64,000 nucleotides of DNA, taken from NCBI GenBank assembly GCA_002989075.1, contig PSQN01000002.1, forward strand, positions 1,909,311-1,973,310. Reading direction: 5' to 3'. The translations under genes were made by a program, and so were the position numbers. This stretch comes from Arthonia radiata. Lineage: Eukaryota > Ascomycota > Arthoniomycetes > Arthoniales > Arthoniaceae. Below, one piece after another: positions 1-64,000 of the stretch; position 1 is the first letter of the stretch; the number at the start of each line of letters is the position of its first letter. The notes beneath the pieces were generated by a model, which saw nothing but the letters and a program-made list of their open reading frames with translations, was not told where the DNA came from and ran no database searches.

Positions 1-1745
1 TCCTCGTTTAGTGTGCCTGTCCAGGACCCAGGCATTAAAGAATGGTCCTCTGTCTCAAAGAATGATACCGTCCCATCAAACCACCTGACGCTTGCCATAC
101 GGTCACGAGCTCGGACTGATTGCACTATTCCTACCCGATCCGGCGTACGGACGCCGTTCTCTGTCTTGGCTGCTCTAGTCGTAATCAGCTCCCCAGGCCA
201 AGCATCGTCATCATCGTCAAAATCCATGATGGGTACGACTGCGATACTCGGATGTTGCGTCGTGGTCCCGTCCTGCCATAAGACTTCAACCGTCGTCAAA
301 GTCGATCGAATGGTGAAAACGTTGATGTCAAAGCCCAACGTACTTTGTCGAGGTATCCAGCATGACTCAATCTCTCGCTGGCAAACCATGCTTGCTGGGT
401 CTCTGAGACGAACCTTGTCCCCAGCACCGCCTTCCATGCTCTTCCGTTTCAGAGCTTGGCCAGAGCTCTGGCTAACACCATATATGAGTGCTTCTTCAAG
501 TTCATGTCTTTCCAGTTGCGAAGGCGGCATCGCTGGCAGACTCTCGTTCGCTGTCACGGCCGGCTTGGGTTGTAGCCAGTCTATGTCAGCTGAGGCTATG
601 GTAACCTCCGCTACGTAGCCGATCGGGGTTACGTTGGGATTGTATTGACCGTAGATTGCCCTGCCACGGCGCAGGTTCGCTTTTTTCGTTTTGATGAGGT
701 CACCAACTAGAGTATCGGTCACGGGATTGCCATCGACTGTTGTCACGTCTTCTGCATCTTCAAGCTCGATGATAGATCCATCCGAAAGCCTGACTTTGAC
801 ATGTTCATAATAATCCACTACTCGACCTGTATAGCGATGTCAGCCAAAGTTTCGGTGTCGTCGGCGAGACCACATGGCGTTCACCATTTTTTGCGGGCGT
901 GGGCTGGTCTTGGGAATCAGTGAAAATCGACGTACCGATCCAGCCCTTGTAGTAAATCATGCGGTCTGAGTTCACCTCGAGTGAGTCGCAAAGATCGGCA
1001 ACATCGACGTCAAAGATCGTGCGAGACGGTTCGCCTCCGGTCGCTTGCGTACTGGAGGTCGGCGGTGGCCATCTTTGTGGCTCGCGTAAATTTGCGCGGA
1101 CGTGAGTGTCCACGACAGATCCAGACACAGCATCTTCAGGATTCAGCTTGACCACATCCCCGATACACAGCTCGCGGTCGGTGCATTCGATGGCAGACTC
1201 TGGAAGAAGTTCGTGGTCGCGTGCTCTGCCTAAGCGTTCGTGGATCAGCGTCAATGGCCTAGTCTGTTGTAACAATACAGCGCACGAGCACGTATGTGCT
1301 GCACTGCAGATAAGCAGATATGGAACAATTCAGATGGGCTCGAGTGCTCGCTATCTTACCTAAGCCCGCAGTCTGGGTCGAAAGCCACGAGACCAGCACT
1401 GTTCCTGATGGAGGAATGCCCGATGCGACATACTGGTCGTACAGATGCTTGTCGACGGTGAAATGGACTATCTCGTCATCTTCCATAAGTGGCGCATCGT
1501 AATGGCTGTCGACGTCCGCATGTGTCTGCGTGACCAGCCCGACTTTCTGTGCATCCGCCCTCAGCACACACGTGTCGCCCACATAAGCGCCTAGATCGGC
1601 CGGTAAGTAAACGCTTGAGAATGGCGAGCGGTGGCGCCACATGCAACACTCAGGACTTACGGTGCTCTGGATAGTCGCGTTGACCGGATGCGCTGCGAAA
1701 GTTTAAGACGGGGTCAAAACGCGCATCACGCGGACCAGAGACCAT
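1..1745 (-). CDS. UBE2O-like ubiquitin-conjugating enzyme, N-terminal part (runs off left edge)
   Basis: This is the 5' part of a gene continuing beyond base 1; its C-terminal UBC fold is not in the window. Proposed exons are 1745-1661, 1590-1360, 1229-936 and 826-1; all three introns are phase 1 and leave an open frame. The product resembles the N-terminal repeat region of UBE2O-type E2/E3 hybrid enzymes: a GDVVKLNPEDAVSGSVVDT block, VRLSDGSIIELED, VEVLWQDGTTTQHPS followed by a WPGE block, and VGIVQSVRARDRMASVRW, all SH3/Tudor-like strands of that family. UBE2O enzymes ubiquitinate unassembled basic proteins; that role is family knowledge, not seen here. The start at 1745 is the least certain part, and an ATG at 1642 is the alternative. 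The gene is divergent from COG8. Confidence 0.72.
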
Positions 1746-2242
1746 CACAATGGGTCGTGCGCTATTTATAGACAGGAAGGACGCGTCTGCTGCAGGTGCT
1801 GATCTTTCTGACAAGCCCTCCGTAGAGCGGACCTCTTTGGTTTCGAGGTGAAAGTTGGTGGCGAGACGAAGGTTCGTTGCTTCGACCAGGAGGAGTAGTC
1901 GGATTTCAGAGGCCAGCGACTCACGAGACTGATCGCGATGGGCTTTTTATTTTACGAGCAATTAGATCAATGAGATAAAGGGGCATGACGAAGATGTCGG
2001 AAGGGAAGAGGTACTTTCAGTTGACTCTATGCCTGAAGAGGCGAATAACCGGTCTTGGCGGCAGGCTAGACACAACGACTGGTGGACTTGTTCGCTCCTG
2101 CCATTAGTAAGTTGACAGCGCGTATCGCATCGTGATAGGAACTCATGCAAGTCATATCTGCACACGCTTGAAACAGCTCCCAGGCGGTGTGTCGGTGCAG
2201 CGGGCTGGCGAAATTAGGCGAGGGGAAGTCGGCAGGTAATCC
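1746..2242. promoter_or_regulatory. Divergent promoter region, UBE2O-like / COG8
   Basis: This 497-base gap lies between two divergently transcribed genes and must hold both promoters. I see no convincing ORF, RNA gene or repeat in it. Short antisense ORFs near 1962-2317 have no recognisable content. Confidence 0.4.
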
Positions 2243-3748
2243 GTGATGGATGCCCTCAAGGATCTCCTGTACGGCCCAGACGGCGTCGCCAGCAAGGGCC
2301 AGCCGAACAGCGCACACAGTGACTCCATATCAGCCTACGCCGAGAGGCTGTCAACCCTGTCAGTGTCTGCGCTCACCTCGACCGAGCCAGAGTCGCTGAA
2401 TCACGACCACCAATCCCTCTTGCGCTCCCTTCAAGCACTCGCAAAGAGGTCTTACAAGTCGATCAATGCCTCGGCGGCCTCGGTCGCTTCTCTGCGCCAG
2501 AGCCTGCCATCACTATCTAACCATGTCGCCGAATTACAGTCTTCGCTCCCAACATTGGAAACGAAAGCAATATCATTCTCCGACAAGTATGCCAAGCCTA
2601 CGGAAAACCGGGTCCTCGACCGACGGAGGCGAGCAATGCAACTAGGTGACAATGTTGATAAGGTCGCAAATGTGCTCGAGCTTCCCACCTTGCTGCAGTC
2701 GACCATAGCCACCTCGGCGACGACTTCTGGCCCTGGTGCTGCTGGGTCTTCGTCCTCTTCTGCAAATGCTAGCTACGCTCAAGCTCTAGATTTGTACGCG
2801 CGCATAAAGCGCTTGCAGAGGTTGTATCCGGACTCAGATGTCATCACGTCCATCAATCTGCAAGCAGAGGAGGCGATGAGAGGCATGACGACGAGGATTC
2901 TATCTTCACTGCGATCCCAAAATCTTAAGCTTGCAGGAGCTATGCGTCTTGTAGGACTGCTTCGACGTGTAGCGCCTGAATTGGAAGAAGGCCGTAGTGA
3001 CCAGAGCGCTGGATGGTCGTCTGGTGCAAACGAGGGTTCTCTCGGGCTACTGTTCCTTGTTAGCCGCCTGACTAACCTCAACAACACCCTCGAAGCACTT
3101 GAACCGCTGCAGGAGCTCGCGGACCAAGAGACTGAAGTTCGACACAGCGGCAGATTACGGGGCGGCGACTGGGCCGCAGGCCAGCAAACGGAACGCTATC
3201 TCAAAAGGTATATTGAAGTCTTCCGGGAGCAGTGCTTCGCCATCGTGTCAATGTACAAGAGTATCTTCCCAAGTTCCTTAGCAGGTCCAGCCTCCTCTAC
3301 TACTGATACAGACGACAACCTGACGCCGGTGAAGTCTCCCATCTCGAATCGGCAGCCGCAATCTGACGCGAGCGCTATGCCGAACGATGCCATACAGAAA
3401 ACCCCCCCAGCACTTTCCACGTTCACGTTCGAGCTGGTTGATTTGCTCATGGAAACTCTAAAGGCCTATTTACCCAACATTAGAGACTATGGCTCTCGAG
3501 ACAGTCTCCTGACGCAGGTGTTGTACTGTGCTGGCAGCCTTGGTCGCCTGGGGGGAGACTTTGGACTTATGCTCGCGATTCTGCAAGAGGACCTGGAGAA
3601 AGAGGAGGCAACAAAGCCGGATCGTGAGTACGAGTGGATCGATGTCACTAAGAGACACAGGGTCCAGGCTGGCCGTCTGGAGCTTCTGGCGTCTGGAGTT
3701 GGGGCAAACCGGTCAAGCAGTGCGAAGGAAGTTTCCTCAACAGCTTGA
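2243..3748 (+). CDS. COG8: Conserved oligomeric Golgi complex subunit 8 (Dor1 family)
   Basis: A single-exon gene of 501 residues. COG8 belongs to lobe B of the COG tethering complex, which captures retrograde vesicles at the Golgi. Family features seen are an N-terminal helical stretch with SLLRSLQALAKRSYKSI, the block FSDKYAKPTENRVLDRRRR, VLELPTLLQSTI at about residues 143-155, and YAQALDLYARIKRLQRLYP near 177-197, typical of Dor1-like proteins. A later helical region includes RYLKRYIEVFREQCFAIVS. Two Ser/Ala-rich linkers, near 158-175 and 340-385, are probably disordered. The length fits fungal COG8, which is shorter than animal COG8. The first ATG is used; a second M follows directly. No intron is needed. 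Confidence 0.88.
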   Translation: MMDALKDLLYGPDGVASKGQPNSAHSDSISAYAERLSTLSVSALTSTEPESLNHDHQSLLRSLQALAKRSYKSINASAASVASLRQSLPSLSNHVAELQSSLPTLETKAISFSDKYAKPTENRVLDRRRRAMQLGDNVDKVANVLELPTLLQSTIATSATTSGPGAAGSSSSSANASYAQALDLYARIKRLQRLYPDSDVITSINLQAEEAMRGMTTRILSSLRSQNLKLAGAMRLVGLLRRVAPELEEGRSDQSAGWSSGANEGSLGLLFLVSRLTNLNNTLEALEPLQELADQETEVRHSGRLRGGDWAAGQQTERYLKRYIEVFREQCFAIVSMYKSIFPSSLAGPASSTTDTDDNLTPVKSPISNRQPQSDASAMPNDAIQKTPPALSTFTFELVDLLMETLKAYLPNIRDYGSRDSLLTQVLYCAGSLGRLGGDFGLMLAILQEDLEKEEATKPDREYEWIDVTKRHRVQAGRLELLASGVGANRSSSAKEVSSTA

Positions 3749-3907
3749 ACGCCATCTCTTGCAGCAAAGTCAATATCAGCACCACGCTTTCACTATCGCT
3801 GTAACGACCCGATGGGGCCGAACGAATGCCTTTATTAGCTGCATCTGGCCATTCATCGTCGATTACATACATCTTACCACGAACGCGCTGCATCTACACG
3901 GCGCCAC

Positions 3908-5335
3908 TTAATACCTCCTCGGTCGGGGCTTCATACCACCGTCGCCGTAATTGGTAGGCTGGCTGTCGCTCATCAGGCTGAAGTCGTACCGCGCGTTCAG
4001 CACGTACGGTGAATCACCGGGTCCGAAAATCTGCTGAGGCTGGCGGCCCCACTCAGGCTGATTGATACCGTCAATCCAGTCCTCAACTTCCATAACCACG
4101 CACCCGTATTGCGGCACCGTCCGTATGCTGTCGGTCCCCTGCGTTTCTTTAACGGTCACGGTGCCGTTCTGACCGCCACAGCTGTACACTTGAAAGGCAT
4201 GCTGGTCCGTGAAGACGTCAACCTTGATGCCCGTAAAATCCGAAGACAGCGAGGCAATGGGACCCTCAAGCTCCCAGTCGTACTGCCCGAGCGCATCACG
4301 CGCGTTGAGGAGGAAGCAGTTGTCGTAGCCCGTGCAGCCTGTGCCACAATTGCCCTCAGCTTCTGGGGTTGAGAAATTTGCACCGATCTGCTTGGGCGCT
4401 GTGCGGAAATCGTTGAAGCTGCCCGGTTGAATCGCAGCGACATCGCCAGCCGGGATGAGGTCACCGTCCACGACAATGCGCTGCCCCGAGTACGGCAAGC
4501 TTAGCGTGTGATTAAGCGCGCTGCCGTTGGTGTCCGGATTCTGGAAGGCGTCGAGGTTCCAGTAAGTGTGCGAGCTCAGCATGATGGGCGTTGTCTTGGT
4601 GGTAGGCAGCGCCGTCATGCGCAGATGCCAGGCGTACGGCGTGAGGGTATAAGTGACGTAGGAGATGACCTCGCCTGGGAAGCCCTCCGCCCCGTCTGGA
4701 TCTACGATGGAGAAGGTAATGGAGTTGGTCGTGTGTGCGGTTACCTGTGCACTGCGTCAACGACCCAGAGTCACCTGGCAAGAAGTAGCTCAATGGAAAA
4801 CTCACAGTCCAGTTTCGCCAATCCCAGCCACGCAGACCACCGTGAAGAGCGTCCTCACCTGGTTTACCAACATTCTCATTCGGTACAATGTTAAAGGTTT
4901 CGCCTTCTAGCTCGAACGTTGCGTTTTTGATGCGATTCGCATAACGACCGGGGACCCCTCCGAAGTGAGGGTGCTGCCCATCCTCACTATAGTATGTCGC
5001 GTTGTCCCAGCCGAGCACGATGTCGCGCTCGACGCCATTGGTATCATTAATGAAGAGGTTGGAGATGGACGCGCCGTAAGGGATGAAGGTGGCACGTATG
5101 CCTTCAGCCTGGACAGTGTATTTACCATCATCTGTCTGTAGGGAACGTCAGCACAGGATCACACCAGTGTTGTCATTGGAGCCTCGAAGTTTGTTGAACG
5201 CACCGCATTGGTGCCATTGCCAGCCAACGGCTCGCCCAGAGCACCCAGCATAGCAGGGGCAGTAACTTGAGGACCTTGGGCAGCTGCAAGCACAGCAGCT
5301 CCACCCAGGAGTGCTGAGGTGAGTGAGGTCCTCAT
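3908..5335 (-). CDS. Secreted aldose 1-epimerase-like protein (galactose mutarotase fold)
   Basis: Three exons, 5335-5204, 5135-4806 and 4744-3908, give 432 residues; both introns (68 and 61 bp) are phase 0. Aldose 1-epimerases interconvert alpha and beta anomers of hexoses. Family blocks include PYGASISNLFIND, GGVPGRYANRIKNATF with the Arg typical of the active site, DALHGGLRGWDWRNW with the conserved His, MLSSHTYWNLDAF, and a late HAFQVYSCGG. The N terminus, MRTSLTSALLGGAAVLAAAQG, reads as a signal peptide, so I chose this ATG over one 13 codons upstream at 5374. Several NxT/S sequons (NATY, NATF, NWTV) fit secretion. It probably acts on extracellular sugars; the natural substrate is unknown. 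Confidence 0.85.
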
Positions 5336-6256
5336 GTTGGCGTCGTGGGATACTGTGCTGTCGGATGAATGCAACTGGCAGCGCGGTGGAGCTTCAACCC
5401 TCGTGCAGGGGAGAGGAAGAGGAGAGGCGAAGGGAAGAAGGAAAGGATTTAAGATGAGGTGACGAGGTTATGACTTGTACTGCAGCGCAACGCGCCAATG
5501 TCATTGCTCGCACCAGCTCCCGCACTGCAGCAACGCCTTGGTTCATCATTGGCCGGTGCCTGACTCGCTTCTGGATCTCCATGTGGAGATGTGCTGCGGT
5601 CAGAAAGTACGTGACACATGCACGGCATCACATACAGCCCAAGGAGACGCCATCAAAGCTTATTTCCCCCGCCGTCAACTTCCAATCTTGGCCAAAGGCA
5701 TCCCCACGGGCGTGAAATTAGCGTTGAACTCAGCCCCCACGTCTATTCCTCTCGTGCCTCTCTAGGAGTACGCTCCCACCTCCTTTGGCATTATTAGTCA
5801 ACCTCCATCTCAGTACATGTCGATGTGAGCATGAGTAGCGCTTGCACATGGGCCGAGAACTTTGGTGGAAACGCTGGTAGGTGAATAATGATCTGAGACT
5901 CCATTTTGCAAGCTGACTGCTAGCTCTGTTTCTATTTTGCCTCCACAGCCAGCTTTTAACGCGTTAAGCAACGTGCACTTTCGCGAGCTCGCTTCAACGA
6001 ACCTGTTGCCGTTGCATTTTACCATTAAAATCATATCGTACACCCCAATCAGGGTGTACTCGGAAGATGGCATCGCTATCTGGACGGCGTGAACCATCTG
6101 GACGCTCAGATTAAACGCCGATCATGAGTGCTACTGCTGCAGGAGGGGAGTGGAAAAGTAAGGAAGGGCAGGTCGTCGTAATGAGGCCTCCAAAGTGAGG
6201 CCTCTTCGATCAAGGCGCCCCAGAACACAAAACTGTCGTCGTTCGTCTGGGATGGC
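5336..6256. other. Intergenic, promoter side of the aldose epimerase-like gene
   Basis: No gene is supported here. On the minus strand, 5399-5450 is strongly pyrimidine-rich, as is common just upstream of fungal starts. The rest holds only short overlapping frames with no recognisable content. Confidence 0.4.
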
Positions 6257-7033
6257 ATGGCCAATTCAGAGCGTCCAACAGCTAAAGCCACGACGGAGGG
6301 TGCTCAATCGTCCTCGAGCTTTGATATGGACGATGTATCATATAGAAGTGGTAGTCTGAAATATCTAGACGTGATATCATCTCATCCGTCGTCTTCGTCT
6401 CGTCTTTTCGAGGCAACTTGGCAGGGACGGCAGGCTCGAAGACCAGTTCTTACAGCGACGTGTGACTCTTGGAAAGCAACGTGTGGACTGCCAGACATTG
6501 TCACGCACTGCAGTGGTAAGCTCAACAACGTCGACAGTTTTCCTTCTGCAGCTTCTGAGGCGAGAGCCATCATTGAAGACAGCTGGCAACGACTCGCAAA
6601 ATCATTTTCAAGATGAAGACTTGCTGGGACGACTGCTGCATCACTAACCTTGATTAGAAAACCTGAGCACTAGTACAGTTACAGTAGCAGTAGTAGTAGC
6701 CGTACGTTGTCGGCATTACCACAATGTTCAGCGGCAAGCAAGTGGCGAGCTGGTGTTGCCTTCGAAGAGCTGGCCTAGAATTTGACAATGCCGGTGCAAC
6801 TGCTCTTCAGAATGACTTGTGCTTACTTCATGTGCCTAGATCGTGTCTTGACGTCCTATGCAATGTTTCGGGGAAGGTGGTGGAACTCTCTTGAGACGCG
6901 TCCGCAACGCGTCGAAGCCCACCACTTCTCATCCCCAACGACGCGTTCCTGCAGCAAGCACGCGCCTTCCAACACAAACATAAACACTTCTGCCGTCATG
7001 GCAACTATCGCGTCGTCACCGACTGCTGAATAA
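6257..7033 (+). CDS. Hypothetical small protein with an introner-like intron
   Basis: I do not recognise this product. Exons 6257-6515 and 6840-7033 join in phase 1 to give 150 residues without a stop. The predicted intron, 6516-6839, matches the ABC-transporter intron at 12951-13258 along most of its length and has GTAAGC and CTAG ends. The protein is Ser/Thr/Arg-rich with no signal peptide, membrane segment or known domain. The evidence that it is a gene is mainly that the intron-like element is flanked by frames that join correctly. It could instead be a decayed gene or a non-coding transcript. Confidence 0.3.
6516..6839 (+). repeat. Introner-like element, long subfamily, copy 1
   Basis: A 324-bp sequence beginning GTAAGC and ending TGCCTAG. 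It aligns along most of its length with the ABC intron at 12951-13258. Shared blocks include TTTCCTTCT, CTTGATT(A/G)GAA, GCAAGCAGTGGCGAGCTGG with small changes, and TTGACTTGTGCT near the 3' end. A polypyrimidine stretch is weak but present. The two copies lie 6 kb apart in unrelated contexts. Confidence 0.7.
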
Positions 7034-9787
7034 TCCTTCCCCGCCATTCTTTATCTTGCTGCTTCGCACGCTTTCTTTTCTCCTCCCAAACAACATTCCC
7101 TTCATCGACGACCCTCCCCCACCGCCATCAACCATCAACTTCTCTCGGTTTTCATCATGGCAAGCATCTTTGAGCTCTTAATAGAGCATTCAAGTACATA
7201 CAATGTGAGTCTCGACTACGTTGTCGTCGCCGGTGCCGCGGATTGCTGACGGCAAGTTTTCACCCATCATCAGATTTACTTTTTCCGCCTCCCTTACTTA
7301 CCTTTTCTCAGCTGCACCTATTGCGAGCGCCTTTCAACAGCTCAATGGCATCAACAGCACACATACAAGCCACCAAGAGGTGGTGATCTCTGCTGACGTC
7401 AGCACCGCCGTCGCTTGAGCACTTCAAGGTTGAGTGCCCCCTACCCTTCCGCCTTGCTTAAGCAGTCTGCTGACCTTCATTATTGACCCATCACACACGA
7501 GTCCGCTGAGGGTGACCCCGACCAGACTTCGTACCTCATCGTGGTGCCGGGTGAACTCGATGTGCTTTGTTTGGCCCCCTACGGCTCTGGGGTGATGCCC
7601 CAATAAGCCCAAGGGTCGAGGGTGATTCCTCGCGAGCAAAAACATCATCGAGGCTGAAGTGAAGTCATTCGAACGCATGCACGCCGCTCCCTGGCCATCC
7701 GGGATGCACTATGGCGGGGACTTGATGGAACTTTCATGAAGTCATTTGAACGCAGACACGCCGCTCCCTGGCTATCCGGGATGCACTATGGCGGGAGATG
7801 CATCAGCCAAGAAACGAGGTCACAAACAGAGCCCGGTGTGCGGAGCTTGACAAATGTAGGAAACCCCAGTGCCGCTCGGTCGACCCCGATGCCCCTGCCG
7901 GACTTGCGCGTCTTTGGACATGAGTGGTTGGGCACTCACAGGCTGATGTATTCTCTGGTGGGCTTCCGTTGGGCTCTTGCACTCTGGGTTCGTCTGCTCA
8001 TTGTGGGTTGTTGGCTTTTTTCCAGGTATATGCTGCCTCCCTTCTTCGGGTTGGTACAGACTGCTTGAAACGACCTCTTCGGGTACCGGCTCCTTGCTCG
8101 CAAGGTTGCCAACTTCCGGCAACTGATTTGTGTAACCTTCCGGTGGGATCAATGAAGTTTGGGGCTCTATTGGCGGCGTGGTAGCCCGGGTTCCTTGGGT
8201 ATATCCTTAGAAATGGACCGAAAAAGCTCTGGCATTCAGGGGGAAGTATGAGCGAACCGACTCTCCAGTGAGCATTAGAGAGCGCTGCCCCTGTCCGTCT
8301 GGCGGGATCACTCGTGGGTCCGGCTGTTGACATTGGGTCACAAAAGACGGGCAGGCACCGAGAAGACTCCAACCTCTGCGCGGTCTCGGTAAGGATAGTG
8401 GATGAATCTCAGGAGTTGCTATGCTGACATCCAGTTCTTAGGTGACTAGTACTGCCTTTCAGGCGGGAAGCTAAGGAGCATTGTCGTTCATGTGGGCACT
8501 CAAGGTATTGCTTGAGCGATGCGGTACGCGCCCGTCGGTGAGTTGCTGCTGGCTTGTTCTACCATCTGTTCACTGACTACGCTGTAGGTTCATGATTTCA
8601 CCAGTCGATCTACTCTTACATGTTGGGAAAAGTGGGCGGTGGGGATATAAGTGAGTCAAGGCTGCAAAAGGGAGGGCTTAGGGACAAAAGCCAGGAGCCG
8701 AGCCAAGGGAGGAGTTGTGGAGGTGTCAATAGTGGAAGAGAGAGATGAGCGTATACAGGTAGTACGGAGGTGAAGACGTGAAGAATGAATGTGGTCCTTC
8801 AATGAGAGTCTTGGCATGATGATTTTCGCCACTGCCATATGCATATCTGGCTATGTCGGCACTTTATTCTCCATACGCAGCAAGGCAGCAAGCAGCACAC
8901 CAGTAGCTACGCCAACCTCTATGCACACCGCCGCCACTTTTGGAGATGGCCTGCCGTGCACGCTGTCGAAGAAAACATAAAAGGGTAGTTGCTGTGTGAG
9001 ATTGCGGCGTAAATACGAGCAAAAGGCGGTGACTAAGCAGGCATACATAACAAGGTAGGTGAGGCTGAGAGGGGAGGAAGAATGGTTGGGATTTGCAGGA
9101 GAGTGCGAGTGCCGTCCTTCTGGAAAGCGCGAGCACAAGCCCGCCCGGAAACGGACGGCACCCGAGCACCCGGTCCCACCATCTGGAATTTGTAAGCTGC
9201 CCCAGCCATATCACCCATTCACGCTGAGTCTTGACCATTGTTGGCTCCCTTGCCTGGGCGTAGGTAATACTACGATCGTTCTGGCGTGACTCATAGTCTG
9301 AGAACGGACTGCGAGGGCGATCTTACACTGCTGACAACCTCCGTGCGGGCACCAAGAACGCAGTCAAAGGCGCCGACGAGGTTAACGGAATAAAGACAGA
9401 CAACTCCGACGCGGCGACCAATAAGCTTCTCGCACGAGCCTGACTGTGGCCCAAGGTTCGCCGAGACCGCCGTTTTGGGACTGATCATTTCTAAGATTCT
9501 CCTACTTACTCACGCGTCATCCGCCCGACTTCAAGGTCGCTTATTCGCGATAAGGTGCTCTTCTCAACGGCCATCTCCTGTTCTTTTCCTCGCCTGCACC
9601 TTTGCTGGAGTGTCAACTCTCCTCTCCGGCCACATCTGCTCTACCTTGAATTCCATCTCTTTCAGTGTTCTTTCCTCAGCTTCCCAAATTACCGTCATTG
9701 AACTGTCGCCAAGCACTATATCCGTTCTGCCGACGTCAACATTGAGTCCGAGGTCGGAAGAGCTGCGTGCTCCTGTAATACTACACC
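7034..9787. other. Long intergenic stretch without a supported gene
   Basis: No frame here carries a recognisable protein. A pyrimidine-rich run at about 7050-7150 precedes an ATG at 7157 that opens 16 codons and then meets GTGAGT. This looks like the start of a spliced transcript, but no convincing second exon follows. An imperfect 77-bp tandem duplication begins at 7661. The remainder (8150-9480) has only short frames on both strands. It may hold a long non-coding RNA or the far upstream region of the ABC transporter. Confidence 0.4.
7661..7798. repeat. Imperfect tandem duplication, 77-bp period
   Basis: The block starting GAAGTCATTCGAACGCATGC at 7661 recurs from 7738 with few substitutions. 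Both copies contain CGCCGCTCCCTGGC and ATCCGGGATGCACTATGG. The second copy ends by about 7798. Confidence 0.85.
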
Positions 9788-12700
9788 ATGTGGTCAGGGT
9801 CACCAGCATACGAGCGCAAGGAGACTAGTGATAGAGATCCAAATCCCCTTCACAACCCTGATCAACACCTGGAAACGCTGACCGAGGACAATGCTGCAGG
9901 CGTCCTCGCAGACGGTACTGATGGCCGAAAGAGAGAGTCTGGAATGTGGGGGGAACGGGACGTAGGAGGACCTGTAAATGAGGAACAAGCGAAGGTAATA
10001 CTACTGATGGCACATGAAGTCTAGTAATCTAAAACAAAAGCAGGAGGATTATGAGACGCTGCGGCGAGAATTGACCGAACTTTCTAAAACTCAATCCGGC
10101 CAATCGCTCAAATCGAAGAAGTCTTCAAAATCACTCAAGACCCGTAAGTCCTCAACGGCACTGGCAAAGGTCAGTAGCAGAAATAGTGGCCGAGCTTGGC
10201 CTCAGCGAACTCACACTCAGGGTACGATTCTCAGCAAAGAAACGACTGGCGACAATGAATGGGGCGAAGAGCGTGAGGAGGAGGATTTCGACCTAAACGA
10301 CTTCATGCGAGAAGGTCATTTCGAGAAGCGCATCGAAGGTCATTCTGCCAAACGCATTGGAGTTGTGTTCAAGCACTTGACCGTCAAAGGCGTCGGCTCG
10401 ACCGCCACTTTCGTGAAGACACTCCCTGATGCCGTCTTGGGCACTTTTGGGCCCGACCTCTATCAGCTTCTGTCTCGATTTCTCCCCTTTCTCAGATTCG
10501 GCCATAGCGCCGAGCGCACCCTCCTTAACGACTTCACGGGCGTTGTTCGAGACGGTGAAATGCTCTTAGTACTTGGACGTCCTGGTGCCGGATGCTCAAC
10601 TTTTCTCAAAGCCGTGGCCAACGACAGAAGTCATTACGCTGGAGTTTTGGGTGACGTGAGCTACGGCGGCATCCCTGCCGACAAGCAGAAGAAGCTGTAC
10701 CGTGGCGAAGTCAACTATAACCCAGAGGATGATGTGCACATGCCGGATCTAAACGTGTGGCAGACCTTTGTATTTGCTTTGATCAACAAAACCAAAAAGC
10801 GTGACTCTGGTGAAATCCCCACCACGGCTAGCGCACTAATGCGGATGTTTGGAATCTCACACACGAAATACACGAAGGTCGGTAATGAGTATGTGCGCGG
10901 CATCTCTGGTGGTGAGCGCAAGCGCGTTTCCATCGCAGAAACCCTTGCCACCAAGAGCACTGTCCTCTGTTGGGATAACTCCACCCGTGGGCTCGATGCC
11001 AGCACCGCCCTCGACTACGCAAAGTCGCTTCGGATCATGACCGACATCAGCAACAAGGCTACGCTCACCACCTTGTACCAAGCTGGTGAAGGTATCTACC
11101 AGCAAATGGACAAGGTGTTGGTCATAGATGCTGGTCGGTGTATCTTTCAAGGTCCTGCCAGTGAAGCCCGTCAATACTTCGTCGACCTTGGGTTCTACGC
11201 GCCCGACAGACAGACCACTGCCGACTTTCTCACTGCCTGCACTGACCCCAATGAGCGCCGCTTCCGTGATGGCTTCCAGCACCGAGCGCCAAAAACCGCT
11301 GCGGAGCTCGAAGCCGCTTACAAGAAGAGTGAACATTATCAGAGGGTCTTGCGAGATGTCGAAGGCTATGAGAAAGAGCTGCAAGAGAACAATTATGGGG
11401 TGGCACAAGAGTTTGAAGAGGCCGTCCAGCAAGGCAAGAGCCATAGAACCGTCTCCAAGAAGGTAAGTTCACCGAGTCTCCGCTTTAGCCTCTGTGGTAT
11501 CTTGCTGCCCAGTTCAAAACTCATTGGCCGACTTTCGTGAAAGATGCTGCACACAGAGCCTGAAAATCTGGCGACGGTGCTACCCAGAACGCATTATGCT
11601 AACACTTGAACCCGCAGTCTCCATACACCATTAGCTTCCCAAGACAAGTCCTCGCCTGCGCTCGACGTGAGTTCTGGCTTCTGGCTGGCGACTTGACGAC
11701 ACTCTATACCAAGGCATTCATCATCGTTTCCAATGGTTTGATCGTCGGCTCGCTCTTCTACGGCGAATCGCTTGACTCGACTGGCGCCTTCTCTCGTGGC
11801 GGCGCCCTCTTCTTCGCTATTCTTTTCCTCGGTTGGTTGCAACTCACGGAACTCATGAAGGCTGTCACCGGACGCAACGTCGTCGCACGGCAGCATGAGT
11901 ACGCCTTGTACCGGCCGTCAGCCGTCACCCTCGCCCGTGTGCTTGTCGATTTCCCGGTACTTCTCCCGCAGGTCGTTGTCTTTGCCATCATCATGTACTT
12001 CATGTGCAACCTGGACATCGACGTGTCGAAGTTTTTCATCTACACGCTTTTCGTCTACACTACAACGATGATGCTCACGGCTTTGTACCGCATGTTCGCT
12101 TCACTCTCGCCAGCCATCGATGACGCCGTACGATTCTCAGGCATTTCGCTCAATCTGCTCATCATTTACACCGGTTATGTTATTCCAAAGCCGCAGCTCA
12201 TCAGCGAATATATCTGGTTCGGATGGATATACTACATCAACCCTTTGGCATACTCATACGAGGCTGTTCAAGCTAACGAGTTTGCTGGTCGCGATATTCC
12301 ATGCGCGCCATCGCAACTCGTTCCGCAGCAAGTCCCTGGTGGACCACCTGTGGATCCAGCACATCAAGGCTGTACACTGTCTGGTTCAGGCATTGACCAG
12401 ACTGTCATCCCAGGCTCCGAATACATTAACTCCAACTACACGTATACGCGTAGCCACCTCTGGAGGAACTTTGGCGTTCTCATCGCGTACACAGTACTCT
12501 ACATTGTCGTCACGATGTTTGCCACACAGGTGTTCAACTTTGCCAAGGAAGGCGGCGGTGCGCTTGTTTTCGTAAAGAACAAGCGATCAAAGGCCGCAGT
12601 GAAGACCAAAGCGCCTCCCCCAGCTGACGCCGAGAAGGGTGGCCAAATTGAAGACAGCAGTGCATCGAGCGAGAGGACAGAGACCGACATGGAGAAGGGC

Positions 12701-15656
12701 GGCATGGCCGAAGAAAAAGCTCTGGCGCAGATCTCCAACAGCCAGCAAATCTTCACGTGGGAGAACGTCAACTATAGCGTCCCCTATCAAGGCGGCCAAC
12801 GCCAGCTCCTTAACAATGTCGATGGCTACTGCAAACCAGGCGTCATGGTCGCGCTCATGGGCGCGTCTGGGGCGGGGAAGACGACGCTGCTCAACACTCT
12901 TGCGCAGCGTCAATTTATGGGCATTGTCAGTGGTGACATGCTGGTTGACGGTAAGTTCGACAGCGTCCATACCTTTCCTTCTATAGCCTTGGCGGCGGCC
13001 CCCAGCATTCGAATAGCCGGCAATGACTTGCAGATTTAACTTCGACAACAAGAGTTGCTACCGTTGCTGCTACATCACCAGCCTTGATTGGAAGACCTGC
13101 GTCTTAGTACAACAGCAGGCGCACGTTGCCTTTATTGCTATGGAGTTTAGCGCCTAGCAAGCAGCGAGCTGGCGTTAGCCCGGAAGAGCTGGTTCAGAAT
13201 CTGAGAATGCTGGTGTGACTGCTCTTTAGATTGACTTGTGCTGACTTTTTGTTTCTAGGCAAACCTCTCAGCGCAACGTTTCAACGATCGACTGGTTTCT
13301 GTGAGCAGATGGATCTTCACGACGGCACCGCAACGATTCGCGAGGCTCTCGAGTTTTCAGCTATTCTCCGCCAAGATCGACATGTCCCGCGCCAAGACAA
13401 GATTGCCTATGTGGACACGGTCATTGACCTTCTCGAGCTTACCGAGATCCAAGACGCTGTCGTGAGCTGCTTGGGCGTTGAACAGCGCAAGCGCTTGACC
13501 ATCGGTGTTGAGCTTGCTGCCAAACCTTCCCTTTTGCTGTTCCTTGATGAGCCTACAAGTGGTCTTGATAGTCAATCTGCGTACTCAATCATTCGATTTT
13601 TGAAGAAGCTCGCGGCGGCGGGTCAAGCCATCCTTTGTACTATCCACCAACCCAGCTCAATCCTGATCCAACAGTTTGACATGATTCTGGCCTTGAACCC
13701 AGGCGGCAACACCTTCTATTTCGGCCCTGTCGGTGAAGAAGGTTCAGCCGTGATCAAGTACTTCGCAGATCGAGGATTCCACTGCCCACCCAACAAGAAC
13801 GTGGCCGAGTTCCTGCTGCAACTCGCCGCAAAAAGCCGACGACGAGAAGATGGTACCAAGATTGACTGGAACGAGGAGTGGAGAGAGTCTGAAAACGCCA
13901 AGGCCCTCAAGGAAGAAATTCAGCGCATCAAATCGACCAGGTCCAAAGAGCCCGAGCCCGATCTTGGCACTCAGCACGAATACGCAGCACCCATCTGGAC
14001 ACAAACGACTGAGGTAGGTCTTAGAGCATCTCCATACTCCTCTCTATTGCTTCAAAACGTTTGTCAAACAGCTAGCGCGCCGGCGTCGTTCTACAGAATG
14101 TTGTTTGAGAGTTGAAGACACTTCAGAAGGGGCTGTACTGATATGTACCCCCTAGGTAAGCCTTCTAGCATCCACGAATTTCGTCCTGTTGCTTCAAAAC
14201 TATCATCAGGTAGTCGAAGCGCTGGCGGCGTCTCAGCATACTTTATTTCAAACCTGAACGAACTTCGGTAGAGGCTGTGCCGGGTCGCTTTGAAGGTCAC
14301 AGAAGGAAAGGTGTGGATGCTGCGGAACTTCTAAAGTCTTAGAGCATCCACACCTTCCCTTTTGTTACCTCAAACCCCATGCCGCCAGCTAGCGCGCCGG
14401 CGTTATCTCAAAATACTTTCCCGGGAACAGCAAATGAACCTCAGAACGTGCTGTGCTGACACCCTGTTTTTAGGTAAATCCTAGAGCATCCACATATTCC
14501 TTTCTGTTGACCCAAATTCAATGTCTGGCAGCTAGCGCGCCGGCGTTGCCTCGGAATACCCTGCTTCGAAGCGGAACAAACATTGGAACGGGCTGTGCTG
14601 ACATCTTGTTTCCAGGTCACAAAGCGCATTTTCCGGCAATACTGGCGAGACCCTCCATATTACTATGGAAAGCTCTTCAGTGCCGTTATTGTCGGTATCT
14701 TCAATGGCTTCACCTTCTGGCGCCTGGGTAACTCCACAGTGGACATGCAGAACCGTATGTTCTCATCCTTCTTGGTTTTGACGATTCCGCCGACGGTTGT
14801 CAACGCTGTGGTGCCGAAATTCTTCCAGAATATGATGTTGTGGATGGCTCGAGAAAACCCCTCGCGCATTTACGGCTGGTTCGCTTTCACTACGGCCCAA
14901 GTCGTAGGTGAGATTCCAATCGCAATCTTCAGCAGTGTCCTCTACTGGGTATTGTGGTACTGGCCGGCAATGTCAGCACAGCGCCAGGATACCGAGTCGT
15001 CAACGGCAGGTTATGTGTTCTTCATGACGATGCTGTTCTTCCTCTTCATGTCGAGCTGGGGCCAGTGGATTACGGCGTTTGCGCCCAACTTTACGGTCAT
15101 CTCGAACGTCCTGCCCTTCTTCTTCGTCATGTTCTCGCTCTTCAACGGCGTCATCCGACCATACTCAGGACTGCCGGTCTTCTGGAAATACTGGATGTAC
15201 TACGTCAATCCGAGTACATGGTGGATCGGCGGGGTGCTCTCAGCAGTACTTCACAACGTGCCGGTGATTTGCGATCAGAACGAGACGGCCAAATTCACAC
15301 CACCGCCTGGTCAGACCTGTGATGGGTACGCAGGTGCTTTTGCCAACGCCACCCCGGGCTCTCTGAGGACGAGCACCATCGATGGACGGACTGTCTGCGA
15401 ATACTGCCAGTTGGGCAGTGGCGACGACTACTTGTCGCAGCTCAACATCAGCGCCGACGACAAGTGGAGAGACTTTGGCATCTTCTTCGCCTTTGTCATC
15501 AGCAACTACGCGCTGGTGTATTTCTTCATCTACACTTGCAGAATCAAGCACTGGGGCTTTGGAATGGGTCACTTGTTCGGGTTTCTGGGCAAGATTGCAG
15601 ACTTGATCCTAGCCCCGTTCAAGAAATTGACAGCGAGCCGCAAGGCATCTTCGTGA
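9788..15656 (+). CDS. PDR-type (ABCG) ABC transporter
   Basis: Five exons, 9788-9994, 10044-11462, 11618-12950, 13259-14013 and 14616-15656, give about 1584 residues. The order is the reverse NBD-TMD-NBD-TMD of pleiotropic drug resistance pumps. NBD1 has the fungal Walker A GRPGAGCST, signature VRGISGGERKRVSIAE and Walker B VLCWDNSTRGLDAS. NBD2 has Walker A MGASGAGKTTLLNTL, a degenerate signature (LGVEQRKRLTIGVEL) and Walker B LLLFLDEPTSGLDS; this asymmetry is normal for the family. Two six-helix membrane domains follow the NBDs, with a large loop before the last helix. Such plasma-membrane pumps export xenobiotics or metabolites; the substrate cannot be read from sequence. Introns 3 and 4 are introner-derived (308 and 602 bp). 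The first acceptor could be at 10040 or 10043. Confidence 0.92.
12951..13258 (+). repeat. Introner-like element, long subfamily, copy 2 (ABC intron 3)
   Basis: This is the third intron of the ABC transporter, 308 bp, with GTAAGT donor, TGTGCTGAC branch region, TTTTTGTTTCTAG acceptor and phase 1 insertion inside NBD2. It aligns over most of its length with 6516-6839. Its 3' third also resembles the short subfamily (AGCGAGCTGGCGTT versus AGCGCGCCGGCGTT, then GTGCTGAC). The other ordinary introns in the window are 47-172 bp and unrelated. Confidence 0.8.
14014..14615 (+). repeat. Tandem stack of four introner-like units forming one 602-bp intron (ABC intron 4)
   Basis: Four head-to-tail copies of a ~142-bp unit fill this phase 0 intron: 14014-14155 (142), 14156-14295 (140), about 14332-14473 (142) and 14474-14615 (142). 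Between units 2 and 3 sit 36 extra bases that are an inverted copy of the start of unit 3. Units 1, 3 and 4 share GCTAGCGCGCCGGCGT; unit 2 has a decayed form. Units open with forms like GTAAATCCTAGAGCATCC and close with forms like GGGCTGTGCTGACATCTTG then TTTCCAG. The outer borders restore TTE|VTKRIFRQYW in the transporter. Junctions at 14155/14156 and 14473/14474 read CTAG|GTAAG and TTAG|GTAAA. Confidence 0.88.
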
Positions 15657-16665
15657 AGGTGCATGAAGAGAACGCGGGAAAAGGGCGGATACGGAGATAT
15701 CATGACGGAAAATAGATTTGCTTTTGCAAAGGGAGTACGGAGTACATGTACAGGGGTGCCCTTGCTGGGTCGAGGCCCTCAGAGCCCGCCAGAGGACAGC
15801 TTGCAAGCAGGCAGATTGTAATTATGAGCATAGAACAAGCATGCTATGCCGGCGAATTGCAGGCGTCTTACAGAGTACAGGATAGCAGCGATGCCTTGCC
15901 TTGAGAGTGCTCGTCTGCCCGAAGATGTCGAAAAGGGATGGAGGAGAGAAAAAGTGGGAAGGTCTGGACTCAGCCATTTGCCAAGAGTTGTGGCTTGAGA
16001 TGCATGGAAAGCGGCAACCTTTCTCAGAACAGCTTTCACTTCTCTCTCACTTCGCTCTCCGAACAGCCGCGTCGAGAGCCTCTCGCAACCCACCCACATG
16101 CACATCGACCATAACAGCGTCGGCCCTTGCTAACACAGCTCGTGATTTGGCCCGACTTGTCCGCCGCGTTTCAGACGCACAGTCTCGGCAGCACGGGCCT
16201 TTGGTTCAGACACCTATCTTCCCTTGCCTGTCCACTGCTGTTGCATAGCCTCACCACTCTTCAGTCTTCCTTCCCTCTCTCTTCTTTTGCACCCCTCAAT
16301 TCTCCGCCCTCTTCCAGTCTGACTCGTTCTAGAAGATCTCCCGTACTTGCTACTTCCTACCATCTAAAGCTGCCTTGCTACAGCTCTTCTTCAAGGCCAC
16401 TCAATCTTGACACTCGCTTTCTTTTCCAACAAGCCACCGTGTTGATCCCGTTTCAGCTCGTTCTTTCGGCATTAGCAAGCTACACGCTTAGCATGATACT
16501 GACGAGTGTTCGTCAGGTGTGAGACAATCGACAAATTCTCTCCGGGTCAGCGCCGTTCCGCAGAATTCATCAGTCCGAACACCATCACTGTCGCTCTTTG
16601 CTGTAGCGGCGCATCTTCAGTCGCCAGCCTTTGCCATTTGCGCGGGCTCCCTCGACCCGCTATGA
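15657..16665. other. Intergenic between the ABC transporter and the 560-residue protein
   Basis: No gene is supported. It holds the transporter's 3' end and the upstream region of the next gene. Bases 16240-16480 are pyrimidine-rich, which fits a promoter or 5' leader. Confidence 0.4.
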
Positions 16666-18401
16666 ATGGAGGCTACCTCTCTGCCAGCTTGTTTGGAGCA
16701 CGCCAATGGTGACACTGTTGTTGGCTCAGCGTCAGCCTCGCCCTCCAGGAGCGGCCAGTCTCCGCCATTCGTTGACAATGTCGGATCCGATTTAATACCT
16801 GCGATCAACAGTCCACCTGCGACGCGCCCAACGATGCCACATAGCAGCTCGAGCGCGTTTCTGCCCTCATCCGCCGCGATAAGCCATCCCTGCGCCAGTG
16901 CCGGGGTTGAATTGTCCCCACCACACACTCCTCTGCAGGGCTCAGATGCGGCCGGGAAAGCGAATGAGCAGCCCCGCCCACTTCCACCGAACGATATTAG
17001 CTTCCTCCCATATGTAGCCTCCGAGTCAGAGGTCTCGCAAAGTACGGCCGTCAAGGGTCTTTTGCTCAAGGAAGAGGGTTTGGCTTCGAGCGATTTGCCG
17101 CTCCCGCTGCCCAAAATCAGCAACGTCAACACGCCATTCTTGACAGCGCCCAAGGATGTCATTACGCCACCAGCAGAGGCAGATAGTTCGACCTGGGAAG
17201 CCATGCAAAGCGCTTCCTCCACGTCCGGCACAGGGTCATCCGAGTCGCTAACTCACTCTGGCGGTTCTATGGAAGCTGGCATACGAGGCTTGACCCTAGT
17301 GTCTCCTGCTGCTGTTCCAGGTGCCGCTGAATTGGACCCAGGCCCGTCTGCGGCCGAACCTTCCTGGTTCGAAGGGATCATTGAAGTAGTGGGTGCGTAT
17401 ATCCTCTAGTCCGTTGATTCTCTTTGTGTGCTAACTTCTTGCTAGACTGCGACAAAGAATATCTCAGAGTCTTGTCACAAGCGTTTCCGTCCCCTGATCG
17501 TCGCAGTCACGTCGTATACCGGATCATTGATTGTATGCACGCACAAAAACGAGACTCCATGCCGTACATCATGCTGCAGCATGCCGTGTCTGCAGACTAT
17601 AGACTTGCGAGACTGCCCGGGTCGTCTTCAACGACACCACAGGACGAGGGAGCCAACGATTATTTCTCATCCAAGGTCGTCTCCACCGCAATACCAAGCT
17701 CTGAGCACCAGAATGGACCCGTATCGCCCATGGCAGCTTTTCAGCGCCTCCATTTGACTGTAGTTGAGCGCTTCATTCCCCCCACGACCCAGCGTGAAGT
17801 TGGCGATATGCTAAGCTCACAGCCTGATCATTATCTTGCCCACCGATTGGAGGAGCTTACACACAAGCGAGGTTCACTGGTCTTCATCCATCCTACTAAG
17901 GCCGGCGCAAAGACATTCGCCGAGCAGTATCTAGGCCAGCTGCTGGACCCAATCTTGCGCTCCATGAATGTACGATATGATCTCACAGAAGGCTTTTGCG
18001 CGGCCGTTGGCACCATCGCGTCTCTGGATGCCATCACAGAATTTGAGCAAATGCGTGAAGCAATTCAAGAGCTTTGTAGGACCCTCACCAAAGCAGCTGC
18101 ATCTAGAGAGCCCGAGAAGCGAGTTCGATATAACATCGCGCTTTCGAAGAAAGGCTACGAGCGTCTCGCTACCGAGACCTGGGTGAAATGGTGGACCGAA
18201 CAGGAGAAGCGTCGAATTGAAGAGGTGGTACGTAACCATTTCAAGATCACGACGCGCATTCCGCGGGGCGACTACGGTTCGGTGCCGCAATCGACGCTGG
18301 TCAGCGAAGTGCTGCTTGGGTTGGAAGAGAGAGCGAAAACGTTCGAGGCGAAAGTGCCGATTGAGCTGGGTGTGTTTGTCATCAGGAAGTCACGCGTTTG
18401 A
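16666..18401 (+). CDS. Conserved-looking fungal protein of unknown function
   Basis: Exons 16666-17392 and 17446-18401 join in phase 1 across a 53-bp intron (GTGCGT donor, GCTAAC branch, GCTAG acceptor) to give 560 residues. I do not recognise the family. Residues 1-240 are Ser/Pro-rich and probably disordered. From about residue 245 the chain becomes globular, with RVLSQAFPSPDRRSHVVYR, a central GSLVFIHPTKAGAKTFAEQ stretch, YDLTEGFCAAVGTIASL and a helical region ending WVKWWTEQEKRRIEEVVRNH. No signal peptide or membrane segment is evident. The layout of a long disordered N terminus before a compact C-terminal domain suggests a regulator or scaffold, but that is only a guess. The stop codon lies inside a perfect 23-bp tandem duplication. 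Confidence 0.75.
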
Positions 18402-18432
18402 TTGATTACAAGTCACGCGTTTGATTGATTAC
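18387..18432. repeat. Perfect 23-bp tandem duplication over a stop codon
   Basis: The 23-base block AAGTCACGCGTTTGATTGAT (plus TAC) occurs twice without a gap, at 18387-18409 and 18410-18432. The first copy contains the last codons and stop of the upstream gene, so the second copy is in the 3' UTR. Confidence 0.95.
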
Positions 18433-19214
18433 GACATTTACGAAAGGATGGTATCTACTCTCTCGCGCAGCGACGTGTCGGGGAACGTGGACAAAATCAA
18501 AATGAGCGTGGAGTTGGCGGCATGATCTCGTTCTGCGAGCGACTCGTTGAATTTCAGACTATTCAGCAGTAATGCATGGAAGATGTAGGCGACACTCTAC
18601 GGTTTACTGAACTCAGAGCGCCCCTACGGATGCGAAATACTCTAAATCATGGCCAAAAAGCTGGCCTTTCTCCGGCATGACCGTAACGACGAACCTTGCA
18701 GTCAAGATCAAGTAAGGGTGCGCTGCTGTTATGTCTTGGACCATTTTGAAGACCGCTCCGCTATAAGCCAGCCAGCTAAAAAAGTATTGAGCCCGTAAAG
18801 AATCATACGACTGCTCAGTAAGGCGGCTCAGTGGTGCCATTTTAGGGCATGATTCGTAATAGGAGGGAATCATGCAAGTAGCAATTGCATAACTCATCTG
18901 ATGACAAACGCTAAACCTTCTCTTCGGTTCTTCTCGACGCGGCGAAGCTCGGCTTCAATGACGTGTCTTGCCTTTGCCCCTCTTCCTCCTCCCATGATTC
19001 GTGGTATATAAAAGCCTCTCACATATGATATACCTTTGTACATTCATTGAGAAAGATCCCCCCCATCAGACCCTACAGAGCTACCACCTTCATACGTACA
19101 CGCCTCTTACCAAGGTAATAGCTTTGCATTCCAGAGACCACGTCGATCTCAGCAGCGGCCAGAACAGCGACGAGGCTTTCTCAGCATACCGGCCACATCG
19201 TTCCAGCTTTCAAG
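18402..19214. other. Intergenic, with promoter of the CmcJ/AsaB-like gene
   Basis: Besides the duplication tail, this gap holds a 94-codon minus-strand frame (18613-18897) with no recognisable content, which I do not call a gene. A TATA-like element lies at 19005-19013. Confidence 0.4.
19005..19013 (+). promoter_or_regulatory. TATA-box-like element
   Basis: TATATAAAA lies about 200 bases upstream of the ATG at 19215, preceded by a pyrimidine-rich run (CCCCTCTTCCTCCTCCC). A 5' leader of about 170 bases would follow from this placement. Confidence 0.45.
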
Positions 19215-20132
19215 ATGGCCAGCGTCACTGCCCTACATCCTTCCCGTCATGAGCCACCAACGGTGCCTGCCGGGCAGGAGTCTCACAATAGCCTCCCTAC
19301 CGTAGGAGTTGCCTCTCAACGTCAAGATTCCGTGCCGAGGGGTCCCGTGACTGCGACGCTGAATTTCTTCCAATCTCCCTCAGATGGCTCGAAGCCGTTC
19401 AACTATGTCGAGAAGCCACCAGAGGGCCAACCCCAGCGAAATTTCCCCGACACTGACGCAGATGTCAGCATGCAGGACGCCAGAGGGAAAGAAAAGAATT
19501 TCTATCTCGACAAGCATGCTTTCCAGGCGCTGCAGGGCTACTCACACAACCCCGAGATCGATTGGGACGATGATGAAAATATCAAGCGAGTCTACTATCC
19601 GGAGGTGGAACGGGCGCTGAAGGAACACACTGGCGGCAACCGTATCCTACTATTCGACCACACCATCCGAAGAGCCAATCCCAACGCACATCGCGCGCCG
19701 GTGACGAGAGCACACATCGATCAAACGCCCTTTTCAGCAAAGCAACGCGTCGAGTTTCACCTACCTGATGAGGCCGAGAAGCTGTTGCAGGGTCGCTACC
19801 GCATCATTAACGTATGGCGTCCTCTGAACGGAGCTGTGGAGTCACACCCGCTCGCTTTTGCGGACAGCAGCACCGTGCAGGACGACGATATGGTGCCGAT
19901 CGAGCACCGATACCCCACACGTACAGGCGAGACCGCGGGTGTGAGGCACAACCCCAACAATCAGTGGTGGTATTGGAGCGGCATGGACAACAGCGAGAGG
20001 CTCCTACTGCAATGCTTCGATTCCGCGCATCCCAATAATAGAGTTCCGCACTCTGCCTTTGTCGATCCGAGGAGCACGGAGAAGAGCAAGCCCAGGGAGT
20101 CGATCGAGGTGAGGGCGCTTGTGTTCGGTTGA
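19215..20132 (+). CDS. CmcJ/AsaB-like hydroxylase/desaturase family protein
   Basis: A single exon of 305 residues. It resembles the fungal family annotated as GA4 desaturase, asaB-type hydroxylase/desaturase or CmcJ-like, whose members tailor secondary metabolites. Matching blocks are VTATLNFFQSPSDGSKPFNY near the N terminus, the central LLFDHTIRR and PVTRAHIDQTP, the block RYRIINVWRPLNG, LAFADSSTV, and the C-terminal HPNNRVPHSAFVDP. The central H-x-D (HID) and a later His are candidate iron ligands by analogy with 2-oxoglutarate-dependent enzymes; this is inference. There is no signal peptide. No polyketide or peptide synthase lies nearby, so a metabolite cluster role is not supported here. 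Confidence 0.85.
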   Translation: MASVTALHPSRHEPPTVPAGQESHNSLPTVGVASQRQDSVPRGPVTATLNFFQSPSDGSKPFNYVEKPPEGQPQRNFPDTDADVSMQDARGKEKNFYLDKHAFQALQGYSHNPEIDWDDDENIKRVYYPEVERALKEHTGGNRILLFDHTIRRANPNAHRAPVTRAHIDQTPFSAKQRVEFHLPDEAEKLLQGRYRIINVWRPLNGAVESHPLAFADSSTVQDDDMVPIEHRYPTRTGETAGVRHNPNNQWWYWSGMDNSERLLLQCFDSAHPNNRVPHSAFVDPRSTEKSKPRESIEVRALVFG

Positions 20133-20520
20133 AGCAGTTTACTGAAACCGAGCGTGTGTGCATATCGGTGTAACTCCGTATCTGTGTGTTACGTGTGTAT
20201 GAACCAATGTTGATATGTGTCGTTATTGCTCTGATCTTCCATTATTAAACCGTTGATGTTCTTTGTTAAGCTGAGCCGAATCTTCGGCTTGTTATTTCCG
20301 CATGACATTATCCCCTCTGGATCTGGGCGACCCCAGACAAATATGGTCAACTCGCCTCTTGCTTGACGTGGAGAACGTGTGTGTCAATCGCGGGTGGAAG
20401 GTACTTTAAAGACATTTGACAAACACGTCAACTCCACTCTCCAACATCCGCTCCCGCCCCCACGCCATTCACTTTTAAGCCTCATTTCGCTTCGCCCACC
20501 TGGACCAAGTCGGCCAAGAA
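20133..20520. other. Intergenic, CmcJ-like 3' end to EAF promoter
   Basis: No gene is seen. A short hairpin (AGCCGAATCTTCGGCT, about 20274-20289) lies downstream of the CmcJ-like gene and may mark its 3' end. Confidence 0.35.
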
Positions 20521-22293
20521 ATGGCTACGACTGTCATGAGCCAGCCCTCCATAGACCCTACCTCGCACACAAGCAAGCATACCTTGCAGTTCAGTGACGC
20601 TCCGACTCGTCGCCGAGAGCCGGACAGACGCTATTACAGCTTGCGATGTACGACTGCCCCCATCCGATCTACATCACGCGTTACATGAACTTTGGGAAAG
20701 AGGGACTGACATTCATTGCAAATAGATAATCATAAGCTAAGAGGATCGTCAAACAAAGGCCGTAAAAGCACTTTGAATGTCCCCACGTCGTCAGCCTCCG
20801 GGTCACGGCCGAGCGTCAACATTGTAGAAGATGGTCACGGAGTGGACAAAGCAAACACGACAACATTCAGCTATGAGGGAGCTAAACTGGACTATCCAGC
20901 ATCAACCATACCATTCGCGCTCGTACATGACTCTACTTCGAACACTTTCACGCTGCAGAGGTTAGCGGCCTCCTACGCTTTCAATCTTACCGGAGACAGC
21001 GTGCGCGCAGATGCTATTCACGATGGGGATACATTCGATAAGACCGAGAAGAGGAGTAGCGAGACGACCGTCAACGGTAACATACACACGACCTTAGGCA
21101 GTGCAGCCACATCACCCGCTCACTCTATCAACCTCGAGGTCAGCGGCGCAGAGAGCGAGCAAGACGATGTGGAAGGAAGCAACCCCTATGATTGGCGCCA
21201 CTACCTCAAAGGTTTGCCTACCTCATCCGCCAGCTCTGACGACAAGCCCAAGCAGAACGGCGGCAGCCCAGCCCAGCCTGTTGCCGCGGCACCCATCTCA
21301 CGCATCTCCTCGCCTCTGGCACACTCCCGCCATCCCTCGAAGACCAATGTCTCTCCTTCCTCACCAGCAATTCGAGCAGTGCCATCATCAAGCAATGCAC
21401 CGAAGCAGCCACCACCGCCTCCGAAACGCCGCGAACCGACCAACCCGCTGCGCGCACCCGCCAGCAACAAAAGACCTCGCAACGCTTCCGCCGTTAGCGC
21501 TCCTTCCTCTCAGTCACGACCCCTCACTCCCGCCATCAACGTCGAAACGCCCACGCCAACGACGACATCTACGCCTCATTTCAAGACCCAGCATCGTCCG
21601 CACTCTTACTCCGCGCCACAACGCCCTCAGACGGATCCCAACGAGCTCATCATAGAAGGTGAGGATGAACATCCCTCCGCCCGCCGCGCAACTGGAACTG
21701 CAACGCCATCATACATGACACCCTCCGGTGGGCGTCCCATGTCGCTTCGTGAGGCAGCATCAAGAGGCGCAAGCCCGCTCATGCCGCCGCGCTCGCATCC
21801 AGCCAACGGTCACTCACGGTCAGGCAGCGGGTTCAGCGGCCCGGGCACCAAAGGCTTCAATGGAGGTGATGACGACATCATTGATTTCGGCGATGGCGGC
21901 GATGATGGCACTCAGAGCCGACGAAGCAACGGCGATGTCGAAACGGACCTGGAGCTAGGCAGTCCGGCTTACGCTGCTAGTCTGGATCTGCCCATGCAGA
22001 AGGGCGCGAAGGACGGCAAGAGTCCAGATGCAATCGCCACGAGCCCTGCGTACGCATGCAGCTCGGACAATGAGCGAGTTGAAGATGATGAGGATGCTCA
22101 AGGGGACGGGAGAGGCACCAGAAGCGGCAGTATTGACGAGCTGGAGAGCGCACTGCAGGATGCGTTGGGCGGTAGTGGTGATGGCGTTGAGGAGGTGGTT
22201 GAGGATGAGGCGCAAGACATTGGTGATGCGCTTGCCGAGGCGTTGGCGGAAGCGGGAGGCGCGGAAGGAGACGAGGAGAGTGAAGAAGAGTGA
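20521..22293 (+). CDS. EAF-family RNA polymerase II elongation factor
   Basis: Exons 20521-20647 and 20726-22293 join in phase 1 over a 78-bp intron to give 564 residues. The N-terminal EAF fold is seen in LQFSDAPTRRREPDRRYYS, continuing across the intron into YNHKLRG, then DYPASTIPFALVHDSTSNTF and LQRLAASYAFNLTGD. EAF proteins bind ELL and stimulate transcript elongation. After about residue 150 the chain is Ser/Pro-rich and disordered, with a polyproline KQPPPPPKRREP. The last 120 residues are strongly acidic (Asp/Glu-rich), resembling a transactivation tail. The exon 1 motif makes the first ATG secure. Confidence 0.88.
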
Positions 22294-22387
22294 GCAAAGT
22301 CTGTGAGATGTAGGAGCAAAGCGGTCTCTTTCGTTGCGCGTAAGATTCCTATTCACTTCTCGCCAGCTTCTCACTCAAGGTCCTCGC

Positions 22388-23887
22388 TCAGGTACCGTGT
22401 AATCGCGCGAATGTTGTCCGCTCCGCTACCAGACGGCCCTCGTGGAGCACTATCCGATCATGCTCTGCATCATAGACTACCCTTGCTACAGAGGGCGGCA
22501 GCCTGTCGTGGCCAACGCTACCATACAAGACGAGATCAGCTATATCGCCCACCTCCAAGCTCAGAGATCTGTGTCGCAGACCCATCGCAGTCTTGGCTCT
22601 GGTCGAAACGGCCTCGTACAGAGTCTTGCAGTTCTGTGTCGTAGCAGCTTGGTAGACAAGCATGCCCAAGCTTGCGAGTTGCAACGGATCACAACTCCCA
22701 TGTGGTGTGAAGGCATTACCGACGTTGTTAATGGACATTGCGCAATTCAGCCCGTACTGTTCGATCAAATTTGGAACTTGAAGTGTGCCTCGGGGACGGT
22801 CGATAGCATGCTGCGTGTCGTCTTGAGGTCGTCCCATCATGTAGAGGTCAGAAGTTGGTAGGCCAACGAAGGAAACTGGAAGATCATTGGATTGAATCAA
22901 CTGCGCCAGGCGGGTCCATTCGTCATCTGAGATCAATGCCAACCTCGTGCAGTGGCCAAGGCTGACGTTGATGAGGAGCTCGGGCGGTTGTATCTGCGCA
23001 TGGACTTAGCAACGAACGCAAGAAATCGATTGCTCGTGTGACGTCTAGGCCCAGGACGACTCCATGAAAGGTACAAAACTTACGCTCTTGGTAGGCCATC
23101 TAGCCTGCAGTAGCGCCTGCACAACATAGCCTGTCAATGGGTTAATCCCATCGTCAAGATTGTAATCGAGATGAAAGTCCAGATGCTTGTGGCCTGATAA
23201 AGCCTGATCGATTGTCCAGCGCACATTTTCTTTGCTGGCATCTCGGTCTTGCTCGACGTAGGGTGTACTTCCTATTGCCTCGACCTCGTGAATGTCGAGC
23301 GCCTGGGTCAGTAGATCTCTCCGTATACGTCCGACATCGTTTGGCTCGAACAAGGCAAGCTGTGCATAGGCACAGATGCGTATGAAGCAAAGGTTCGTAA
23401 ACTCCCTTCTGAGTACTATCGCAGCCTCGATACCTCGCATCTCCACTATCTCGTCAACCTCGACGAAGACTCTCATCGCCGTCACCCCAGCGGCGACGCT
23501 CTCCTCAATCAGCCGACGTCCTCTTCGAATCAGATCTTCGCCATTGAAATAGCTCTTGGCCTCACCGGTCAGCTCCATCGCCTCAGCAAAGCCGCCGTCT
23601 TTGATTTGGTAGTCTTTGAACTTTTCATCTTGCAGGATGAAACACTTGTCTAGGTGGATGTGCGCGTGACATAGGGATGGCAACAGCAATCTGCTCCCCG
23701 CATCAAGCACACGAGGTTCTGCGTCAATGCTCGTGTGTTCTTCTGGATCCTTGTGCTGGCCAATATTACTGATCTTACCATCCTTCAATTCAACGTCGAA
23801 GAGGGAAAGCTCGTCGTCACCGTGTAATCGACATCCTCTTATAAGCTCGATCTCCGCGGGCTGCGCGTCGCTGCGGTCGATATTCAT
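22388..23887 (-). CDS. CodA-like amidohydrolase (cytosine deaminase superfamily)
   Basis: Exons 23887-23084 and 22993-22388 (intron 90 bp, phase 0) give 469 residues. The metal-binding opening motif HAHIHLDKC, the central HLDFHLDYNLDD with further metal His residues, LINVSLGHCTR, and NNVGNAFTPHG near the C terminus fit metal-dependent hydrolases of the cytosine deaminase-like branch. An N-terminal beta strand region (IRGCRLHGDDE) and the C-terminal LSLEVGDIADLVLYG form the usual composite beta sandwich. The substrate may be a cyclic amidine, pyrimidine or related compound and cannot be set from sequence. I start at the MNIDRSD methionine; an in-frame ATG at 23944 would add 19 residues. Confidence 0.85.
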
Positions 23888-24354
23888 TACGGTGATCTTA
23901 CGGGAAAGTGAGATGAATCCGCTCTTGTAGAGAGAAAGACCCAAAAAGCGAGGAGGATCGAGACAGGAACAACAGGTGGGACCTTGGAAGGCTCGAAGAG
24001 ATCTGTCGTGCCAACCACTATGTCATGCGAGCACGCACACCTACCTGCATGAGCATTCAGCACGAGCACCCAGGATTACGCCGTGATTTTGAAAGCGAAA
24101 ATCCACGTTTGTTGGCCTTTTCTCTGAGCGCGATTCGGTGATTCCATAAGACGTCGACCCCGCGCTTGAGTTGAGGTGCATACTTGAAGGCTGAAGCTCA
24201 GCTCATCTGCATCTCATCTTCTGCATTCCTCATCACTTCCTCTCGCTTGCTCCTTCCAACTCCACCATGTAGCACCCTCGTTTTGACCTGGACTGTGAAT
24301 CGAGGTGAGCGACGCTCAGCGGCGAGCAGAAGGTGCCAAGCCACGCGAAGAAAG
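23888..24354. promoter_or_regulatory. Divergent promoter region, amidohydrolase / SWIB protein
   Basis: This 467-base gap separates divergent genes. No ORF of note, RNA or repeat was seen. Confidence 0.4.
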
Positions 24355-26073
24355 ATGCAACCCTTTCGGAACTACCCGGGGCAGGGCCCTCCGCCGCAGA
24401 TGCGCAAAGGTGAGTCTTCGTTATTTAGAAAGATCCTTTTCGATCATCGCAGTATCACTTTGCGGGCAATCACGAGTCTGATCCTCGCGCCTGCGTCACA
24501 AAGATGACGCACAGACGCATGATAAGCCGAGCTGACTTGGAGGCCACTGTCGGCCGCTCAGGTGTTCCCAATCCACAACAGCCCCGCGGCCCTCCTCATC
24601 ACGAGCACTACGAGCAAGCATATCGAGAGCGCGCTCAGATGGAGATGGCCAAACGTCGCGCCGCACGACCGACCGATCGCAGCCTTCCAGACGGCATTGA
24701 TAGGCTAGTCGAGACAGTGGCCGCAGGCAATTACAATCAATTGCGCGCAATCGAACAACAACTTGACGCCGTTATGATGCGCAAGCGCATAGACATCCAA
24801 GATTCGATACAGACGAGTCCACCTGGCAAAGGAACATTGAGGCTGTGGGTCTCGAATACGGTGGAGAACCAGCCCTGGCAGCAGAGCAACGTGATGGATC
24901 ACGATGCCTTCGACTTTTCCAGCAATGTGGAAGCAAGCTTCAAGGTCAAAATCGAGGGAAAGCTTCTGAGCAGTCGTAACCAAGACACACCGAGTAATGA
25001 ACGGAATGTAGAAGAATCAAAAGACGACAATGAAGACGGCGCAGATGGCGAGCCAGCAACGAAGCGGCCTCGACTGTCTTCTGATGTGCCCAGCAAGAAG
25101 CTCTCGGGCTTCTTCAAGGCTATCACCATCGACTTTGATCGCGCATCAGCACTTCAGCCTGACAACTATAACCAGATCAAATGGGATAAGGCCTCTGCCA
25201 CAGCGTCGAACGATCCACGAGCCTCAGAGTTCGACTGTCTCGAATTCCAACGCAAGGGCGACGAGAACATCAATGTCACCATCAAGTTGACACGCGACGA
25301 GCCAAACCCAAAGATGCAACTTGCGCCGGCGTTGGCTGAGCTGCTAGGTACCGATCTAGCCGACCGTAAGACGGTCCTCATGGGCTTGTGGGAGTATATA
25401 AAAGTCGCAAAGCTATTGATAGAAGGCGGAAATGGCCGGCACGTTCAGTGCGACCAGCGCCTGAAAGACGTAAGCCAACAATTTCTTCGTCTACGACTTC
25501 AATATTTCGCTTGCTGACGCTTCTTAGGCACTCAACTGTGGCGACTCCTTCTATTTCCCAGAATTGGCGAACTTGGCCAATGCCGTCATGCGTGACGCGC
25601 CGCCGCTGTCAGTGAACTATACCATCCGTGTCGACAAAGACTTCCACACCGGTAATAAGCTAGCGCCGCCGACGGTATACGACGTTCCAGTCACCGTGGA
25701 GAATCCTACCAAGGATCAGATGCACTCGGCCATCAATCCGCGTGCACACGCAGCCGGTCTGCAGAAGATTGCTGATATGGACGATGAGCTGGCCATTGTC
25801 ATCCAGCATATGAATCAAACCAAAGCCAAGCACGGCTTCTTCACATCGATGAGCAAGGACCCAGCCAATTTCATCAAGCGCTGGACGAGCAGTCAGAAGC
25901 GCGATATGGATGTCATACTGGGCGCTGGTGCTTGGGGTGAAGAAGACTGGCAGGGTGCTGAGTGGCGGGAGGGTGGTTTGAGTGGTCCGTGGGGCACTGA
26001 CGAGGCATGGGAAGGAGTGGGTTCGTTCCTGATCAAACAAGATGCGAGCCGTCAACGGGCTACTGCGACTTAG
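24355..26073 (+). CDS. SWIB-domain chromatin remodelling subunit (Snf12/Rsc6, SMARCD family)
   Basis: Exons 24355-24409, 24562-25469 and 25528-26073 give 502 residues. The first acceptor at 24561 restores QMRKGVPNPQQPRGPP and has a CTGAC branch upstream. SMARCD proteins are core subunits of SWI/SNF or RSC remodellers. Seen are an N-terminal Pro/Gln-rich segment, a helical LPDGIDRLVETVAAGNYNQL stretch, the conserved TLRLWVSNTVENQPW, a central beta region (FFKAITIDFDR), and the SWIB core: LAPALAELLGTDLADRKTVL, MGLWEYIKVAKLL, then CDQRLKDALNCGDSFYF across intron 2. The C terminus carries a helix with KDPANFIKRWTSSQKRD, also typical. Whether it serves SWI/SNF, RSC or both cannot be told from one gene. 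Confidence 0.9.
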
Positions 26074-26590
26074 CGCGTCCGTGATGGATTTGAGAAGAAG
26101 ATGGTATTCGTTAGCGAGGCGTTGGTCTGGAAGCATCGGTTCCAAGTATTACGGTGCATTAACAATACATTCTGTGTTCTCACAACGTTTTCCTGGTGAA
26201 AATATTTTCTGCGCAATTCGGCTAACGCTCAGCGCTTATACCGGACGCTCTGCGACAGGAACTGTTGAACGTAATTGAGGGCACTGTGTACATAACCCTA
26301 ACCCGTCACCCCACATTCACCTCACATGGCGCACGGTCTAGCACGACGAGCTAGAACCCTCACAGACTGCGGACTACCGAGGACCGGACACTTGTAGTTA
26401 TTGGCATCCCAAGCTTTCATGGCTTCAATTACGTTGCCTCACCTGATGCTGTAGTGTTCACATCGCGCGTCACTACCTGCATCTGCATCGCCGCGCGCTC
26501 AAAGGTCACCAAAATGCACTGAGGCGACCGCATCAGGCTTCCGACTATTCCTCCTCCGACTATTCCTCCTCACTTATCGATCCTTTCACC
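26074..26590. other. Intergenic, with a 15-bp tandem repeat in the TLC gene leader
   Basis: No gene seen. CCGACTATTCCTCCT occurs twice in tandem at 26541-26570, just before the TLC-protein ATG. A single CCCTAACCC at 26296-26304 is too short to call telomeric. Confidence 0.5.
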
Positions 26591-27804
26591 ATGCTGGACC
26601 CATTCCCAATACCAGTTTCAGAAACGCTCTCCAGGATCGTCACACATTTTGCCGACTCCGCCGCGCTTTCTGTACTTCCTCTGCATATTCACGAGATCTT
26701 GATCGCCGCCGCATTCTACCATGTCGTCTGCTCATACGTCTCTCCGCCGCTCTCGCGCGCTCTTTTCCCCAAGGTCTATCCCAACTTCGACGCGCGAACG
26801 AAACTCAATTGGGACGTTCATGTCGTCTCTCTTGTCCAATCGGTCACAATCAACGTCCTCGCGTTATGGGTGATGATCTGTGATGACCAGCGCAATGCGA
26901 TGGACTGGCGAGAGCGAGTGTTTGGATACGACGGCGCGTTGGGTATGATCGCGGCGCTTGCCTGTGGCTACTTTCTCTGGGACTTTGGAATCACTCTGCG
27001 CTACGCGAGCTGGTTTGGACCAGGTATGCTAGCGCATGCGGCGAGTGCGCTTGCGGTGTACGGTTTTGGATTCGTACGTCGATCAATCCTATCTGTGTCG
27101 GAGGAGAGCTCTGCTGTGGGTGCGATGATTGCTGATCCATTGATTAGCGGCCCGTCATTATGTATTACGCGCCCGTCTTCATCCTCTTCGAGCTCTCGTC
27201 CCCCTTCCTCAACTTCCATTGGTTTTTCGATAAGCTGGGCATGACAGGTTCTAAAGCACAATTGTACAATGGCATACTCCTCATGAGCAGCTTTGCCGGC
27301 AGCCGCCTGATCTGGGGCAGTTATAATTGCTTCAAGGTCTTTCCAGACATGTACAAAGCTATCCAATATCAGAAGACCTTGGAAGGTCAGTCCTGGTTTG
27401 CAGAGGGTGTGGCGAATGCAACAGCACAAGCCGCCGTGAAGGGCGCTATGAATCTAGACGGGTTCAGCCACGACGTAGACGTGGCCAAACGTATGGCACC
27501 AAAACCACTGGGCGAGGCGTACGCCATGATATACGTGGTCAGCTACGTGCTGCTCATGCTTTTGAATATCTATTGGTTCGGCAAGATGGTTGAGACAATT
27601 AGAGCACGGTTCAAACCACCCTTTGGGACGAAGGAAACCACAAGCAAGGGAGCGAAGCCCGAGGCGAAGGGAAGTGTGGGACCTGTGGTTGGAGCAGATC
27701 CGAATGGCACGCGAGGTCGGAAAACCTTGAGTGAGAATGGGCAGACAATCGTGGAACTAGAAGAGACAGAGGTTAAGCAGAGGAAGCCTAGACGGAAGGC
27801 TTAA
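26591..27804 (+). CDS. TLC-domain (TRAM-LAG1-CLN8) multi-pass membrane protein
   Basis: Exons 26591-27073 and 27148-27804 (intron 74 bp, phase 0) give 379 residues. Several hydrophobic spans are visible: HEILIAAAFYHVVCSYV, VHVVSLVQSVTINVLALWV, LGMIAALACGYFLWDFGIT, MLAHAASALAVYGFGF, PVIMYYAPVFILFELSSPF, and a final AMIYVVSYVLLMLLNIYWF. The DFGI motif in the middle, an H in the next span, and the ELSSPFLNFHWFFDK block fit TLC proteins of the TLCD4/TMEM56 type rather than ceramide synthases, which have an HD pair. The C-terminal 70 residues are Lys-rich and cytosolic. The probable role is in ER or plasma membrane lipid handling. Confidence 0.85.
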
Positions 27805-28085
27805 AGACCAAGTAGGTCCTACATCTAACAATTCATATGAAATTCGCAAGAGCTTAGCAAAGACATGCGCAAACATGCACGTCGAGCACATGATCTTTTG
27901 GAAACAATGATCCAGACGATTACGCACAAAAGCAGAACATGGAGTTCGTCGAGTATTTGGTGGGCAAACAGTAACAATAATGCATAAACCCTGCCATAAT
28001 GGAGGCCTACCAGCGCTCAATTAGGAAGTACGTGACTTATTTTCGGCTTATTCAGAGCGCGTCTCGACGCAGCTGCACTTTGAAC

Positions 28086-29657
28086 ATGAGCGTTCTGTCG
28101 TACATTTCCGGTGGCGGTCGCAAGGTTCTAACAGCTCCAGCTCGATCAATAAGATGCTGTTGCTTCCGACGCCCGTACTCTCGACCCACCTTTGCTCCAA
28201 AACCTGTCCTCGATCTCAAACACATCGCTCAAAACTCCGCCCTGTATGAGCAGAATTGCGTAGAGCGCAACTATGGAAAATGTGCGAGCTACGCGGCGCG
28301 CATTGCTGGTCTTCGCAATGAAAATGTAAGAATAGAGAAAGAGCTGCGCGGACCGAGAGAGAAATTCAAACAGCTGCAGCAAGAAATTCGTAGATACCAG
28401 GAGAACTGTGAGGGCGGTCAAGGCGGGGATGTCCAAGGGCCGTCTCTTCTCGAGCGCGCTAGGGAAAAGGCGAAGCAACTCAAGGATGACTTGGACGCCT
28501 GTTCAGGACAGATCAAGCAGAATCTGGAGGAAATCGAGGCTTTAGCGCTGGCGCTTCCAAACCTCAGCAGTGTGCACACACCCACTGGAACGCAGGCGAG
28601 AGTTCTTGATGTCGTTCAGAACAGTGATCCTACTCAACTCGAAGGCGTGACAAAAAGTCATGTTGACATTGGAGCACAGCTTGGTGTACTCAACTTCACT
28701 CGAGCCGCGACGAGCAGTGGGTGGGGGTGGTACTATCTCACGCATGAGGGCGCTCTTTTAGAGCAAGCCCTCGTGCAGTATGCCCTATTGCAGCTCATCA
28801 AGCGTGGATGGCAGATTGTGTCACCACCCTCGATAGTGTATTCGCATATTGCCGATGCTTGTGGCTTCCAACCCCGAGATGAGAACGGCGAGCAGCAGGT
28901 GTATGCTATAGAGCAGACGCTAGACGCCGAGCACAACCCTGAACGGATTTCGCACGTACTCACAGGCACCTCTGAGATCTCACTTGCAGCCATGCAAGCC
29001 AATTGCAACATTGATATGCGCGATCTACCATTGAAGACAGCCGCAGTCACTCGCTGTTACCGCGCCGAGGCCGGCGCTCGGGGCACAAATACCAAAGGCC
29101 TGTATCGAGTCCATGAATTCACCAAGGTGGAAATGTTCGCTTGGACCATGCCAGGGCGGCACTTCGACCCTGCGACAGGCGCCTTCGACACTTCAGCAAG
29201 CACAACACCACAGAGCGACGATGTGTTCAACGAAATGCTTGACATACAGCGGCAGACATTGATCGACCTAGGTCTCAATTTTCAGATCCTAGAGATGCCA
29301 ACGACAGACCTCGGCGCAAGTGCAACCAGGAAAATCGACATGGAGGCCTTCTTCCCATCTCGCCATGAGCGCAACGGAGGCTGGGGTGAGGTCACTTCGA
29401 CATCAATCTGCACAGACTATCAAACCCGCAGACTACGGACAAAATACGGTCGCGAGGGGTCAGGAAACGTTGGGTGGCCGTGGACCGTAAACGGGACCGC
29501 CATGGCTGTACCGCGCATTCTCGCCGCTATTCTCGAGTGCAATTGGGACGAGGAAAATAAGTACTTGAACATTCCCAACGCTTTGAAGCCATGGATGCAC
29601 GGCATAGAGACTGTCAAGGCGCGGAAGAGCAGCCCGCCTCTACGTGTCTTCGCGTGA
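28086..29657 (+). CDS. Mitochondrial seryl-tRNA synthetase
   Basis: A single exon of 523 residues from this ATG; an in-frame ATG at 27999 would add 29. It charges tRNA-Ser. Class II features are seen: an N-terminal coiled-coil arm (RIAGLRNENVRIEKELRG and following Lys/Glu-rich helices), LTHEGALLEQALVQYALL, motif 2 RCYRAEAGARGTNTKGLYR with HEFTKVEMF, and motif 3 NGTAMAVPRILAAILE. The early segment has Arg/Ser and few acidic residues (TAPARSIRCCCFRRPYSRP), which reads as a mitochondrial targeting peptide. A Dia4-like mitochondrial assignment rests on this presequence. Confidence 0.9.
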   Translation: MSVLSYISGGGRKVLTAPARSIRCCCFRRPYSRPTFAPKPVLDLKHIAQNSALYEQNCVERNYGKCASYAARIAGLRNENVRIEKELRGPREKFKQLQQEIRRYQENCEGGQGGDVQGPSLLERAREKAKQLKDDLDACSGQIKQNLEEIEALALALPNLSSVHTPTGTQARVLDVVQNSDPTQLEGVTKSHVDIGAQLGVLNFTRAATSSGWGWYYLTHEGALLEQALVQYALLQLIKRGWQIVSPPSIVYSHIADACGFQPRDENGEQQVYAIEQTLDAEHNPERISHVLTGTSEISLAAMQANCNIDMRDLPLKTAAVTRCYRAEAGARGTNTKGLYRVHEFTKVEMFAWTMPGRHFDPATGAFDTSASTTPQSDDVFNEMLDIQRQTLIDLGLNFQILEMPTTDLGASATRKIDMEAFFPSRHERNGGWGEVTSTSICTDYQTRRLRTKYGREGSGNVGWPWTVNGTAMAVPRILAAILECNWDEENKYLNIPNALKPWMHGIETVKARKSSPPLRVFA

Positions 29658-30512
29658 CCGGTCAGTCTAGGCCCGTCCTGGTAATAATTGAGCCACGGCA
29701 TCTGAACGACGTTTAATTACAAATACTGCCACACAGCATCCGGATGCAATACAAATGTTCCCTAGTTACCAGCAATCAAATGCCGAACCAAGATTCCGCT
29801 TTAGGCAGCAGTTCAATGGACGCGTAAATTACTAAGAACGGCGTTGTGAATGTCAGGACAGCTTGCCCGCCTGACGGTGGTATCAGAAGACCACGCTTGA
29901 GGCCTGCACAGTCGAACATAGAGCTTGCGCTTTCAAGTCTACAACCGTACCGTGGAAGCTATTACAAATGATACGTTTCAGTGTCGCTGATTGGGCCTGA
30001 CGGCTGACGTACGAGCCATACAACGGCAGGGCGTATGGTCGAGATGAACATCTCATCCGATATTGTCAGACTTGTCAGCCTGTGCCGTCACCTTGGTCAA
30101 GTATTGAACCACGACAAATGCAACACCGCTTACTCCTGCTACCACGCTTAACTACAGAAATTGGTCGAGCGCCTGCAACCTGTCTTCTCCAAGGCGTTCG
30201 CACGTTGCTGCTCGCCACATTAGTCCTGGCATCCTTCACACGCTCACTCTTGGATGACAATCTTTCACACCGTTTCACGTACGTAAAGCGCTACATTTAG
30301 TACAAACAGAACAGCGAACTCACCCGGTGGAACCCGCTACTTGGAAGTTCGCTCTACAGCCAGTTGGCTGGCGCCACTGAAACTGCTTGCGAACAGGATA
30401 TTTCGCCACCACACCTGATACTTGTGAACCGTCTGGCGACAAATTTTACTTCACGGCAGGATTGATGTTGTGATATTCCAAAAAATTCGCTTTATTACGA
30501 GCTCGAATACTC
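29658..30512. other. Intergenic stretch, nothing recognised
   Basis: This 855-base gap has no supported gene. One 72-codon plus-strand frame (30082-30300) has a hydrophobic stretch but no other support. Confidence 0.4.
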
Positions 30513-30957
30513 ATGCCACCGTCTGCGGTCCTCGTCCTTTCCGCCCTCGTGTTCATCACCACTTCCTACGCATCTGTGATCAACCAGCGCAGAGCTCTCA
30601 GCGAATACATCGAAGCTCAGGTCGAGGTACGATATGTTACGCGCTCTTCGTATCCAACTCTGACCCTCACGCTAGGTAAATACGGTTCTTACCGCCTTTC
30701 ACGATTGGAGCACGCTCTCACTCCCTTCCGTCACCGCTCAGTCGGAGTGGAGTGCCTATCTCTCCGCGCTACCCTCCGAGCTGGCCTCCGATTTGGACCA
30801 CTGGGTGCATTCGTCCGCCGCAGCACATGCACATGATTCGGAGAGTAGTAACAGCGCGCCAGTGAAAGGCGCTTTTGTGGGCGTGGGCCAAAGACTGATT
30901 TGGGGGCTTCTCGTCAGCGTCGCTGCACTCATAGCGTGGCTGGCTCTTGTGTTGTAA
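30513..30957 (+). CDS. Small membrane protein with signal-like N terminus
   Basis: Exons 30513-30626 and 30742-30957 join in phase 0 across a 115-bp intron (GTACGA donor, CCGCTCAG acceptor) to give 109 residues. I do not recognise it. The N terminus, PPSAVLVLSALVFITTSYA, is a signal peptide or anchor; the middle is short and polar with HSSAAAHAHDSESSNSAP; the C terminus has one strong span, LIWGLLVSVAALIAWLALVL, ending at the stop. It may be a type I or tail-anchored membrane protein of the secretory pathway. Coding evidence is the clean splice and the hydrophobic ends. Confidence 0.5.
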
Positions 30958-31559
30958 GATGTCACAGCCGTTTGCGGTCTGCAATTCTACACTTACTACT
31001 CAGCTGGTCTCATGTGATCGGCCTAGTGTTACGATGCCGTATTATTTCTAGTAAATTTCAATCAATCGGTAGTGCTCTTTTTGTAGTATGTCCTTCTCCT
31101 GCTCTTGCTTCTTTCCACTACCCTTTGTCTTGTAACGTTTCTGGCGACTTTGCACTCAGCCAGGTTTCACAGCATCCGCACATCCTATGTTGTTTCTGTG
31201 CAAGCAATGCTCGGCAGCAGGTGCGCTGATTCGTCAGGAGACACTTCGTTTGAAGCATGAATGCTCTTCAGCGAAGGCTGTGCTGATATTTCATGTTTTG
31301 GACAAGATCGCTTGGACCAAGCACCACCGCCTCGTAGCAACAGCAAGCAAGCTAGCCAGCTCACTGTAGCGGCATGCTTGATCATCTTGCAGTTCGCTTG
31401 CGCATAGCTGGATATTGAGCGTACTGCGACATGTGGCACGTTAGAAGCGGACTAGGAGTTTCACGTACCATGAAGTGGGGGGCACACTTTGAATGGAGAA
31501 GTACATGCAGTGCCTAACGACAAGTCCACCATTTTGTATAACAATAGTCGATGCCTATC
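30958..31559. other. Convergent intergenic region holding an introner copy
   Basis: It lies between the 3' ends of two convergent genes. It contains the introner-like copy at 31164-31306 and no other recognised feature. Confidence 0.5.
31164..31306 (+). repeat. Orphan introner-like element, short subfamily
   Basis: This 143-bp sequence matches the short units of ABC intron 4. It opens GTTTCACAGCATCCGCAC, has CGGCAGCAGGTGCGCTG where others have GGCAGCTAGCGCGCCGGCG, then CTTCGTTTGAAGCATGAA, GGCTGTGCTGATATTTCATG and ends near GGACAAG. It keeps the family length. No protein-coding exons are evident on either side, so it is either an intron in a 3' UTR or non-coding RNA, or a relic. Confidence 0.65.
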
Positions 31560-32528
31560 TTACAAACTAATTTCGCCTCTCCACGTGCCTTCAGTCAAGC
31601 CCAATGTCTGTATCAGATGCTGCCATCTCTCACCACCTCGTTCGTTTCGTCTCAGATACCGGAGTAGCTTTTGACGCCTGTGCACTAGCAATCGCAGATT
31701 TCTCTTGTTCATTTTGTCTTTTCTCCCTCGTGTCTCTAAGAACTGCGCCAATGTTCTGATTTTGGCCGTCAGAATGGCAATCTGCACTTCTGACGACCCC
31801 GTATCTGGACCGGCTCGAGCGATGATCTCCCGCGCTTCTTCCGCCGACCCTTCTGCGCCCTCCATTGACATCGATGACACGGCTGGTCGAGGTCTCAAAG
31901 TCTCGTCGGTGTTGTGTCTCCCAAACGTCTCAATACATCTCTGCACGTTGACTCGACGCCGGTCTTTGGAGTTGGCATTCTCTACCGCTGTGATACGCGC
32001 AAGAGCCTCTGCCGCGCTTTGTAGGCGTTGTTCGTGAAGCGCATCCTCGCCTATCTTTTCATTTGGATCTTGTGCTTGAAAAGATTCGCTGGATGGCAGC
32101 GGCTGACTGAGCTCCTGCGAGTGCCTGAGTGACTCGCGAAGTGCAGCGGCACTAACGAAATGGTTTAGATGCTCGGGTGAGTATGCGCCTGCACCTTCTG
32201 CTGAGGTTGATCCGGATGTGGGAGGGTCTAGCGGAGAGGAGGACTGAGGGCTTGCGGGAAGAGCTGCGTCGAAGGACTTGAGGAATGGTGTCTCGATGCC
32301 ATGAATTGGGTTGCCCATAGCTTTTGAGCGTTCTTCTCGCAAGACAGCTTGACGTGAAAGATTTGCGGCCTTCCGTGCTCGTGCCTGGGCAAGAGCGTAT
32401 GGATCGTTGTGCTTTCGATGCTTCTGAGCGACGGTGGATGCACTCCTTCGGCAGCCGCAGCCGGTGCTTACTGAGGCACTGATATGGAAGGACTCTACAA
32501 GAGCTGCAAGGTGTATGCGTAGAGGCAT
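31560..32528 (-). CDS. Mitochondrial small-subunit ribosomal protein uS15m
   Basis: A single exon of 322 residues. The S15 domain lies at the C terminus (about residues 225-322): GPDTGSSEVQIAILTAKIRT, LAQFLETRGRKDKMNKRNL and RLLVHRRQKLLRYLRRNE, with the conserved 16S-binding residues. The N-terminal 220 residues form a long extension typical of fungal uS15m (yeast Mrps28 family): an Arg/Ser-rich presequence and a basic ALAQARARKAANLSRQA helix. It builds the mitoribosomal small subunit. It runs divergently from the uS2 gene, 256 bases away, so a cytosolic and a mitochondrial ribosomal gene share one promoter region. Confidence 0.9.
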   Translation of the reverse strand: MPLRIHLAALVESFHISASVSTGCGCRRSASTVAQKHRKHNDPYALAQARARKAANLSRQAVLREERSKAMGNPIHGIETPFLKSFDAALPASPQSSSPLDPPTSGSTSAEGAGAYSPEHLNHFVSAAALRESLRHSQELSQPLPSSESFQAQDPNEKIGEDALHEQRLQSAAEALARITAVENANSKDRRRVNVQRCIETFGRHNTDETLRPRPAVSSMSMEGAEGSAEEAREIIARAGPDTGSSEVQIAILTAKIRTLAQFLETRGRKDKMNKRNLRLLVHRRQKLLRYLRRNERGGERWQHLIQTLGLTEGTWRGEISL

Positions 32529-32784
32529 TATCTGTATTGTTACTGACGCAAGAACCAGCCTTTTGCTGAATATGATGCAGGACTCCGTCTGGGAAGGACA
32601 AGGTGAATTGGCACGCTAGCGCCCTATGCAATATGGAGCGATCTCCGACGACCGACTCGGCCGAAGAATTTTAGCCACGCACAATCGTGAGCTCCGACGA
32701 GCCAAACACCCAAACTCCATCGTGTTGTTTCAGCGAGCATCTTCACATTCCTTCAATCGCCATCTTCTAGACCCAACTTACGAT

Positions 32785-33836
32785 ATGGCGCCCTCAAACT
32801 TGCCGCCAATCTTCAATGCAACCTCTGCAGATATCGAAATGCTGCTTGCAGCCCAAGCGCATCTCGGATCCAAGAATCTCCAAGTTCACATGGAGCCATA
32901 TCTCTGGAAAACGAGACCGGACGGCATCAATGTCATAAACATCAGCAAGACTTGGTACGTGAAAGCGATCAATCATTAAAGCGATCAATCATCAGAGCCT
33001 CATTCCGATTCTGTGATATACTGGATCGTCAGCATCGTCCAGATGGAGAGCAATTATACTGACTGGATGCGAACAGGGAGAAGCTGATTCTTGCCGCTCG
33101 CACTATCGTCGCCATTGACAACCCAGCTGATGTCGCAGTTATTGCTGCCCGTCCCTATGGCCAGCGCGCTGTCCTCAAGTTCGCTGCGCACACTGGTGCT
33201 TCCCCCATTGCCGGTCGCTTTACCCCTGGCAACTTCACCAACTACATCACCCGTTCATTCAAGGAGCCCCGCCTCATCATTGTCACGGACCCCCGCACCG
33301 ACGCTCAAGCCATCAAGGAGGCATCCTATGTCAACATCCCGGTCATTGCACTCTGCGACACAGACTCCCCGACTGAGTTCGTCGACATTGCGATCCCTAC
33401 CAACAACAAGGGCCGACACGCGATCGGTCTCGTCTGGTGGATGCTTGCCCGTGAGGTCCTCCGCTTGCGTGGCACGCTCGCCTCTCGCGATACTCCATGG
33501 GACGTCATGACTGATTTGTACTTCTACCGCGACCCTGAAGCCGAGGAGAACAAGGACAGTGCAGGTGTGGAAGAGGGCAAAGTTCCTGGTGCAGACGAGG
33601 TTGGAGCTGCGGCTGTCGACAGTGGCTTCAACAACGAGTGGGAAGTCAGCGGTGCCAACACGGGTGCTTTCGCGGCCGCAAGTGGTACTGCCGGCGCTCA
33701 GGCTGACGCTAGCTGGGACGCCGAGGGTGCGGACTGGGCGGCGGGAGGTCAACCAATTCAGACGGGTAACGATGGCTGGAACGCTGAGGCTCCTCCTGCT
33801 CAGCCTGCTGCAAGTAGTGGTGGTGGTGGCTGGTAA
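32785..33836 (+). CDS. RPS0: 40S ribosomal protein S0 (uS2)
   Basis: Exons 32785-32954 and 33077-33836 join in phase 2 to give 309 residues. It is a core protein of the cytosolic small subunit, related to the laminin receptor precursor. Seen are the N-terminal block [20 protein letters not shown], the exon-spanning [36 protein letters not shown], the [19 protein letters not shown] block, [20 protein letters not shown] and [14 protein letters not shown]. The C-terminal 90 residues are acidic and Gly/Ala/Trp-rich, ending SSGGGGW. The 122-bp intron carries a 16-bp tandem duplication. Confidence 0.96.
32962..32993 (+). repeat. 16-bp tandem duplication inside the RPS0 intron
   Basis: AAAGCGATCAATCAT(T/C) occurs twice, at 32962-32977 and 32978-32993, only a few bases after the 5' splice site. 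Confidence 0.9.
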
Positions 33837-34400
33837 ATGCCCGTGAATCAAGGCCTCAGCCGAGCGCAAGGGTGATGTGTGTGGGACGTGGAGCGATATC
33901 GACTTCGGAGCACTCGGCTTTCCGGAAGGCAAAGCAGTGGCACTCAACGAGGGAAAGAAGCCTGATTTTGAGCTTTCACGCTCGAACCGGGAGAAAGCCC
34001 TGTGCTGCCGTGACGGGTTTACGTAGCAGTTACCCACTTCCATAAGCCGAAGTGATTTCTAGTCAACGTGCGCGTCATTGCCCTTCTTCGTTACTTGTAT
34101 GGCGATAGTTCACTCGACTGTGACTGCTACCCCAGACTTTGAGTTTCAACGCTGCTTTGGAGCTACGCTCCGCAGTCTTCCTCAGCCGTGCCTTCCGGTG
34201 TCTCGAGCCTTGGGATTCATAGCGGCAAACAATATAACTGTATATCTGCCATTGGCCGTCAGCGACAACGCAGTATCACCTACTGATATACGCTTGTCAA
34301 GCGCACTTGCTTGAAAAAGTGCCACTCTAAATCAAAATCCTCGATTCGCGCGACACTCATACTCGCATCCTACCTAAAGCAATCTTCACATCTCGTTCCA
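33837..34400. other. Convergent intergenic region
   Basis: This 564-base gap lies between the 3' ends of RPS0 and the Rpc17-like gene. I see no gene or repeat. Confidence 0.4.
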
Positions 34401-35190
34401 TCAATCCTCGACCCTCGTCTCAGGCTCCGCACCGCCCTTCTCATCACCCCACCCATGTTGAACAAAACAGGCGTCGAGCTGCTCCAGGAGTTTCTGTGTC
34501 CGCTCCTCACCCAACCGCTCGTCACTTTCCTCAATGATGCACTCGAGCTCCTCTGGGGTTCGCGGGCGTAGGTTGCAAACCATGGCTTTTTCCTGCTTGG
34601 TGAGCCTCGTGGACCGTGGTAGGGCGTTCAGAATGGTCATCACATGTGGGATGTGTGCCGACTCGGCGGAGAAGAGCGTGCTTGAGGGTGTGCCATTGGG
34701 GCTTGCAGCATTGCCGACTTGCAAGTCATGTGGCAGAGCTTCTGCTGGCAGCGGTTGCGTTGCAAGACCAATTCTGCCGAAGTGATCATGGGTCTGACTG
34801 TCGTTAGCAAAAAGATATATGATCTTATTGATGCGAATGGCAAGCGCAAAGTTGCCTGTCTCCTCAGTCGTGGAGCACGTAAAGACGACATGCCGACTGG
34901 CGAACATCTTTGAATAATGGAAATTCATGGGGTGAACTACAATGCACGTCACTGCAGGAACTCACCTCGTGAACGACCGCGTGAAGTCTTCTCAGCCTCG
35001 CCTTCTCGCGATCGCCGTATTGAGGGTTCGTGAGGCCTCGCGCGTGGACCTCTCGAATATGTGCGAGCACTTCCGCGTTAGTGAGAAATTTCGTAGACTC
35101 CTTAGTTTGTATGACCTGCGCAAAGTGGAGTCAGTAATTCTCAGCCGCATTCTGACAACACGAGATGCTGTGCTCAATAAATACCTTCAT
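34401..35190 (-). CDS. RNA polymerase III subunit Rpc17/RPC9 (CGRP-RCP family)
   Basis: Exons 35190-35185 (ATG AAG only), 35115-34966 and 34793-34401 give 182 residues; both introns (69 and 172 bp) are phase 0. Rpc17 pairs with Rpc25 in the Pol III stalk, which helps recruit TFIIIB. The start MKVIQTKESTKFLTNAEVL, then AHIREVHARG, and the C-terminal HRDC-like fold with LTKQEKAMVCNLRPRTPEEL and EECI-type ECIIEESDERL match the family. The two-codon first exon is unusual but is needed to reach the conserved MK start. The GTATTT donor is weak. An alternative acceptor for exon 3 gives only small changes. Confidence 0.85.
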
Positions 35191-35540
35191 GATGGCCGAG
35201 CCTTATGGGCGATGTAGAGGACGTGATGTTTGGAACAGAAAAAAGAGCCAATATGTGCCGTGTACGAATGCGCAGCACGCACTAAGCAGATTTGGTCCTC
35301 AAAATTAACATACAAGCTGGAACGAACTGACGACAAATACATCGATTCGCTTTCATCTTGAGCGTGTGTTCACCTAGAAGAGTACATATTGGATGCCACA
35401 CGCCGACCTCACGGATGTTCATCATGGATGATTCGCGGCCTAGGACCACACGGAGCCACCAGAACACCTTGCAAAGGCTATGCAGAGGTACATTGAGACC
35501 CCCAAACGCCGGCATGGATCTGCAGGAGAACAAAGCGAGC
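35191..35540. other. Short intergenic region, NOP58 3' side
   Basis: No supported gene; it holds the upstream region of the Rpc17-like gene and the 3' end of NOP58. Confidence 0.35.
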
Positions 35541-37454
35541 CTATTCGTCCCCGTGCTTTTGCTTCTTTCTCTTCTTCTTTTCCGACTTCTCACCACCGGC
35601 TTCTTCGTGCTTCCTCTTCTTCTTCTCCGCTTTCTCGTCTCCGGCTTCCTCGTACTTTCTCTTTCTCTTCTCCGCTTTCTCCGCCTTGCGCGCTGCCTTT
35701 GCTGCTTTTTTCTCCGCCTCCTTCGCCTCCTTCGCCTCCGCTGCATCGTCTGACGCTTGCGCTTTGTCCAGGGCGACATCCTCTTCCTTTGACGCCGCCT
35801 GCGCCGCCCTCTTCTCGGCTTTTCTCCGGGCCTTTTCAGCTTTGCGCGCCGCCTTCATCGGCCCTTCGTCCATAGCATCGTCGCCGTTCTCATCTCGTGC
35901 TCGCTTCTTGCTGGCTGGTTTTGCATCGCCATTTGTCAAGCCGTTGACGGGTGCAACTTCCTCATCAGACATGTCTACGTCGCCATCCACTTCCTCAATT
36001 AACTTCTTGCCTGCTCCGTTGACAACAGCCCGAGCGTCTGCGGACAAGCCTTCTGCATCTTTGTTGTACTTTCTGACTTCTTCGACATTGAACTTGGTCG
36101 GCTGGACCTGATCCGCAGGGGCAATCGCAACACCAGTCCTAGGTCCCAGAGGTCGGCCTTCGAGAGCGCGCAACTTCCTGTCGATCTTCAGCCTGTGAAT
36201 TCGAGCGACAGCAGTCTTCTCTTCTTCAGTTGGTTCTTCTTTTTCGTGCATTCCATTTGCGCCCCAGTCGGCCATCGAATCTACTCTGAGTCCCAACGCG
36301 GCCTTAGCAGCCAACAGACGGGCGATCTTGCCCTTATTTTTACCGGAGGCCTGACCAACGATCGAGGCGTGGTAGATGAGACCATACTTGGGTGTATCGT
36401 GTTTCGTCTTCAGTGCACGGAATAGCGCCTTCTCCGCGCCGAGGATCTGTATAGTACTTGCAGGGCTTTTTGAAAGGTTGATGAGACTGCCAGCGTGTTT
36501 GATAAGCCGAGCGCCGACCAGTTCACCGACAAGAGCTGTGAGGTTGGGAGCAATGGCTCTCATGCGGGTCGAGAGAAAGGTGGAGAGTTGGGCGCGGTAT
36601 TCCGTGAACTCGATCACCTGAGTGGCTAGTGATGCAATGATGTCTAAATCTTCTTTGCTGATATCAGTGCCCATGGACACCTCGGCCGCTGCCTTTACAG
36701 CTGCTTCAATGTCTTCTGGCAAGATTTCAGCAAGGTCGGCTGTTTGCGCGTCTGATCGCAGGCCCATCTGAAGCACCACCTTGGCAAATGCGAGGTTGTC
36801 GTTGAGGATCTTCCCAAGCTCTGGAAAATGCCAACCGTACCACTCGCGGGTGCGCATTGAGTACTGGTTGATTTCCTTGTCAAGATCATCCAACAGCGAT
36901 ATGGCCTGAATGATCATAACGTCAACCTTGTCGGCAGAGAACTTGAGCTTGTGACGGGAGAGGCTGTGTGACAGACCAAGCGACATTTGTGCTGAGAACT
37001 CGGGTAGTAATTGAGGAATCAAAGATGGCATAAACGTGCGAATGGCGCGGTGAACTTCGTCTGTACTGCTGTCGGCGACAGGCTTGATGGACAGGTGGGG
37101 AAGCTTGTTGATGTTGTTACCTATGGAAATCAGCAAAGCTCAGTGTTTCTGGTGGACAGGTGGAATACCGAGCTTAGGATCTGCTACGGCCAAGGAAGCT
37201 TTCTTCTCATCTTTGAGTTCGTCGAGTAGCTTCGCCAAAGTCGGTGTGACTTTGCCTTCGTTGATCGCAGCAGCTTCTTCGACAGCTTCGGCAGCACTAG
37301 CAAAAGGTGCAAACTTTTTGAGCTGCAATAGATTTGACACGTTCTCAACCGTGCTTAGCCGGTTGGTCAGATCGTCACGCTTGAGCAGCTTCTTGTCGCT
37401 TGAATAGTGCAAGGCATAGCCCGCCGACGTTTCCGTGAGAATCCACAGCGTCAT
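35541..37454 (-). CDS. NOP58: Nucleolar protein 58, box C/D snoRNP core
   Basis: Exons 37454-37169 and 37120-35541 (intron 48 bp, phase 1) give 621 residues. NOP58 holds box C/D snoRNAs and places fibrillarin for 2'-O-methylation of rRNA. Seen are the N-terminal domain [17 protein letters not shown], the exon-spanning [15 protein letters not shown], the coiled-coil middle, and the NOP domain with [58 protein letters not shown] and [17 protein letters not shown]. The C-terminal 150 residues are Lys/Glu/Asp-rich repeats ([20 protein letters not shown]), normal for this protein. Long antisense frames here are shadows of that tail. Confidence 0.96.
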
Positions 37455-37833
37455 GGTGTCACAGAGTCGTGCAGGTATGCTGTGCGTCCAATCTTAAGCA
37501 CAAGCAGAGCCAATGGCTCGTGAGATAGGGCTGTTCTACCAGACTTTCGGCGGGTCAGATAGATCTTGAATGAAAGACTCGTATAAATATTCTTCGAGCA
37601 AGAAATGCTGGCGACTTGGTAAAGCATTTCAAGCGTCAACCGGGAGCTCGTGGTCGAAATTTCCGCGGCCCGTGCTCTTATCGTGGACTTCTTACTTCAG
37701 ACTAGCCTCATCGTCAGCGTGTCCAAATCAAAGACGGACGAGGGCGTGATCTCAGGTCGCTCATTCGACGATTGAATTGAACGTATTTCCCACTCCGCGC
37801 CCCTCTGATTGCTCTTCAGCACACACTTCAATC
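37455..37833. promoter_or_regulatory. Divergent promoter region, NOP58 / VMA6
   Basis: A 379-base gap between two divergent housekeeping genes. No ORF, RNA or repeat was recognised. Confidence 0.45.
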
Positions 37834-39090
37834 ATGGAAGGCCTCTTCTACAACGTGAAGAATGGGTACGACCCTCGGACGAGCCCTGTGCTGCGACAAT
37901 AGCTGACAATACCAGGTACATCGAGGGCATAGTTCGCGGCTACCGCAACTCACTTCTCACACACCAGAACTACGGCAACCTCACGCAGTGCGAGACAGTC
38001 GACGGTATGCCATCCTGGCTCATTGCGCCGTTGCGGATACTAACACATTGAAGATGTCAAGTTGCAACTTGGCCCAGCGTACGGCGACTTCCTTGGAAAC
38101 CTACCACCCAACCCCTCCACCACTGCGCTCGCAAACAAGACAACCGAGAAGCTTGTGACTGAGTTCCGATATCTTCAAGCACAAGCAACTGGATCCCTCG
38201 CCAAATTCATGGACTATCTGACGTACGGGTACATGATTGACAACATCGCGCTGCTCATTACTGGGACCCTGCACGAACGAGACACAAGAGAGCTCCTGGA
38301 TCGTTGCCATCCATTGGGCTGGTTCGAGACAATGCCGGTGCTCAGCGTCGCGACCAACATAGAAGAGCTATACAACTCCGTCTTAATCGAAACGCCGCTC
38401 GCGCCATACTTCAAGGGAAGTCTCAGCCACCATGATCTTGACGAGCTCAACATCGAGATCGTAAGAAATACGCTATACAAGAACTATCTCGAAGACTTTC
38501 ACCACTTTGTCAATTCACATTCGGATGTCAAGGGCACACCTACTGCAGAAGTCATGACGGAAGTGCTGGAGTTCGAGGCCGATCGACGGAGCATCAACAT
38601 CACGTTGAATTCTTTCGGCACAGAACTATCGAAAGCTGACCGAAGAAAGCTCTATCCAGGCTTCGGCCGACTGCATCCAGAGGGGACTTTCATGTTGAGC
38701 CGAGCAGATGATGTCGAAGGTGTGCGCATCGCCGTGGACGGCGTGGCAGACTACCGCATGATGTTCGATCAGACTGGCATGACGGGCAGTGGTGGTGGAG
38801 GTGGTAGCGTAGGCAACATGGCTGGTGGGTCCGGGTCGGAAGGGAAGAGTCTGGAAGATCTTTTCTACCAGAAGGAGATGGAGATTTCAAAGACGGCGTT
38901 CACGAGGCAATTCACGCATGCTGTAGTGTACGCATGGGTAAAACTCAAGGAGCAGGTATGCCATGCGTGTCCATGGCCCGTCGCTCACATTGCTAATTCG
39001 CGGCAGGAAATCCGAAACGTCACATGGATTGCAGAATGCATCGCTCAAAATCAGAAGGAACGGATTGGGAACTATATCAGCGTGTTCTGA
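37834..39090 (+). CDS. VMA6: V-type ATPase subunit d
   Basis: Exons 37834-37865, 37916-38004, 38054-38955 and 39007-39090 give 368 residues, against 345 in yeast Vma6. Introns are 50, 49 and 51 bp. Subunit d caps the V0 c-ring and links it to the central stalk. Seen are MEGLFYNVKNGYIEGIVRGY, LQLGPAYGDFLGNLPP, FMDYLTYGYMIDNIALLITG, HPLGWFETMPVL, FEADRRSINITLNSFGTEL and the end WIAECIAQNQKERIGNYIS. A Gly-rich insert near residues 295-320 (GSGGGGGSVGNMAGGSGSEG) is longer than usual and probably a loop. The last exon starts at EIRNVTW. Confidence 0.95.
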
Positions 39091-39460
39091 TGCGTCCTCT
39101 TGTTGCTTGTACCAATACATAGCGTTGGGCGTCTGGCGCAGGATGATGTTTTGCTGCCGGACTCCTGGCTCTTGAACAGCATCATACTCGCGGCTCTTTT
39201 TCGCCCAGAACTCTTGGGAAATGATCTGCTGCTTGCACTTCTCTTCGTGGTCAGCTCGTGCACATCTGGCACTGTATCTGTGCCGTCCTCTGCCCAGTTG
39301 CAGGTCGCCGGAAGAGCGCTGCTGTGCTTCTTTTGTCGATGGATCGCAAATGTACTTTGCTGTAGGGTCTCGGCATCAATCGTCACCGTTCACTGGTAAG
39401 CAGTCCTGATTCTTCGGTGCCTCACATGGATCACCGGGTGTTCATGCGGAAGGCGCTGCT
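39091..39460. other. Convergent intergenic region, VMA6 / HUB1-like
   Basis: A 370-base gap between two 3' ends with no supported gene or repeat. Confidence 0.35.
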
Positions 39461-40081
39461 TCAGTCCCCGGTATTCAGTTCCAGATCCAATTGTACGCCG
39501 CTGCTGATCTCATAGTCGTCCAAAGTCAGCTTGTCTTTCAATGCCCGCTCACTCTGTCGCTTGAGCATGATTTCATGAGGCTTGCGACCAATCTGCATTG
39601 CCACTAGCTTCTTGAAGTCGCCGATCGTGTCAGAGCCCAGACAGGGCACCTCTTTCTTCGTCCCTAGCCGATCGTTGACCGTCACCAGCATCATAGGGCC
39701 GGAAGGGATTTTGCTCGACGTCTTTTTCGGCTTCTCGACCTGGTACGCCTGCCCTGAGGAGCTGCTACTAGGTACCTTGTCTACTGGCTTGACACTTGCA
39801 GCGGCGGCGGCGCCAAATTTCGCGGCGATCTTAAGGTCATCAGAGGGAGCTGGGTCGGCGACTTGGTTATCTGGTGCCTCATCGATCTCCGCCGCTCTGG
39901 AGACATTCTTGTCTTTCTTGTGCGGTTTGTGCTTCTCGACGCGCTCAACATCTTGTTCATCCAGCACACCTTCGCCGTCGCTCTTTTTCGCAGACGGAGC
40001 CTTCCATTTGAAACCGCCACGATCCATGCGAGATGTAGCTCTCTGATCGCGACTAGGCGAACGAGAGCGTGCCCTTGCCAT
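39461..40081 (-). CDS. HUB1: HUB1-like ubiquitin-fold protein with long N-terminal extension
   Basis: A single exon of 206 residues. The last 75 form the Hub1/UBL5 fold: MLVTVNDRLGTKKEVPCL, SDTIGDFKKLVAMQIGRKP, HEIMLKRQSERALKDKLTL and DYEISSGVQLDLEL. Hub1 binds Snu66 non-covalently and helps the spliceosome use weak 5' splice sites. The yeast and human proteins are only about 73 residues, so about 130 extra residues precede the fold. They begin MARARSRSPSRDQ (SR-like) and continue Lys/Ala-rich and disordered. The end (NTGD) lacks the di-tyrosine of canonical Hub1. An upstream in-frame ATG at 40117 would add 12 residues. Confidence 0.82.
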   Translation of the reverse strand: MARARSRSPSRDQRATSRMDRGGFKWKAPSAKKSDGEGVLDEQDVERVEKHKPHKKDKNVSRAAEIDEAPDNQVADPAPSDDLKIAAKFGAAAAASVKPVDKVPSSSSSGQAYQVEKPKKTSSKIPSGPMMLVTVNDRLGTKKEVPCLGSDTIGDFKKLVAMQIGRKPHEIMLKRQSERALKDKLTLDDYEISSGVQLDLELNTGD

Positions 40082-40837
40082 GAGGGTTCTCAATTTGATG
40101 TTGATGAATGGTTTCAACGATGCGATGGACTATTATCTTGATTAGAGTCACGTGGGCTTCAACCTACTATGGACTAGCGCGCGCTGGTCCTACAGGCAGA
40201 TCTTTTCACAAAATCTGCGTTTCATCACCATCATGATCCGAAGCGCAAGCTCAATTAGGGACTTTACATTTCGATCAAGCAAGCTCAGAGCACTCTTTCC
40301 ATTGGTCCACTCCAGAATCCATGCGACCCCCCCATTCTACATACGCACCGTAATGCCTGGCACCGGAAGAATCTCTGATCCATCACTTATGGGCTGTGAC
40401 GTGTCGTCTTCTACGCGAGTGGACGACCTGGCACGAATGATATGAGAACGTGTTTGTTGCGCGAATGGTCGCTGGCACATTGTCCAGGCATCGACTCTCC
40501 TAGTAGAGAATGTTCACAGCAATGCTGCAACAATCGCGCTTGCGCCGCGGGCATGCAGTATTAACGCAGTCGTAAACATGCGTTGATACCCAAGTGCGGG
40601 ATGCTTGACACTGCTCTTGCTCTCCGGGAGCCTCTGCAAACCTCGTGCTTGCACTCTTGAGCTAAGTACCAGGTTCGCAACGGTAGATCATCAAGAAAGA
40701 CTCCACCTCCACATAAATTCACCAAAACTAGAAGGTCTCGAAATGTGGGGATCACACTACCCCCGGGGCATCCGAGTACATATACAAAGCCCTTTGGTAA
40801 TCGCTTCCCGAGCCCATCAATCCGCTCGAATTGCAAA
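40082..40837. other. Intergenic, divergent promoters of HUB1-like and alpha-galactosidase genes
   Basis: No gene is supported. A plus-strand frame at 40152-40445 has no recognisable content. The part close to the alpha-galactosidase start holds candidate CreA sites and a CATATACAAAG TATA-like run at about 40779-40789. Confidence 0.4.
40745..40768 (+). promoter_or_regulatory. Candidate CreA/Mig1 carbon-repression sites
   Basis: GTGGGG (40745-40750) and CCGGGG (40763-40768) both match the CreA consensus SYGGRG; the second lies in CCCCGGGG and so also matches on the other strand. They sit about 70-95 bases before the alpha-galactosidase ATG. Glucose repression of this class of gene is well known; its operation here is inference. 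Confidence 0.4.
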
Positions 40838-42862
40838 ATGACAGAAATGGCGACGCCTTTCGTTGTATTCATGCTTTTCGCGGCCACGTGTCATGCTGTC
40901 ACTCGGACACCTACACCTCCGATGGGATGGAACTCATACAATTACTACAGCTGCTCTATAAATGAGACGGTCGATAATCTCGCTATCGCATTGACAAGCA
41001 GCATTCGCTGATTCTCAAATAGATCATGCGTGAGAATGCACAAGGGCTGACTGACCTAGGCTTTGCAGCACTGGGTAAGCCGAAGAGTATCCGCCCCTAA
41101 CATTTTGTGCTCTCGGAGCTGTCACCAGGCAGCAAGCGCGCCGGCGTTGTCGCATAACGGCTTGCTTGAACCTGAACTCCAGAAGGGGCTGTGTTGACGT
41201 CTTGTTTCTAGGTTACGACATCGTCACCACCGACTGTGGATGGCCATCCCGAGACCGTACTGCCAATGGACAGATTACGTGGGATGCCGCGCTCTTCCCT
41301 GCTGGGCTTCCAGCACTGAGCGACTTCATACATGGCCTAGGACTGAAGTTCGGTGTTTACTCAGGGGGCGGGATTTGGGAATGTGATGTTGTGGGTGGGA
41401 CCGACCACCGTCAAGCGTCATTAAGTATGAAAGAAGGCAAAAAAATCAGCAGATTTGCTCTGACCAAAGGCAGCATATGAGCAAAGAGACGCCGCGACAT
41501 TCGCTTCCTGGGGCATGGACGCCTTGAAGTATGACAATTGCTGGGCTACCAGTGACGTCTTTGTCAACTACAACCAGAATCAACCTGATCCCGCGCCACG
41601 GTTCGCGGCCATGTCTGATGCTTTGGATGGTCTTGATCGCCCAGTGATATACTCAATTTGCGAGTGGGGTGTGGGCTACAATCTGGGTATGTCCCGAGCC
41701 TCTACCGATGCTGGGAAACAGCCTGATTCGCGCCTTTTGAGGCCAAAATCCGGGCATTGTCTGCCGCAAATCTCTCCCACAGAGCATCAAAACCGGGCCA
41801 TTGCTTTGCGGCTTGATACTGATGCGTGCAATCACAGGCATTTGGGCCGCTGCGGGAGGTGACACCTGGCGCATTTCGAACGACATCGCTCGCGGATGGG
41901 ATTCCATATACCGCATTGTCAACCAGGTAGTGCCTTACGTCAAGTATACCGAACCGGGACAATTTCCAGACATGGACATGCTCACTATCGGGCTTAGAGC
42001 ACTGAGCAACGAAGAAGAACGGTTTGAATTCACAATGTGGGCTATCCACAAGTCGCCGCTGATCATTGGAGCGCCTATGAACAAGGACCTCACTCCTGCT
42101 GCATCGCTCGACATCCTGTCTAACAAGGACGTTATCGCCATCAGCCAAGACTCGCTTGCGGAGCAGGCATCTCTCGTTCGCCGCTACACCGAGGAAGAGT
42201 ACGACGTCTGGGCTGGGAATTTGAGCGAGTCTCGGAAGGTCGTCGCTGTCACGAATTGGTCAAATGATACTAATGCGGTCGCCATCGATCTGGCCGCGAT
42301 ACTAGGAGTAGCCTCAGTGGGCACGGTCAAAGACATCTGGCATGCTGTGGACTTAGACACCAGCTCTTTGCGTCTGGAAATGTCGTTGGCAGGCCATGAA
42401 GCCCGCTTGCTTGTCATCTCTGACTTCACCTACTCTTCGCCACAGCCTGCTGGTACCTACTACAGCGTAGCACAGGCTACACTCTCCGGAAGAGCGAATG
42501 TGGTCTCATGCGGCGCCGGCTGCCCGCCGGTTGGTCAAAAGGTTCAGGACCTTGTAAATGGTTCTTCAGCGAGCTTTGGAGACGTCGTCAGCTCAGCGAG
42601 TGGGACCCGACTTCTTGGGGTTGACTTCATCAACTACGATATAGCCTTGCCGACTGGCACCAATGTGCGCAATATATCTTTGGCTGTCAATGGCGGCGTG
42701 CCAAAGCGGTGGGCTTTTCCAATCAGCGGAGGCAATTGGACTGACACGGGGCGATTGAACATAGAAGTCGACGGGTTTAACGCTGACTCGTTCAATACGC
42801 TTATACTTTCCACAGCGAAAGACGAGCTCGGGCCGGATCTCGTAGGATTTGAGGTATTGTGA
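40838..42862 (+). CDS. Secreted GH27 alpha-galactosidase
   Basis: Exons 40838-40969, 41023-41074, 41212-41424, 41474-41686 and 41838-42862 give 544 residues. It releases terminal alpha-galactose from galactosides such as raffinose or galactomannan. The signal peptide is MATPFVVFMLFAATCHA. GH27 blocks follow: TPPMGWNSYNYYSC, ALGYDIVTTDCGW, GLKFGVYSGGG, SWGMDALKYDNCW with the nucleophile Asp in KYDNC, RPVIYSICEWG, and DTWRISNDI with the acid/base Asp. HKSPLIIGAPM ends the barrel; a beta-sandwich and a C-terminal carbohydrate-binding-like domain follow (about residues 360-544). Intron 2 (41075-41211) is an introner-like element. Confidence 0.93.
41075..41211 (+). repeat. Introner-like element, short subfamily (alpha-galactosidase intron 2)
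   Basis: A 137-bp phase 1 intron with GTAAGC donor, GTGTTGACG branch region and CTTGTTTCTAG acceptor. It matches the ABC intron 4 units: GAGTATCCGCC for GAGCATCCACA, CAGCAAGCGCGCCGGCGTTG, GCTTGAACCTGAACTCCAG and AAGGGGCTGTGTTGAC. Neighbouring introns of the same gene (53, 49 and 151 bp) are unrelated. Confidence 0.88.
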
Positions 42863-43880
42863 TAGAGCCAGTATTGACAGAATACAAAAGACATTCGTTT
42901 CCTTTTTTTGGGAATCTGCCGTGCACGTCTGCGTCTCCCAGAATGACGCTAGTGACAGGGGGTGTGAACTCATAGCCTTGTAGGGCTCTAGCTTGTGTCG
43001 CGCTTCTAGCCCGTCCGAGTCTCCTGACTCCGCACTCAACCATGACCAAACCTTCTGTCGAGATGCCGAAAGTCAATAAAACGAACCGTGGGCGATCTGA
43101 ACGATGTGCCATTCTGAGGATAGCCCAGACTGAGCCCTAGGTAGCCGGGTTTGCGCCTCAGCGAGAATCGATGAAGCGAATTATGGACGACCAGACATTG
43201 TGCCCTGTCAAATTGAAGCTTGCTCACATAACAGTAATAGTCACGTCATTACAACTGCTGGCAATTATACCGTGCCACTAGGAGCTCCAAAACGCAAAGA
43301 CCACGAGCCACCGACGCAACCCGAACTCATCTCACGGACAGCATCGCTGGATCTTCGGCCCCAGGCTCCAGCTGCATTACTATGGCACGTTGCTTGACCT
43401 AGATCCTTCGAAGATTGCACGAGTATTGTATTAGCGGTTCCTCATGGACCGGTTGAGCAAGCTTAGCAGAGTGAACCGCTCTTCCACAGCACTTGAATTC
43501 CTCTGAAGTCCAAGGTCCTCAAGAGGTAATCGGACGCCTCCTGTATTTACATGGGTCCCAAGTATGAGGCACTCCCGTTTGGAAACTTTCGCGAGCTTAA
43601 ATCATCCGCGCAATTTATCTCGGCCGCGGAGACCGGGGCGGAGGCATCTCGTCTGATAGCCACTCACGCTGCCATGGTTCATGCTATGCATCTGGCCCGC
43701 GATGCCGCCAGAGAGCCCCGGCCGTTTCGCAACTCAATTAGGCGCACACGTGAACAGGCCAGGCCTGTCACATAACAACCGTCCCCTGCTGTTCTGCTCT
43801 GGTGCTCAAGCAGCGGTTACTGTATCGCTCCATTTTCGTTATCACATTGAAACCAGCAGCACGAAAGCAGCAGCATAATC
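42863..43880. other. Intergenic stretch, alpha-galactosidase to rhodopsin-like gene
   Basis: This 1.0-kb gap has no supported gene. A 74-codon frame at 43551-43775 lacks recognisable content. Confidence 0.35.
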
Positions 43881-45350
43881 ATGGATCCTTCGGTGTTTCC
43901 GGCACATGGCGACACTAGAATTGATACTCCCCGCGCGCGCAGCACCCTCGCAATCATGATTCTCTTCTCAATCTTGCCCACGGTCTTTGTTGGTGCAAGA
44001 TTCTGGGCTCGACAGATTCGTAGTGTCCGTCCGGGCTTAGACGACTGGCTGATTATCTGCGCATTGGTGGGCGGGGCACCTCCAAGCATGAGAACGTTGC
44101 TAATCCGGTTCAGGTGTTCTACTGGGGCGAGATCGTATGCGTGTATTATTGTACGTTCCCACGCGACCTGCTGCTTCTGATTGTAGACTGACTTCAGTGG
44201 TAGTCCTGTATTGGGGCGGCCTTGTACGTACTCGAGACGCCGTGGCGCCACCATGGTGGACTTCAAAATCACGCTGACAATCAACGTCAGGGACACCACT
44301 TTACTGACTTGAGCCTGGAAAATCTTGCTGTTTCTGCAAAGGTACGTTGCAATGACTCCAATGCTTGAGCGGGACGAGAGACTGACTGTTTCAGGTGACG
44401 TTTGCCGGCCAATTCATGTATGCGCTCGCCATAGGCTTTGCGCGCTGCTCCATCTGTGCCCTCCTCGTCCGAATCTTTGTTCCACGATGGTTCAGAATAA
44501 CGGCATATTCCACATTCGCTTTCAACGTGGCCTGGATGATCCTTTACGTTATCTTCTTGTTGGCACGATGCTCCCCGTTCGACCAAAACTACGCTTTGGT
44601 GGTGGAGACGACAGCCAACTGCGCGAATCTGACCAACTTCCTTATCGGAGTTGCAGTCCTTGGTCTCGTACTCGATCTGGTCATATGGACTATGCCACTT
44701 CCTGTGATTTTTCGACTTCAGATGCCGGTGTCACAGCGTCTGGTCGTGTGCGGAATCTTCGCAGTCGGCATCATGTACGTTCACGAGCAACAATTGTCCA
44801 TTGCATCACGGCGCAAACTAACCAGTCCAGTGATATCATTGCTGGCATCCTGCGCATCGTGACAATCGTGCACATCGATTTCACTGACGAGACGTGGGCC
44901 GCTGTCGAACCTATTCAATGTGTGTATAGCCCAGTCTGTGGAACAATGCGTTCTCATATGTTCGTGCACTGACAATACTGAACAGGGATTATCATTGCGC
45001 CTGGCATCGCTATCGTGGTCGCCTGCAGCTGCGTTCTACGACCTGTCCTCGAGAAGATCCTACCAAAGCGCATCTTTTCCGCCAAGGGCCTGTATTCCAC
45101 TGGCAAATCCTTCAAGCGATCAGACATGATGTCGGACCCAGAATCACAGAAGCCTCGCAGTTCACAGTTCGGACGCTTGGATGACGATGACATCGAATTG
45201 GTTCCGCAAAAGGCGCACACAAAGGCCCAGGTCGTCCACAAAACTTCGCCTGTCGGATGGAGGACTGATGATCGCGATGGCGTCCGCGTTCCCGAAAGTG
45301 CAATTGGTGTGCAAAGAGATGTCACAACAACCCATGAGAGACTGTCGTAG
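43881..45350 (+). CDS. Fungal rhodopsin-fold (Pth11-like) 7-TM membrane protein
   Basis: Six exons, 43881-44066, 44114-44134, 44204-44341, 44395-44774, 44831-44919 and 44986-45350, give 392 residues. It matches the fungal integral membrane family with a rhodopsin-like fold, whose members include Pth11-like receptors and many of unknown role. Seen are LDDWLIICALV, a GHHFTDLSLENLAVSAK block typical of the second loop, FMYALAIGFARCSICALLVRI, RWFRITAYSTFAFN, CANLTNFLIGVAVLGLVLD, WTMPLPVIFRLQM, IDFTDETWAAVEP and IIIAPGIAIVVACSCVLRP. The C-terminal tail (about 110 residues) is polar and cytosolic. Exon 2 is only 21 nt. No CFEM domain precedes it. Confidence 0.82.
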
Positions 45351-45640
45351 TGGCCTATAAAAATGAATATATAGCCGTGGAGGACGCGGACCGGATGTAG
45401 ACGAACAACGGGCATGTACGCCGACGGATGAGCGGACCGAGTGTCGACGAACAATGTGCATGCATGCCGACGAATGAGCGGACCTGACACCCAGACACCG
45501 AAAAAAAACGAGCATGCAAACATAATGGTAAATTCAATGTACGATAGCTAGCTAGACCATACACAGAAAAGATTCGTGTTCAGTAGAAGGAGACACATAC
45601 AATAGAGATGCGGTTCCATTCAGCCTAATACTGCATGCGC
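45351..45640. repeat. 46-bp period tandem repeat in the last unique sequence before the repeats
   Basis: From 45386 a 46-bp unit (GCGGACCGAGTGTCGACGAA, then CAATGTGCATGCATGCCGAC, then GAATGA) repeats at 45432 and starts a third time at 45478, where it breaks off. About 2.2 copies are present. The rest of this stretch, to the border of the AT-rich block, has nothing recognised. Confidence 0.75.
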
Positions 45641-45710
45641 TGGAATATGACCAATATTCCAGCGGAATATTGGGTCATATTTCAGCAAATTTTAAAGGTA
45701 CTGGAATATT
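45640..45710. repeat. Palindromic cluster at the border of the AT-rich block
   Basis: TGGAATATGACCAATATTCCA (45641-45661) is a stem with a 5-base loop, and 45664-45684 is an approximate inverted copy of it; GGAATATT returns at 45703. Unique gene sequence lies to the left and AT-rich repeats to the right. Confidence 0.65.
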
Positions 45711-46132
45711 ACTTTTAAGACTAGCTATAGCCTTCTAGTTTAAATATAAAGAATATTTAGAGTCTAAACTATCTATATCTTTAAGAAAATTAAGAAAAAT
45801 ATTAGTTTTAGATAGTAATATTAATTTTTAAAGTTTCACTAGAATATTACTTTTTTCTTTTACTACTCCTATAATAATACTCTCTATAGTAAATAAAAGC
45901 TTCTATTATATATATATAGCTTTATTAGAGGCTAATAATAGTATATATACTAATAAAATCTAAAAGATATAAGTATTAGATAGTACTAAGAAACTCTTAA
46001 TATTTACTTAAATATTACTTTTTCTTATTACTACTAGTAAACTAGTATTATTTAGAGAGAGTAAAGGCTTTTAATAAAGATATATAGCTCTATTAGAAGC
46101 TAATTATTATATATATACTAATAATATTGTAA
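45710..46132. repeat. AT-rich decayed repeat with an internal duplication
   Basis: This stretch is nearly free of CA and TG dinucleotides, as RIP leaves old repeats. A block at about 45840-45960 recurs at about 46010-46130: both hold ATTACTTTTTCTT, TATATAGCT, TATTAGA.GCTAAT and TATATATACTAATAA. I cannot assign it to an element class. Confidence 0.55.
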
Positions 46133-46324
46133 CGTTGGTCGCTAGAAGGATTGAACTAAGGCTTACTTACCTTGTATACTTATTAACCTTAGTAGTAGGT
46201 ATCTTGTGTACTAGAGACTAAAAGGTAGAAGAGGTAAAATAGATTATAAAGAGTAAGAGAGACTTAACTAAGTAGATAGAAGATAAAGTACGTTACTTAA
46301 ATATAATTAAGAAACTTATATTTT
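46130..46324 (-). repeat. Inverted fragment of the gypsy-1 LTR
   Basis: This is the reverse complement of the right-hand part of the 527-bp LTR found at 46393 and 53071. It begins TGTAACGTTGGTCGCTAG, matching the LTR end, and runs to AAGAAACTTATATTTT. The rest of that copy is missing. Confidence 0.75.
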
Positions 46325-46392
46325 GTTACGGTCTTACTACATTTGGCTAGCACAAGGCTAAGCGCAGTCAGCCTTATTAGAGCATTATACAG

Positions 46393-46919
46393 TGTTACGA
46401 GTACCAGCCCCAGACGGCCTAGCGCACGTTTAAGCATCAACCACTACTAATTATCTCAGCCCTACCAGCATTATTTCCGACTAAGCCTACAAACCCGCCG
46501 TAGGCATTATCGGACAAGACGGCTATAAAAGCCTACATTCTCTATAAATCCGACATAGGCATTATCGAATAAGACGGCTATAAAAGTCTATATTCCCTAC
46601 AAACTCGACATAAGTATTGTTAGGTTGGCAAACACGAAGGAACTCTCTCTGTGTACCTTAGACTATATAGTTAGACTGATGGCTGACCTTAGGATAGACT
46701 TCAGTCTATTAACTCAACATCTGAATACAAGTTCCTTAACTATATTTAGGTAACGTGCTTTACCTTCTATCTATCTCAGTTAAGCCCCTCTCACCTTCTA
46801 TAATCTATTTTGCTTCTTCTACCTTTTAGTCTCTAGTACACAAGATACCCACTACCAAGGTCGATAAGTACACAAGGCAAGTGAGCTTTAGTTTAGTCCT
46901 CTTAGCGACTAGCGTTATA
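46393..46919 (+). repeat. Gypsy-1 5' LTR
   Basis: 527 bp, less decayed than its partner. Compared with the 3' LTR it keeps CA where the other has TA (for example CATCAACCAC versus TATTAACTAC). It contains a duplicated GACGGCTATAAAAG(C/T)CTA block, possibly the promoter. Confidence 0.92.
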
Positions 46920-46961
46920 CTTTAATAGACTCGCTACGAAAGTAGAGAAAGTAGATTAATT

Positions 46962-49900
46962 ATGTCTATTACTTCGGTACCCAACAGCCGCGACGCTGCG
47001 AACAGGCTAGCCAGCAAAATGGCCGCTACAAATAAGATATCGGACGTTAACACTAAGATAGGCAAAAGCTTCTCCGGTAAACGTTTCGAACTCACTTTAT
47101 TTCTAATACGCTTGGCCGTGTACTTCAAGACTTATAAGGATTAGTTCCCAAATAACAGCACTATAGTTTTATTTGCTGCATTCTATATAGATAGCAAGGT
47201 ATATAAATAGTTTAACTTTTATCTCAAAGACTATCTCTATAAGGCACCTAACAAACGACAGGAAGAGACTAACGAGCTCTTCTCTAGCTTTACTGCGTTT
47301 TAGCAAAAGCTTCGATAAGTGTATAGAGATACAGATTCTAAACGTACTGCTGTACGCAAACTTAAGATACTCCGTTAAAAAGGACCAGCTAGCCGATACG
47401 CCGCTAAGTTTCTATAGTATGCTAACCAAACCAAATAGAATAAAGAACCCCTAATTAACGCCTTTTATAAAGGCTTAAAGGACTATATCAAGGAAATTAT
47501 CTATATCCGTAGAGAAAAGTTTACTGAACTAAAAAAGTTTATAAAACGAGCTAAGAAAATTAACGATAGCAACTTTAAACGATAGTTAGAAAAGAAAGAA
47601 ACTAACTTAGGTAAGTTTACCTAGACTTAGAGTAAGTACAACTTACAATAAGACCGGGGTAACCCAATAAAATTAGATTTTATAAAACTCCGTAGGAAAC
47701 TAAATAACTAGAAACAAGAACACAGAATAAAGAACAAGCTATACTTATATTACAGAAAACCAGAGCATTAAGTTAAAGAATGCCGTTCTAAGAAACAACA
47801 GTTTAACAGTACTAGCAGAAACAGATATAACAATCGATCTTAGAGACCCTGTTTTCTACAACAATATTTTAATATAACTACTTAGACACAGGAGAACACC
47901 CATTAGGTTACTTTTAACAAAAAGTACAACAAATAGAACTTATTTAACTTACACAAGAACTAGGATACAGACATTAAGTTATAGAAAGAAACAAAGGAAC
48001 GATAAATAAAATAGGAACAATAAAATTTATAGAACTAGAACAACATTAACCGCACTATTCCGAGGCAGCAGATACGAGATACCGTTGTACCACATAAAAT
48101 ACTATCCTAGACCGCGTACTACGATAATAATTGTACGATTCACGAATCTAACAAATTGGGGTCAGGATAGTAGCTAAAGAAACCGATATCTTCGAAACAA
48201 GATTCGACACAAAAACTAGGCCTTACCTAAGAACGACCTAAGTTATCTTACTTAGAAACCTAAAGGGAATCTAAGGAAGAATAGACCGTAGAGGCTAAGT
48301 AAGACAGCAGCTACGATACGTTATAGGCAAGACAACGACTTAAAGACAAAAATATAAATTCTAATAGTACAGAATCCTCGCTCGAGAACGATACTAACCA
48401 AGAAGAACAAACCTTAATCTGTTAGGAAGGAATAATATAGAGACTTTGTTAGTTGGCCTTTTATAATAGAAAGTTGAGCGCTAATAGAGACATTAACAAT
48501 ATTCTGGGATATATTTACTTACGCCTACGACAACTAGTAGACTACCTTATTAGAAGTCTAGAATTACGTAGTTAGTACTAATATCTTTAACTAACAATAT
48601 ACAACCTACAGACATAACAGGTTTTAACTAGCAATAGTTGAATAATTAAAGCAGAGATCGTAAACAATAAACTAGACGTTATAATTAAAGCAGTACTAGA
48701 ATATCTTACACAAGAATTCTTATAGCAAATCAACTAACAATAGGTTCCGGTACTTAGAATACTCTAGAACGTATACAATCAACAGAAAAAAGACTAGGCC
48801 GACTACTTTAAGGGCAGCAGTACCGGCCCGTCTAATAGTTAGACCTTTTAAGAGTCTAGCTCTATATAAGCTTAGCTTCTTACAGAACATACCTACACAC
48901 TCGGGCAACGATAAACTATAGAAACATTAAAATTATAATCGATTTAAGCGCAACAGGTAACTTTATCTTAATACGCTGCGTTAAGGAGTATTAGATATAA
49001 ATACAAAAAAAGAAATTACTCTACATACTATCCAGATTTCAAGGGGCAGAGGAAAGAGTCGACTACAAGACTTTGCTAATAGGTATAATAATTAAGGACT
49101 ATTAGAAAGAAATTACTTACAATATCGTAAAAATTAACCAGCACTACGCTATACTAGGTATATCTTAGTTATAACGATATAACTTAAAAGTAGATTAGAG
49201 AACTAAAAAACTCCTCTTTACTAGGTACAAGCACTTTAAATAAGAGTTGTTCTACGGAATAGATACCCTATAAGCTATCTTTAGTAGTAAGGATAAGGAG
49301 CGCAATAAAGAACTTACGTAGGTTAGTACTACTATACTCCGACATTTAGACATCCTACGAAAGAAGTTTAACGCAGTATCTCGTCTATAGCTAGCTACAC
49401 ATAAGTATAAACAAAAGACAACTGTACGCCAACGATTCTATACAACGACAAGTACTCAGTTAATTACTAAGATACCCGAGGAATACAATTAATTTCGATA
49501 CCTGTTTAAAGAAGCTAAGCCAGACTTAGCTCTCTTAGAATACAAACCGTAGGATTACACAATACCTTTACAAGAAGGTAAAACGCTAATATTCGGTCTA
49601 ATATACTTCCTATTAGAAGTAGAAAATTAAGCGCTCCGCGACTACCTCAAAGAAAATCTTAAGAAAGGATTTATCTAGAAATCAATATTACTAGCCAGAT
49701 ACCTAATACTTTTCGTACTAAAGAAAAATAGCAAACTACAACTCTACGTAGATTATAGACAATTAAACAGGATAACTATTAAGAACCGATACCCTCTACC
49801 ACGCATCGACGAGATTACAGACCGATTGTATAACGCGCAATAGTTTACTAAGTTTAACCTACAAGGAGCCTACAACCTAATTTATATAAAGAAAGGCGAA

Positions 49901-52290
49901 GAATAGAAAACAGCCTTCTATATCAGATACAGACTTTTTAAGTATTACGTTATACTCTTTAAGCTAATAAACGTATTAGCATTATTTTAGAAACTAATTA
50001 ACAACACACTTAGTAATTACCTAGATATATTTATAACTGCTTATCTAGACAATATCCTAGTATACAGCTGTATACTAAAAGAACATAAGAAATATATTAA
50101 AAAGATATTAGAAAGATTAGCGCGTACCAATTTACAAATTAATATTAAGAAAACCTAGTTCTATTAACAATCTGTCGAATTTCTTAGATTTATAATTACT
50201 AAGCACAGTCTCTAAATAAAAGATTTAAAGATCCAATCCGTTCTAACCTAGCCTATACTAAAGAATATAAAATAACTACAACAGTTTCTTAGTTTTGTTA
50301 ACTACTACAGGCGATAGATATTTAACTTTAACCGAATTATAGCACCGCTGTCTTAATAGACGAAACAATTGATAGGATTCTTTTAGACGCAAAAAGAACA
50401 ATTAGTATTTAAAAAGCTTAAGAAAGCTTTTAAGATCGGGCCCGTACTAGCAATATTCGACTCTAACCTACCAATTATTATAAAAACAGACGCGTTAGAC
50501 TATACGATTGGAGTATGTATAAGTTAAAACAATAAGGAAAGAAAGCTTAGACCAGTAGCTTTCTACTTAAGGAAGATATTACCTACAGAACAGAACTACG
50601 ATATTTACGATAAAGAGCTCTTAGCTATTATAGCAGCATTCGAAACATAGTAAGCTTACTTAGAAGGAGCAAACTATACAATTATAGTATATACAGACTA
50701 TAAGAACCTAACTTACTTTACAACTACAAAGAAACTTAACTGCAGACAAGTTAGATAGTTAGAAACTATAGCTCTATACGACTTTATTATTACCTACAAA
50801 AAGGGTTCCGAGAACGATAGAGCCGACGCTCTAAGCTAACGTCTAGATTACCTCAATAACAAGGAATACGTCGAGCACGCAATCTTCCGAGAACACAATA
50901 ATAAGATTAGATACAATCGATTGGCTATAACAACCGAGTTTGTTATTGAACCAGACAGCCGAATCCCAGATATCCTGAACGACCCTAAAACCTACCAAGA
51001 AAACGAGAAACGACACCTAGGATTAACTAAGAACAATAGAAGATATTACGAATTCTAAGGCAAAATCTACGTTCCGAGAAATCTAATCCGAAATATTATC
51101 AGTAACTTCTACAATAACCTAACTAAAGGATAGGTATCGACAATACTATAGAAAAGATTATAAGAACCTATTACATCCTAAGAATCCGACACTACGTCGA
51201 GAATTATATCTGAGAATACGATATATATACAAGAACTAAGTACCCAAGGCATTTACTATACGGTAAACTACAACCACTAGAGACACCCGAGAGACTATAG
51301 CATACAGTCTTACTAGACTTTATAACCAAACTACCAATATCTAAGGATCTACTTACAGGAACTTTGTACCTTACAAGGAAGCCAGCAACTTAGAACAACT
51401 AGCGTATACCTTCCTACGGATTATCTTAGCCAACTATAGTCAACCACAAAGAATTGTCTTAGATAGAGACTAGAAATTTGTCTTACGATTCTAAACATCT
51501 CTGATGCAATAACTAGGAACTAAACAAAAAATATTAACATTATTTTATTTGTAAACAGACAGACAAACAGAACAAACAAATTAAACGCTAGAGTAGTATC
51601 TCTGGACATACATTAACTACTAGCAGAACAACTAGGTACAATTGCTATTAGTAGCGCAAGCGGCGTACAACGACACCAAAAACGATATAACTAAGACAAC
51701 TCTATTCTATACCTTGTATAGCTATTACCCTCTTTAGGACAGACAACTACACAATACTACCGAAAACGAGACAGCTACGCGAATAGCTACAAGTATAAAG
51801 ACTCTACACTAGCAGTTAAAGTTTAACAGCGAGTTTATTAACGAACGAACAAGACAATAGTATAACAAATTAAAAACTACCCTAAATATAAGCATAAAAG
51901 AGAGGGAAAGAGCTTACTTACTTATAAGAAACTTAAAAACTATTAGACTAAGCAAGAAACTTAACTATACTAAGATAGAACCGTTTAAAATCTTATAGCA
52001 ATTGAGACCTATAATATTTAAACTAGAACTCCTAAAGACAATAAGAATATATCCTATATTCTACGTAGCGCTATTAGAACCAGCCTACTTTCAAGAAGTA
52101 GAACAATCTAACCCCAAAATCCTTTCTAACAACTAAGAACCCAAGTACGAGGTTAAAACGATTCAAGCTTATAGACAATACCGAGGCAAACAACAGTATC
52201 TCGTAAAATAGAAAGGATACCCCGAATATAAAAATTAATAGAAACCGAAACAAAACCTAACTAACTACAAGACTACTATTCAACAGTATT
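46962..52290 (+). pseudogene. Gypsy-1 gag-pol remnant with C-terminal chromodomain
   Basis: Gag begins near MSITSVPNSRDAANRLASKM and includes GKRFELTLFL and a decayed YYRKPEH..KECRSK zinc knuckle near 47740. Reverse transcriptase spans about 49600-50200, with [21 protein letters not shown] and YLDNILVY, where the second catalytic Asp has become Asn. RNase H lies near 50450-50830 (KTDALDYTIGVC) and integrase about 51000-51900. The chromodomain at about 52150-52275 reads YEVKTIQAYRQYRGKQQYLV, K, stop, KGYP. Chromodomains direct such elements to H3K9-methylated chromatin. Dozens of stops, mostly TAG, interrupt it. Confidence 0.85.
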
Positions 52291-53070
52291 GAAACTAGAA
52301 TATTAGTCGGTCGTAGCAGTATTAATACTCTAATTTACTATCTAATATACCTTACTAGCACCTAGACTATCTTTAAACGAACCAGCTTACTACGTTATAG
52401 AACTGCTATCTAATATCGAGTAGGGGTTACTCCGAAAGTCAATAGATAACCCGCTTAGATATTTAAATATATTACTACTAGCTATCAACGTAGCAAGCTT
52501 CTCTTACTCTAACAACTTATTTCGAGTTAACTTCGCTGCTACCCGCGTACAAGTCTTCTTAACCTTCTCTTTTAACTTTCGGACCTTAAATTAGTTACGC
52601 TACACAGCCGCAACGAACGCTGCTATCTAAGCCTTTAACGAACGTAATTGGCGCTTTGTACGCTAAAGGGTAGCCGACTAAAAGGAATATTGAGAATAAA
52701 CTAAATGCACTGCAACTAAGTTAGTTCTAGTTACTACAAGAAGACAGCAACGAGGTATACTATCTACTATTAATACCCGCAAATTATAACTCTTCTTGTT
52801 CCGAGTACATACTAAATACGTCGCCTTTCTAAACTAAACTATATATCTTTCCTTAGTTAACATATATTTAGAACAAGGAGGCATTTTAATACTATAGACT
52901 TTAATTAACAGGTATTAGCTATACTTTTTATTAGGACCCGTAGTAACGGACTTTATACAAGGTATAGCGACTTATAGATTAGTTACGAAGAGGGGGGCGA
53001 AACGCAACTTATACGTATTTAAAAGGCTAAGGGTCAATTAAGAACAATTTAACTAAAAGAAAGGGAATTG

Positions 53071-53597
53071 TATTACGAGTACCAGCTCTAGACGGCCTAG
53101 CGCACGTTTAAGTATTAACTACTACTAATTATCTTAGCTCTATTAGTATTATTCTTGACTAAGCCTATAAACCCGCCGTAGACATTATTAAATAAGACGA
53201 CTATAAAAGCCTATATTCCCTATAAACCTAATATAGGCATTATTAAATAAGATAGCTATAAAAGCCTATATTCTCTATAAACCCGATATAGGTATTGTTG
53301 AGTTAGCGAATATAAAGAAACTCTCTCTGTATACCTTAGACTATATAATTAGACTAATAGCCGACCTTAGGATAGACTTTAGTTTATTAACTTAATATCT
53401 GAATATAAGTTCCTTAACTATATTTAAGTAACGTACTTTATCTTCTGTCTATCTTAGTTAAGTCTCTCTTACCTTCTATAATCTGTCTCGCCTCTCCTAC
53501 CTTTTAGTCTCTAGCATATAAGATACCTACTACCAAGGTCGATAAGCATACAAGGCAAGTAAGCCTTAGTTCGGTCCTCCCAGCGATCGGCGTTATA
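53071..53597 (+). repeat. Gypsy-1 3' LTR
   Basis: 527 bp, aligned with 46393-46919 without net length change. Differences are overwhelmingly transitions at CA and TG sites. A purine-rich run (AAAAGAAAGGGAA) just before it is the likely polypurine tract. Confidence 0.9.
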
Positions 53598-53602
53598 TAC
53601 AG

Positions 53603-53764
53603 GATACTTAATAACTTTGATATAGCGATATTAACAATGTCGCTATATTGCAATAGAATTCCGATAGCGTAATAGAGAAGCTATTGCAACTATTAAATAT
53701 AAAGAAATCTATCTATATACCTTAAACTATATAACTAGACTAATAGCTAATCTTAAAATAAACT
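53603..53764 (+). repeat. Unassigned sequence and a second gypsy-1 LTR fragment
   Basis: Bases 53603-53688 are unassigned AT-rich sequence. From about 53689, AAATATAAAGAAATCTATCT and the following 60 bases match the middle of the gypsy-1 LTR on the plus strand. The match stops where the candidate copia LTR begins. Confidence 0.55.
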
Positions 53765-54271
53765 TATCAGAAATTAACCAACTAGCTAGTTAGCCGGAAC
53801 CCCTAGAGACCCGGAGTATCGAATAGGTCCTACTAGCTGTCTCGGTTTAGAATAGAACAAGCCTTTTACCTAAAGGGTCGAGCCTAGTAGCCTAAGTTTA
53901 AGACAAAAAGAAGCATTATACGACCCGTTCTAGACAGCTGGCTCGTAGTTTAAGACAATATATAATAAACTTAGAGACTAATAGTTTTAGATAAACAAAA
54001 TTACTGTCTTATATAGTAAGTTACAGGTTATCTAGCCTCTATTAAAAGAACAAATATCTAGTAAGTTCTGTATAGGCCGCTAAACTTAAATATATAAGCT
54101 AGAATCTCTTTAAAGAATTCTAGCTAACAAGACAGACAATATAATAATAGCTTCTTCTTACTATTAAGTATTGTACCTATACTAAGCTTAAGTATTGTAC
54201 CAGTCTTAAGCTAGTTTCGTCTTTCTACTCTTTATAGTAGTATTCTTCTTCTTTTCTGTACCTTTTTAATA

Positions 54272-54891
54272 GGTTATAAGCTCGGATTAGTATTAATTCC
54301 TTTTAAATTTTCTTTTTAGAAAATATTTCCCCTACAACACCTATCGGCACCTCTAAACGATCCTATTATTAATTAACTCTAAATTTTTAGCTTAATTTAA
54401 CTATTAGAACAGAATTTTCTTTTTTTTGGAAATCTCTAACTATATATTTAGCTATAGACTCCTCTTATAAGATTCCTAAACTTAAGAGCTCGACTAATTG
54501 AGACATTTGATCGATTCGAATAGAGGCCCTTTTAACTAAAAAGAGCTATAGTAATGTTATAATCCCCTTTTCTGGCTATTTAGCTAAAGATATTACTAAA
54601 GCTAGCCGTTAGAAACAGTCAACAAGGGCAGCAGCTCTTATTCGACTAACTCTAGAGGAAGGTCCCCTTATTTAAAAAAAGAGGATTTATAACTCTTTAG
54701 AGCTTTAAGATAGTCTAAAAAGGTTATACAAATCAAAAGGTTTTAGTTTCGAGTTTCTAATTTATAAGGAGCTCTTTAGCACTATACTTAATAAGGTAAA
54801 AAACCTTAAGCTTTACCTTGCTAAAATTAGACAATTAACGGACAATTTAGCAATCCGAGGACTAGTACTACCCAACAAGGTAGTAGCTACC
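54272..54891 (+). pseudogene. Copia gag remnant, upstream part
   Basis: A frame with stops contains LKDLYKSKGF-like sequence (seen as RLYKSKGFSFEFLIYKELFS), then LYLAKIRQLTDNLA and GLVLPNKVVAT, as in the UBN2/gag region of copia elements. It stops at the insertion point of gypsy-2. Confidence 0.7.
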
Positions 54892-55584
54892 TGTTAGAAT
54901 GCGGCGCTAGCATAACCTAACCTGCTATAGTTAGTATTGTACAAACATATAAACAGCCAATTACGACTACAGAGTTACGTAACTTGCTAAGACATGCTAG
55001 ACGTACTAAACGGACTAGACCGTCTAGCAGCCCTAGCAGCTCTAGCACTACTAACCGTTATATAACCTGTTAAGACGTATTAGACGTGCTAGACGTGCTA
55101 GACCGTCTAGCAGCCCTAGCAGCTCTAGTAGACTCAGAGCACGAGCTATATTACAGACTATATAGATAGGATAACTATCTACCTTAGTAGATAGACATCC
55201 GTAAATTTAAATTTAGAATTAATATCGTCGTTTAATATTAACTCTAAGGTATTGAACCTAATCAGTTCTTCTTACTGTAACGCAACTAGTAAGCTACGAG
55301 CGATTCTTATAAGTATTAGCGCGAGGCAAGACCCTACAGCTACGTTAGCGTGCAAATAGAGCGACTGAGTCCCGAGAGAGCTTTCTTGTGCGGCCTTAGT
55401 ACAATCCTCCTAGCTTATTTATATTATCGGCTAAGTTCTTCGTTTAAGACTTATAGTTTGTCCCTTGCTTCCTTGACCTCCTCTCCCGAGTTAGATATCT
55501 TGGTAATTATCTCCCTCCCAAGATTATATTACCTTTAGTATAGAATAAGACTAAGTAAAGCAGTTACGGCCGTCCGACGTTATA
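54892..55584 (+). repeat. Gypsy-2 5' LTR
   Basis: 693 bp, starting TGTTAGAATGCGGCG and ending CGTTATA. It contains an internal direct duplication of about 87 bp with the core CTAGACCGTCTAGCAGCCCT (about 55010-55140) and a short tandem run of TAGACGTGC. Confidence 0.92.
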
Positions 55585-58500
55585 CTTTTATAGATCGCCT
55601 TAAGCAACTAACAAACTAAGGTATATACTACTATTCTTATAACTAACTTATCTAGAAACAAGACTCTATTAGAAAACAATTCCTTAGATAGTTCTTTAGA
55701 GGAAGAATAAACAAAGATTCCTTAATACTAATCGTCTAGCTCAACTTTAGTACGAAGTGTACTAATCTCGTCCTTATACAGGAGTAAACGAGTAGAAAAA
55801 CAGACAATACTACAAACATACAAGTTAAGTACCCTAAACACTCTTAAACAAATCTTAAAGGACCTTCTTAAGAAAGCAATAACCTAACCAGAATCTTTAA
55901 ACTATTCCTAAAGGACTAATATACCTTAAGACAAAGATATTACTATAGTATATAAAAACAATAATATTAAGATACTAGAATTTCGAGAAGATAGACAGTT
56001 TCTACAAATATTTCTCAGCCTGTATCGAATTAACCTTATTAACAAGCAAAGAGAGTTAGCTACCGATATAAAGAAGGTAATCTATATAGAGTTATACCTG
56101 CGTAGAGATACACTCTTATAGTTTTTACTACTCCTTAACGACTATCTCGACAACAGCAACGAAGCAAAGAAGAAAACAAAATACGTATTTAAATCTTATA
56201 CAGTATTTACAACGATACTCAAGAACATATATAAAGGAAAAAACTAGAAGCTTGAAGCACAATATAAGCTCAAAGAATTTAAACAAGGCAATTTATTAGT
56301 AACACAGTACGCAGCTAAGTTTATAACGTACGCTTATATTACAGAATTCGATAAAGAAGCCCTAGTAGTTTAGTTTTATAAAAAACTCAACGAGAAGATA
56401 AAGAATCTTATATTATACAAGGAACGCGCAGAACGACTCACAGATATTAAGTCTTAAGCAACAAGACTTAACCAACGACTTCGAGAACGGAAACGCGAAC
56501 GAACTAGTAAACAGCCTAGTTGAACACCGAACACGTTCTAACATCGCTACGACAACCGTCGTACCAAACCTATAGATCTTAACGCGCTCCAGAAGAAAGG
56601 ATTGTAACCCAGTCAAAAGAAATATAGAAAACTTTCGGAAAAAGACTAAAAGTATCGACTTACTAATAACCTCTACCTTTATTGCAGCAAAGAGAGCTAT
56701 AAAGTAGCCAAATGCAGATTTAAACAGAAAGGCCCGACTAAGAAGCTTTATGCTCTTAGACAAGGCGGATACAATAAGAAAAATGTAGCCGAAGCGCTAA
56801 CGCAACTTGAAGCCTATACAATTAAGAATCCTAAGAATTTATTAAATTCCCTTTCAGTATTGGCCAAATTAACATTAAAGGAGATTACTAGCTAGAAACT
56901 AAGAATTAACTTAAAGGACGCATACGATATAGTTCTAATTAAGGAAATTGACTAAAATTGGATTTCGCTACAAGACAACTATTACAAGCAGCTTTCAGTA
57001 GTATTAGCTCGTAATCAAGAACAATAACTTCAAGAACTTAAGAATTACAATATTAAAGCTTTACAACAGCTTATAAGACTCGTAGCTATAGAAGAATCGA
57101 AAAACTAACCGATCGACGAATCTTAGGCCTTAGTAGCCAATAAAGAACGGCTTCGAGAAGAAGAGGAATTATTATTATCCGAAGAGAACAAAGAACAACC
57201 CAACTATATAGACGCAATATTACAATTACAAGCGGCTAGGTTATATTTATAGGACCTAGAAGCCCGAGCAAGAATATAGTTACTTATTAATAGACTTAGG
57301 TTTATAGGACAAGGCTATAAACTAGTACTACGTCTCAATAATATTCTTATTAATACAACAATAGGAGTAGTAGTATTCCTAGGATAGTACGTAGTACGAG
57401 CAATTAAGACCAATAAAGAATTTTAAGTATCAATCAAACAATTTAACGAACACTCAGATACCGATAAAACCTTCAGGAAACAGGTTATTACTAACTACTA
57501 CAATACGTAGAAACAGGCATACTTAGTATTATCGGGAAACAAATACGCTGTCTACAAACTTAGGAAAGAACGAGGACGACGGCGTCTAAGTCTCTACCCA
57601 AGAAGCTAGTAGAAACACTTTATTTACTATCAAAAAAAGAACAGGAACAAATAAAAGTACTACTCAACGGAACCCTAGTCACTATTATAATCGATTTAGA
57701 AGCAACAGAAAATTTTATTTACTTTAATACAGTATCCAAAATTTAGGAAAAACAACACAAAAAAGGATCCCCGTACAATCTATAAGTCGCGGATAGATTT
57801 AGAAATATATATTAAAACGGCGCTATTATACATAAAGTCAGAACTACTATAAGAACAGCATAATTTTAAGAAAAAATTGTCTTGAACGTTACCAATACTA
57901 AAGCATATTAAGTAATTCTAGGAACATCTTTTCTAAATCGATATATACTACAATAAAGGAACGTACTAACGTTATTTCTAAGATAGGAAGCAAGACAATA
58001 CCGAACTATTTCGTTTATAAAAGATCTACAGAAAGATACTATCGACGAGTTAGCAACGGCCATACTAACCTATTATACTAAAAGACGCAGAGAGCGTGCC
58101 TAGATAAGAGAAGTAGCTAAATTAATAAGCCTCGATACTCCTTATCCGGTATTATCTAAGGAATACTAGCAATACGAACGAGTTTTTAAAGAAGAAGCTA
58201 ACAACAAGTTACTAAAATATACACTATAGGACCATAAAATTAAGTTTCTACCCGACTTAAATTCCAAGAGCACAAAATTATACCCAATAAGACTAAACTA
58301 CCGAAACGAATATAAAATATACGTCAATAAACTTAAGAAGAAAGGATTTATTAGAAAATTAGAAGCTCTATTTAAATGCTCTCTATTCTTTGTTCCCAAG
58401 AAAAGAGACAAGCTCCGACCGGTTATCGACTATCGACCAATAAATTCTATAACAAAGAAAGACGGACACCCTTTACTACTTATTAATAACAAAATAGACT

Positions 58501-61000
58501 CTCTTCGGGGAGCCTAATAGTTTACAAAAATAGATCTTCGTGGAGCATACAATCTAATCCGAATACAAGAAGAAGACGAGTAGAAAACAGCATTCAAGAC
58601 GCCCTTCAGCCTCTATAAATACCTCGTTATACCTTTCGGATTAGTAAATATACTAGCAACCTTTTAACAACATATCAACAGTATACTAAAAAAGCACCTT
58701 AACGAGTTTATTATAGTATATATAAACAATATTATTGTCTACTCTAGAACGCTAAAGGAACACAAGCAACACGTTATATAAGTATTAGAACAGCTAAATA
58801 AACACAACCTTTGTATTAAGCTCTAAAAGTATAAATTTTATATATAGGAAACTAACTTCCTAGGATATATTATTCAGCCTAACATAATTAAAATATTACC
58901 AAACAAGATAAAAGCTATACTTAAGTGGCCTACCCCAAAAACTATAAAGAAAATACAATCCTTCCTCGGCTTTAGAAACTTCTACAGAAGATTTATTAAT
59001 AAATACTCTAGAGTAGTCTTACTACTTACAAAACTTACGCAAAAAGATTTACCCTTCGTATAGAGAAAGAATCAACAGGACACGTTTCAGAAATTAAAGC
59101 AGCACTTTACGTCTATACTAGTTCTAACGACCTTTAACTATAACAAGCTGACTACTATAGAGATAGATACATCCGACTACGCAATCGAATTAATATTAAG
59201 CTAACTAGATAATAAAAATATACTATACTTAGTAGTATTTTATTTAAGAACAATAATAGTATTAAAACTTAACTATAATATTTACGATAAGGAGCTACTA
59301 TTAATCGTCGAATTACTTAAATACTAGAAGCACTATTATACAATGCCTAAGCACCAAGTACATATTATTACTAACTATAAGAATCTAACACAATTTACGA
59401 CAACCAAGGTTCTCAACCAAAGATAAGTAAAATAGTCAGAAGAATTAGCATTGTTCGACATACAAACTACATATTAAAAGGAATTAGAAAATTAAAGAGC
59501 CAACGCTCTTAGTCGAGAATTAAACTATATAGCAAACAAAACGTAAGTCTTATATACAATTTTACAAGAGAATTTAGACGGTACGCTTAAACCTAACTAA
59601 GTTAGCAAACTCTCAATAATAATAAGAATCGAGAATTAGTCTAAAAGGTAAGAACTAATATAAGGGTACAAGAAAGATTAAACAACGTAAGACATACGAC
59701 TTAAAAATAAGAATAAACTTAAAACCTTTAAGAGAAAGATCTATATTCTATATAATATACAAGATATAGTTATTTAAAAGGCTTACAAAGAAGGCTACAG
59801 AAGAATAGCAACTACAATAGAGAAATTAACAAGAACGTACTTTATACTAAAGTTACAAACAAAAATCGTAGACTTTATTTAGAAGTACGATATCTGCAAA
59901 AGAACCAAGTTAGAAAGACACAAGCCTTACGGCTTACTACAACTATTACGAATTCCTAATAAACTATAATCCTTACTAACAATAAACTTTATTATTAACT
60001 TACTACCATCATTAGAACTAGGAAACACAACTAACTACGACACAATATTTGTTATTGTAGATCGATTTACGAAGTACGGATACTTTATTTCTACGCGTAA
60101 GAGCGCAACAGCCCAAGAAACAGTATTTCTTTTGTATAAACATGTCGTTACGCAACATAGAGCACCTAAAAAAATAATCTTAAACAGAGATCGATTGTTT
60201 ACTTTAAAATTCTGGGATACAACTCTAAAACTTATAAGAACAAAAAAAAAACTATTAACAAGTTTTTACCTATAAACCGATAGATAAACGGAACGACTCA
60301 ATTAGACGCTAGAACAGTTTTTACGAGCGTATATTGACTACTTATAACTAATATAAACACAGTTGCTACCATTAGCAATATTTATATACAACAATAGCGC
60401 GAGCGCTACCAGAAAAACACCCTTTTACGTTAACTATAGGCGACACCTAACATTAACTAGAGACGCCAGACTTTAAACTACGAATTTAGAACTCGCCGAT
60501 ACCCTTTATAAGCACAGAAAGATTATTTACGACCACATAAAAATTAAACTACAATAGATATCAGAGGGCATACGAAATACAGCGAATAAGTCTAAGTTTA
60601 AGAGACTAGACCTTAAAGAGGGGGGCACTATTTATTTTTACAGACAATATATTAAAACAGATCGACTATACAACAAGCTTAACTACACAAAACTCAGACT
60701 ATTTAAAATCGCAAAGATATTAGAACTAGTTACCTTTAAGTTAGAACTACTACTAACGATACGCATACACAACGTCTTTTATAAGTTACTTCTTAAGCTA
60801 GTACCAGAAGAAGTACTAATAGTAAGCAAAGAAAAAGTAAAGATACCTAACTTAGACAATATATACCAAGTAGAACGAATACTCGGACACAAACAAACTT
60901 AGGACAAACTATTCTATCTTATAAAGTAGAAAGGATATCTAAAATTAGAAAACATATAGAAACCAGCAGAAAACCTGTCGAGAGAACTTAAAAAAGACTA
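55585..61000 (+). pseudogene. Gypsy-2 gag-pol remnant with chromodomain
   Basis: Gag is seen at about 56000-56500 (YKLKEFKQGNLLVTQYAAKF) with a decayed zinc knuckle near 56670. Reverse transcriptase lies at about 58300-58800: FFVPKKRDKLRPVIDYRPIN, TKIDLRGAYNLIRI and VYINNIIVY, where both catalytic Asp of the usual YxDD have become Asn. RNase H follows (DTSDYAIELILS; YDKELLLIVE), then integrase at about 59800-60450 (IVDRFTKYGYF). The chromodomain at about 60858-60975 reads YQVERILGHKQT, stop, DKLFYLIK, stop, KGYL. Stops replace many Trp and Gln codons. Confidence 0.85.
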
Positions 61001-61846
61001 CTACTAAACAAACCTAATATAACGAAGGAAGAAGCCACGCTACCAGAACAATAGACAGTACTAAGAATTATCGCAAGGTTCTAAAGAAACGTTAAAACTA
61101 ACGGCAGAATCCAAGTCATTAACAGTAGAACCCTTAGCTAAGAACTCTAGACCAGTACTTATAACCTACGACCCATTCTACCGAGCTAAATTCTCCTTAG
61201 TACACACTAAGACATCCCAACGAGCACAATTCGCAGCATTACGCTTAGCTGCAGCTATCCGATTATTAGCATTAAGCAACCGAAGCTAACTCTTAATATC
61301 CTCCTACACTCGAGTACGAGTATAAGTAGTATTATTCTTAACTCTCTTCCTCTTTCGTTAACGGTCTTCTTCTTTAATTTAACGCTTCTCTTCGTAAAGC
61401 TCCTTACGACGCTTTCGAAGAAAGTCTACTACAACAGGTTAGCTACGAATAACAAAACAAACAAGACACGAATACACTATCCTTGCTTGTTATACGAACG
61501 TTATATACTAAACTAGACTAAGTATAGGCAGTACAAGTAACGTCCTCTAATACCAGCTAATACTTCTTACCTTAACGAAAATAGTTAAAACAAGGAGGCA
61601 TACTGTCTACGACAGGACGTTTAACAGCGAGAGAGCGATAAATAGCTTATTTAAAATCTGTAGTAGAACGAGGCTTGCGAGACTTACAAGGCTTAGACAT
61701 ACGGCTTTTAACAGTCAACTTAGTAAAGTCCTTCGAAGAAGATATAACGGGCAACTTATAGTATAAGAAAAAGAAGAACAGAAAGCAGACAGCCTTTTAA
61801 GATTAAAAGGTTAATTAAGAACAAATTAACCCTAAAGAGGGGCTAA

Positions 61847-62539
61847 TATTAAGATGCGGCGCTAGTATAACCTAATCTACTATAGTTAGTATTATACAAA
61901 TATATAAACAGTTAATTATAACTATAGAGTTATATAACTTACTAAGACGTACTAGACGTACTAGACGGACTAGACCGTCTAGCAGCCCTAGTAGCTCTAG
62001 TACTACTAACCGTTATATAACCTGCTAAGACGTACTAGACGTACTAGATATACTAGACCGTCTAGCAGCCTTAGTAGCTCTAGTAGACCTAGAGTACGAG
62101 CTATATTATAGACTATATAGATAGAATAACTATCTATCTTAGTAGATAGATATCCGTAAATTTAGATTTAGAATTAATATTGTCGTTTAATATTAACTCT
62201 AAGGTATTAAACTTAATTAGTTCTTCTTGCCGTAACGTAACTAGTAAGCTATAAGCAATTCTTATAAGTATTAGCGCAAAGCAAAACCCTATAGCTACGT
62301 CGACGTATAAATAGAGCGACTAAGTCTCGAAAGAGCTTTCCTGTGCGGCCTTAGTACAATTCTCCTAGCTTATTTATATTACCGGCTAAGTCCTTCGTTT
62401 AAGACTTATAGTTTGTCCTTTACTTCCTTAACCTCCTCTCCCGAGTTAGATATCTTAGTAATTATCTCCCTCCCAAGATTATATTACCCTTAACATAGAA
62501 TAAGACCAAGCAAAGCGGTTACAGCCGCCCAGCGTTACA
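61847..62539 (+). repeat. Gypsy-2 3' LTR
   Basis: 693 bp, collinear with 54892-55584. It starts TATTAAGATGCGGCG and ends CGTTACA. Differences from the 5' copy are mostly transitions, with more TA in this copy. Confidence 0.92.
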
Positions 62540-63905
62540 CTATCTACGTTCTTTACAATTTAATTCCCGAATACGAGCACATAGTAGCTATTATTAGTCA
62601 AAGCTATCGGCAAACGACTAGCGATATAAGTCTACAGAACTTATTTAGTTAACTTATAGACAATAAATCGACGCAAAGGACCGGAAAAAAAATTAAAATC
62701 TCTAAGTAAAAACTAAGAAAAATGCTCCTTTTATAACAAAAAGGGGCATAAACCGGCAACTTGTTAGAAAAATACCCAAATCTCTAGCTAAATTCTAACA
62801 AAAGCTCTAAAAATACCGATTTTTTAATATTTTCTGTATATAGTTTTAACCTACAAAAAGAACAATGCTTTACAGCATTACTAGACAGAGTTAATTACTT
62901 TATTAATTCTTAAATTCTTAATATAAGCTTAATAAGCTATATTTACTTAAATATTGACCTTCTAATAGATATTCGGCCAACTAACTAAATTATTCGTTAG
63001 AGAGGGGGGAAGTTAATCCGAGCCTTTTAGATAGGTAAAGTAAAACTGTTCTATAAGAATAAAACAATTGTTCTAAACAAAGTTTTATTTGTTAAGAAAT
63101 TTAGAATTAACCTTCTAAGCTTTAATAAGCTTAGAAAGAGGGGAGGTAAGGTAACCTTTAACTAAAACAAGCCAAAAGTTAATTAAGTCGGACAACTAAC
63201 TACCGAGAGGCGGTATATTAACGGTTTAATAGTAATAAAAGCTCAGACTATTAATATAGTTTAATCTCTCTATACTATTTCTTTGAAAACTAACCTTTAG
63301 TATCAATAGATAGGATATATAGGCGAAAACGCCTTAAAACAGCTTAAAAAGGTTGCCCTAGAAATAGATTATTTAGACAAATAGAGAGATAATTGCTAAA
63401 TTTACTTTAAAGCAAAGGTAAGGGTTAAAGTTAGCCGAAAAACTCTAGACGAATTAGCTAATTATTTAGAAAAAGTCTACTTAGATATTTACAGGCTAAT
63501 TGTACCGCAAACCCCTTCTAAAGGTTAATTATTTACTAGCTTTATAGACAATAAAACCTGGTATACGACTATCGAGGTACTATAGTCTAAAGACTAGATT
63601 TTTAACGCACTATTTACTTATATTACTCAAAAAGAAACGCAGTTCGAGCATTCTTTTAAAAGATTATACTTAAATAACGCAAAAGAATATTGAAAAGGCC
63701 AGATAAAATAGCTTCTAGAATAAAAAGAAGCTATCCTAACGATATCCGTACTATATACTTTTTAGTAAAATAGACAAGCTAAACGCTTTAACTAAACAAT
63801 TGTTAGTAATGTTTAAACAATACTTTATACCGCCGGACTACCCTAAATATATTAAAGTAAAGCGCTAAAAGCAGCTACCTATATTTACAACAAGACCCCT
63901 TATAT
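62540..63905 (+). pseudogene. Copia gag-pol remnant, downstream part, ending at the telomere
   Basis: The gag frame resumes with LIPEYEHIVAIISQSYRQT. A zinc knuckle at about 62720-62770 reads KCSFYNKKGHKPATC, with one Cys changed to Tyr. The pre-integrase motif HRRLGHIGENALKQL-like sequence lies near 63310 (first His and Trp decayed). Integrase core follows: YLEKVYLDIY, FTSFIDNKT.YTTIEVL and NNAKEY. The last readable residues, about 63800-63903, match the copia GLP..YWSKALK..YIYNKTP stretch. Then the frame runs into TTAGGG. Stops are frequent. Confidence 0.82.
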
Positions 63906-64000
63906 TTAGGGTTAGGGTTAGGGTTAGGGTTAGGGTTAGGGTTAGGGTTAGGGTTAGGGTTAGGGTTAGGGTTAGGGTTAGGGTTAGGGTTAGGGTTAGG
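63906..64000 (+). repeat. Telomere, (TTAGGG)n
   Basis: Fifteen perfect TTAGGG units plus TTAGG run to the end of the window with no variant repeat. The G-rich strand reads 5'->3' toward the end, so this is the right-hand chromosome terminus. No subtelomeric satellite separates it from the copia element. Confidence 0.98.

Follow-up and report, generated by a model that had tools for sequence, protein, structure and literature searches.

The origin of new spliceosomal introns is still debated; for ascomycetes, an RNA route and a DNA route are in dispute, since the scars that transposons normally leave are described as absent. Introner-like elements (ILEs) of Mycosphaerellaceae are described as similar introns dispersed in unrelated genes, with several families per genome, a description that also suits the elements analysed here; paired ILEs in one gene are reported to lie 145–626 bp apart with an exon between them, whereas the units described below abut at zero distance (PMC4457414). 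Ascomycete introner families are said to be without target-site duplications and terminal inverted repeats (PMC9860276), and a predicted stable secondary structure has been attributed to ILEs (as cited in PMC8469720). Several cases of nested or merged introner elements are reported from Micromonas, whose authors place mobility at the unspliced-transcript stage; here, in contrast, stacks are recurrent, have exact borders and reach four or more units (PMC3879977). The [D1,2] stwintrons of Hypoxylaceae and Xylariaceae are likewise compounds, of two U2-type introns, which multiply in a fungal genome and in some cases have inverted ends, but their inner intron is described as splitting the outer donor between G1 and U2, whereas here AG|GT lies between whole units or the units are fused without inner sites (PMC12403724, PMC8469720, PMC9024468). 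The comparison with stwintrons drawn in the earlier note does not hold in this strict sense, AG|GT being found between whole units at every zero-gap border. In the open-licence literature searched, no description of fungal introners stacked head to tail was found.

The window analysed, a 64-kb stretch of the Arthonia radiata genome, contains a gene for a PDR-type ABC transporter that is interrupted by a 602-nt intron at 14014–14615 (Table 1; exon 11618–12950 was used together with the two exons listed there). Five forms of removal were tried over 13700–14900, and a stop-free frame was obtained only when the full 602 nt were taken out; full retention and the three partial removals (U1, U1–U2 and U1–U3) left stops in every frame. 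The joined protein aligned without a gap at the junction QTTE|VTKRIFRQYW in the two alignments shown, with 9iuk (CDR1) and with 7p03, which is listed as a pleiotropic ABC efflux transporter and which we take to be Pdr5. Since only the 602-nt removal is open and the junction is gapless, the outer borders proposed in the earlier note are right, and by frame and protein alignment the intron is real, no part of the stack being left in the inferred protein. An Rfam search of the 64-kb window gave no match. The context of Dothideomycetes in which the introners had been placed is not that of the closest class: for a seryl-tRNA synthetase-like protein (27981–29654) the best named match, at 65%, came from a Coniocarpon cinnabarinum MAG, named Dothideomycetes reaching about 52%, and the protein at 20710–22290 matched the next-numbered Coniocarpon protein at 56%. 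Coniocarpon, the nearest named relative for these two window proteins, belongs to the Arthoniomycetes. The two proteins (20710–29654) match the adjacent-numbered Q9159_003150 and Q9159_003151 of the MAG, which hints at conserved gene order.

Table 1. Features of the stacked intron and its host gene; positions are those of the window.
Feature	Position	Strand	Remarks
Type B intron, 308 nt, same gene	12951..13258	+	dispersed; borders read by eye; halves resemble family A
Exon 5' of the stack	13259..14013	+	ends QTTE
Whole stacked intron, 602 nt, phase 0	14014..14615	+	PDR-type ABC transporter gene; reading frame and protein alignment
U1, family A unit, 142 nt; GTAGGT ... ACTGAT (branch-like) ... 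CCCTAG	14014..14155	+	best match elsewhere in the DNA examined 71%
U2, family A, 140 nt; 5' half of composite; donor GTAAGC intact	14156..14295	+	family model match 1–125 only
Tail with fold-back, placed between U2 and U3; a family 5' end in reverse complement, resembling the type B intron start	14294..14330	-	inverted repeat; similar tails at C14 and C5
U3 core, family A, model 3–142; branch TGCTGAC and acceptor TTTTTAG present	14331..14473	+	model match
U4, family A, 142 nt; GTAAAT ... TGCTGAC ... TTCCAG	14474..14615	+	family match
Exon 3' of the stack	14616..15656	+	starts VTKRIFRQYW, runs to the stop codon

The intron consists of four family units, as had been claimed. The lengths first given for them (142, 140, 142 and 142 nt) add up to 566 and not 602; the lengths found were 142, 140, 178 and 142 nt, U3 with its 5' extension covering 14296–14473. 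The 36 extra nucleotides of U3 hold most of a 28-nt arm that is 89% complementary to the unit's own 5' part (inverted repeat arms 14294–14321 and 14343–14370, 89%), and the fold-back stretch is similar to the beginning of the gene's 308-nt intron as well (12953–12982, 87% over 30 nt). AG|GT borders had been proposed between all units; this stands for two of the three inner joins, U1|U2 (CCCTAG|GTAAGC) and U3|U4 (TTTTTAG|GTAAAT), and fails at U2|U3, a decayed composite. Likewise, the splice signals ascribed to most units are complete in U4, whereas U2 has neither a CTGAC branch site nor a normal acceptor and U3 has TAAAGTC in place of a GT donor, so that U2 and U3 are best read as one fused composite. 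The AG|GT at 14294–14297 is not conserved as a border, a sister composite on C14 (C14:581197, 87–88% identical to U2) having ACGGT at this place.

Family A is a dispersed introner-like intron of ~142 nt with the form GTAAGT ... GCTGTGCTGAC ... CTAG. Searching the genome (33.5 Mb, 16 contigs) with one unit, U4, gave at least 44 matches including itself, which bears out the multi-copy intron-like family foreseen in the earlier note; 43 of them had E < 1e-8, so that chance is excluded as the source of the similarity. U1 and U2 gave at least 18 and at least three genome matches, respectively, each including itself. The family A consensus search listed 50 matches from 154 first-look candidates, and as only 40 of these candidates were scored the family totals are lower bounds. 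In an alignment of 31 copies, selected because they scored well and were complete, GT and AG were invariant and CTGAC nearly so. Copies in unrelated genes resemble each other over their whole width, from one splice site to the other, as introners in the wide sense do. The type B intron of the window has at least 14 genome matches, itself included and some of them partial, and a model built from the 31 A copies alone finds both halves in four of nine B copies; it is plausible, though not proven, that type B is an old fused dimer of A. Further matches in the window are two of family A (41075–41211 and 31163–31292), a short one to the family 3' end (8386–8441, model 87–142) and a degenerate type B-like one in two parts at 6516–6839 (model 1–97, weak, and 12–142), perhaps an introner-derived intron.

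Stacks were sought in 57 pieces of DNA (~245 kb including the window) picked for holding family matches. The family model gave 133 matches in these pieces, forming 91 same-strand chains, 27 with more than one match. After removal of five lone B copies and three doubtful chains (C1:1597191, C16:1503448 and C5:745921), and with the window, which had formed two chains, counted once, 18 clear stacks remained in the ~245 kb. One of them, at C10:1678234–1678795, again has four units, joined by three AG|GT borders (its last three bases were read by eye). Types A and B are mixed in stacks on C1 (C1:2356911–2357505), C9 (C9:2189757–2190188), C12 (C12:2020429–2020879), C13, C15 and C16:967. All 20 zero-gap borders read AG|GT, other joins in the same stacks being decayed, and the border at C15:1381393 reads AG|TTAAGT and is ambiguous. 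Genome-wide, the border pattern was matched 42 times and its reversed control three times, some of the 42 looking by eye like an exon followed by a single unit. A same-strand neighbour within 75 nt was present for 18 of the 39 consensus-search copies lying in examined DNA (49 copies were considered, 10 of them outside this DNA, and one weak inverted match was omitted). The arrangement claimed for the window, with units sitting at the exact border of others, thus recurs many times in the genome. At C16:967222–968240, ~1 kb holds seven family matches in a row including a B copy, with several decayed borders and indistinct ends.

Reading frames and protein comparison predict that family copies are spliced out. 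Of the 91 chains, 72 were examined (19 had scores under 45 or missing flanks); 11 of the 72 had no usable GT/AG near the predicted ends. For the other 61, in which the window stack was counted as two chains, exact removal gave an open frame in 39, compared with 22–29 for shifted removal and three for no removal, a noisy control. Fourteen of the 18 stacks were joined, four with unclear ends being left unjoined, and 10 of the 14 were run against Pfam. A domain match included the junction in six of these 10 (Ank_2, MFS_1, DUF1776, Glyco_hydro_28, NCA2 and ABC2_membrane, the last spanning it by only 5 residues), and there was no Pfam domain at the junction in the other four. Host genes of stacks carry ABC transporter, ankyrin, MFS, GST, DUF1776, polyketide synthase, GH28 and NCA2 domains. 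There was no convincing frame at C16:957864 and C15:1381249 (6 and 16 residues before the junction), and C14:581197 has only 18 residues before its junction.

On these grounds we think it fairly probable that 14014–14615 is a compound intron grown by accretion of ~142-nt introner-like units through reverse splicing at existing borders, and we infer that reverse splicing into unspliced transcripts at such borders is the most likely route. In this scheme the spliceosome would place excised copies, in sense orientation, into unspliced transcripts at existing splice borders by reverse splicing, and the product would be copied to DNA and then recombined into the gene. Insertion at a border would regenerate AG|GT, so that the site would stay usable; inner splice sites may decay afterwards, and a fused compound intron could be copied too, as may have happened to U2–U3, present at two loci, and perhaps to the 308-nt type B intron. 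If 300 copies were inserted at random into 33.5 Mb, ~0.001 exact borders would be expected, so that random insertion cannot account for those observed. The sense-only order at borders may itself reflect selection, as a unit placed there in antisense would not be removed from the mRNA, and the U2–U3 fold-back and the inverted copies on C5 are not explained by plain reverse splicing.

Because reverse splicing leaves no unique scar, there is room for a DNA-level route, in which a transposon-like introner would prefer G|G or AG|GT in genic DNA and, with both ends restored, form stacks without splicing. The flanking bases fit such a preference to a degree (G upstream in 82% of 55, G as the first base downstream in 61% of 46), as do the inverted ends of the variant to which U2 belongs. 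An AGGT target-site duplication was rejected, however, AG|..|GT being present at only two of the 35 loci with both ends clear; no terminal inverted repeats were seen by eye in the 142-nt consensus, that variant being the exception; and ~0.05 borders would be expected for 300 copies even if only one million target sites are assumed. With neither duplications at the 35 loci nor inverted repeats in the consensus, apart from the fold-back of the U2 variant, the family agrees with what is said of ascomycete ILEs and lacks the two marks of MITE-type DNA-transposon introners. We regard the DNA route as a rather unlikely alternative to reverse splicing.

Recursive splicing in animals proceeds at zero-length exons, where an acceptor and a donor are juxtaposed as AG|GT within very long introns. 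The same motif is present at U1|U2 and U3|U4, but here it would have arisen by introner stacking in a 602-nt fungal intron. Removal of the stack exclusively in steps, one unit at a time, with the AG|GT borders acting as such recursive sites, would agree with AG|GT being kept at all zero-gap borders, these two included; yet U2|U3 and several other joins have decayed and so cannot serve unit-by-unit removal. Moreover, CTGAC was intact at 12 of 23 inner and 46 of 58 outer branch sites (p 0.027, uncorrected; a weak test on units of at least 60 bits, rows with a gap in the motif being dropped), which suggests a lesser need for the inner ones. Purely stepwise removal thus seems rather unlikely. The stack has to be taken out in full, and this may happen both in one step, between the outermost donor and acceptor, which would suffice, and in several recursive-like steps. 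A comparison of constraint on inner GT and AG was set aside as confounded by truncated alignment ends. The stable secondary structure attributed to ILEs was not seen in single units, which were not more stable than their shuffles (n = 10, z from -1.96 to +1.37), and the consensus fold of the unit contained no compensatory pairs. The whole stack gave z -6.28 (20 shuffles), which we ascribe mainly to the U2–U3 fold-back.

The U2–U3 composite is also found at C14:581197–581515, where no unit precedes it and a different unit (67% to U4) follows it; its halves there are 87% and 86% identical to those of the window. Descent of the shared block from a paralogous gene was rejected, as outside the intron the window gene and the C14 gene gave only chance-size matches. 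We conclude from these comparisons that the fused dimer was probably itself copied, and the same composite with different neighbours at two loci indicates that units were joined one by one. A piece of the U2 type with the fold-back is present at C5:746071–746249; its ends resemble inverted repeats by eye (GTAAGTCC / GTATGTTCC), and it could in principle supply a donor on either strand. It lies within C5:745773–746249, where family copies stand side by side in opposite orientations.

The different neighbours of the composite also weigh against a one-step capture, in which several excised intron RNAs, or their cDNAs, would have been linked end to end and then inserted as one piece, for example at a double-strand break. 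Break repair has been proposed as a route for fungal stwintrons (PMC12403724), and neighbours in the stacks are indeed unrelated members with exact ends, inverted pieces occurring as well. Such capture should also give inverted joins, although selection may remove them; the 20 zero-gap borders are all same-strand (chains being built by strand), whereas the six opposite-strand close pairs, comprising four fold-back joins and two pairs on C5, include none at zero gap. A single capture event appears improbable by comparison with successive reverse splicing.

Neighbouring units were compared in 27 pairs, drawn from 112 units and separated by no more than 60 nt; two doubtful chains were included. 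The average identity was 0.594 for neighbours and 0.595 for permuted partners (p 0.53), and the neighbour was never the best match, its best rank being 2 of 111. In a tree of the 112 units, neighbours were sisters in none of the 27 pairs and path lengths were as in shuffled data (255 of 500 shuffles as short). The best pair in the family reaches 0.91 identity, so that the family is not saturated and a recent tandem duplication would be visible. Head-to-tail order, near-constant spacing and the closest neighbouring pair, U3 and U4 (73% alike, in the same clade of five of the 112 leaves), might suggest that a single introner was multiplied on the spot, by tandem duplication or unequal crossing-over. 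This was rejected as very improbable on the permuted identities and the tree, types A and B being moreover mixed within stacks. As neighbours are no more alike than permuted partners and never sisters, the stacks appear to have grown by independent insertion, the nearest relatives of their units, among those examined, lying elsewhere. The 5' unit had the higher score in 14 of 21 pairs (p 0.19), which does not decide the end that receives new units.

A broader reading, possible but held tentatively, is that introners home to splice borders, the spliceosome putting excised copies back into unspliced transcripts at donor or acceptor borders already present, that introns thereby grow by accretion, that the resulting stacks can be recursively spliced and fuse once their inner sites decay, and that fused compounds such as U2–U3 and type B spread as longer introners. 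Reverse splicing directed to splice sites predicts units that lie at the exact edge of an older intron and are unrelated to their neighbour; random DNA insertion does not. With many stacks in one genome, the idea can be tested by strain comparison and long-read RNA sequencing. If true, the stacks would also show how short introns can turn into long compound introns.
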